From positions 1-34,955 of the forward strand of contig JAHFLT010000015.1 of NCBI GenBank assembly GCA_023264635.1: 34,955 nucleotides of DNA, in the 5' to 3' direction. This DNA comes from Candidatus Woesearchaeota archaeon. GTDB lineage: Archaea > Nanobdellota > Nanobdellia > Woesearchaeales > JAGVYF01. Every line of letters begins with the position of its first letter. The stretch's first letter is position 1. The translations under genes were made by a program, and so were the position numbers. Positions 1 to 34,955 of this stretch are shown here, one piece after another. The notes under the pieces are model-generated. The model made no database searches, was not told the DNA's origin, and was given only the letters and a program-made list of their open reading frames with translations.

Positions 1-821
1 AAAAGAAAATTGTCAATGACTTCGTATCGTTAATGGAAAAGTACCACATTGTGGGCGTTGTGAATATGCAGAATCTCCCATCAGCGCAATTGCAGAAGAT
101 GCGCCAGCAGCTCCGTGGCAAGATGGAACTCCTCATGACAAAGCGCCGGTTGCTTAAGATAGTCATAGCCCAAATCAAGGACAAGAAACCAGGCATCGAG
201 AACCTTCTTGACTATATGGGCGGCATGCCTGCTATATTGTTCACTAAAGACAATCCTTTCTCCCTCGCAAAAACGCTGCAGCAGAACAAATCAAAAGCCC
301 CGGCAAAGGCTGGGCAAACCGCTCCAAACGATATTGTAATTGAACCAGGAAAAACACCTTTTTCACCGGGACCAGTCATAAGTGAGCTCTCACAGGCAGG
401 ATTAAAGACCGGCGTCGAAGAAGGAAAGGTAGTCATCAAGGAACGCAAGACCATCGTCAAAGCAGGAGAAGTGATAAAAGATAACGTCGCTAATATCATC
501 TCCAAGCTTGGCATCATGCCCATGGAGATTGGACTTGACCTTGTTGCGGTGTATGAAAAAGGTCTGATTTACCAAAAGAATGTCCTCTCCATAAATATAC
601 ATGACTTATTGGACAAGATCACCACAGCATCTGGATGGGCATTCAACCTAGCGATAGAATGTTCATATCCAACAGAAGAGACTATTGGAGAACTGCTCAG
701 GAGAGCTCACCATGATGCACTTGCATTAGCGTTTGACTGTGGTATTTTTGAGAAAGGAGTTATTGAACTTCTCTTGGGGAGCGCTAATGCCCAGGTTGCA
801 GGATTGCAGGTGAATATATAA
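1..821 (+). CDS. rpl10: Ribosomal protein uL10 (L10/P0), 5' end outside window
   Basis: Stalk base protein of the large subunit; it binds 23S rRNA and carries the L12/P1 dimers that recruit translation factors. The reading frame is open back to the window edge (codons from base 3 read [17 protein letters not shown]), so the ATG at 33 is internal and the true start is upstream. The rRNA-binding part ([23 protein letters not shown]), the insertion domain with PGP/IIS-type segments and the [11 protein letters not shown] helix are all recognisable. The protein stops at [10 protein letters not shown] and lacks the acidic linker and GLxxLFG tail that archaeal P0 proteins usually share with P1; the helical spine also looks short. 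It is followed 16 bp later by L12, as in other archaea. Confidence 0.95.
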
Positions 822-837
822 TCAGGAGGTTATGACT

Positions 838-1134
838 ATGGAATACGTCTATGCAGCACTATTGTTGCACAAGGCAGGAAAAGAAATAAAGGAAGACGCT
901 GTCAAGAAAGTGCTAGAGGTTGTAGGAGTGAAAGTGGACGAAGCGCGTGTCAAGGCGCTCGTTGCTGCTCTTGAAGGAGTCAACATAGAAGAAGCTATCA
1001 AGAAGCAGGCAGTCACAGCTCCAGTAGCGGTAGCAGCTGCATCAGAAGCACCTAAGAAAGAAGAGAAAAAGAAAGAAGACGAGAAGAAGTCAGAAGAGCA
1101 GGCAACAGCCGGCCTCAGCGCATTATTCGGCTGA
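838..1134 (+). CDS. rpl12: Ribosomal protein P1 (archaeal L12)
   Basis: Acidic stalk protein of 98 residues, present as dimers on uL10, recruiting elongation and initiation factors. The N-terminal dimerisation domain ([17 protein letters not shown]), an Ala-rich hinge, a Lys/Glu-rich linker and the terminal GLSALFG factor-binding tail are all present. The ORF track starts at 832, but GGAGG at 825-829 lies only 2 bp from that ATG and 8 bp from the ATG at 838, and the family begins MEY. I therefore take 838. A nine-T tract follows the stop codon. Confidence 0.95.
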
Positions 1135-1143
1135 TTTTTTTTT
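1135..1143 (+). terminator. Poly-T transcription terminator after the stalk operon
   Basis: Nine consecutive T residues begin directly after the L12 stop codon. Archaeal RNA polymerase terminates at such U-tracts without needing a hairpin. Confidence 0.6.
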
Positions 1144-1186
1144 AGTGAAGACACAAGCTTCCAATAAGTAGCTTGGAGAACGTGAC

Positions 1187-2062
1187 ATGGAGAATGAGCT
1201 TACTAAACAGCTGAATGAGCGAAAAGCGGTTATCGACCAACTGCGGGAAAAGCTCAATCTTTTAAGCGACCAAAAAGAGGAATGGTTCTCCAAAAAAGAG
1301 GAACTTAACGAAAAGATAGCCGCATTAATAGGCGAGATAAAGAAAAGTAAGACCGCACGCGACGAATGTTCTAAAGTAGTTAAGGATTTCAAACTGAAGC
1401 GGGATGAATTGAATACTGAGTTAAAATTGAAATCAGATGCGCTGAAGCAATTTAAGAAAGAGCATGGAGAAATCCCTCCGGGAAAAGATCCTGGATTTCT
1501 GAAATGTGACATAGAACGTCTTGAGCAAACTATTGAAACGAGCGTGATGTCCTTTGATAAGGAAAAGCAATTGATGAAGCGCATTAATGAGCTCAGAAAA
1601 CAATACAAGGAAAGTGAACAAACAATGGGCATATTCAATACTATGAATGGGCTCATCAAAGAAGTTAATGAATTGCGCGCACAGGCGAATGGAGCTCATC
1701 GCACTGTACAGGACAAAGCAAAGGAAAGCCAGGATAAGCATGAAGCTATCCTTATGGTGTCCAAACAGGTGGACGAGCTTAGGAAGGAAGAGCAGGATGC
1801 ATTTGCGAAATTCCTTGATTTTAAGATCAAGTTTGCTGGCGTGAATGAAAAGCTAAAGGTTGAACTTCTCGAGTTCAATAAGATTTCTGGACAGATGGGA
1901 GAAAAGAAAGCTGAAGCAAAGGAACAGAAACACCGCAAGCTGAAGCAGGAACTGGATATAAAAGAGGAAGTAGTGGAAGAGAAAATAAAGAAACGAAAAC
2001 GCCTCACAACAGAAGACTTGCTTGTCTACCAGCAGCAGATGGAACAGGATGAGCAAAAGTAG
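1187..2062 (+). CDS. Archaeal coiled-coil protein, COG1340 type
   Basis: A 291-residue, highly charged protein that is almost entirely heptad-like helix, with no membrane segment or catalytic motif. A central GEIPPGKDPGFLKCDIERLE stretch followed by TSVMSFDKEKQLMKRI resembles the conserved core of the archaeal COG1340 coiled-coil family, and the length fits that family. The role is unknown. GGAG lies 9 bp before the ATG. It follows the stalk operon but is separated from it by the poly-T tract, so it probably has its own transcript. Confidence 0.7.
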   Translation: MENELTKQLNERKAVIDQLREKLNLLSDQKEEWFSKKEELNEKIAALIGEIKKSKTARDECSKVVKDFKLKRDELNTELKLKSDALKQFKKEHGEIPPGKDPGFLKCDIERLEQTIETSVMSFDKEKQLMKRINELRKQYKESEQTMGIFNTMNGLIKEVNELRAQANGAHRTVQDKAKESQDKHEAILMVSKQVDELRKEEQDAFAKFLDFKIKFAGVNEKLKVELLEFNKISGQMGEKKAEAKEQKHRKLKQELDIKEEVVEEKIKKRKRLTTEDLLVYQQQMEQDEQK

Positions 2063-2082
2063 GTTTTTATAGTTCTGTTTCT

Positions 2083-2165
2083 TGTCGAATGTCGAATTCC
2101 CCGTAAGCACAGGAAGACTTCGTCTTCAGCGGTTAGCTTCACTACGTTCGCTAACTGACTTCCTC
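2083..2165. repeat. Intergenic tandem heptamer and branched inverted repeats
   Basis: GTCGAAT occurs twice in tandem (2083-2096). Then AGGAAG (2111-2116) pairs with CTTCCT (2159-2164) and encloses GTTAGC/GCTAAC (2132-2137/2150-2155). GAAGAC/GTCTTC (2113-2118/2122-2127) is an alternative hairpin that overlaps the outer arm. No coding signal is seen. It could end the upstream transcript or be a palindromic repeat. Its sequence differs from the CAAAG-type modules at 21-25 kb. Confidence 0.5.
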
Positions 2166-2238
2166 CTTTAGACTATGACAGTTATTTTTCCGACGCTCAG
2201 AAAAAAGTTGGTAGGTTATGATTTCATAAGCGTTAATC

Positions 2239-2250
2239 TATATATTTTTA
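2239..2250 (+). promoter_or_regulatory. TATA box of the ABC exporter gene
   Basis: TATATATTTTTA lies about 25 bp upstream of the ATG at 2275. No Shine-Dalgarno sequence precedes the ATG, which fits a leaderless transcript. Confidence 0.5.
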
Positions 2251-2274
2251 TACTTCCTTCTCATTACCTAAGCT

Positions 2275-4020
2275 ATGCAAAAAGAGGTGTATCATTATCC
2301 TACGTTGCATTTTCTTTCAGATGTATGGATATTTATCAATCCCTATACAGTCACGTTTATCGCCTGGTCTCTTGTCCGGTCATTTGCCAGTGTATTGGAG
2401 CTTGCCATCCCAATACTACTCGGAAAGATTATTGACATATTGACAAAATCACAAGACAACACTTTCCTGATTAAGCTGGTTATAGGGGTGGCTGTCATTG
2501 AACTACTTGGACCTACAATCCGTTTGAAGAGTAAATATCATCTGGGGATATTAGGCACAAGGATAGCTAAAGATATCCGTCTTAAGGGGCTTGCCAAGGT
2601 CCTGGAACTTGATTTGGCGTGGCACGAGGAGACTATGTCTGGTGCGGTCATGCAGAAAGTATCTACTGGTGCGGACTCTATAAAAGGACTGATAAAATTT
2701 CTTCGGGAGGATGGTTACACAATCCTGATAAAAATTACAGGAGCACTTGTTGTATTTGGTTATCTGCATATTAAATATCTCCTTCTTCTCGTTGCAGCTA
2801 TTGTATCCTATCTGTGGGTGGAATATCATTGGGATATTATTATCAATCAGCAAAAGAATCGTGAAAGTGCTACTCGTGAACAGTTATTCGGAAGGACGTA
2901 TGAGTTTGCGCATAATATACGTACTGTGAAGGCGTTGGGGATAGAGTCTGCAGTGAAAAGAAAAGCCGCTGATGCAGAAGAGAAACTGTTCGGTATCTCT
3001 AATGAAGTCAGTCTGGTAATGAATCGTAAATGGCGCATCATGCAGACAGTTGTAGCTTTTTTCAAGAGTTTGTTTATCATAGTTGTCTGCATAGATGTCC
3101 TCCGTGGATACCTCTCAGCCGGTATGGTACTGGTTTATATTACTTATTTTCACCAGGTCCATGGTGCACTTAATAATATTTCAGACTCGGTGGATGGTCT
3201 TATTGAGAACAAAAATGGCCTTTATCGTTTCATGACAGTATTAGATAGCCATTCAGAAGTTGATGCTGGTAAGAATCTTCGTTCGCTTTCATCTATTGAA
3301 TCAACCCAGTTCAGTAACGTCTCATTCAGATACAAAGAGAAAAAAGTTCTCTCTGGATTGAATTTCTGCATAAATAAAGGCGAGCGTATAGGTATTGTTG
3401 GCCAGTCTGGCGTCGGAAAATCAACTCTCTTCAAGCTTCTGCTCAAGCTCTATCTCCCAACGCAAGGTGACATATTAATCAACAGTCTCCCTATACAAAA
3501 AATAAAGAGGGACTCTATTACAAAATATCTCACTATTGTTCCGCAGGATACAGAAGTATTTAATTTGTCATTTAAGGATAATATCACTCTTACTGACACG
3601 AAAGTGAATAATTATCGATACAAGCGTGCCTTGGATATATCAGCATGCAGTGATATCATTAAACGGCTGTCCACGGGAGACGAGACACTTATCGGAGAAA
3701 AGGGAGTTCGTTTATCGGGTGGAGAGAGACAGCGACTTGGCATCGCGCGTGCATTGTATAAAGATGCTGATGTTATCTTGCTGGATGAAGCAACAAGCCA
3801 TCTCGACTCGAAGACAGAGCAACAGATAATATCTGCGATGGCCCTTCATCTGGGTAAAAAGACACTGATAGTCATTGCCCATCGTCTTTCAACACTGCGC
3901 ACAATGGACAGGATACTCGTCTTTTCAAGAGGAAGGATAGCCGAAGAAGGGACATATAGTGACCTCCTCGCATCACATGGACTTTTTCACCGACTACACA
4001 AACTACAGGCTACTTCGTGA
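2275..4020 (+). CDS. ABC exporter, fused membrane and ATPase half-transporter
   Basis: A 581-residue ABCB-type half transporter that would act as a dimer. The first ~300 residues contain hydrophobic membrane segments with the usual exporter coupling regions. The ATPase domain (about 345-581) has Walker A GQSGVGKST (~376), Q-loop PQDTE, signature LSGGERQR (~480), Walker B VILLDEA, D-loop SHLD and the H-loop His in IAHRL, so it looks catalytically intact. The substrate cannot be read from sequence. The 3' end overlaps the convergent rRNA methyltransferase gene by 11 bp. Exporters next to such methyltransferases occur in drug-resistance loci, but a functional link here is only a guess. Confidence 0.9.
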   Translation: MQKEVYHYPTLHFLSDVWIFINPYTVTFIAWSLVRSFASVLELAIPILLGKIIDILTKSQDNTFLIKLVIGVAVIELLGPTIRLKSKYHLGILGTRIAKDIRLKGLAKVLELDLAWHEETMSGAVMQKVSTGADSIKGLIKFLREDGYTILIKITGALVVFGYLHIKYLLLLVAAIVSYLWVEYHWDIIINQQKNRESATREQLFGRTYEFAHNIRTVKALGIESAVKRKAADAEEKLFGISNEVSLVMNRKWRIMQTVVAFFKSLFIIVVCIDVLRGYLSAGMVLVYITYFHQVHGALNNISDSVDGLIENKNGLYRFMTVLDSHSEVDAGKNLRSLSSIESTQFSNVSFRYKEKKVLSGLNFCINKGERIGIVGQSGVGKSTLFKLLLKLYLPTQGDILINSLPIQKIKRDSITKYLTIVPQDTEVFNLSFKDNITLTDTKVNNYRYKRALDISACSDIIKRLSTGDETLIGEKGVRLSGGERQRLGIARALYKDADVILLDEATSHLDSKTEQQIISAMALHLGKKTLIVIAHRLSTLRTMDRILVFSRGRIAEEGTYSDLLASHGLFHRLHKLQATS

Positions 4021-4867
4021 CGACATAAAACAGCTCATTCCCGAATTCCTCGATAGTAATTTCCCAGCCATTGTCTTCACATATCTTCTCAAACCACAAT
4101 CTCCGCGTCTTCTTCATACGCTTCCCGGATAAAGTTTTGGTAGAGAAGCTGACGATAAGATGAGATGCATTGACAAGAGGCAGTATCCTCCGTGAAACAT
4201 TCCTCTCCAGATATTCAAGGGTATCCAATAATTTCCAGAGAAGACATACATCCGCTTTCAGAGTGCTCAACTTCTCTTTTTCGTTGATAACATCCAGTTG
4301 TATAACCTCTCCTTTTATTCCAGCAAGAACAAAATACTCCCTAATCATCCTGCAATCATCGATAGTGATTTCAGTTGCAATATACTTGGGGGTGCTTTCC
4401 ATCCACGGATAACTGAAGGGATTCAAGCCACACGACACGTCAAGTAATGTTGCTGGCATTCCTGTATGTGCGAAGAGGTGCTTGTAGAGTGAGGGATAAA
4501 ACGGAAGCCGTTCCTTGGTCGATGTGTGGGTGGAAAGTATTTTCTTATGTGCTTCTGTATCCACGTGATAGTCACGGTAAGTCTTTTTCAATTCATCAAA
4601 AGCCTTAGCGCGAGCCGCAAGCTGCTGCTGGAATGTTCCGTATACAGCATGTAAATCAGCACGCACTGCTTTAAGCAGAAACTCATACTCCTTTGAGCGT
4701 GAAAACTGTGCAAATGAACGCGTCTCCTCTATTTTCTTAGCTATCTCTTTTCTTTTCTCGATAAAAAATAGAACTCTCTCACCAATCCACCGCTCTTCAA
4801 CAGCACTTATCTCTTTCTTCGCCTTTATAGCAGTAACCAATTCTGGCAATAGACCCGTAAGATTCAT
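4010..4867 (-). CDS. 16S rRNA methyltransferase of the RmtB/ArmA/FmrO family
   Basis: A 285-residue SAM-dependent methyltransferase that matches the aminoglycoside-resistance family acting on N7 of G1405 in the decoding site. Hallmarks seen: a helical N-terminal rRNA-binding region, LSTHTSTKERLPF (family: LSxHxSTKERL), SAM motif LLDVSCGLNPF (family: VLDxACGLNPL), then LLWKLLDTLE, VSFSTKTLSGK (family: VSFPTxSLGGR) and GNELFYVVTK at the C-terminus. Family members in bacteria confer high-level aminoglycoside resistance. The role in an archaeon is unknown and could be housekeeping rRNA modification. The ATG overlaps the rtcA stop codon by 4 bp (ATGA), so the two are translationally coupled. Confidence 0.88.
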   Translation of the reverse strand: MNLTGLLPELVTAIKAKKEISAVEERWIGERVLFFIEKRKEIAKKIEETRSFAQFSRSKEYEFLLKAVRADLHAVYGTFQQQLAARAKAFDELKKTYRDYHVDTEAHKKILSTHTSTKERLPFYPSLYKHLFAHTGMPATLLDVSCGLNPFSYPWMESTPKYIATEITIDDCRMIREYFVLAGIKGEVIQLDVINEKEKLSTLKADVCLLWKLLDTLEYLERNVSRRILPLVNASHLIVSFSTKTLSGKRMKKTRRLWFEKICEDNGWEITIEEFGNELFYVVTK

Positions 4868-5961
4868 AGGCGTTCCTCTCGCGTATGCATGACAGAAATG
4901 CAGTTCCTCTCTACGCTGAAAACCGGTCCCAGAAAATGTTCAATAATGTACATGTTAGTTTTGGTGTGCATGCTTAATGTACTGGTGCACAGTTTTCCAC
5001 CAGCTAAAGCGAGGTACAGCAGAAGATTATCAGCAAGATACACATCCACTGCTGCGCTGCTTTCTATCTCCATAAGCAACTTTTTTGCTGCTTCCTCTCC
5101 CACGACCTCTGCTTTTTTTCCTTTCTCTCCCAGTGCATCAGCTCCAAGTCTTATGGGGTTCCTGATATCCTCTTCTTCTTTTCCGAACATTGCATGGAGT
5201 GTAATGCCAGAGCCCGTAGATAACGTGTCCTGATATTGTGTCTCAATAATCACTGGACAGTTAAGCTTTTTCACCATAAACTGCGCAGCATGCGCCTGTC
5301 TTTCTGCAACTTTCGCACCTTGCAGATCAATCGATGCGTGTGAGATTCCCTTTATGCACAATAAACTTTCTCGTTTACTGAGTGCATACGGTTTGCATCT
5401 CTTACGCACGTTCATAAGGAAATCATCAAAACTATGTTCGTTTCGCTTAATCATTGGCTTGATTTTTACCTCCACCAGCCCAGCTCCTTTTGGGTAATAT
5501 CCACGTCTTACTAGTTTCACATCAATTTTTGCAAATCGTAATAATTGTGGAAATAAAACGTGCTGCATATAATCTATAGGCATTGCCCATGCAACATCTG
5601 TTCCTCCAACAAGAGTCAATGAAACACGCTTGCCAGCAAAGAGCAATGGCGGCATGAGTGATTGTAGAAGCAGTGAGATAGATCCTGCAGTTCCGATGTC
5701 TATGGTAATTTTGTGATGGCTAACTGGTTTTGGATGAAAGACAATTTCTGTAGAACCTAGTTTTGCTCCTTCACATTCCGAGCCGCATAGCTCACCAAGA
5801 GTCATGATTGCTGTAAGATGTTGCGCTTTTAATCCTACATCTTTTCGTCCTTTTCTGATATCTGTACATATAAATGGAATGCCTGTTACTGTTGATAGCG
5901 CTAATGCTGTTCGGACAATCTGTCCTCCCCCTTCAAGATAGGAACCGTCAATGGCGAGCAT
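4864..5961 (-). CDS. rtcA: RNA 3'-terminal phosphate cyclase
   Basis: Converts RNA 3'-phosphate to 2',3'-cyclic phosphate using ATP through an enzyme-AMP intermediate. The 365-residue length is typical. Motifs seen: N-terminal DGSYLEGGGQIVRTALAL, KAQHLT, GTAGSISLLLQ, GGTDVAWAMPIDY, RRGYYPKGAG, and a C-terminal SMHTKTN segment whose His fits the adenylated catalytic histidine. A TTTAAAAA TATA-like box at about 5983-5993 and no ribosome binding site suggest a leaderless start. It is the first gene of a two-gene operon with the 16S rRNA methyltransferase. No rtcB ligase is in the window. Confidence 0.95.
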   Translation of the reverse strand: MLAIDGSYLEGGGQIVRTALALSTVTGIPFICTDIRKGRKDVGLKAQHLTAIMTLGELCGSECEGAKLGSTEIVFHPKPVSHHKITIDIGTAGSISLLLQSLMPPLLFAGKRVSLTLVGGTDVAWAMPIDYMQHVLFPQLLRFAKIDVKLVRRGYYPKGAGLVEVKIKPMIKRNEHSFDDFLMNVRKRCKPYALSKRESLLCIKGISHASIDLQGAKVAERQAHAAQFMVKKLNCPVIIETQYQDTLSTGSGITLHAMFGKEEEDIRNPIRLGADALGEKGKKAEVVGEEAAKKLLMEIESSAAVDVYLADNLLLYLALAGGKLCTSTLSMHTKTNMYIIEHFLGPVFSVERNCISVMHTREERL

Positions 5962-6035
5962 AATCCTGGGAGGGTTTACATCTTTTTAAACAATAGCATC
6001 TTCTGTAAAACTTTTGTCATATCATTTTTCATAAA

Positions 6036-6636
6036 TTACTTTACATAACTCAACACCTCTTTTGTTTTTTCCGCGCGCTTTCTTCCTATATCTCCACATT
6101 CCTGCAACCCATATGAGTTAGAAGAGAAAATTTCTTGCAATGATCAGAAATGAGTCAATAATAATTTTGCCAGTTTTCTTCCAATTCCCGGAAAACAGCA
6201 GAGAATTTTTTCTTGAACCTGCTTGGTCTTATCACCCCTCATTATTTTCATTTCCGGCAGGAAATAAACAGGTTTCTCTTTCATCTGAAGTACTATCTGT
6301 GCAGTATCTTGTAGTGATTCCGAAAAAATAATAGGAATAGTAAGTCCGATAGTAATCTTTTACCATACTGTCTAAAAGAATTTCGAATGGGAAAACATAT
6401 GCGGTTCCAAGAACCCTTCAATAACAAGGACGGCATTTTTATATTTTTCTTTCATTTTCAGCAACTGTATAAATAATCTCTTTTCAAATACAGTCTGACA
6501 AAAATCAGAACTCGTCTTCCTTTCAATAGCTGTGTCTCCGATAATATAGTCAGCAGCGACTAATTGCTTTCTTATTGTATTGCAATGGAGCAGAGCTAAT
6601 AATCTCTTGTGGTTCACAATAATCAACAAGAATCAT
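6036..6636 (-). pseudogene. Decayed ERCC4-HhH nuclease gene (Hef/XPF-like)
   Basis: Reading the minus strand through several lesions restores a small archaeal XPF/Hef-type nuclease. It begins MILVDYCEPQEI (family VDxRE, here Cys for Arg) at the ATG at 6636. A frameshift then moves to KQLVAADYIIGDTAIERKTSSDF, the GDxnERKxxxD active site, and NAVLVIEGF. In-frame TAG (6374-6372), TAA (6362-6360) and TGA (6146-6144) interrupt IPIIFSESLQDTAQIV and a two-HhH tail (FPGIGRKLAKLLL ... SLQEIF ... DIGRKRAEKTKEVL). All three stop types occur, so stop-codon reassignment does not explain it. The ORF-track entry 6372-6629 is only its first part. The structure-specific nuclease function is presumably lost. 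Confidence 0.85.
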
Positions 6637-6700
6637 GCATCTTCCCGCTAGAACTCCCCTTAAATACTTCACTCCTAAATGTCCAGTGTCCAGTCAGTAG

Positions 6701-6710
6701 ATTTTTAAAT
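6701..6710 (+). promoter_or_regulatory. TATA box of the aRF1 gene
   Basis: ATTTTTAAAT sits about 25 bp upstream of the ATG at 6732, which has no ribosome binding site. This supports 6732 rather than the GTG at 6609 as the start. Confidence 0.55.
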
Positions 6711-6731
6711 GATTTCGCATTCCATCTCGCT

Positions 6732-7832
6732 ATGACGATAACCCCCCTCCAACGTTTTGAACTAAAGAAAACAATCCGCGAACTGAGAGGCTATCGTGGG
6801 AGGCACACTGAATTTGTATCAGTTTATGTTCCTACTGATTATGACATGAACAAGGTCATATCCCATCTTGCACAGGAACAGGGTACTGCAGAAAACATCA
6901 AATCCACCTCTACGAGAAAAAATGTCATAGACGCCTTAGAAAGAATGATCCAGCATCTTCGTCTCTTCAAGCGCACTCCAGAGAATGGACTTGCAGTTTT
7001 CTCAGGCAATGTCGCAGAGCGGGAAGGACAATCTGATGTCAAAGTATGGAGCATTGAGCCGCCAATCCCGTTAAAGATTCGAATGTACCGATGCGATAAG
7101 GACTTCAAAATAGAGCCATTAGAGGATATGCTTGACATAAAGGAGTTCTATGGTTTAGTAGTATTTGACAGGAGAGATGCAATGCTCGCTTTTCTCAAAG
7201 GAAAAACAATCATTCCTCTGGTAAAAACACACTCAGAAGTTCCAGGTAAGACAAAAGCAGGCGGACAAAGTGCTCACCGATTTGCGCAGATAAGAGAAGG
7301 CGCGAAAGTTGAGCATTTTAAGAAAATTGCAGAATATATGAAGGATGAATACCTCAACAAAGAAGGTCTAAAAGGCATCATCATTGGAGGCCCGAACATT
7401 ACGGTAAATGACTTTCTTGGAAGAGATTACCTAACGGGTGATGTAAAGAAAAAAATCATAGGGGTCAAGGATCTGTCTTATACTGGAGAATTTGGTTTAC
7501 AGGAATTGTTGGATAAAAGTCAGGACGTGCTTGCCAACGAAGAGGTAGCTGAGGAGAAGAAAATTGTTGGGAGATTTATGGAACTTCTTGCAACTAGGCC
7601 TCGCCTTGTATCTTATGGTGAAGAAGAGGTCAGGAAATTCCTTGAGATGGGAGTTGTTGACACTCTCTTGCTATCTGAAAGCCTTTCAGAGCAAAAAATA
7701 GAAGAATTCGAGCGGCTGGCACAACGAACAAACGTCAATGTCAAGCTCATCTCTACGGAAACACGCGACGGCGCGCAGCTTCGTGATTTAAGCATGATTG
7801 TCGCTATTCTGCGCTACGAGTTGGAACGGTAG
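6732..7832 (+). CDS. prf1: Peptide chain release factor aRF1, minidomain-less
   Basis: Recognises all three stop codons and triggers peptidyl-tRNA hydrolysis. The codon-recognition NIKS motif is at residues 55-58 and the catalytic GGQ at 177-179, both intact. The track's upstream GTG start adds 41 residues without family resemblance; MTITPLQRFELKKTIREL is the usual beginning. At 366 residues the protein is about 50 shorter than typical aRF1. Domain 3 passes from VDTLLLSESL straight to EQKIEEFERLAQ without the Cys-containing minidomain insertion usually found there. It then ends normally with VKLISTETRDGAQL and AILRYELE. Confidence 0.95.
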   Translation: MTITPLQRFELKKTIRELRGYRGRHTEFVSVYVPTDYDMNKVISHLAQEQGTAENIKSTSTRKNVIDALERMIQHLRLFKRTPENGLAVFSGNVAEREGQSDVKVWSIEPPIPLKIRMYRCDKDFKIEPLEDMLDIKEFYGLVVFDRRDAMLAFLKGKTIIPLVKTHSEVPGKTKAGGQSAHRFAQIREGAKVEHFKKIAEYMKDEYLNKEGLKGIIIGGPNITVNDFLGRDYLTGDVKKKIIGVKDLSYTGEFGLQELLDKSQDVLANEEVAEEKKIVGRFMELLATRPRLVSYGEEEVRKFLEMGVVDTLLLSESLSEQKIEEFERLAQRTNVNVKLISTETRDGAQLRDLSMIVAILRYELER

Positions 7833-7867
7833 CAAGGCATAAAAACCAGCTTCTCTTCTTAGAGGCA

Positions 7868-8548
7868 ATGGACATAATAAAGAGCGCCTTTGTCGAGCTC
7901 TACCCCAAGAAGGAGTTTTCTTATACAACAAAGATCATTTTCTCAAATCACTTTAGCATGTATAATGCGTCTATTGTAAAAAGACAATCTTCGATTGAAG
8001 TGCGAGCATCTGGCTTATGGAAAGATGTTGCCCAAGACATATTGTTTGGGCTTGTGCAGACTTTACTTGTAAAGTTCTTCGGGCCACCGGAAAATGAAAC
8101 ATATAACATGAAGCTGTATGACCAATTCCTAAAGAATGTCCATCTCAGTATACCAAAAAAGGACACGGATAAGGAGCTGGAGGAATCATTCAACCGTGTA
8201 GGAGAACAATTCCTTTCTGATACGGTTGAATTGTCAAACCTGAAGTGGGGTACTTATTCCACGCGAAAGTTGGGCAGCTACGATTTTCAAACAGATACCA
8301 TTGTTATCTCCAAGGCACTGCAAGGAAAAGACCAGCGCATGCTTGATTATGTCATGTTCCATGAGATGTTACATAAGAAATTGAAATTCTCCACAACAAA
8401 AAGTAAAAAACATTTCCATACCTCTGAGTTCCATGGCTGGGAGAAGCGTTTTCCCCAGCATGAAGAAATAGAGAACGAGCTAAAAAAACTGGGAAGAAAA
8501 GCCAGCAAAAAGAACCTGCTCTCGTGGATTGGCGAAAGGTTTAAATAG
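7868..8548 (+). CDS. SprT/DUF45-like zinc metalloprotease
   Basis: A 226-residue soluble protein with a C-terminal gluzincin-like core: WGTYSTRKLGSYDFQTDTIVISKAL, then HEMLH at residues 165-169 (HExxH), then SEFHGWEKRFP, whose His or Glu could be the third metal ligand. This order of strands, HExxH helix and late His-rich segment resembles SprT/YgjP (DUF45/M48-like) proteins. The N-terminal ~100 residues match nothing I recognise. It starts 35 bp after aRF1 and may share its transcript. The substrate is unknown; SprT-family relatives cleave DNA-protein crosslinks, but that activity is not shown here. Confidence 0.7.
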   Translation: MDIIKSAFVELYPKKEFSYTTKIIFSNHFSMYNASIVKRQSSIEVRASGLWKDVAQDILFGLVQTLLVKFFGPPENETYNMKLYDQFLKNVHLSIPKKDTDKELEESFNRVGEQFLSDTVELSNLKWGTYSTRKLGSYDFQTDTIVISKALQGKDQRMLDYVMFHEMLHKKLKFSTTKSKKHFHTSEFHGWEKRFPQHEEIENELKKLGRKASKKNLLSWIGERFK

Positions 8549-8569
8549 CATATTCCCAGAAAATGAAGG

Positions 8570-8812
8570 ATGGAAGACGACAAACTGTTCCCTCTTGCTG
8601 CAATGGAAAAACTCATGAAGAAAATAGCTGCAGCGAATGGAATGGAGTATACCCGCGTTTCTGAAGACGCAAAAAAGAAGTTGAAAGATGCGCTTGAAGC
8701 AAGAGCAGCTGTAATCGCTGCACAGGCTGTGAAACTGGCGACACATGCAAAACGCGATACTGTAAAGAAAAGAGATATCGTGTTGGCAGCGAAAATGACG
8801 AGCCAAACGTAA
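8570..8812 (+). CDS. Archaeal histone
   Basis: An 80-residue histone-fold protein that should dimerise and wrap DNA. FPLAAMEKLMKKIA forms helix 1; VSEDAKKKLKDALEARAAVIAAQAVKLATHAKR is the long central helix; DTVKKRDIVLAAK is the last strand and helix. The first loop is a few residues longer (AAANGMEYTRVSEDA) than the usual AGAxRVSxDA. TTTAAATA at 8539-8546, inside the end of the previous gene, is a plausible TATA box for a leaderless transcript. Confidence 0.93.
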   Translation: MEDDKLFPLAAMEKLMKKIAAANGMEYTRVSEDAKKKLKDALEARAAVIAAQAVKLATHAKRDTVKKRDIVLAAKMTSQT

Positions 8813-8855
8813 TATTTAAAAATAGGGTACGGTTTTAGGCAGAAGGGTGATAGGG

Positions 8856-9254
8856 TTGAGTGAGATAAAAAATGTGAGTGTTGGGAGTTTAAAAGAAGGC
8901 AACTTAGTTATCCTCGATAATACCGCATGTAAAGTAGTTGATGTCAAAGTATCAAAACCCGGCAAGCATGGTCACGCAAAAGTAAACCTTACTGCGGTGG
9001 GTTTGCTTGATGGAAAGAAACGAAACGTTGTTATGCCGGGTCATGACAACATTGAAGTGCCGATTATTGACAAGCGCAGCGCACAAGTGCTCTCTATTGT
9101 CAATGAGGTGGCAAATGTTATGGACGCTGAAACGTTTGAAACATTCGATCTCAAGATCCCGGAAGAACTAATGGGGCAATGTGGTGAAGGTTGCCACGTG
9201 CTTTACTGGATCATCATGGGCGAACGTGTCATGAAACAGATAAAAACAGAATAA
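8856..9254 (+). CDS. eif5A: Translation factor aIF5A
   Basis: Hypusine- or deoxyhypusine-bearing factor that relieves ribosome stalling. The SH3-like N domain carries the modification loop KPGKHG, with Lys37 as the modified residue; a C-terminal OB domain follows. The ORF track starts at GTG 8847. GGTGAT at 8845-8850, a good match to the archaeal anti-SD, overlaps that codon and lies 5 bp before the TTG at 8856, which gives MSEIKNVSVGSLKEGN, the usual family start. I take the TTG. An AT-rich TATA box lies near 8811-8823. The eL40 gene follows after 10 bp. Confidence 0.93.
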   Translation: MSEIKNVSVGSLKEGNLVILDNTACKVVDVKVSKPGKHGHAKVNLTAVGLLDGKKRNVVMPGHDNIEVPIIDKRSAQVLSIVNEVANVMDAETFETFDLKIPEELMGQCGEGCHVLYWIIMGERVMKQIKTE

Positions 9255-9264
9255 GAGTGCAAAA

Positions 9265-9426
9265 ATGGTTAAATTTCCTGAAGCAACAGCTCGACTGTTC
9301 AAGAATGTATTTGTCTGCAGAAAGTGTGCATCTAAAGTACATGCACCTAATATGGCTGTCATTCAAGGGAAAGTCAAATGCCGTCGCTGTAAGAAAAAGG
9401 TTCTGCGGCCGATAAAGAGAAAATGA
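9265..9426 (+). CDS. rpl40e: Ribosomal protein eL40
   Basis: A 53-residue zinc-ribbon protein of the large subunit, too short for the supplied ORF track. Translation gives MVKFPEATARLFKNVFVC, then CRKC and CRRC cysteine pairs and a basic KKKVLRPIKRK tail, matching archaeal eL40 throughout. It follows aIF5A by 10 bp and overlaps the site-2 protease start by 4 bp (ATGA). Confidence 0.93.
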   Translation: MVKFPEATARLFKNVFVCRKCASKVHAPNMAVIQGKVKCRRCKKKVLRPIKRK

Positions 9427-10949
9427 AAAGAGTGATTAGCGGTATATTATACATATTATACATCCCGCTGCTGTTAATTGGACTGCTCAACTTTCCTGCT
9501 AAAATAGGATTCTTGCTGTTACTATGGCCCTTTCTTGGTCCTTCTCTCCTTCACGCGCTCACAAGAATTTATGGTGGGACTGGATCATTCTGGACTACTC
9601 TCGATATCTGGTTTGAAAGTCATGCATGGTGGGCTGCGTTAGTTTTTCTCATTCCACTCGAAGCATTACGTCCAACTAGTATAATGATACTCCTCTTCCT
9701 TACTGGAAGAACAATGCTCAAAGAATTGCACGCTGGTCACCGCATGAACCGCGGCGTTGCACTTTCAGCAAGTATACTTTATGGAGTATTTGTTTATATC
9801 TTTTATACGGCTGAGGTGCAGACAAGCATTTTCTATACCATTATTATTGCCATGGTGTACCTAAATAGAAAAAAGCTTACTCGTGAAGCCTTTGTCCTAC
9901 TGTACAGAACGCAGATAGGACTAAAAGCAATGGACAGTATTGCTCGCAGGTATCCGCGGATACTTAAGATACTGGGGCTCTTTAGCATTTTCTTCGGCTT
10001 CTTGGGGATGCTCTTCATCTCAGGATATGTTTTGTACAATGTTTTTCAACTTCTTTTTATACCAGGCTCAATGCCTGCACTAACACCTCTTGTGCCTGGT
10101 GTCCAGATACCGGGAAGCCAGCTTTCATTACCTTTGATTTATGGGATTCTTTCACTTTTCATGGTCGTGGTCATGCATGAGTTCTCACATGGTGTGCTTT
10201 CGTGTGTCTACAAAGTACCAGTAAAAAGCTCAGGATTAGTATTATTAGGTCCGCTCATGGGTGCTTTTGTCGAACCTGATGAAACGCATCTAAGCAAGCA
10301 ATCTGCAAAAGTGCAATTATCTGTGTTTGGCATAGGTCCATTCTCTAATATTGTTGCTGCATTGCTTGTTGCATTTGTTATTATTCCTTATATATTATCA
10401 CCAGTAACAAATGTATTCTTTGAAACAACTAATATAACAATCACATCTGTACGTGATGGAGGTCCGGCAGAAAAAGCTGGAATAACACCGTCTCTCCTGC
10501 TTGCTGTTGAAGGAAAAAAAATCAAGGACACGGGAGAGTTCATTACTATCCTTAAAGGTGCCACTCCTGAAAAAGAGATATCTATCCAGACAGATCTTGG
10601 AACATTTAATGTTATTCCTGAAATAAGGGAAAAAAATCCCATCATCGGAGTGAATCTACAGGAAGGTGTTGGGATTAAAGCTGCATATGCCATGCTCGGC
10701 CCATTGCCATGGGCACTCCGCTGGATTTATACTTTCATGATTTGGTTCACAATAATTAGTATTGGCGTTGGTATTGCTAATATGCTTCCCGTTGGCCCTG
10801 TGGATGGAGGTAGGATGCTGCGTGTTGGGCTGGGAGCCATATTCACAAAGAACGAGAGCGACTGGATATGGAAATGGATTGGGATGTCTTTGTTCTTGGC
10901 AATCCTCTTTATTTTGTTCTTCCCGCTGTTTAAATGGATATTACCATAA
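9423..10949 (+). CDS. Site-2 protease (M50) with PDZ domain
   Basis: A 508-residue intramembrane zinc protease. Several N-terminal membrane helices precede VVMHEFSHGVLS, with HEFSH at about 252-256 (HExxH). A PDZ-like domain (about 335-405, RDGGPAEKAGI) sits between this and the second catalytic motif NMLPVGPVDGGRM (~452), whose Asp is the third zinc ligand. Final membrane helices follow. Family members cleave membrane-bound regulators. No substrate is evident in the neighbourhood. It is translationally coupled to eL40. Confidence 0.93.
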   Translation: MKRVISGILYILYIPLLLIGLLNFPAKIGFLLLLWPFLGPSLLHALTRIYGGTGSFWTTLDIWFESHAWWAALVFLIPLEALRPTSIMILLFLTGRTMLKELHAGHRMNRGVALSASILYGVFVYIFYTAEVQTSIFYTIIIAMVYLNRKKLTREAFVLLYRTQIGLKAMDSIARRYPRILKILGLFSIFFGFLGMLFISGYVLYNVFQLLFIPGSMPALTPLVPGVQIPGSQLSLPLIYGILSLFMVVVMHEFSHGVLSCVYKVPVKSSGLVLLGPLMGAFVEPDETHLSKQSAKVQLSVFGIGPFSNIVAALLVAFVIIPYILSPVTNVFFETTNITITSVRDGGPAEKAGITPSLLLAVEGKKIKDTGEFITILKGATPEKEISIQTDLGTFNVIPEIREKNPIIGVNLQEGVGIKAAYAMLGPLPWALRWIYTFMIWFTIISIGVGIANMLPVGPVDGGRMLRVGLGAIFTKNESDWIWKWIGMSLFLAILFILFFPLFKWILP

Positions 10950-10983
10950 CGCTGAGTATAGATTAAGTCTTTTAGAATAGTTC

Positions 10984-11064
10984 TCATGGATTGGTAATAC
11001 AAATAATGTGGGGTGTTCTTTCCTCAAGTTCCTTCTTCACCCACTTTTCTAACAAAAAACACAT
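10984..11064 (-). CDS. Possible 26-residue ORF downstream of RFC-S
   Basis: In frame with, and beginning shortly after, the RFC-S stop codon. The ATG at 11064 gives a short amphipathic peptide, MCFLLEKWVKKELEERTPH, ending ITNP. The codons just upstream of this ATG are also open back to the RFC stop. It could be a micro-gene, a fragment of a lost gene, or chance. Nothing else is seen in the 148 bp between the convergent S2P and RFC genes. Confidence 0.2.
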   Translation of the reverse strand: MCFLLEKWVKKELEERTPHIICITNP

Positions 11065-11097
11065 TGTTACGAGAGGATAGGAGAAGTTGTTACGGTT

Positions 11098-12045
11098 TCA
11101 CTGTCCCACAAGAGTAATATGCGCCAATAGTGCTTCCAGCTGGATGTGGTCATCACTGCCCTCGACAAGACGAAATTCTATCTCACCGCATTTCTCTATC
11201 AATGACACTTTTTTCCTGCCATCCATCTGGATGTCCCAGATCATCTTCTGTATCTGCTTAATCACATCAATACCCGATAAGCCGTTAGAGAGCATAACGT
11301 CAAGTAGCTTGTCGCGTGCTTCCAAGAATCTGTTCTGCAATGCTAGCTGAATGATTTCTTTTATCTCAACAGGTCTTGCTTGTGCTGCCATGGCATAGAC
11401 AGATTGTTCTGTAATGACCGAGCCACTTGAAGCACAACTCTGCATGACATTCACAATCTGTCGGCAATCGCCTTCACTTAGCTCAACCAAGGCATGTACA
11501 GCCTTCTCATCAAGTTGCAAGCCCTCTTCCTCAGCGACATGCGCAATAAGGTGCTGAATATCCTGCTGAGTCAATGGTTTAAAGCGAAATACTGCGCACC
11601 TGCTCATAATGGGCTCAATTATTTTAGAGGAATAATTGCAACTAAGGATGAAACGGCAAGTCTTCGTATATCTCTCCATGGTACGACGCAACGCCTGCTG
11701 TGCTTCTTTTGTCAAAGCATCACACTCATCAAGGAAAATGATCTTAAAAGGATCGTTACCGAGTGCTTTAGTGCGCGCAAAATCCTTAACCTTAACACGC
11801 ACAACATCTATGCCGCGTTCATCTGATGCGTTAAGCTCTAAAAAATTGCTTTTCCACCCTTCGCCATACAATGCATAGGCGATAACAAGTGCAAGTGTGC
11901 TCTTTCCTACCCCTGCTGGTCCTGCAAACAAGAGGTGCGGCATGTTCTTCTTTTCGACAAATGCCGTAACACGAGAGACAATCTCTTGTTGACCAATCAG
12001 CTCTTTAAACGTCTGAGGCCTGTATTTTTCTGTCCAGATGGTCAT
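11098..12045 (-). CDS. rfcS: Replication factor C small subunit
   Basis: AAA+ clamp-loader ATPase that opens the PCNA ring onto DNA as part of a pentamer with the large subunit. At 315 residues it is of normal length. Walker A FAGPAGVGKST, Walker B IIFLDECDAL (RFC-type DExx), sensor/SRC motif MSRCAVFRF and the C-terminal collar helices are present. The track begins at 12132, but MTIWTEKYRPQTFKELIGQ at 12045 is the standard start. A TTTATATAAAT box at about 12069-12079 lies 25-30 bp upstream. Confidence 0.96.
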   Translation of the reverse strand: MTIWTEKYRPQTFKELIGQQEIVSRVTAFVEKKNMPHLLFAGPAGVGKSTLALVIAYALYGEGWKSNFLELNASDERGIDVVRVKVKDFARTKALGNDPFKIIFLDECDALTKEAQQALRRTMERYTKTCRFILSCNYSSKIIEPIMSRCAVFRFKPLTQQDIQHLIAHVAEEEGLQLDEKAVHALVELSEGDCRQIVNVMQSCASSGSVITEQSVYAMAAQARPVEIKEIIQLALQNRFLEARDKLLDVMLSNGLSGIDVIKQIQKMIWDIQMDGRKKVSLIEKCGEIEFRLVEGSDDHIQLEALLAHITLVGQ

Positions 12046-12109
12046 AGCTAACGTAAACAAGGGAGGATTTATATAAATTTTGAAAAAGAATAAGAGAAGA
12101 GATAATGTC

Positions 12110-12373
12110 TTATACAATATCTTCTTCAGCAATGACCACGAAGTCTCCTACTGCAATCACTGCGCTGAATGAAATAAGCAGTTCTCCCTCGCTATTCTTC
12201 TCTAACTCCAACTTCTCTGAATAGGGTGTCGGGTTGGTTAGGACGACGTGAATGAGCTCTCCGGATTTCGCTTCGAAGATGACATCTCCGACTTCACCAT
12301 AGCGCTTGCCGGCTTTGCTGACGACAGTTTTACCAATGAGATCTTTTGAATTTTTCTTTTCTTCTTCTGGCAC
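12110..12373 (-). CDS. PRC-barrel domain protein
   Basis: An 87-residue protein consisting of one PRC-barrel: DLIGKTVVSKAGKRYGEVGDVIFEAKSGELIHVVLTN, followed by ISFSAVIAVGDFVVI. Archaeal free-standing PRC-barrels are common and mostly uncharacterised; some are linked to RNA metabolism or to cell-division proteins. The start codon is GTG, with GAGGGG about 6-8 bp upstream. A TATA-like TTTAAATATTTTA at about 12418-12428 gives a short leader. It has its own promoter upstream of RFC-S. Confidence 0.85.
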   Translation of the reverse strand: MPEEEKKNSKDLIGKTVVSKAGKRYGEVGDVIFEAKSGELIHVVLTNPTPYSEKLELEKNSEGELLISFSAVIAVGDFVVIAEEDIV

Positions 12374-12476
12374 AGTTATCCCCTCACAAACCTTATGAAT
12401 AAAAAGTGTGTTGTAAAATATTTAAAGCTTTGCTTTGTTAAAACTGTAAGAAGAACATACCATTGTCCTAAGAAAC

Positions 12477-12491
12477 GATGATTGAATCATC
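12477..12491. promoter_or_regulatory. Perfect 7+1+7 palindrome before the histone-fold gene
   Basis: GATGATT-G-AATCATC is a perfect inverted repeat. It ends about 6 bp before a TTATATATCC TATA-like box at 12499-12508, upstream of the 59-residue histone-fold gene. The position suits an operator or activator site; no factor can be named. Confidence 0.4.
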
Positions 12492-12555
12492 ATAATTCTT
12501 ATATATCCTAAGAGGTTTATATTATTCACTCGTTCAAATCGAGAAGAGGTGGACT

Positions 12556-12735
12556 GTGCTGATCGTTCGCTCCAAAATCAAGGATGTTGCGAAAGAATTC
12601 AGTGTAGCTGGTGATTTCCCTGAGGCGCTCAACAATGTTGTTGAGTTGCTCATCAAGGAAGCATGTGTCCGTGCTCGAGAGAACCAGAGACGCACAATCA
12701 TGCCAAAAGATTTATCTTTACTATTCTACAAATAG
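12556..12735 (+). CDS. Short histone-fold protein (DUF1931/NF-YB-like)
   Basis: A 59-residue protein missed by the ORF track. GAGGTG at 12546-12551 is 4 bp from a GTG start. The translation reads LIVRSKIKDVAKEF, a central helix DFPEALNNVVELLIKEACVRAREN, and RRTIMPKDLSLLF. This is the layout of the archaeal single histone-fold proteins related to DUF1931 (typically ...LIVKSxVK ... FxEALxxKVxELIEKAxxRAKxNxRKTVMxRDL). It probably binds DNA or pairs with another histone. The stop codon lies inside the first of two direct repeats that precede asnB. Confidence 0.8.
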   Translation: MLIVRSKIKDVAKEFSVAGDFPEALNNVVELLIKEACVRARENQRRTIMPKDLSLLFYK

Positions 12736-12753
12736 GTTACATTCTACAAATAG
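12723..12753 (+). promoter_or_regulatory. Two 13-bp direct repeats upstream of asnB
   Basis: ATTCTACAAATAG occurs at 12723-12735 and again at 12741-12753 (period 18 bp). The second copy directly abuts the TATA-like ATTTTTAACC of the asparagine synthetase gene. Spacing and placement resemble a pair of regulator sites next to the B-recognition element. Confidence 0.45.
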
Positions 12754-12784
12754 ATTTTTAACCCACCACTTTTTCTGGCATCGT

Positions 12785-14161
12785 ATGTGCGGCATAGTAG
12801 GTTATTGTGGAAGAGCGATACCTGTTGAGAGAGTAATAAGCAGGCTTTCAATGATAGCTCATCGTGGGAAAGACTATTACGGTCTTACTGATGGTAAAAA
12901 GACTGTTTATGGTCTCCAAAGCATAGGACAATCAGGACAATTCTTCCTCGGGCATGCTTTGCACGCAGTAATTGGTTTTGTTTCTCAACCCATTAACAAT
13001 TGCTTTGTCGCGAATTGTGAGATATATAATTGGGTGGAGGTAGCTGTGAAATACAATGTTACGGCAAATAATGACGCTGAATTACTCTATAAACTTCTTA
13101 CACAGAAAGGTATTGAATGCTTAGACGAACTTGATGGTGATTATGCATTCGCCTGGAAAAACGGAAACAGAATTATGTTAGCTCGAGACATTATAGGCGT
13201 AAAACCATTATGGTGGTATCAAGAGGGAGATTCTCTATGGTTTGCTTCTGAGAATAAGGCATTGGATAAGAAAGGAACACTGCTTGACCCACGAAAAATA
13301 CTGATAGCTGATGATAAAGGTGTTTCCTTTAGCGACAGAACTTTTCCTGCTTCTGTAGAAAAAGAATATACTATGAAACAGGCAGCTGATAATGTTGCTA
13401 TCCTGCTTAAGGAAGCTGTACGAAAAAGAGTTGCAAATATAGATAAAATTGCTATCCTCTTCTCGGGGGGTATTGATTCCACGACATTAGCGACCATTGC
13501 CAAAAGCCTGCACAAAGATGTTAGACTATATGTTGCGGGGACTGAAAACAGCGAAGACTTACGGTGGGCAAAAAAAATAGCACAAGAATTAGGATTACCG
13601 TTAAAAGTATCAATATGCACGCAGATCGAACAAGAAGCTAAAGAGGTAATACCTATCATAGAAACAGGTGATGTCATGAAAGTCAGTGTGGCACTACCTT
13701 TCCACTTCGCTTGCAGGCTGGCGCACGAAGATGGGTGTAAAGTCATCCTTTCTGGTTTAGGCAGTGAGGAACTTTTCGCAGGGTATCAGCGCCACAAAGT
13801 CACAAAGAATGTTAATGAAGAATGTCTTAAAGGTTTACTTGCAATGTATGAGCGTGACCTTTATCGTGATGATACAATAACAATGGTACATCAACTTGAG
13901 CTTCGTCTGCCTTTTTTGGATAAAGCATTGATTGCATTTACGTTATCAGTTCCCGGTTCGTTGAAAATCACGCCAGAATTAGATAAAGCTGTACTGCGTC
14001 AAGCTGCATTGCTGCTTGGGGTGCCTGAAGAGGTAGCATACCGCAAAAAAAGAGCTGCACAATATGGCAGTGGAATTGACAAAGCGCTGACAAAACTAGC
14101 AAAAGCAAAGTCAATGACAAAAAAAGAATATTTGTATGCGCTGGGTGAGACTAATGTTTGA
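12785..14161 (+). CDS. asnB: Asparagine synthetase (glutamine-hydrolysing), AsnB type
   Basis: Transfers glutamine-derived ammonia to ATP-activated aspartate. The class II amidotransferase domain starts with the nucleophile in MCGIVGYCG, so the start is 12785, not the track's 12611. It includes HRGKDYYG, CEIYNW and LDGDYAFAW. The synthetase domain has the PP-loop FSGGIDSTTLA and SGLGSEELFAGY. At 458 residues it is compact but complete. ATTTTTAACC at 12754-12763 is a leaderless-style TATA box. The stop codon overlaps the start of the next gene by 8 bp. Confidence 0.9.
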   Translation: MCGIVGYCGRAIPVERVISRLSMIAHRGKDYYGLTDGKKTVYGLQSIGQSGQFFLGHALHAVIGFVSQPINNCFVANCEIYNWVEVAVKYNVTANNDAELLYKLLTQKGIECLDELDGDYAFAWKNGNRIMLARDIIGVKPLWWYQEGDSLWFASENKALDKKGTLLDPRKILIADDKGVSFSDRTFPASVEKEYTMKQAADNVAILLKEAVRKRVANIDKIAILFSGGIDSTTLATIAKSLHKDVRLYVAGTENSEDLRWAKKIAQELGLPLKVSICTQIEQEAKEVIPIIETGDVMKVSVALPFHFACRLAHEDGCKVILSGLGSEELFAGYQRHKVTKNVNEECLKGLLAMYERDLYRDDTITMVHQLELRLPFLDKALIAFTLSVPGSLKITPELDKAVLRQAALLLGVPEEVAYRKKRAAQYGSGIDKALTKLAKAKSMTKKEYLYALGETNV

Positions 14162-14543
14162 GAAAGTGAAGGGACTTTTAGCCATGGAGGAACAACTGGC
14201 AAAAATGCAAGAAAAAATGAATAGCTATAACACTTCTCTGTTATCTCACGGAGAACAGGTACTGGCGCTTCATACCAAAGTCGCTGCTCTTCATGAGAAT
14301 GTGACGCATTTGAATGCAACACACAAGGAACTTTCACAAACGCTTTCAAGCGATTTATTGTCAATAAAATCAATCTGTACTGAGTTTGAGCATGAGCTGG
14401 GTGAGTTCAAGCTATTGCGTAGTAATTTCTCCAGAACAGCAGCTGAAAGAGTAAGCACACAAGTAGAGGAAGGATTGAGAGAACAACTTTCCCGCTTAAA
14501 GGTGGATGTCACGCAGTATAATACGCTAAAAATGGAGTTATAG
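14154..14543 (+). CDS. Small coiled-coil protein of unknown function
   Basis: A 129-residue, mostly helical protein with heptad-like spacing (MEEQLAKMQEKMNSYN, LHTKVAALHENVTHLN, EEGLREQLSRLKVDV) and no membrane segment. I do not recognise a family. GGGTGA at 14143-14148 is 5 bp before the ATG at 14154, which makes this the likely start rather than 14136 and couples it to asnB by an 8-bp overlap. The next gene is also coiled-coil. Confidence 0.65.
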   Translation: MFEKVKGLLAMEEQLAKMQEKMNSYNTSLLSHGEQVLALHTKVAALHENVTHLNATHKELSQTLSSDLLSIKSICTEFEHELGEFKLLRSNFSRTAAERVSTQVEEGLREQLSRLKVDVTQYNTLKMEL

Positions 14544-14630
14544 CGGAGGAACCAAATAATCGTATGTCAAATGTTCCTCCGCTTATTAGGAAAGGAAATG
14601 CAATTTATACAAAAATTGATTTCCTTTCCT
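14542..14630 (+). repeat. Two consecutive strong hairpins between coiled-coil genes
   Basis: Hairpin 1 pairs AGCGGAGGAAC (14542-14552) with GTTCCTCCGCT (14573-14583), 11 bp with a 20-nt loop. Hairpin 2 pairs AGGAAAGGAAAT (14588-14599) with ATTTCCTTTCCT (14619-14630) and continues inward, after one unpaired G, with CAATTT/AAATTG: 18 bp around a 6-nt loop. The first stem contains GGAGG, and candidate starts for the next gene lie inside the hairpins. They could control its translation, form a processing site, or be inserted palindromes. Confidence 0.75.
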
Positions 14631-14846
14631 CTAGAAGGGATGCGTACACTAATGCAAATACTGCATACAGAGCTTGATAAGCTGCAGGTAGTGGCAGCAT
14701 CTATTAAACAGCAGGATTTTGAGATGACCAAATTTGCCCATCAGTTATTACAGATGGACCAACATAAGCTTGAGCTTATGCGGAAGATAGAGACGTTAGA
14801 GAGACTAGTGGCAATGGAGAGAAGAAGAGGGACTAGTAGGAGATAA
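14571..14846 (+). CDS. Small helical/coiled-coil protein of unknown function
   Basis: A 91-residue ORF whose latter part is clearly amphipathic helix (LHTELDKLQVVAASIKQQ, HKLELMRKIETLERLVAMERRR). The family is not recognised. The start is uncertain: ATG 14571 lies in hairpin 1; ATG 14598 has AGGAAAGG just upstream but lies in hairpin 2; ATG 14640 lies just after the hairpins. If the palindromes are non-coding, 14640 (68 residues) is the real start. Its neighbour's similar character suggests the two products may work together. Confidence 0.5.
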   Translation: MFLRLLGKEMQFIQKLISFPLEGMRTLMQILHTELDKLQVVAASIKQQDFEMTKFAHQLLQMDQHKLELMRKIETLERLVAMERRRGTSRR

Positions 14847-14909
14847 TTAATGAGCAACGTCAAGTGTTGGAAAAAGTTAAAAAGAACTTCTCAATCTCTT
14901 CTTTTCTAC

Positions 14910-14980
14910 ACGGCAGTGATCTAACGGTATGATCCGACCCTCCCAAGGTCGTAGTCCGGGTTCAATTCCCGGCTGCCGTA
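14910..14980 (+). tRNA. tRNA-Gly(CCC)
   Basis: A 71-nt cloverleaf without encoded CCA. Acceptor ACGGCAG/CTGCCGT (7 bp), D arm with loop GG, anticodon stem CGACC/GGTCG with loop CTCCCAA (anticodon CCC, reads GGG), 4-nt variable loop, T stem CCGGG/CCCGG with loop TTCAATT, discriminator A at 14980. The first pair is A1-T72 instead of the usual G-C. AGTTAAAAAG, about 30 bp upstream, may be the TATA box. It ends 4 bp before the purD ATG. Confidence 0.93.
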
Positions 14981-14984
14981 TCTT

Positions 14985-16286
14985 ATGAGAATCATGATTG
15001 TAGACAGCGGTGCGCGAGCGCACGCACTCTCTCTCGTATATGAAAAAAGTTCCATCGTGAAACAAGTCATTGTGATTCCTGGGAATGATTTTATTGTATA
15101 CCAACGGCAGAAAGATATTATTGTTGATAAACAATGTTCTTTCTTCCAACCTCAAACAATTCTCGACCTAGTAAATAAATATAAACCTGACTTAATAGAT
15201 GTCGCACAAGATGATGCATTAGCGCTTGGTACAGTTGATCTTCTCCAAAAGCATGGCTTTTCTGTCTTTGGCCCAACAAAAGCAGCAGCTCGCATAGAAT
15301 GGGATAAAGTGTGGTCCAAAGAGTTTATGCAGCGTCATGTAATTCCCACATCACCATTCACTGTATTTGGTGACAAAGAAGACGCAAGAAAATATGTTAC
15401 TTCTCTTTATTTTATAAACAAACAAAACAAAGTTGTCTATGTTAAAGCGTCTGGTCTTTGCGCTGGAAAAGGCGCCTTACGGGCAGAAAATTGGCATGAA
15501 GCAATGTTTGCAATTGAAAAAATGAATGTATTTGGAGATGCTGGAAAGATGCTGGTCATTGAAAATGGTTTGCAAGGGGAAGAGTTTTCATCATATGTTA
15601 TCTCCGATGGTCATGGCTATTCAATGTTACCTTCATCCCAAGATCATAAAGCGCTCTTTAATTTTGATCAAGGTCCTCAAACAGGGGGAATGGGTGCTAT
15701 TTCTCCGGTAATGATAGCTTCTTCCTTTTCCAAAGAGATTGAAGAGATTATGGCAAAAACAATAAGTGATATGGAAAAAGAAGGTGTTCCCTTCAGAGGG
15801 ATTCTTTATTTGGGCGGTATGGTAGTAGAAGGAAAAGTGATGGTTATTGAATTTAATGCTCGCTGGGGAGATCCTGAATGCCACGTCATTCTCCCCTCAC
15901 TGAAAATAGACTATGGTGAGCTTGTGCAGTCCTCTCTTCACGGAAAAGTGAACCAGCTAAATAGGAAGTACGATACCAAAGTTCGAATCTGTGTAGTTGG
16001 AGCAGAACGCAGGTATCCTGAATCACCCGTAAGAGGAAAACAAATTTATGGTCTTGAGCAGGTAATGCAATGTGAAGGAGTAACTCTCTTAGGAGCAGGA
16101 ATAGCAATGCAGGACAATAAATTTTACACTAATGGGGGAAGGTTATTCAGCATTGTTGGTGAAGGAAATACACTTCTCGAAGCACGACAAAAGGCATATG
16201 CAGCTATTGCATGTATTCATATAGAAGGGAATAATCTTCATTATCGTACAGACATTGGCTGGAGAGACATGGAGAAGTACATCTAA
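14985..16286 (+). CDS. purD: Phosphoribosylamine-glycine ligase (GARS)
   Basis: Second step of purine synthesis: joins glycine to phosphoribosylamine with ATP. At 433 residues it has the standard ATP-grasp layout: an N-terminal nucleotide-fold start MRIMIVDSGARAHAL (family GGREHAL), FGPTKAAARIEWDKVWSK, VKASGLCAGKGA, GEEFSSYVISDG, the GGMGAISP signature and FNARWGDPECHVILP. The ATG comes 4 nt after the tRNA-Gly 3' end and has no ribosome binding site of its own, so tRNA and mRNA are probably one transcript separated by tRNA 3' processing. No other pur gene of this pathway segment is nearby. Confidence 0.93.
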   Translation: MRIMIVDSGARAHALSLVYEKSSIVKQVIVIPGNDFIVYQRQKDIIVDKQCSFFQPQTILDLVNKYKPDLIDVAQDDALALGTVDLLQKHGFSVFGPTKAAARIEWDKVWSKEFMQRHVIPTSPFTVFGDKEDARKYVTSLYFINKQNKVVYVKASGLCAGKGALRAENWHEAMFAIEKMNVFGDAGKMLVIENGLQGEEFSSYVISDGHGYSMLPSSQDHKALFNFDQGPQTGGMGAISPVMIASSFSKEIEEIMAKTISDMEKEGVPFRGILYLGGMVVEGKVMVIEFNARWGDPECHVILPSLKIDYGELVQSSLHGKVNQLNRKYDTKVRICVVGAERRYPESPVRGKQIYGLEQVMQCEGVTLLGAGIAMQDNKFYTNGGRLFSIVGEGNTLLEARQKAYAAIACIHIEGNNLHYRTDIGWRDMEKYI

Positions 16287-16365
16287 AGGGAAACGTCTAA
16301 AAGGAATCTTGTATTAAAGAAATAGGTCTAAAGCTTTATATTCCTGTAAAAAAAGGTAAAACAAT

Positions 16366-18273
16366 ATGCAATTCCATGGATTTACACTTGACAGGTTCCA
16401 GATAGAAGCTGTTAATGCAATAGACAAAGGACATTCTGTTGTTGTCTCTGCAGCTACTGGGACAGGAAAAACGCTTATTGCAGATTATGTCATTGACAAA
16501 TTTCTGAAAGCTGGCAAGAAGATAATGTATACATCTCCCATTAAAGCACTATCTAATCAGAAATATGCAGATTTCAAGCATGCATACGGAGAGCAGAATG
16601 TTGGCATTCTCACGGGAGATGTTTCAATAAATCCTTTTGCTCCAGTGGTTATATTAACAACTGAAATTTACCGCAACATGCTGCTTGTAAAAGATGCGGT
16701 TGTGTCAGATGTTTCCTATGTTGTTTTTGATGAGATCCATTACTTAGCAGACATAGAACGTGGTGCTGTTTGGGAGGAAAGCATAATCTTCTCTCCGCAT
16801 CATATCCGCTTCTTGTGCTTGTCAGCAACGATCCCGAATGCACGACAATTCGCCAACTGGATAGAGCACATAAAACACCATGCTGTTGATGTTGTGGTTG
16901 AGAAAAAAAGACCAGTTCCATTGAATCACATGTTCTTTGACATGGAAAAAGGTATTTGTGCATTCGCTGATCTTAAGGAGAACATGGAACTTGATCGCTA
17001 TCCCCGTGAAAGAAGAAAACAGAAATGCAAAATAGAAAAGACACTTCTGTCACATATTGAGCTAATTCAACAACTAAAGCGAGAATCTAAGATCCCGTGT
17101 ATCTTCTTCTGCTTCTCACGTTCACTGACAGAGAAAAAAGCAACAAGTCTTAGGGATCAGTATCTGACTAATCAGGAAAGTACGCTGGTAGTACACCACA
17201 TCCGGGAGAAACTCACAAGAACAGATCCAGCCATAAGAGAATTGGCGACCACAAAGAAGCTCAGGCAATCCCTTGCTCGGGGAATCGGTTTCCATCATGC
17301 AGGATTGCTTCCTGTGTTGAAAGAATTGGTGGAAGAACTTTTCGGATTGGGTGTCATAAAAGTATTATTTGCAACAGAAACATTTGCAGTAGGCATCAAC
17401 ATGCCAGCCAAGACCGTATGCTTTGACAGCTTAGAAAAATATGATGGAATCAATTTTCGCTATCTCAGCCCGAGAGAATATTTTCAGTTGGCTGGACGGG
17501 CGGGAAGGAGAGGATTAGATAAAGTAGGCTATGTTATTTCTATAGTGAATCGGGAATTCTGCGATAGTAAGCGTATTGAATACTTAATTATGGATGATAA
17601 GGAGCCCATACGAAGTCAGTTCAGATTGTCGCATAACACTGTATTGAACCTGCTCCATAACCATACACCAGAAGAACGCAAAGTCATTTTGCAGAGCAGT
17701 TTCTATTCGTATCAGCGTGGTGCGCAAAGCACGCAAGCTGTTGTCGCAAGTTTCGAGCACAAACGGAAAAAATTAGAAGAGTTGGGGTATGTTACGGGAA
17801 ATAAACTGACCCCTAAGGGAGAGTTTGCACGTCACATTTACACAGAGGAATTGCTTGTTGGGGAAGCATTTGCCACAGAAATAGCGGATTTGCTGACTGT
17901 GCAGGAGATCATCGTCTTCATTGCACATCTTGTGTATGAGGAGAAGAGAGGACTGGAGTTCAAGGACTTGCCCATCAGGTACAGTCCAACACTCTATCAA
18001 AAAGTGAAGGGAAACAAGATACTTACCAGATACTGTGAACAACACAGGAGGGATTTCCTTGAACCTCTCGCGATGCACTGGTTCGAGGAAAATGATTTCT
18101 GCAGCTTGCTTGATCTCACTACAATGTCTGAAGGGGATGTAGTCAGATTCTTCAGGCAGATAATCGATTTATTACGCCAGATAAATCACGCTACAGATAA
18201 TACCGAGCTGCGTGATAAGATTGAGTTTCTCATAAATCGTGTTGATAGAGATGTTGTGAAGCCGCAGCTATAG
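16366..18273 (+). CDS. Ski2/Mtr4-like superfamily 2 helicase
   Basis: A 635-residue DExH helicase, likely acting on RNA. Motif I ATGTGKT (~31-37), Ia TSPIKALSNQK, Ib ILTTEIYRNML, DEIH box (122-125), LSATIPN (motif III), motif V FATETFAVGINMPAKTV and motif VI QLAGRAGRRGLD are all present. The FDEIHYLADIERGAVWEE and INMPAKTV stretches are typical of the Ski2/Mtr4 branch rather than of Hel308. The C-terminal ~200 residues are helical and shorter than Mtr4, without an obvious arch insertion. TTTATATTCC near 16335 is a likely TATA box. It converges on the DRG gene with a 6-bp gap. Confidence 0.9.
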   Translation: MQFHGFTLDRFQIEAVNAIDKGHSVVVSAATGTGKTLIADYVIDKFLKAGKKIMYTSPIKALSNQKYADFKHAYGEQNVGILTGDVSINPFAPVVILTTEIYRNMLLVKDAVVSDVSYVVFDEIHYLADIERGAVWEESIIFSPHHIRFLCLSATIPNARQFANWIEHIKHHAVDVVVEKKRPVPLNHMFFDMEKGICAFADLKENMELDRYPRERRKQKCKIEKTLLSHIELIQQLKRESKIPCIFFCFSRSLTEKKATSLRDQYLTNQESTLVVHHIREKLTRTDPAIRELATTKKLRQSLARGIGFHHAGLLPVLKELVEELFGLGVIKVLFATETFAVGINMPAKTVCFDSLEKYDGINFRYLSPREYFQLAGRAGRRGLDKVGYVISIVNREFCDSKRIEYLIMDDKEPIRSQFRLSHNTVLNLLHNHTPEERKVILQSSFYSYQRGAQSTQAVVASFEHKRKKLEELGYVTGNKLTPKGEFARHIYTEELLVGEAFATEIADLLTVQEIIVFIAHLVYEEKRGLEFKDLPIRYSPTLYQKVKGNKILTRYCEQHRRDFLEPLAMHWFEENDFCSLLDLTTMSEGDVVRFFRQIIDLLRQINHATDNTELRDKIEFLINRVDRDVVKPQL

Positions 18274-18279
18274 CTGCAT

Positions 18280-19365
18280 CTACCGTGTATGTATCTCAAT
18301 GATATCTTGGTCCTTGAGAATATAGTTTGTGTTCTTGAACAGCTGGCCAGGAAACCGCGAAGACCCCCAGATGCGCGCATACTTGAATTTGGTGATGAAA
18401 TCCTTATGTAACTTATTGCAGACATCCCTTATAGTTGTGCCACGCAGCATGATGAGCGGTTCATTGAGATCAGCTTTATTGCCTGCTTCCTTTGTGTAAA
18501 CCCTGATGAATTGCAGTCTGCTGTAAATCAGGTTTTTTAGCTCTAAGAGATTTGTCCTTTTGTCAGCGGATATGCAAACATCAGCATTAATGCTGCGTCT
18601 TGACCTATCAGCTTCCGCAGGGATGACAAGGTCCACTTTGTTCATAGCAGTGACTGCCGGCACGTACCTCTTGTTGCCTTCAAGGACATCAATCAGTTGG
18701 TCTACGGTGATATCCTCTCGGAGCACGATCTGTGCATTCATGATGCCAAACTCCTTGCAGACAGCTCTGATGGTTTCATGAGATATCTTAGTCAGCCTGA
18801 TAGTAGCCCCAATGTCCATCCCCCCTCTAGCTGTCTTTGTTATACGGACATCAGGCTTGTGCTGATTAAGTCGAAGATTGAATTCACTCACTTCTTTAAT
18901 CAATACTGCTGCCTGTTCTGGATGCATGACGTCAACGACTAAAAGCACCATATCTGCATTCATTGCAACGCTTAATACTTGCCTCCCCCTGCCGCGGCCT
19001 ATTGAAGCGCCTTCGATGATTCCCGGCACGTCAAGCAGCTGTATCATTGCGCCTTTCCATTCCAAGATGCCAGGTATGACGTCCAGCGTTGTAAATTCGT
19101 ATGCAGCCACCGCTGACTGCGCAGCTGTTAGACTATTGAGCAGGGTACTCTTACCCACTGAAGGAAACCCTATTAGAATGACAGATGCATCACCAGATTT
19201 TTTTACAGCGTAACCCTCTGTCTTGCCACCTTTGGCACCGAGCTGCTTATCCTTCAATCGGGCAATTTTCGCTTTTATCAGCCCAACATGATGTTGCGTA
19301 GCTTTGTTGTACTTCGTTTTGCTAAGTTCAGCTTCCAGTTCATTTATCTTGTCCTGTGAACCCAT
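18280..19365 (-). CDS. drg: DRG-family Obg-like GTPase with TGS domain
   Basis: A 361-residue translation-associated GTPase. A helical N-terminus (MGSQDKINELEAELSKTKYNKATQHHVGLIKAKIARLK) is typical of DRG/Rbg. G1 is GFPSVGKSTLLN, G3 is LDVPGIIEGASIGRGRGRQVLSVA, G4 is AMNKVD, and G5 SADKRTNL is near. The TGS domain occupies roughly the last 80 residues (LIMLRGTTIRDVCNKLHKDF, ending DQDIIEIHTR). The family is conserved in archaea and eukaryotes and binds ribosomes. It is leaderless and uses the promoter shared with the divergent channel gene. Confidence 0.95.
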   Translation of the reverse strand: MGSQDKINELEAELSKTKYNKATQHHVGLIKAKIARLKDKQLGAKGGKTEGYAVKKSGDASVILIGFPSVGKSTLLNSLTAAQSAVAAYEFTTLDVIPGILEWKGAMIQLLDVPGIIEGASIGRGRGRQVLSVAMNADMVLLVVDVMHPEQAAVLIKEVSEFNLRLNQHKPDVRITKTARGGMDIGATIRLTKISHETIRAVCKEFGIMNAQIVLREDITVDQLIDVLEGNKRYVPAVTAMNKVDLVIPAEADRSRRSINADVCISADKRTNLLELKNLIYSRLQFIRVYTKEAGNKADLNEPLIMLRGTTIRDVCNKLHKDFITKFKYARIWGSSRFPGQLFKNTNYILKDQDIIEIHTR

Positions 19366-19384
19366 AAGGCGTTGAGAGGCAAAA

Positions 19385-19397
19385 ATTATTTATAAAG
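19385..19397. promoter_or_regulatory. Shared, near-palindromic TATA box between drg and mscS
   Basis: ATTATTTATAAAG reads as a TATA element in both directions. It lies about 22-30 bp from both start codons (19365 minus, 19419 plus), and neither has a Shine-Dalgarno. The 53-bp gap leaves little room for two separate promoters, so one element probably serves both leaderless genes. Confidence 0.5.
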
Positions 19398-19418
19398 CTA
19401 CGGCATTTTCCTTGGGAA

Positions 19419-19943
19419 ATGGGTCCAATTACATACATTATGCAGGTCATACTCGCAGTCATTGCTCTTCTCATTGGAAGCAGTATCGGTAAAATGGTGG
19501 AGAAAACAGTAAAGCGAGTACTGCATGAACTTGAAGCAAATGCTGTGCTGAGAAAAGTGGTTGGAGCAAAAGTGCTTCTCGAAGAGGCTTGCAGCATTGC
19601 AGCGAAGTGGTTGGTTTATGTCATGGCCGTCATAATAGCACTGAAACAGCTGGGGATAGAAACACTGGCTCTCAATATATTTGTCGGTGCGATTATATTG
19701 TTTAGCACTATTGCTTTACTTTTGGCTCTTAGGGACGCTATCCCTAATGCAGTAGGTGGCCTTTTGATCTTCCATCGTGGCACACTCAGGAAAGGAGACA
19801 TCATTAGATTGAAGGATGTTGAGGGCAGAGTGCATGAGATATCATTACTCCAGACAATCGTTGAAACAAAAGAGGGGGATATGATGTATATCCCTAATTC
19901 TGCATTAGTAAGTGAACTATTCTGGAAAAAAAAAGCTAAGTAG
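19419..19943 (+). CDS. Short MscS-family mechanosensitive channel
   Basis: A 174-residue membrane protein. Three hydrophobic segments (about 5-25, 60-80, 88-110) are followed by the MscS beta-domain (LRKGDIIRLKDVEGRVHEISLLQTIVETKEGDMMYIPNSAL). The pore-helix equivalent LRDAIPNAVGGLLIF is present. It lacks the C-terminal alpha/beta vestibule of full MscS, ending shortly after the PNS motif as in other minimal archaeal members. Predicted to release solutes on membrane tension. Confidence 0.85.
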   Translation: MGPITYIMQVILAVIALLIGSSIGKMVEKTVKRVLHELEANAVLRKVVGAKVLLEEACSIAAKWLVYVMAVIIALKQLGIETLALNIFVGAIILFSTIALLLALRDAIPNAVGGLLIFHRGTLRKGDIIRLKDVEGRVHEISLLQTIVETKEGDMMYIPNSALVSELFWKKKAK

Positions 19944-20005
19944 TAGTATGGGTAATAAGTATGGATAAGAAGAATAATAGTGTAATTAAGAATAGGATAT
20001 TAGTT

Positions 20006-20251
20006 TTAGATGTTGACTTTTTCTAGCATGCTGGCAATATTCCACAGTTGTGTACGAACATAAGGCTGGAGGTTTCCATCGTCTGTAATTTCCTCCAGCT
20101 CCTGTAAAGCCTTGTCTATCTTTATAGACCTTTCTGAGGAATTCTCAAGGACAAGGGTGATTGCGCTCAATTTCAGTTTCACATTACGGGGAACAGTATT
20201 GTCGTTTCCCAGTTCTGCAAGCACCTCGATTATCCCGCTGAGATCATTCAC
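20006..20251 (-). CDS. UPF0147 family protein
   Basis: A small archaeal helical protein (81 residues from the start chosen) of unknown function. The family core is seen as NDNTVPRNVKLKL, LEEITDDGNLQPYVRTQLWNIASMLEKV. The track starts at 20281, 38 bp inside the prefoldin gene. AGGTGAT followed by ACTC and GTG at 20251 gives a better ribosome-binding arrangement and an 8-bp overlap with the pfdB stop codon. It is the last gene of the eL43-rpo12-pcc1-pfdB operon. Confidence 0.85.
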   Translation of the reverse strand: MNDLSGIIEVLAELGNDNTVPRNVKLKLSAITLVLENSSERSIKIDKALQELEEITDDGNLQPYVRTQLWNIASMLEKVNI

Positions 20252-20591
20252 GAGTATCACCTTTAAGTTCTCCAACAACATCTTTCTGTAAAGCGCTTGC
20301 TTTCTCGCGCAGCTTTTGTTCCTGTTTCTCTAAGGATTGAAGACGCACTGCAAGCAACTCTTTTTTCTGGAGGAGATCATTAATCAGGTCTTTTTGTTTT
20401 GTCAAAATCATTATGTTACCCACTATTTTGTAAGCAGTTTCTGTCTGCTGTACTTCACTAAGTGCATTTTCCAACTCGAGTAGTTGGCTTGAAAATTGCT
20501 GCTTCTGCAACAGGACATTTTGAATGTTCTGTTCAATCAGCTGCAGCTGCATCAGCTTCTGTTCTGTCTGCTTTGAGATATCTTTGTTCAT
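20244..20591 (-). CDS. pfdB: Prefoldin beta subunit
   Basis: A 115-residue subunit of the hexameric prefoldin chaperone. Long N- and C-terminal coiled-coil helices flank the beta-hairpin region ALSEVQQTETAYKIVGNIMILTKQKDLINDLLQKKE, which is diagnostic for the beta subunit. It lies in the conserved archaeal order after pcc1, with a 10-bp gap. Confidence 0.93.
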   Translation of the reverse strand: MNKDISKQTEQKLMQLQLIEQNIQNVLLQKQQFSSQLLELENALSEVQQTETAYKIVGNIMILTKQKDLINDLLQKKELLAVRLQSLEKQEQKLREKASALQKDVVGELKGDTRE

Positions 20592-20601
20592 ATGTCTTTA
20601 T

Positions 20602-20811
20602 TTATAAGATCCGTATCTTTTCGTAAACATTCAATAATTTTGTCAATGTCGTTAGTGTTGCTCTGAGACTTGTGGAATCTTCTGCTTTTATTGCTATCTT
20701 ACAATCTTTCTGCATGAACACATCAACTTTTACCCGCTCATCCTCCCTGGCCTCGGGGGCATAGCAAGGGTATAATAACCCCGGAAAAAGAAGCGCTGCG
20801 TTATAAGTCAT
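20602..20811 (-). CDS. pcc1: KEOPS subunit Pcc1
   Basis: A 69-residue dimerisation subunit of the KEOPS complex, which makes t6A37 in tRNA. The second half, RVKVDVFMQKDCKIAIKAEDSTSLRATLTTLTKLL, matches Pcc1 (strand, strand with IKAED, then the long helix). The ATG overlaps the rpo12 stop codon by 4 bp. No other KEOPS gene is present in the window. Confidence 0.85.
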   Translation of the reverse strand: MTYNAALLFPGLLYPCYAPEAREDERVKVDVFMQKDCKIAIKAEDSTSLRATLTTLTKLLNVYEKIRIL

Positions 20812-20945
20812 ATTGCAGAAACAATGGTTGAGTTAGTGCGTTGCTTGAATAGCATCTTACTCCCACAGTAAGGGCAACGAACTTTTTTTTGCAGGTATTC
20901 CATTCCTACTTTCTTATTGCATGCAAGGCATTTGTACGTAGCCAT
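20808..20945 (-). CDS. rpo12: RNA polymerase subunit Rpo12 (RpoP)
   Basis: A 45-residue zinc-ribbon subunit, below the ORF-track cutoff. The translation MATYKCLACNKKV ... KKVRCPYCGSKMLFKQR has the CxxC...CxxC zinc site and the RCPYCGxxxLxKxR signature of Rpo12/RPB12. Its ATG overlaps the eL43 stop by one base (TAATG) and its TGA overlaps the pcc1 ATG. Confidence 0.93.
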   Translation of the reverse strand: MATYKCLACNKKVGMEYLQKKVRCPYCGSKMLFKQRTNSTIVSAI

Positions 20946-21199
20946 TATTCATCACCTGCAACTTTCGCCGCAGTAACCTGCTCATACGGAACATATGCTT
21001 TTCCTGTAAATGTCACACTGCATTTTTTGCATGACCAAATACCTGCTGCCTGTCGCTTGACTTTGATAGCGTGGCAATAAGGACATTTGTGCAGGCTTCG
21101 TGCAGTTTTTTCTGCATTCTCAAAGAGTTCTTTCACCCGTCTTCCATATCGAGGGCCAAAACGTTTTGCGTTTGTTAATCCAGTTATTGGTTTTACCAT
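20945..21199 (-). CDS. rpl37ae: Ribosomal protein eL43 (L37Ae)
   Basis: An 84-residue zinc-binding large-subunit protein. GLTNAKRFGPRYGRRVKEL is the typical start, followed by HKCPYC and WSCKKC zinc pairs and FTGKAYVPYE. GGAGG lies 5 bp before the ATG. The 3' end of the intron-bearing tRNA-Pro is only 23 bp upstream, so this operon may be transcribed through from the tRNA promoter. Confidence 0.95.
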   Translation of the reverse strand: MVKPITGLTNAKRFGPRYGRRVKELFENAEKTARSLHKCPYCHAIKVKRQAAGIWSCKKCSVTFTGKAYVPYEQVTAAKVAGDE

Positions 21200-21302
21200 C
21201 TTGCCTCCGAATCAGACTCAAATGGGGCTGCCCGGACTTTCACCTGCGCAGCTCTTTTCCCATTTCACCTTCGCTGCTGTGCAGCTCGGTTCAGCTCCAT
21301 AA

Positions 21303-21356
21303 CCCAAGAAAATCATCGAGTGATTTTCTGGGACCAAGTGGCTGCGCCACTTTTGG
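21303..21356. repeat. Two-hairpin module copy 1 (inside tRNA-Pro intron)
   Basis: CCC-A-AGAAAATCA pairs with TGATTTTCT-GGG (one extra A in the left arm). After one base, CCAAGTGGC pairs with GCCACTTTTGG (extra T residues in the right arm). This is the same arrangement as at 21458, 21884, 21959 and 25650. Confidence 0.7.
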
Positions 21357-21457
21357 AACACAGGAAAAACGTGATTGACTCCGTCGCTTTGGGAACCAAA
21401 AACATTATTTTGAATACTCCCATTTGCGAGACAGTATCTCCTCGTCTTTTCCTAGTT

Positions 21458-21512
21458 CCAAAGAAATTCTTTTGGAATTTCTTGGACCAAGACGAGCAAA
21501 TCTCGTCTTTGG
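21458..21512. repeat. Two-hairpin module copy 2 (inside tRNA-Pro intron)
   Basis: CCAAAGAAATTC pairs with GAATTTCTTGG (extra A left). Then CCAAGACGAG pairs with CTCGTCTTTGG (extra T right). The linker GGACCAA is shared with copies 1 and 5. Confidence 0.75.
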
Positions 21513-21593
21513 TTTTTGGAGGCGAATCGAGGCGCCGTGCACCGACTATGAACCGGACAAAAAGCTGGCGGATTTGAACCGGGGTCGTCTGGT

Positions 21594-21615
21594 TTCTTTA
21601 TGTCTCTTTATACAA
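21594..21615 (-). other. tRNA-Pro intron 1 (22 nt, position 37/38)
   Basis: Lies at the canonical archaeal position. With the anticodon stem as outer helix, the 3-nt bulges GG|T and AA|A flank a central helix of CTTG with AAAG (three pairs plus G-A). Cleavage after the second bulge base gives the expected loop. This is a relaxed bulge-helix-bulge. Confidence 0.75.
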
Positions 21616-21677
21616 CCCAAGCCAGAAAGGATAACCAAGCTACCCCACAGCCCCTTTTTCTAAGTAAAATCCAAAAG

Positions 21678-21748
21678 GTTATTTAAATGTTACTGGTAGG
21701 ATTCCCGAGTTCGCTGGTTCGCACGGGAATATTGATGTAACAAATAAC
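21678..21748. repeat. Nested inverted repeat overlapping the tRNA-Pro promoter
   Basis: Three nested arm pairs: GTTATTT/AAATAAC (21678-21684/21742-21748), TGTTAC/GTAACA (21688-21693/21737-21742) and ATTCCCG/CGGGAAT (21701-21707/21724-21730). The left arm contains the putative TATA box of tRNA-Pro. It could form a cruciform or bind a dimeric regulator. Confidence 0.55.
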
Positions 21749-21803
21749 GCTAAAGGATAATGCTAAAACCACTGCACAGCAAAGCATTTGTCAACGGAGC
21801 CCA

Positions 21804-22082
21804 GTCTAGACTCCATCCAAAAAAGCGTCAGCAGTCTAAGGTCGAGCCTTGGCAGTAGCCCATTTTGTGCTGACAAAGGGGAAGCAAAGAAATGCTTGGA
21901 GCATTTCTTGCGCAAGAAATCATTTGACAATGATTTCTTTGCGCTCCCTACGGGAAATGCAAAGAAGCCATAGGCTTCTTGCACAAGGAGAACAGCGGTT
22001 CTCCTTTGTGTCAGCTATCATCTAAAAATGCAAAGGCGAGAAGCTGCTGAGCAGAGCGAGAATTTTTGGATGGAGCCCAGAC
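21804..22082. mobile_element. 279-bp MITE-like element with 20-bp terminal inverted repeats
   Basis: The ends match as inverted repeats over 20 bp with two differences (left GTCTAGACTCCATCC, right complement GTCTGGGCTCCATCC, both then AAAAA). Inside are AAGG/CCTT, two two-hairpin modules (21884-21942 and 21959-22010), TCCC/GGGA, and an outer pairing GCTGACAAAGG with CCTTTGTGTCAGC. No transposase ORF is present. The 9-mer GGAGCCCAG occurs at the left boundary (21796-21804) and at the right (22072-22080). No clear target-site duplication is seen. The stretch from 21655 to 22120 contains no gene. Confidence 0.6.
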
Positions 22083-22120
22083 CTACATACTTTTATAATG
22101 TCACCATTTTGTCTTAAAGT

Positions 22121-22735
22121 ATGGATCTTGTTACCATTGCGACCAATGTTTTTGAAACATATCGCCTTTTTCAGGAGGGTCATCCGGTTATTGGTTCAAT
22201 GCTGACAGCAGAATTTGTTTTTCCCGTAGCAGACATAGCTTCTCAGGCGATTACAGATAGGAAGATAAATTTGAGGAAAGTGGCATACACAGCAGCCCTT
22301 GCTCCGGTATATGGTTTGTCTTCGTATGTCCTGATGAAATCAGGGGACTTTATTGGAGATTACATCGTAGATAATCCGTTAGCAAAAGCCGCTCTTGGTC
22401 CTAACTTGTGGGGCAATATGTTCAATACATTTTTCTTTGTCAACAACACTATTGGAGAGAAAAATAACTATAGTTTAGCTACCTTGGTTGGACATTATAA
22501 AAATCTGATTTTCGGAGGTCACTCTTTCAAAGAACATTATCTGAAAAACATTCCTCTTAAAGAATATCTCTTTGCCACGGCAGCCACCCTCACTCTTTGG
22601 AATGTATTTCAATATTGGAATTATTCTTCTGTCCCAAAGGAATTGCAGACATCAGCAGCGCTTGGCGCATCATTAGTGTGGATGGTTATTTTCTCTTTGT
22701 TGTCATTGCAGGGTGGAAGGAGGATTTCTTATTAG
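22121..22735 (+). CDS. Polytopic membrane protein, possibly Mpv17-like
   Basis: A 204-residue protein with about four hydrophobic segments and short charged loops. The order EGHPVIGSMLTAEFVFPVADIASQAI, then KVAYTAALAPVYGLSSYVL, and a late LWNVFQYWNYSSVPKELQ segment faintly recalls Mpv17/PMP22 proteins (GDxxxQ ... GPxxxxWY ... WxxxNFxxVP). The match is weak and its function is unknown. ACTTTTATAATG at about 22089-22100 is a suitable TATA box, immediately to the right of the MITE-like element. It converges on guaB. Confidence 0.5.
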   Translation: MDLVTIATNVFETYRLFQEGHPVIGSMLTAEFVFPVADIASQAITDRKINLRKVAYTAALAPVYGLSSYVLMKSGDFIGDYIVDNPLAKAALGPNLWGNMFNTFFFVNNTIGEKNNYSLATLVGHYKNLIFGGHSFKEHYLKNIPLKEYLFATAATLTLWNVFQYWNYSSVPKELQTSAALGASLVWMVIFSLLSLQGGRRISY

Positions 22736-22786
22736 TAACTCGCGTAATTCCGTGCATCAGCATGTTTACTTTTCATGAGAATGGTT

Positions 22787-24211
22787 CTACTTCACAACAT
22801 TCACATCATGCGGATGGCTTTCGCGTAAGCCGGATTGCGTCATCTTGGTGAATCGCGCATTCTGCTGTATCTCCAAGACAGTTCGTGCGCCACAATAACT
22901 CATCCCTGACCATAAACCACCCACTAGTTGTTGGATGACTTCACTCACCTTGCCGCGATATGGCACCATAGCCTCTACTCCTTCTGCGACGTAATCATTA
23001 GGGTTATCATCCTTTTGTCCTTCGCGTTCTTTCCTTCCCAGATGCGCACCGAAAGATGCCATTCCTCTGCATACCTTCTGTTTTATTCCGTTACGGATTA
23101 TGGTGATACCAGGGCTTTCATCTGTTCCTGCCAATACATTTCCCAACATAACAGTAGATGCTCCCGCAGCAATTGCTTTGGTCATGTCCCCTGAATTCCT
23201 AATCCCTCCATCCGCAATAAGAGGGATTCCAGCTCTTTTTGCAACAGGTGCACAGTCCAATATAGCCTGCAACTGCGGTACTCCGGACCCAGTGACGATG
23301 CGTGTGATGCAAATTGATCCACCCCCGACACCGACTTTCACAGCATCAGCTCCGGCTTCAATCAAATCGCTTGTGCCTTCAGCAGTCGCGACATTTCCTG
23401 CAATTATGTCTATGGAAAACTTTTTCTTCAGCTCACGTACTGTATTGATAGCAAGATCAGAGTGTCCATGTGCAATATCTACTACAAGTACATCACATCC
23501 TGCCTTGACAAGCATCTCAGCTCTTTCAATAAAATCTTCTTTGACACCAACAGCAGCTCCAACCAGTAATCGTCCTCTCTTGTCTCTGGAAGCCTTTGGG
23601 TGTTCCAGTCTTTTGACAATGTCCTGTGCAGTAATCAATCCACATAGTTTATTCTCATACACAAGAGGCAATTTCTCTATTCTGTGCTTTGCGAGTATCT
23701 TGCGCGCTTCTTCTGGGGAGATATCACGTCCTGCAGTTACAAGTCTTTCTTTTGGCGTCATGATATCGCGGATGAGCTTGTTATTGTCTTCCTCAAATAC
23801 GATATCACGCCGCGTTATGATACCCACAAGCGCGCCTTCATCGTCCAGCACAAGTAATCCAGATACGTTGTGTTGATGCATTGCCTCTTTCGCATCTGCC
23901 AGACTCATATATGGTCCAATGGTGAATGGTGTGTCAATAACGATATTGTCTGCTCGTTTCACTAGTTGCACCTCTCTGACTTGATCTTTGATGCTAAGAA
24001 AACGATGGATTATCCCAATTCCCCCTTCTCTTGCCATTATTATTGCCATAGCGCTCTCTGTGACAGTGTCCATATTCGCGCTGACAAGAGGGATATTTAG
24101 CGTGATATTCCGAGAGAGTTGCGTTCGTGTTTCTACATCTTTCCTGCTAACGACAGAAGAGCGTTGTGGCACAAGAAGAACATCATCAAATGTTAACGCT
24201 TCCGGAATCAT
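22787..24211 (-). CDS. guaB: IMP dehydrogenase
   Basis: Oxidises IMP to XMP with NAD+, the committed step to GMP. The track's start at 24397 adds 62 unrelated residues; MIPEALTFDDVLLVPQRS at 24211 is the normal beginning (474 residues). Two CBS domains (about 95-205) interrupt the TIM barrel. Catalytic loop GGGSICITR has Cys near residue 301. DGGIRNSGDMTKAIAAGA and the mobile flap YRGKVSEVIQQLVGGLWSGM are intact. A CTTAATATAG box lies near 24240, about 28 bp upstream. It is divergent from the paralog pair. Confidence 0.96.
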   Translation of the reverse strand: MIPEALTFDDVLLVPQRSSVVSRKDVETRTQLSRNITLNIPLVSANMDTVTESAMAIIMAREGGIGIIHRFLSIKDQVREVQLVKRADNIVIDTPFTIGPYMSLADAKEAMHQHNVSGLLVLDDEGALVGIITRRDIVFEEDNNKLIRDIMTPKERLVTAGRDISPEEARKILAKHRIEKLPLVYENKLCGLITAQDIVKRLEHPKASRDKRGRLLVGAAVGVKEDFIERAEMLVKAGCDVLVVDIAHGHSDLAINTVRELKKKFSIDIIAGNVATAEGTSDLIEAGADAVKVGVGGGSICITRIVTGSGVPQLQAILDCAPVAKRAGIPLIADGGIRNSGDMTKAIAAGASTVMLGNVLAGTDESPGITIIRNGIKQKVCRGMASFGAHLGRKEREGQKDDNPNDYVAEGVEAMVPYRGKVSEVIQQLVGGLWSGMSYCGARTVLEIQQNARFTKMTQSGLRESHPHDVNVVK

Positions 24212-24317
24212 TCCGTTTTTTTTTAGGTCAGTTGATGCTATATTAAGATTGTGGTGATGAAGACTATGCAAGACAAGAAACCAAAATATTAAAATATCTC
24301 TTTTTCTTCTCCCTTGG

Positions 24318-24980
24318 ATGCCCTCTGATACATACTTTGCTCTCGGCAAACCAGATGAGAAGAAGGAGATTACTGTAAAGCCAGCTCTTGCAGACATTAT
24401 CTTCGAAGAGAAAGCAGCGTATAATGAAAAAGAGAAAAGATTTTACACGTTTGACGCCAGTCTGCGAGCATTACGAAAACGTGGCTACGAGCGTCATCCC
24501 CGTCCAGCAGAAGCCTTAAGGTTGATTTGCAATGGGTTGGAAGGGAGACTGCAACCAGAGCAGCAAGCGGTTGCTGATGATATGTTTAGTAGTTGGGGTG
24601 AATGGCTGAGCATGGCAATGCTGCGGGAAGGAAATCTGTTGCATTGCTACCTTGACCCGGAGAATCTCCTGTGGGATGAGAAAGCGTGGAAGTATGTTGT
24701 GCAAGGGAGAAAACTGAAACATGCTGGAGAAGAAATCTATTCAGTTGGCTCATTGCGTTGGTGGGTTCCCATTAAAGACGTGAACGAAATGAATCCTGCT
24801 TTGGTAGAGAAGCTCTGGTCTCGTCATTATGCTGTATTACCCAAAGAGATAAAACATAAGGCGTATCTTTTCATTCCACCCGCGAACGTTTTGTGGCCTG
24901 TCGGTCTTGGCAGTTGCATCAACAAGTATAATATCACCACCTACAGTTATGGGGGTTCTCGTGGAGTACGACAACGATGA
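24318..24980 (+). CDS. Unknown protein, paralog A of tandem pair
   Basis: 220 residues; I do not recognise the family. It is soluble-looking, with no signal peptide. The strongest conserved block shared with paralog B is YTFDASLRALRKRGYERHPRP, followed by GLEGRL, EWLSMAML, GNLLHCYLDPENL and ALVEKLWSRHY. Conserved Asp, Arg, His and Cys residues in these blocks could be functional. AATATTAAAATATC at 24283-24296 is a TATA-like box shared with the divergent guaB region. The stop codon overlaps the start of paralog B by 4 bp. Confidence 0.75.
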   Translation: MPSDTYFALGKPDEKKEITVKPALADIIFEEKAAYNEKEKRFYTFDASLRALRKRGYERHPRPAEALRLICNGLEGRLQPEQQAVADDMFSSWGEWLSMAMLREGNLLHCYLDPENLLWDEKAWKYVVQGRKLKHAGEEIYSVGSLRWWVPIKDVNEMNPALVEKLWSRHYAVLPKEIKHKAYLFIPPANVLWPVGLGSCINKYNITTYSYGGSRGVRQR

Positions 24981-25645
24981 GCATTGACTCCTATCTCGGC
25001 CTCAGTAAACCCGATGAGAAAAAGGAGGTTACAGTAAAGTCAGCTCTCGCAGACATAGTTTTCGAACCGAGGTCAGTATACGAAGGAAAACACAAAAAAC
25101 TCTACACATTCGACGCCAGTCTGCGAGCACTACGAAAACGTGGCTACGAGCGCCATCCGCGTCCGGCAGAAGCGTTTGACCTTATCTGCAGAGGACTGGA
25201 AGGGAGATTATCTCTAGAACAGCAAACAATTGCTGATGATATGATGAATGATTATGGAGAGTGGCTGAGCATGGCAATGCTGCGGAAAGGAAATCTGCTG
25301 CATTGCTATCTTGACCCGGAGAATCTCATATGGAATCAGCATAGATTCGGATATGATGTTCAAGAAGGGAAACTGAAACACGCGGGTGAGGAAGTGTATT
25401 CTATTGGTTCGGTGAATGGATTGGTTTCAGTTGAAGACGTGAACGAAATAAATCATGCTTTGGTAGAGAAGCTCTGGTCTCGTCATTATGTGATATTACC
25501 AAAAGAGGTTAGGCAGAATGCGCGGCTTTGGTTTCTACCAGAAAAATTTTTATGGCCTGTTAGTTGTTTTGGCTACTTCCGCAGCTTGTACTTTATCGGC
25601 ACCAACGACAAATTCTGGGCGTCTCGCGGGGTGCGAAATGCATAG
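24977..25645 (+). CDS. Unknown protein, paralog B of tandem pair
   Basis: 222 residues, clearly homologous over its full length to the preceding gene (by eye roughly two-thirds identical; nucleotide blocks such as GACGCCAGTCTGCGAGCA are identical). The C-terminal ~35 residues diverge most (WPVSCFGYFRSLYFIG versus WPVGLGSCINKYNITT). It is translationally coupled to paralog A (ATGA). A two-hairpin repeat begins 5 bp after its stop codon. Function unknown. Confidence 0.75.
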   Translation: MSIDSYLGLSKPDEKKEVTVKSALADIVFEPRSVYEGKHKKLYTFDASLRALRKRGYERHPRPAEAFDLICRGLEGRLSLEQQTIADDMMNDYGEWLSMAMLRKGNLLHCYLDPENLIWNQHRFGYDVQEGKLKHAGEEVYSIGSVNGLVSVEDVNEINHALVEKLWSRHYVILPKEVRQNARLWFLPEKFLWPVSCFGYFRSLYFIGTNDKFWASRGVRNA

Positions 25646-25649
25646 TATT

Positions 25650-25742
25650 CCAAAGAAATTCGTCACGAATTTCTTGGACCAAAAAATGCAAAAGCATTTT
25701 TTTGGTTCTTGTACAACTGCAAAGATTTCGTTGTAGCACAAG
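25650..25742. repeat. Two-hairpin module copy 5 plus a third hairpin
   Basis: CCAAAGAAATTCGT pairs with ACGAATTTCTTGG (extra A left). Then CCAAAAAATGC pairs with GCATTTTTTTGG (extra T right). Then CTTGT.CAAC pairs with GTTG..ACAAG (25708-25742). The first arm and the GGACCAA linker are the same as in copy 2 inside the tRNA-Pro intron, 4.2 kb away. Confidence 0.75.
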
Positions 25743-25817
25743 TGTCAACACAAAAAATTCTAATTAGTTAATTTTCTACGTATCTTCCGTTACATTTATT
25801 AAATTCCAGTTGTTGGG

Positions 25818-26741
25818 ATGCGTATGCAACCAATAGCAGTTGTCGCTCTCGGCGGCAATGCACTTATGGAGAAAGGGGAAGAGGAGCTCTATCAGCAGGA
25901 AAGGAGAGCGCGCACAGCAATGAAAGCGCTTGTCCAGCTGCATGAAAAGTATAATTTGGTCATTACCCATGGCAATGGACCTCAAGTAGGAAACATTCTC
26001 GTTCGCTCAGAGCTTGCTAATGGGAAAGCGTATCCCCTTCCATTGGATTATTGCGTTGCTCAGTCGCAAGGAGAGATTGGATATCTCCTCTCTAAAGCAG
26101 CAGAGGGTATTTTTGCAGAAGCCAAGAAGAAGGTGCGTGTTGTAGCTATTCTCACCCGGGTACAAGTATCTCCACAAGATAAGGCATTCTCACATCCAAC
26201 AAAACCAATCGGTGATTTTTTTCCTGTTGAAAAGACAAGTGAGTGGAAAGCAAAAGGAATCCCCTTCATCAGCGATGCTGGTCGGGGGTACAGACGTGTT
26301 GTTCCCTCACCAAAGCCCATCACCATCTGTGAGGCTGAAGCTATCACAACACTGGCAAAAACGGGGCACATCGTTATAGCTGTTGGTGGAGGAGGTATTC
26401 CTCTAACAGAAAACAAGGGCATAGAAGCTGTGATAGACAAAGATCTTGCGACTGCTATTCTCGCTACTACAATAAAGGCACCGCTCCTTATAGTTCTTAC
26501 TACTGTTGATGCAGTATATCTCAATTATCTCTCACAGCACAAGCATCACCTCTCTACTCTTTCTGTGAGGGAAGCAAAGAAATATCTCGAAGCAGGAGAA
26601 TTTCCTAGTGGCAGCATGGGTCCTAAGATTGAAGCGTCTATCACTTTTCTTCAAAAAGGAGGCAGAAAAGTTATTATAACTAATGCTGAACATATCAAAG
26701 AAGCTTTAGAAGGCAAAGCAGGTACAATAATAACGAGGTGA
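25818..26741 (+). CDS. arcC: Carbamate kinase
   Basis: Interconverts carbamoyl phosphate plus ADP with carbamate plus ATP. 307 residues of the amino-acid-kinase fold: VVALGGNALMEKG, VITHGNGPQVGN, PLDYCVAQSQGEIGYLL, ISDAGRGYRRVVPSPKP, VAVGGGGIP, DKDLATAILA and GSMGPKIEA are all family motifs. ATTTATTAAATT at about 25793-25804 is a leaderless-type TATA box. It heads an operon with a COG2403 protein and a carbamoyltransferase, suggesting ATP formation from a carbamoylated substrate. Confidence 0.95.
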   Translation: MRMQPIAVVALGGNALMEKGEEELYQQERRARTAMKALVQLHEKYNLVITHGNGPQVGNILVRSELANGKAYPLPLDYCVAQSQGEIGYLLSKAAEGIFAEAKKKVRVVAILTRVQVSPQDKAFSHPTKPIGDFFPVEKTSEWKAKGIPFISDAGRGYRRVVPSPKPITICEAEAITTLAKTGHIVIAVGGGGIPLTENKGIEAVIDKDLATAILATTIKAPLLIVLTTVDAVYLNYLSQHKHHLSTLSVREAKKYLEAGEFPSGSMGPKIEASITFLQKGGRKVIITNAEHIKEALEGKAGTIITR

Positions 26742-26746
26742 ATCCA

Positions 26747-28057
26747 ATGATATACAAAGCAGTTATTATGGGTGCAGCAGGTCGTGATTTTCATAATTTC
26801 AATGTTTATTTCCGGGATAATCCTACATTTGATGTTATTGCGTTCACAGCAGCCCAGATACCCAACATAGAAGGAAGGACATATCCCAAACAACTTGCAG
26901 GTCTTCAATATCCTAAAGGAATTCCAATACTGGCAGAAGAAGAGCTGCCCAAGCTCATCAAAGAGTATGGAGTTCAGTATGTGTTTCTCAGCTATAGTGA
27001 TTTGCCTCACATAGAGGTTATGCACAAAGCATCCATTGCAATGGCAGCTGGTGCTAATTTTGCATTGCTTGGCCCAAGAGACACGCAGCTCACCTCAAGT
27101 AAACCAGTTGTCTCTGTTTGCGCAGCGCGCACCGGTTCCGGCAAAAGCCAGACTTCTCGCAAAATCGCAAAATGGTACAAAGATAACGGGTACAAAGTGG
27201 TTGTCGTCCGTCATCCTATGCCCTATGGTGATTTGTTGAAGCAAGTCTGCGAAAGGTTTGCAACATATGATGATTTAGCCAAATATCAATGTACCATCGA
27301 AGAAAGGGAAGAATATGAGCCGCACCTGAAGAATGGTGTCATTGTCTATGCAGGTGTTGATTATGAACTCATTCTGCGCCAGGCAGAAAAAGAGGCAGAC
27401 GTCATTATCTGGGATGGTGGGAATAATGATTTCTCATTCTACAAGCCAAATCTGCATATTGTTGTAGTGGACCCGCATAGGCCCGGACATGAGATAACAT
27501 ATCATCCTGGAGAAGTGAATGTGCGCACAGCTGATATAATCATCATCAACAAAGTAGACACAGCGACAAAGGAGAACATCAAAATCGTTGAAGAGAATAT
27601 CGCTCTCCTGAACCCCAAAGCAACAGTCATTCATGCAGCGTCTCCTATAGCAGTTGAGGATTCAGCAGCCATCAAAGGCAAAAGAGTTCTTGCTATTGAG
27701 GATGGTCCGACATTGACGCACGGAGAAATGCATTATGGCGCTGCAGTGATTGCGGCGCAGCAGCATGGAGCAAAAGAGCTTGTTGATCCAAGACGCTATG
27801 CGATTGGTTCAATCAGGGAGACATTCAAGAAATATAATGTTGGTTCTCTCCTGCCTGCGATGGGGTATAGTGACAGGCAAATGGAAGAGCTGCAGGAAAC
27901 CATCAACAAAATACCATGTGACTTGGTTTTGATAGGTACTCCTATAGACTTAGGTCGCCTCCTGAAGATAAACAAACCAAGTCAACGCGTTACCTATTCG
28001 TTAAAAGAACTGGATACCCCGCTTGATAAGTTCCTTGCAAAGGTGGTTAAGCAATGA
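26747..28057 (+). CDS. COG2403-type GTPase related to cyclic 2,3-diphosphoglycerate synthetase
   Basis: 436 residues. The N-terminal nucleotide-binding-like domain VIMGAAGRDFHNFNVYFRDNP is followed by a P-loop domain with CAARTGSGKSQTSRKIAKW, DVIIWDGGNNDF and IIINKVD. Relatives include archaeal cyclic 2,3-diphosphoglycerate synthetase, but most COG2403 members are uncharacterised and often occur beside carbamate kinase. The ORF track begins at GTG 26738; GAGGTGA at 26735-26741 sits 5 bp before the ATG at 26747, which I prefer. Its stop codon overlaps the carbamoyltransferase ATG (ATGA). Confidence 0.85.
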   Translation: MIYKAVIMGAAGRDFHNFNVYFRDNPTFDVIAFTAAQIPNIEGRTYPKQLAGLQYPKGIPILAEEELPKLIKEYGVQYVFLSYSDLPHIEVMHKASIAMAAGANFALLGPRDTQLTSSKPVVSVCAARTGSGKSQTSRKIAKWYKDNGYKVVVVRHPMPYGDLLKQVCERFATYDDLAKYQCTIEEREEYEPHLKNGVIVYAGVDYELILRQAEKEADVIIWDGGNNDFSFYKPNLHIVVVDPHRPGHEITYHPGEVNVRTADIIIINKVDTATKENIKIVEENIALLNPKATVIHAASPIAVEDSAAIKGKRVLAIEDGPTLTHGEMHYGAAVIAAQQHGAKELVDPRRYAIGSIRETFKKYNVGSLLPAMGYSDRQMEELQETINKIPCDLVLIGTPIDLGRLLKINKPSQRVTYSLKELDTPLDKFLAKVVKQ

Positions 28058-28983
28058 AGCACTTGCTCTCCATTCGCGACCTGACCAAAAATGACATCGA
28101 AGACCTTCTCATATTGGCAAAGAAAATCAAAGCAAAGCCGCACTTATATGCGAATATATTGCAAGGCAAATCATTATTAATGCTTTTTGAGAAGCCGAGC
28201 TTGCGCACGCGCCTCTCTTTTGAGGTTGGCATGACGCAGTTAGGTGGTCACGGAATCTACTATGATGTTGGCACATCTCCTCTCGGCAAAGGAAAAGAAA
28301 CAATAGAGGACACAGCCCAGACAGCATCACGCTATGTTGACATCATTATGGCGAGAGTATTTGAACATGCTACTTTGGAAGCCATGTCAAATGTTGCTGC
28401 AGTGCCTGTTATCAATGCTCTCTCTAATTTTTCACATCCTTGTCAGGTTCTTTCTGATTTACAGACGATTATAGAACACAAGAAATCGTTGGGTATAAAG
28501 GTTGCTTATCTTGGAGACAGCAATAATAATGTTACTCATTCATTGCTTTTTGCAGCGTCTATCATGGGCTTCGAAATGGCAGTTGGTTGTCCAGCTCAAG
28601 ATGAATTCAAGCCGAGGAAAGATGTTGTAGACTTTGCAATAATTGCAGCAAAGAAAAGTGGTACAAGAATAATTCTAACCGCTGACCCATTTGAAGCAGT
28701 AAAGAATGCAGATGTTCTCTACACAGACTCTTGGATGAGTTATCACATCTCTCAGGACGAAAAGCCAAAACGCATCACCATATTAAAACCATATCAAGTA
28801 AATAACACATTAATGGCAAAAGCAAAGAAAGATGCAGTCTTCATGCACTGCCTGCCCGCAACACGTGGAGAGGAAGTTACTGCTTCAGTTCTTGATGGTC
28901 CGCAATCTATTGTCTTTGATCAGGCAGAGAATCGATTGCATATGCAGAAGGCGATTATGCTTACGCTGTTAGGAAAAGCCTAG
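28054..28983 (+). CDS. argF: Ornithine carbamoyltransferase-like enzyme
   Basis: 309 residues of the aspartate/ornithine carbamoyltransferase family. Carbamoyl-phosphate site: EKPSLRTRLSFE (SxRTR), ALSNFSHPCQVLSD (HPCQ) and MHCLPATRGEEV. The usual ornithine-binding SMG loop (family TDVWVSMG) reads TDSWMSYH here, so the amine substrate could differ from ornithine. In an operon with carbamate kinase it may run catabolically, feeding carbamoyl phosphate to ATP synthesis. No arginine deiminase is in the window. Confidence 0.9.
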   Translation: MKHLLSIRDLTKNDIEDLLILAKKIKAKPHLYANILQGKSLLMLFEKPSLRTRLSFEVGMTQLGGHGIYYDVGTSPLGKGKETIEDTAQTASRYVDIIMARVFEHATLEAMSNVAAVPVINALSNFSHPCQVLSDLQTIIEHKKSLGIKVAYLGDSNNNVTHSLLFAASIMGFEMAVGCPAQDEFKPRKDVVDFAIIAAKKSGTRIILTADPFEAVKNADVLYTDSWMSYHISQDEKPKRITILKPYQVNNTLMAKAKKDAVFMHCLPATRGEEVTASVLDGPQSIVFDQAENRLHMQKAIMLTLLGKA

Positions 28984-28993
28984 TCAAAGAAAT

Positions 28994-29004
28994 CTTTATA
29001 TAAG
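28994..29004 (+). promoter_or_regulatory. TATA box of the surface-protein operon
   Basis: CTTTATATAAG lies about 21-31 bp before the ATG at 29025. No ribosome binding site is present, so the transcript is probably leaderless. Confidence 0.5.
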
Positions 29005-29024
29005 TATAATCCTTTTTATAACAC

Positions 29025-29606
29025 ATGGTTCGAGAATACTTACTCTCTGTAGTAATTATTATATTATTGTGCACTCTCGTAGGAGCAACAACATTTCTCC
29101 CTCAATCTTTTGATGAATTGGACAAAAAAGCAACACATATTCTTATTGGCACCGTAGTAGTGCAAAAGAGTATTCAAGAAAGCAAAGTGATTAGCACTGA
29201 AACGACACTTCATGTCGAAGAGTGGTTAAAGGGAACGTCAAGCATCCAAACAGTTATCGTCAAAGAACCAGGGGGTAGTGTTGGTGATGTTCTTATGGTT
29301 GTTCCCGGAAGTGCACAATTTGTACCTGGAGAACACGTCGTGATTTTTTTTGAAGCCAACAAAAAAACTAATAACAATGCTGCCTTAACAGCAGTATTGT
29401 ATGGTCATACAGTAGGTATGGCTCAAGGAAAATTCAGTATTCAAAAAGATAAATCCGGTACAGAAGTTCTCATTAATGATCTTGGCGGTGCTCACCTTCT
29501 CAAACAGGTGAATCACGAACAGATTACGCTTACTGCGTTGCGTGCGAAATATAAGCCCTCTTTATTTAGGCGTATCATTCAATGGATGATGTGGGTGTTC
29601 CAATAA
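29025..29606 (+). CDS. Secreted protein upstream of surface metalloprotease
   Basis: 193 residues. A hydrophobic N-terminal segment (YLLSVVIIILLCTLVGA) looks like a signal peptide or anchor. The body is a small beta-rich domain (ILIGTVVVQKS, TTLHVEEWLKG, VKEPGGSVGDVLMVVPG, FVPGEHVVIFFE). Similar domains are often encoded beside matrixin-type proteases; their function is unknown to me. The C-terminus has a hydrophobic basic tail (RRIIQWMMWVFQ). The stop codon overlaps the protease ATG (TAATG), implying co-production. Confidence 0.6.
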   Translation: MVREYLLSVVIIILLCTLVGATTFLPQSFDELDKKATHILIGTVVVQKSIQESKVISTETTLHVEEWLKGTSSIQTVIVKEPGGSVGDVLMVVPGSAQFVPGEHVVIFFEANKKTNNNAALTAVLYGHTVGMAQGKFSIQKDKSGTEVLINDLGGAHLLKQVNHEQITLTALRAKYKPSLFRRIIQWMMWVFQ

Positions 29607-32600
29607 TGAAGAAAATTATTCTTCTTATGATTCTCATTCTCTTGCTAAGTAATGTCGTCTATGGTTATGTACAAGCGACGTTTAACACAACAGAAATAGT
29701 TATCAAATCAGGTTCAGGTCAACAAGAAGTTGTCTCTGTGAGCGTGGTCAAGCCAGTTTCATGGCAGCAAACAGATCTACCAATACTCTGGAAAACACAC
29801 GTAAATGGTTCTATAAAAATTTCTTTTCCGGAGGTAGTATCAGCGTTCGGCCAAAGCTTCGGAACTTGGGAAAATATAAGTTATACGGCACTGCGTTTTT
29901 TATACGCGGGAAATACTACTCATACTATTGGTTACGACAATGAGAATGTCTTTGTGTTTGATGAAGATGGTTCACTGCTTTCTCAAGGCAATTCTATCAT
30001 CGCGACAACACAGTTTTTTATCTCTTTATCTACTGGTCGTTTATTGGATGCAGATATCATCTTTAATGCGAAAGATTTCACTTTTTCTTTGACCGGTGAG
30101 AATGACACAATTGATCTGGAAGCTGTTGCGATTCACGAAATCGGTCATCTTTTTGGTCTCGATCATGCCATAACAGGCACTGAAGTAGATAAAACAGTAA
30201 GACCTACCATGACACCATTTTATCTGGGAAGCGATGCCAGAACACTTGAACAAGATGATCGAGCAGGAATAGGAGCTATTTATCCAAGTTCCTCTTTTTT
30301 TTTGGTTACGGGGAATATAAGTGGTAATATTCGTACATCATTAGGAGAAATCTTTGGCGCTAAAATCGTTGCGTTAAACGCAAGTACCAATCTTCCAGCA
30401 GTAGCTGTGCTTTCTGGTTATCACACAGGAAAAGGGAACGCTGGCCAAGGTGACTTTCTTCTTCTGGGCTTGGAGCCGGGTACATACACATTGAAAGCTA
30501 CTCCGATGGACGGAACAAATGGCATAACCTCCAACAATTTTAATGGTATTTTCTCATATCAGTTCATGACTAATTTTCGTACGCAGTACGCTTATAATGT
30601 TTTTAGTCAATCTCAATCCAAGAATATAACAATTGCTCCAAATACCCAAACCGTTCTTTCTTTCGTGGGAGTGATTGGAAGCGTTAATATACCCTCTTCT
30701 CTCTATCAAGTTATCACAACAGAAGAAACAGCTCTGTACACAATTTATATAAGCAATACCGGGAATGATAAAGATAATTTAAGTATACGTGTAAATGCAC
30801 CGCAAGGTGCGCAAGTTGCTCTTAATCAAACAGTTTTTTTCAATGTTCAGGAAGGAGGTACTCGTGCGGTTCTTCTTACCCTGCAAAGTAGTACTCCCGG
30901 TGAATATAAAACCAGTCTCAATGTAAGTTCATCTGCTAACAGTTCTGCTTATGCTTCTTTTGTCATCACAACAACCGTTATTCCTCCAGTGATTGTAACC
31001 TTGGTTTCTCCAAAGCATAACGCCTTTGTTTCTTTGCCAATCATTGACTTTGTTTGTAATGTAACAGGGTTTAACCTCACACAAATGACATTCTATCATA
31101 ACCAAACAGGATATTTTATGTCAAATGAAACAGTTTTGCTTACAGGAAACACAGCGCAGAAAAACTTTCTTGTAGCTCTTGAAGATGGTGCGTATAGTTG
31201 GAATTGCAAAGGAACAAATGTATATGCCAACACAGCCTTTGCTCCAGTAAATTTCAGTGTCGTTGTGGATACCAAAAAACCGTCAGTTACTTTTTCACTA
31301 AACACAACATCTATAGAAGAAAACCAAGATACTCTCAAAATAATGTGGGCAGTTAATGATACCTATTTGAAAGAAGTTATGCTTAGTGTGTCAAATCCAG
31401 ATGGTTCTCTCCTCCAACAAAGCAGTAATGCTACGGGAGTTTTGCTCATCGGCCCATTAGAAAAAATAGGCGTGTATACACTTGATATCATTGCGCAAGA
31501 TTATGCAGGAAATATAAATCTTCATCATTCACAATTCTCAGTTATTGATGGTACATCTCCCTCAGTAGCTTTATTGTCTCCATCACATAACAGCATAACT
31601 GCTGATAAAACTCTTGTATTTTCCTGTAATGCAACAGATAAAAGTGGCTTGCAAGAGATTGCGTTATTCCATAATGGCACAGACATCTTTACAAAAGTAA
31701 ATATTTCACTAGTATCAGGAAAGACAAATGAAACGACTTTCTCGGTTAAAGCGGAAGAAGGTACACTACTTTGGAATTGCGGTGCAACCGATAGTAATGG
31801 TCATATTGCGTTTGCCGAGAAGAATTTTACCCTCATTGTTGATCGAAGTGCACCATTGGTCCATACCATAGAACTTAATGACACCTACGTGAATAGTGGG
31901 TCAATTTTGATTACGGTAAATACGACAGATACGAGAACTAATGTCAAAGAGAGTACTGTCAATGGAAGACCTCTTGAGAAAGGATTGCTCTTTAGTGGCA
32001 TTATTCTTGTTGGCAATGTATCCGGTGCTTATACTATAACTCTCTTTACTACAGACAACGCAAATAATACTGTTACTAATTATTCTTCCTATGTTGTGGA
32101 CGTCTCTCCACCACAGATTACTACCACTTTTTCGGAGAATACCACCATTACTTCACCAAAAGGTGACGCTTTCTTCTCATGGGAAGTAACTGATGAAAAT
32201 CTGAGCAAGAGCTGGCTTATCGTTAATACAAAGCAAGAGCAATCAGTAAAAATAGATAAAAACATGAAGACACAGAACCTTTCCGTTCTGCTTACAAATC
32301 TACGTGCGGGAAAGCATACTCTTCTCATCATGGCAGAGGATAATGCAAGTAATCATGCATCAGTCAAGCTATCTTTTAGCATATCTCGTCAAGAGAATAC
32401 TACAGAACTGGAAGACTTATTACGTACAGGAAACCATGGAAAGATTAAACAAGTAACTATTTATGATGCACATGGTCAGCCACTTAATGAGTCATTTTCC
32501 TTAAACCAAACAATCCTAAAGGAAATCATTGTAAATGAAAGCTTTTCCGGAGTTAATATCTCGATAGGCATAACTGCATTTGGTGAGCATTTTGATGAAA

Positions 32601-34309
32601 ATCAGGCATCCTCTGTGCAGGTTGAAGCGAACCCAAAGAGTACTGTGGCGACACAAGTTAGTTCTCAAATCAGGGGAGGGAATCTTATTACTTTTGTCCT
32701 CTTCCAAAATATGAGTCAATATATCCCCGAAAATAAGTACTCCTTTGAGAATGGGACAAAAATATATACAACGATAACATTCCTTCGTCCACTGCAAAAT
32801 CTGATTCCCTTTTACATAGCTGACGATACTGGTAAAGAGGTCCACTTGCTTAGTCAATGTGCCGGGAATGCTTCTCCAAGAGAAGAACCTTCTCTTCTCA
32901 CAATGTGTTATACCAATTCCAGTTCATCTGTAATTTTATATGTGCCCCATTTATCTGGTGGTGGTTTGCAAGACCCTTCAGCTGCCCCGGTAATCAAACT
33001 CACATCTCCTAAAGACATTGTGTCTAATTCCTATTTTATAGGTAATGGTACTGTTTTTGATCTAAATTTAGATACACAAAGTTGTTACTTTAATCTTACC
33101 ACGACTACTACTCTTGTGTCAAGCACTACATTCTCACCAGTACTTTTTGACGTGGGAAACTATACTTTTTCTATTAGTAACTCGGGATTTACAGACCTAT
33201 CTAATGGAACGACATATGTTCTTCAGGTAAGTTGTGCTTCTTTAGATTCAAACAGGTCTACAATCACTCATCATTTTGTGGTTAATGATATAACTCCCCC
33301 CATCGTCACCTTCAGTATGACAGACGATACTTCCTCTACGTCGACGGGCACGCTTCTCATAACATACCAAACAGATGAGCGAACAACGTGTGGTTTCAAT
33401 AGCTCAACAAAAAATATAACCTCTTTTATAGAAACTGATACCAATCTCTCAACAACAGATGGGCACCTTCATATCTTTTCTCAAAGCTATGCCGCAAGTG
33501 GAGTGGTAGATGTACCTACTGTTATTTGTATAGATAGAACTGGTAATAGTTTTCGCACAGCAGGTTTTCTTACTCCGGTTTCTGTGAAAGAGCCAATAAA
33601 GAGTATAGCTGGTAGTGGTGCAAGTGGTGCCAGGAGTGGGGGAGGGGGAAAAGGAACTGCAGTAGTTAATAGTCCTGCCAGTCTAACTAAAATTGCTACT
33701 AACCTCACTGAAGGTCGTACAGTGGTGCTAAGTACTATTAGCAAAGAAATAAGTATTACACGTCTTATTGCGACAGCAAAACGATTTATTCCCTTTCTTA
33801 ATATTACCATCAGACAATTAGCAGAAGAAAGTGGTATACCATCATTACCAGTACAACTTTATGGATATGTACGAATAAAGGCTTTTCCTGTAGATGCATT
33901 TCAAGATATCATAGCTGATTTTTATGTTGCAAGAGAATGGATAAAAGAGAACAAAGTAGAAAATATAACTCTCTACCAGTTGGTTGAAGATAGATGGAAA
34001 GCGTTATCCACTAAAAAAACAGGAGAGAGTGAAATTCAGGTAACGTATACAAGTGCTCTACCTGACTTTGGTCTTTTCGCAATAGGAGGGGGAAGCAATA
34101 CAAAAGTTCATGAGTCTTCTAAAACCGTACCATCACTAAAAGAGAGAACAGTTACTGGTACATCTAACGAAACAATACCTAGCCAATCCAAAGAGAGTAT
34201 GCTTCAAACCCAATCCCCTGAATATCTCAATAGTAAGTGGTTATATTTGGCAGGATTCTTGCTCGTCATTCTCTTTGGATTATGGTTATATGATGCAACA
34301 AGAACATAA
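29606..34309 (+). CDS. Giant surface-anchored matrixin-like metalloprotease with Ig-like repeats
   Basis: 1567 residues from MKKIILLMILILLLSNVVYG (signal peptide); the track's 29582 start precedes it. The protease domain has HEIGHLFGLDH at 177-187 and a following TMTP Met-turn, the metzincin layout. Next come a carboxypeptidase-regulatory-like segment (~235-340), a NEW3-like domain (~360-465) and several Ig-like repeats starting near 468, 655, 745, 833 and 1230 (S-P-x-H-N ... FxCN). A Gly-rich linker (~1340) and a PGF-pre-PGF domain (to ~1510) follow, then a terminal membrane helix (~1541-1562). Many NxS/T sequons suggest heavy N-glycosylation. Likely a cell-surface protease or adhesin. Confidence 0.88.
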   Translation: MKKIILLMILILLLSNVVYGYVQATFNTTEIVIKSGSGQQEVVSVSVVKPVSWQQTDLPILWKTHVNGSIKISFPEVVSAFGQSFGTWENISYTALRFLYAGNTTHTIGYDNENVFVFDEDGSLLSQGNSIIATTQFFISLSTGRLLDADIIFNAKDFTFSLTGENDTIDLEAVAIHEIGHLFGLDHAITGTEVDKTVRPTMTPFYLGSDARTLEQDDRAGIGAIYPSSSFFLVTGNISGNIRTSLGEIFGAKIVALNASTNLPAVAVLSGYHTGKGNAGQGDFLLLGLEPGTYTLKATPMDGTNGITSNNFNGIFSYQFMTNFRTQYAYNVFSQSQSKNITIAPNTQTVLSFVGVIGSVNIPSSLYQVITTEETALYTIYISNTGNDKDNLSIRVNAPQGAQVALNQTVFFNVQEGGTRAVLLTLQSSTPGEYKTSLNVSSSANSSAYASFVITTTVIPPVIVTLVSPKHNAFVSLPIIDFVCNVTGFNLTQMTFYHNQTGYFMSNETVLLTGNTAQKNFLVALEDGAYSWNCKGTNVYANTAFAPVNFSVVVDTKKPSVTFSLNTTSIEENQDTLKIMWAVNDTYLKEVMLSVSNPDGSLLQQSSNATGVLLIGPLEKIGVYTLDIIAQDYAGNINLHHSQFSVIDGTSPSVALLSPSHNSITADKTLVFSCNATDKSGLQEIALFHNGTDIFTKVNISLVSGKTNETTFSVKAEEGTLLWNCGATDSNGHIAFAEKNFTLIVDRSAPLVHTIELNDTYVNSGSILITVNTTDTRTNVKESTVNGRPLEKGLLFSGIILVGNVSGAYTITLFTTDNANNTVTNYSSYVVDVSPPQITTTFSENTTITSPKGDAFFSWEVTDENLSKSWLIVNTKQEQSVKIDKNMKTQNLSVLLTNLRAGKHTLLIMAEDNASNHASVKLSFSISRQENTTELEDLLRTGNHGKIKQVTIYDAHGQPLNESFSLNQTILKEIIVNESFSGVNISIGITAFGEHFDENQASSVQVEANPKSTVATQVSSQIRGGNLITFVLFQNMSQYIPENKYSFENGTKIYTTITFLRPLQNLIPFYIADDTGKEVHLLSQCAGNASPREEPSLLTMCYTNSSSSVILYVPHLSGGGLQDPSAAPVIKLTSPKDIVSNSYFIGNGTVFDLNLDTQSCYFNLTTTTTLVSSTTFSPVLFDVGNYTFSISNSGFTDLSNGTTYVLQVSCASLDSNRSTITHHFVVNDITPPIVTFSMTDDTSSTSTGTLLITYQTDERTTCGFNSSTKNITSFIETDTNLSTTDGHLHIFSQSYAASGVVDVPTVICIDRTGNSFRTAGFLTPVSVKEPIKSIAGSGASGARSGGGGKGTAVVNSPASLTKIATNLTEGRTVVLSTISKEISITRLIATAKRFIPFLNITIRQLAEESGIPSLPVQLYGYVRIKAFPVDAFQDIIADFYVAREWIKENKVENITLYQLVEDRWKALSTKKTGESEIQVTYTSALPDFGLFAIGGGSNTKVHESSKTVPSLKERTVTGTSNETIPSQSKESMLQTQSPEYLNSKWLYLAGFLLVILFGLWLYDATRT

Positions 34310-34357
34310 ACTAGCCGATACTAACCTTTACAAAATTTTAATAACTCTAGTGGTTTA

Positions 34358-34382
34358 GTAAAAATAGGTAGTAAAAATAGGT
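34358..34382 (+). promoter_or_regulatory. Two 12-bp tandem repeats before the small terminal gene
   Basis: GTAAAAATAGGT occurs at 34358-34369 and 34371-34382, one base apart, ending 7 bp before the ATG at 34390. A TTTTAATAAC TATA-like box lies at about 34336-34345. The second copy supplies a GGTG resembling a ribosome binding site; the pair may bind a regulator. Confidence 0.35.
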
Positions 34383-34389
34383 GTATAAC

Positions 34390-34653
34390 ATGACTGAAGG
34401 GACGCTAAAATATATCTATAATCGTGGAACACGGGATGCAAGAGGCCAGGTATGGGGCAGAATTGAATTAGATAATGGGGATATTATTGAGTTTAGTCAG
34501 AAGCATGTGGATCCAGAATTACGCAAAATCGAGGGACTTAACAAATTTACTGCAGATAAAATGAAGAAATGGAGAGGGACTACGATGGTCTTTGAGATGG
34601 TAGGAGCAGAAGGAGGAGAAATTGCTAAGGGGACGTTACGTAGAAAGGGATGA
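34390..34653 (+). CDS. Small beta-rich protein of unknown function
   Basis: 87 residues: TEGTLKYIYNRGTRDARGQVWGRIELDNGDIIEFSQKHV, a charged helix (LNKFTADKMKKWRG), then TTMVFEMVGAEGGEIAKGTLRRKG. The strand pattern suggests a small barrel that could bind nucleic acid, but I recognise no family. ATG 34390 is preferred over the track's GTG 34381 because GGTG lies about 7 bp upstream of the ATG. Confidence 0.6.
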   Translation: MTEGTLKYIYNRGTRDARGQVWGRIELDNGDIIEFSQKHVDPELRKIEGLNKFTADKMKKWRGTTMVFEMVGAEGGEIAKGTLRRKG

Positions 34654-34669
34654 AGTGGAAATAAAGTGA

Positions 34670-34792
34670 TGGCAAAAAGTGTATGTGCAATCAGCGGGTG
34701 CAGAAGTTGTCTTTAAGCAAGGAAATGATTTCGTAAGTCACAAAATCCACTTGTAGAAGAAAACGCCCATCAAACTCTGCCCTTTAGGGTAG
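34670..34792 (+). pseudogene. Possible IS200/IS605-type 3' remnant
   Basis: A short frame ending VFKQGNDFVSHKIHL, with no start codon, terminates at 34756. Twenty bases later CTGCCC-TTTA-GGGTAG (34777-34792) forms a 6-bp hairpin of the kind found at right ends of tnpB-bearing elements. Both signals are weak on their own; together they suggest the decayed tail of such an element. Confidence 0.25.
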
Positions 34793-34809
34793 GACAGCGC
34801 TTTCGGCTG

Positions 34810-34818
34810 TTTTTTTTT
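34810..34818 (+). terminator. Poly-T tract near the right edge
   Basis: Nine T residues followed by further T-rich sequence; a possible U-tract terminator for plus-strand transcription entering the transposase remnant. Confidence 0.3.
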
Positions 34819-34839
34819 CTGTTTCTTTTTCCTTCTGAC

Positions 34840-34955
34840 CTAAACCGCATTAATGTTACATTTGTACCTGGCTGATGGTACTGTGTATCCTAATGATTGG
34901 TGTAGTCGTTGTTCGTTGTAGTACTTAAGGAAGGTGTCTAGGTTGTCTTCCCCGT
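34840..34955 (-). CDS. DDE transposase/integrase C-terminus (IS3/IS481-type), cut by window edge
   Basis: The minus strand from the window edge reads NLDTFLKYYNEQRLHQSLGY, then TVPSARYKCNINAV and a stop codon at 34842-34840. FxxYYNExRxHQSLGYxTPxxxY is the hallmark C-terminal end of rve-type integrase-core transposases. The rest lies outside the window, so whether the element is intact cannot be judged. Confidence 0.85.
   Translation of the reverse strand, partial: GEDNLDTFLKYYNEQRLHQSLGYTVPSARYKCNINAV

What the first reader, a model, noticed from the sequence alone, without database searches (positions are those of the whole stretch)
4010..4867. RmtB/ArmA/FmrO-family 16S rRNA methyltransferase in an archaeon
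Family motifs are clear across the whole length (HTSTKERL, DVSCGLNPF, VSFSTKTLSGK, GNELFYVVTK). The bacterial enzymes methylate G1405 and block aminoglycosides; they are known mainly from actinobacterial producers and resistance plasmids. An archaeal homolog coupled to a core RNA-processing gene looks chromosomal and old rather than recently acquired, and may represent a native decoding-site modification.
Basis: partly seen in the sequence, partly recalled or inferred. Interest (0 to 1): 0.7.

Follow-up and report, generated by a model that had tools for sequence, protein, structure and literature searches.

The report
Archaeal relative of ribosome-protecting methyltransferases
A gene in a tiny uncultured archaeon is a distant cousin of the bacterial enzymes that block aminoglycoside antibiotics by methylating the ribosome; in these archaea it is an old, lineage-wide chromosomal gene, often beside ribosome-assembly and ribosome-rescue genes, so it probably does a native ribosome-maturation job, but which rRNA base it marks is not settled.

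Summary
In detail: window 4010-4867(-) encodes a 285-aa PF07091 (FmrO) protein. About half of 279 genomes of the same phylum (Woesearchaeota/Pacearchaeota/Nanoarchaeota-type) carry it. The gene tree follows family boundaries, and the archaeal proteins form one strongly supported clade (100/99) apart from all bacterial and resistance enzymes. The RtcA coupling is only genus-level, but elsewhere the gene overlaps Pelota or follows the 30S-assembly factor aDim2 (with Rio1, aIF1A). Best reading: a housekeeping 16S rRNA methyltransferase of 30S biogenesis.

The G1405 target is less secure than claimed. The GMxxxY target-side loop is invariant in 16/16 bacterial-side sequences, absent in 113/113 archaeal ones, and 1-2 residues shorter there. 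Three genomes with the gene carry an A1405-U1496 pair instead of G1405-C1496; in two of them rRNA and enzyme clearly belong to the same genome and the catalytic-core residues are nearly all kept. Podar et al. 2013 already noted the homologue in two Nanoarchaeota in one sentence; the distribution, contexts, clade signature and G1405 conflict appear to be new.

The parts
4010..4867 (-). PF07091 (FmrO/Rmt-like) methyltransferase gene, 285 aa, archaeal clade
4505..4528 (-). HTSTKERL motif, residues 114-121; H114, S116, E119, R120 at least 89% conserved in archaea and invariant in bacterial-side enzymes
4415..4441 (-). DVSCGLNPF, SAM-binding motif I, residues 143-151
4094..4150 (-). SFSTKTLSGKRMKKTRRLW, residues 240-258: the loop that in bacteria reads SFPxxSLxGRxxGMxxxYxxxF; GMxxxY absent and loop shorter in the archaeal clade
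4864..5961 (-). RtcA-type RNA 3'-terminal phosphate cyclase, overlaps the methyltransferase start by 4 bp; linkage limited to this genus plus one distant locus
2275..4020 (+). ABC exporter-type protein, convergent, 11-bp overlap with the 3' end of the methyltransferase gene; not thought to be part of the function

Best explanation
It is a housekeeping SAM-dependent 16S rRNA methyltransferase of the small ribosomal subunit. It docks on the 30S with the Rmt-type N-terminal domain and methylates a base of the decoding region during late 30S maturation, most likely N7 of G1405 (about 50% for that exact base). Shown: fold family by sequence, lineage-wide mostly vertical inheritance, conserved SAM and core residues, conserved N-terminal domain by profile alignment, and gene neighbourhoods of 30S biogenesis and ribosome rescue. 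Inferred: activity, substrate stage, atom and base.
For: PF07091 and Rmt models; Sgm, RmtF and RmtC-type chains are the best solved relatives; profile-profile match to bacterial enzymes end to end, probability 100, E=8e-59. Present in 135/279 genomes of the phylum with PF07091 and 140/279 at E<1e-20 with an archaeal profile, against 2/239 in a Patescibacteria-type group and 0/14 control genomes, several of them archaeal. Families fall as clades on the gene tree. Pelota lies directly upstream on the same strand in 20 of 131 distinct loci, mostly overlapping 13 bp; the aDim2/KRR1-Pno1 KH protein lies directly upstream in 11 and one gene further in 4, with Rio1 and aIF1A nearby. The window family's other genus has it beside ABCE1/RLI. 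Core residues H114, S116, E119, R120, D143, G147, N149, P150, K212, E278 are kept. The own 16S and 19 other gene-positive 16S read directly have G1405, U1406, C1407, A1408.
Against: GMxxxY loop, invariant in 16/16 bacterial-side enzymes, is absent in 113/113 archaeal ones. G010, G056 and G200 carry the gene but have A1405-U1496; in G056 the sole Kae1 gene sits on the 16S contig and matches its family best, and composition ties 16S and enzyme contigs together in G056 and G200. NCBIfam equivalog cut-off not met. No biochemical data; gene neighbourhood is circumstantial.
Confidence: 0.62

Rival explanations
1. A decoding-region methyltransferase whose target is not G1405: the archaeal clade has a reshaped target loop and modifies another base of the 30S near the same docking site.
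For: Loop GMxxxY lost clade-wide and shorter by 1-2 residues; intact-looking enzymes (L052, L054) in genomes with A1405-U1496; A1405 is no rarer with the gene (3 genomes) than without it (2 genomes).
Against: Rmt-type N-terminal domain and core retained; G1405 present in 20 of 21 gene-positive 16S sequences read directly; G1405-to-A could be recent, or the enzyme decaying.
Confidence: 0.28
2. An antibiotic-resistance gene: protects the archaeon from aminoglycosides made by neighbours, as ArmA/Rmt do in bacteria.
For: Homology to resistance enzymes; the host A site has A1408 and G1405.
Against: Lineage-wide with family-level vertical signal; separate clade from every resistance enzyme; recurrent neighbours are translation genes.
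Confidence: 0.07
3. A methyltransferase of a different RNA or of a ribosome-rescue substrate, working with Pelota/ABCE1 or with RtcA, that has kept only the Rmt fold.
For: Pelota overlap in 20 distinct loci and an ABCE1 neighbour; RtcA overlap in the window genus.
Against: Conserved N-terminal domain of the 30S-docking type; the second main context is 30S assembly (aDim2, Rio1, aIF1A).
Confidence: 0.08

Closest known systems
ArmA/RmtA-H and Sgm/FmrO 16S rRNA (guanine-1405-N7)-methyltransferases (PF07091, NF000466)
   Same: Same domain, full-length profile match including N-terminal domain, same SAM motif and core residues
   Different: About 21-31% identity; own clade (100/99); no GMxxxY; shorter loop; archaeal R.W motif after the loop in many; chromosomal and lineage-wide; below the equivalog cut-off
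Chromosomal PF07091 proteins of Chloroflexota and of scattered Patescibacteria, Armatimonadota and Bacillota
   Same: Members outside plasmids and antibiotic producers; 51/251 Chloroflexota genomes
   Different: Sit on the bacterial side of the tree with Sgm and Rmt, keep GMxxxY, score 229-244 bits on NF000466
Nanoarchaeota homologue noted by Podar et al. 2013 (PMC3655853)
   Same: Reported as a Nanoarchaeota signature gene shared by N. equitans and Nst1, homologous to a bacterial 16S rRNA methyltransferase, citing the Sgm structure
   Different: One sentence; no distribution, context, clade signature or target-site analysis; orthology with the window gene not checked sequence to sequence here
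KsgA/Dim1 16S rRNA adenosine dimethyltransferase
   Same: rRNA methyltransferase of late small-subunit maturation acting in the same 3' region
   Different: Different family and target; not clearly encoded in the window genome; no association with this gene across 279 genomes (Fisher p=0.25)

Membership tests
PF07091 FmrO family | Whole-protein score above the Pfam gathering cut-off (27 bits) | tested here: met
   87.7 bits, E=1.1e-24, profile positions 33-255 of 255
16S rRNA (guanine-1405-N7)-methyltransferases (Arm/Rmt/Sgm) | NCBIfam equivalog NF000466 cut-off (250 bits) | tested here: not met
   149.4 bits; Chloroflexota/Patescibacteria members reach 229-244
16S rRNA (guanine-1405-N7)-methyltransferases (Arm/Rmt/Sgm) | N-terminal 30S-docking domain plus C-terminal SAM domain | tested here: met
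   Profile alignment covers 258 columns end to end; by sequence only, no structure
16S rRNA (guanine-1405-N7)-methyltransferases (Arm/Rmt/Sgm) | Core residues H..S..ER, D...CG.NP, K212, E278 | tested here: met
16S rRNA (guanine-1405-N7)-methyltransferases (Arm/Rmt/Sgm) | GMxxxY target-side loop (RmtC G244-M245...Y249), invariant on the bacterial side of the tree | tested here: not met
   16/16 bacterial-side, 0/113 archaeal
16S rRNA (guanine-1405-N7)-methyltransferases (Arm/Rmt/Sgm) | Substrate guanine G1405 in the host 16S | tested here: inconclusive
   Present in the own genome and in 20 of 21 gene-positive 16S read directly; A1405 in three gene-positive genomes including that one exception
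16S rRNA (guanine-1405-N7)-methyltransferases (Arm/Rmt/Sgm) | N7 methylation of G1405, blocking 4,6-disubstituted aminoglycosides | not testable with these tools
   Needs biochemistry

The most novel reading that the evidence does not exclude
The archaeal clade is a native 30S-maturation methyltransferase whose target differs from G1405 (or tolerates A at 1405), so the family now known for antibiotic resistance would have an old housekeeping branch that marks a decoding-centre base by its own recognition loop; in many of these archaea, which lack KsgA/Dim1, it would be one of the few protein-only methylations of the 30S 3' domain.
Probability: 0.3. Interest if true: 0.75.

Novelty: new variant of a known kind. 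Interest (0 to 1): 0.55.

Why it matters
G1405 methylation is treated as a resistance trait, with a fitness cost when expressed in E. coli (PMC12406665). A lineage-wide chromosomal archaeal branch linked to 30S assembly and ribosome rescue suggests that the fold also has a native role, and gives material to ask what it does to decoding. The natural A1405-U1496 genomes that keep the enzyme make the target question directly testable.

Tried and rejected
RtcA partnership: only 3 of 156 loci, so not the general context. KsgA compensation: KsgA strong in 61/279, gene in 140/279, no association (Fisher p=0.25). Recent acquisition from bacteria: rejected by tree and distribution; only the divergent second copies in G035/G247 fall on the bacterial side. 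Misbinned 16S as the cause of A1405: unlikely for G056 and G200, left open for G010. Enzyme change shared by the three A1405 genomes: none found. Viral relatives: none. First mixed alignment was too diverse for the genome scan. Structure prediction job was interrupted and the tool then switched off, so no fold comparison. Key structural papers on Sgm and RmtC and the N. equitans rRNA paper are not in the library. Weak archaeal-profile hits at E 1e-3 to 1e-8 were not counted as the gene. Prevalence in archaeal phyla other than this one could not be surveyed beyond the control genomes.

Full report
OBSERVATION. The ORF at 4010-4867(-) is real, 285 aa, and carries the motifs quoted. Its only Pfam match is PF07091, E=1.1e-24. 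The generic Rmt model gives E=1.1e-43 but 149 bits, below its equivalog cut-off of 250. Sgm 3lcu is the best solved relative, E=2.9e-24. Plasmid-borne RmtC, RmtD, RmtE, RmtF, ArmA and RmtB are found at 28-31% identity. The window is contig 42 of a 1.3-Mb, 96% complete genome with an archaeal 16S. The window genome is therefore Woesearchaeota-type (inference).

DISTRIBUTION AND INHERITANCE. PF07091 occurs in 135 of 279 genomes of the phylum. With an archaeal profile 140 are strong, E<1e-20. Presence is patchy by family: some families nearly always have it, others never. A scan of named genomes found Woesearchaeota, Pacearchaeota and Nanoarchaeota MAGs, then Chloroflexota, Patescibacteria, Armatimonadota and Bacillota members. 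Chloroflexota: 51/251 genomes. Patescibacteria-type group: 2/239. Fourteen control genomes: none; the control set includes M. jannaschii, H. volcanii and M. acetivorans. On a tree of 68 archaeal proteins, 14 families with two or more members need 14 changes (minimum 13; shuffled mean 33.6), so inheritance is mainly vertical at family level. In a careful tree of 47 proteins the 26 archaeal ones form one side of a branch with support 100/99, and all bacterial and resistance enzymes lie on the other side (a quick tree of 60 rows agrees). The direction of any ancient transfer is not resolved, because the tree is unrooted.

CONTEXT. RtcA overlaps the gene start by 4 bp in the window and lies next to it in the same genus, but appears in only 3 of 156 loci. 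Clustering of neighbours in 131 distinct loci gives Pelota (TIGR00111, 226 bits) directly upstream on the same strand in 20, mostly with a 13-bp overlap. The KRR1/Pno1-type KH protein arCOG04150 (aDim2) is directly upstream in 11 and one gene further in 4, with Rio1 kinase and aIF1A close by. Pelota linkage is found in six families and covers all their sampled members, and includes named relatives L078 and L079. In the other genus of the window's family the gene abuts ABCE1/RLI. These are ribosome rescue, recycling and 30S-assembly genes. That aDim2 and Rio1 act in small-subunit maturation is from general knowledge. Neighbourhood is circumstantial evidence of function.

TARGET. Core residues are conserved in the archaeal clade and a profile alignment runs end to end through the N-terminal domain. 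On the bacterial side GMxxxY (RmtC 244-249) is invariant, 16/16; in the archaeal clade it is 0/113 and the loop is 1-2 residues shorter in nearly all sequences (3-4 shorter in five). I recall, unchecked, that RmtC M245 contacts the flipped G1405. The own 16S has G1405, U1406, C1407, A1408. Of 21 gene-positive 16S sequences read directly, 20 have G1405 and one (G010) has A1405. A pattern scan for non-G at 1405 over 279 genomes found five, all A1405 and all paired with U1496: G272 and G218 without the gene, G010, G056 and G200 with it. In G056 the only Kae1 gene lies on the 16S contig and is closest to its own family, 71% and 64%. Tetranucleotide composition ties 16S and enzyme contigs in G056 and G200; G010 is less clear. 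The G056 and G200 enzymes keep the core residues (with C146S in G056 and D206G in G200), the G010 one departs at more positions, and the three share no odd residue. So either G1405 is not the (only) target, or the mark is dispensable and the enzyme has not yet decayed. The numbers are too small to test dependence.

LITERATURE. Podar et al. 2013 (PMC3655853) state that one of 15 Nanoarchaeota-specific genes shared by N. equitans and Nst1 encodes a homologue of a bacterial 16S rRNA methyltransferase, citing the Sgm structure. Searches found no later functional work in the open library; subscription papers are mostly not held. PMC7897474 says KsgA/Dim1 is absent in N. equitans and some other nano-sized archaea, in line with 61/279 strong hits here.

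VERDICT. Real, old, native, linked to ribosome maturation; a deep archaeal variant of PF07091. G1405 is the leading but unproven target.

Noticed in passing
L227 (G056), L228 (G200), L229 (G010), L230 (G272), L231 (G218): 16S rRNA with A1405-U1496 in place of the nearly universal G1405-C1496 pair, in five genomes, always compensated on both sides.
   Followed up: partly
L003, L009 and 16S loci L207, L212 (genomes G035, G247): Both genomes of this genus carry a second, divergent PF07091 copy lacking HxSTxERL that falls on the bacterial side of the tree; both also have U1404-A1497 and A1498 in 16S, directly beside G1405.
   Followed up: partly
279 genomes of the phylum: KsgA/Dim1 has a strong match in only 61 of 279 genomes and no clear copy in the window genome; no association with the gene studied here.
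   Followed up: partly
L135:3860-5487: An Anaerolineaceae MAG carries two PF07091 genes in tandem overlapping by 4 bp; other Chloroflexota genomes (G695, G727) show closely spaced pairs too.
   Followed up: no
L032, L034: Plasmid genes rmtD2 and rmtE2 both follow a tRNA-guanosine transglycosylase (Tgt) gene.
   Followed up: no
L201 (G065), L202 (G048): Sequence just upstream of 16S position 1400 differs from the universal CACACACCG in both; perhaps an intron boundary.
   Followed up: no
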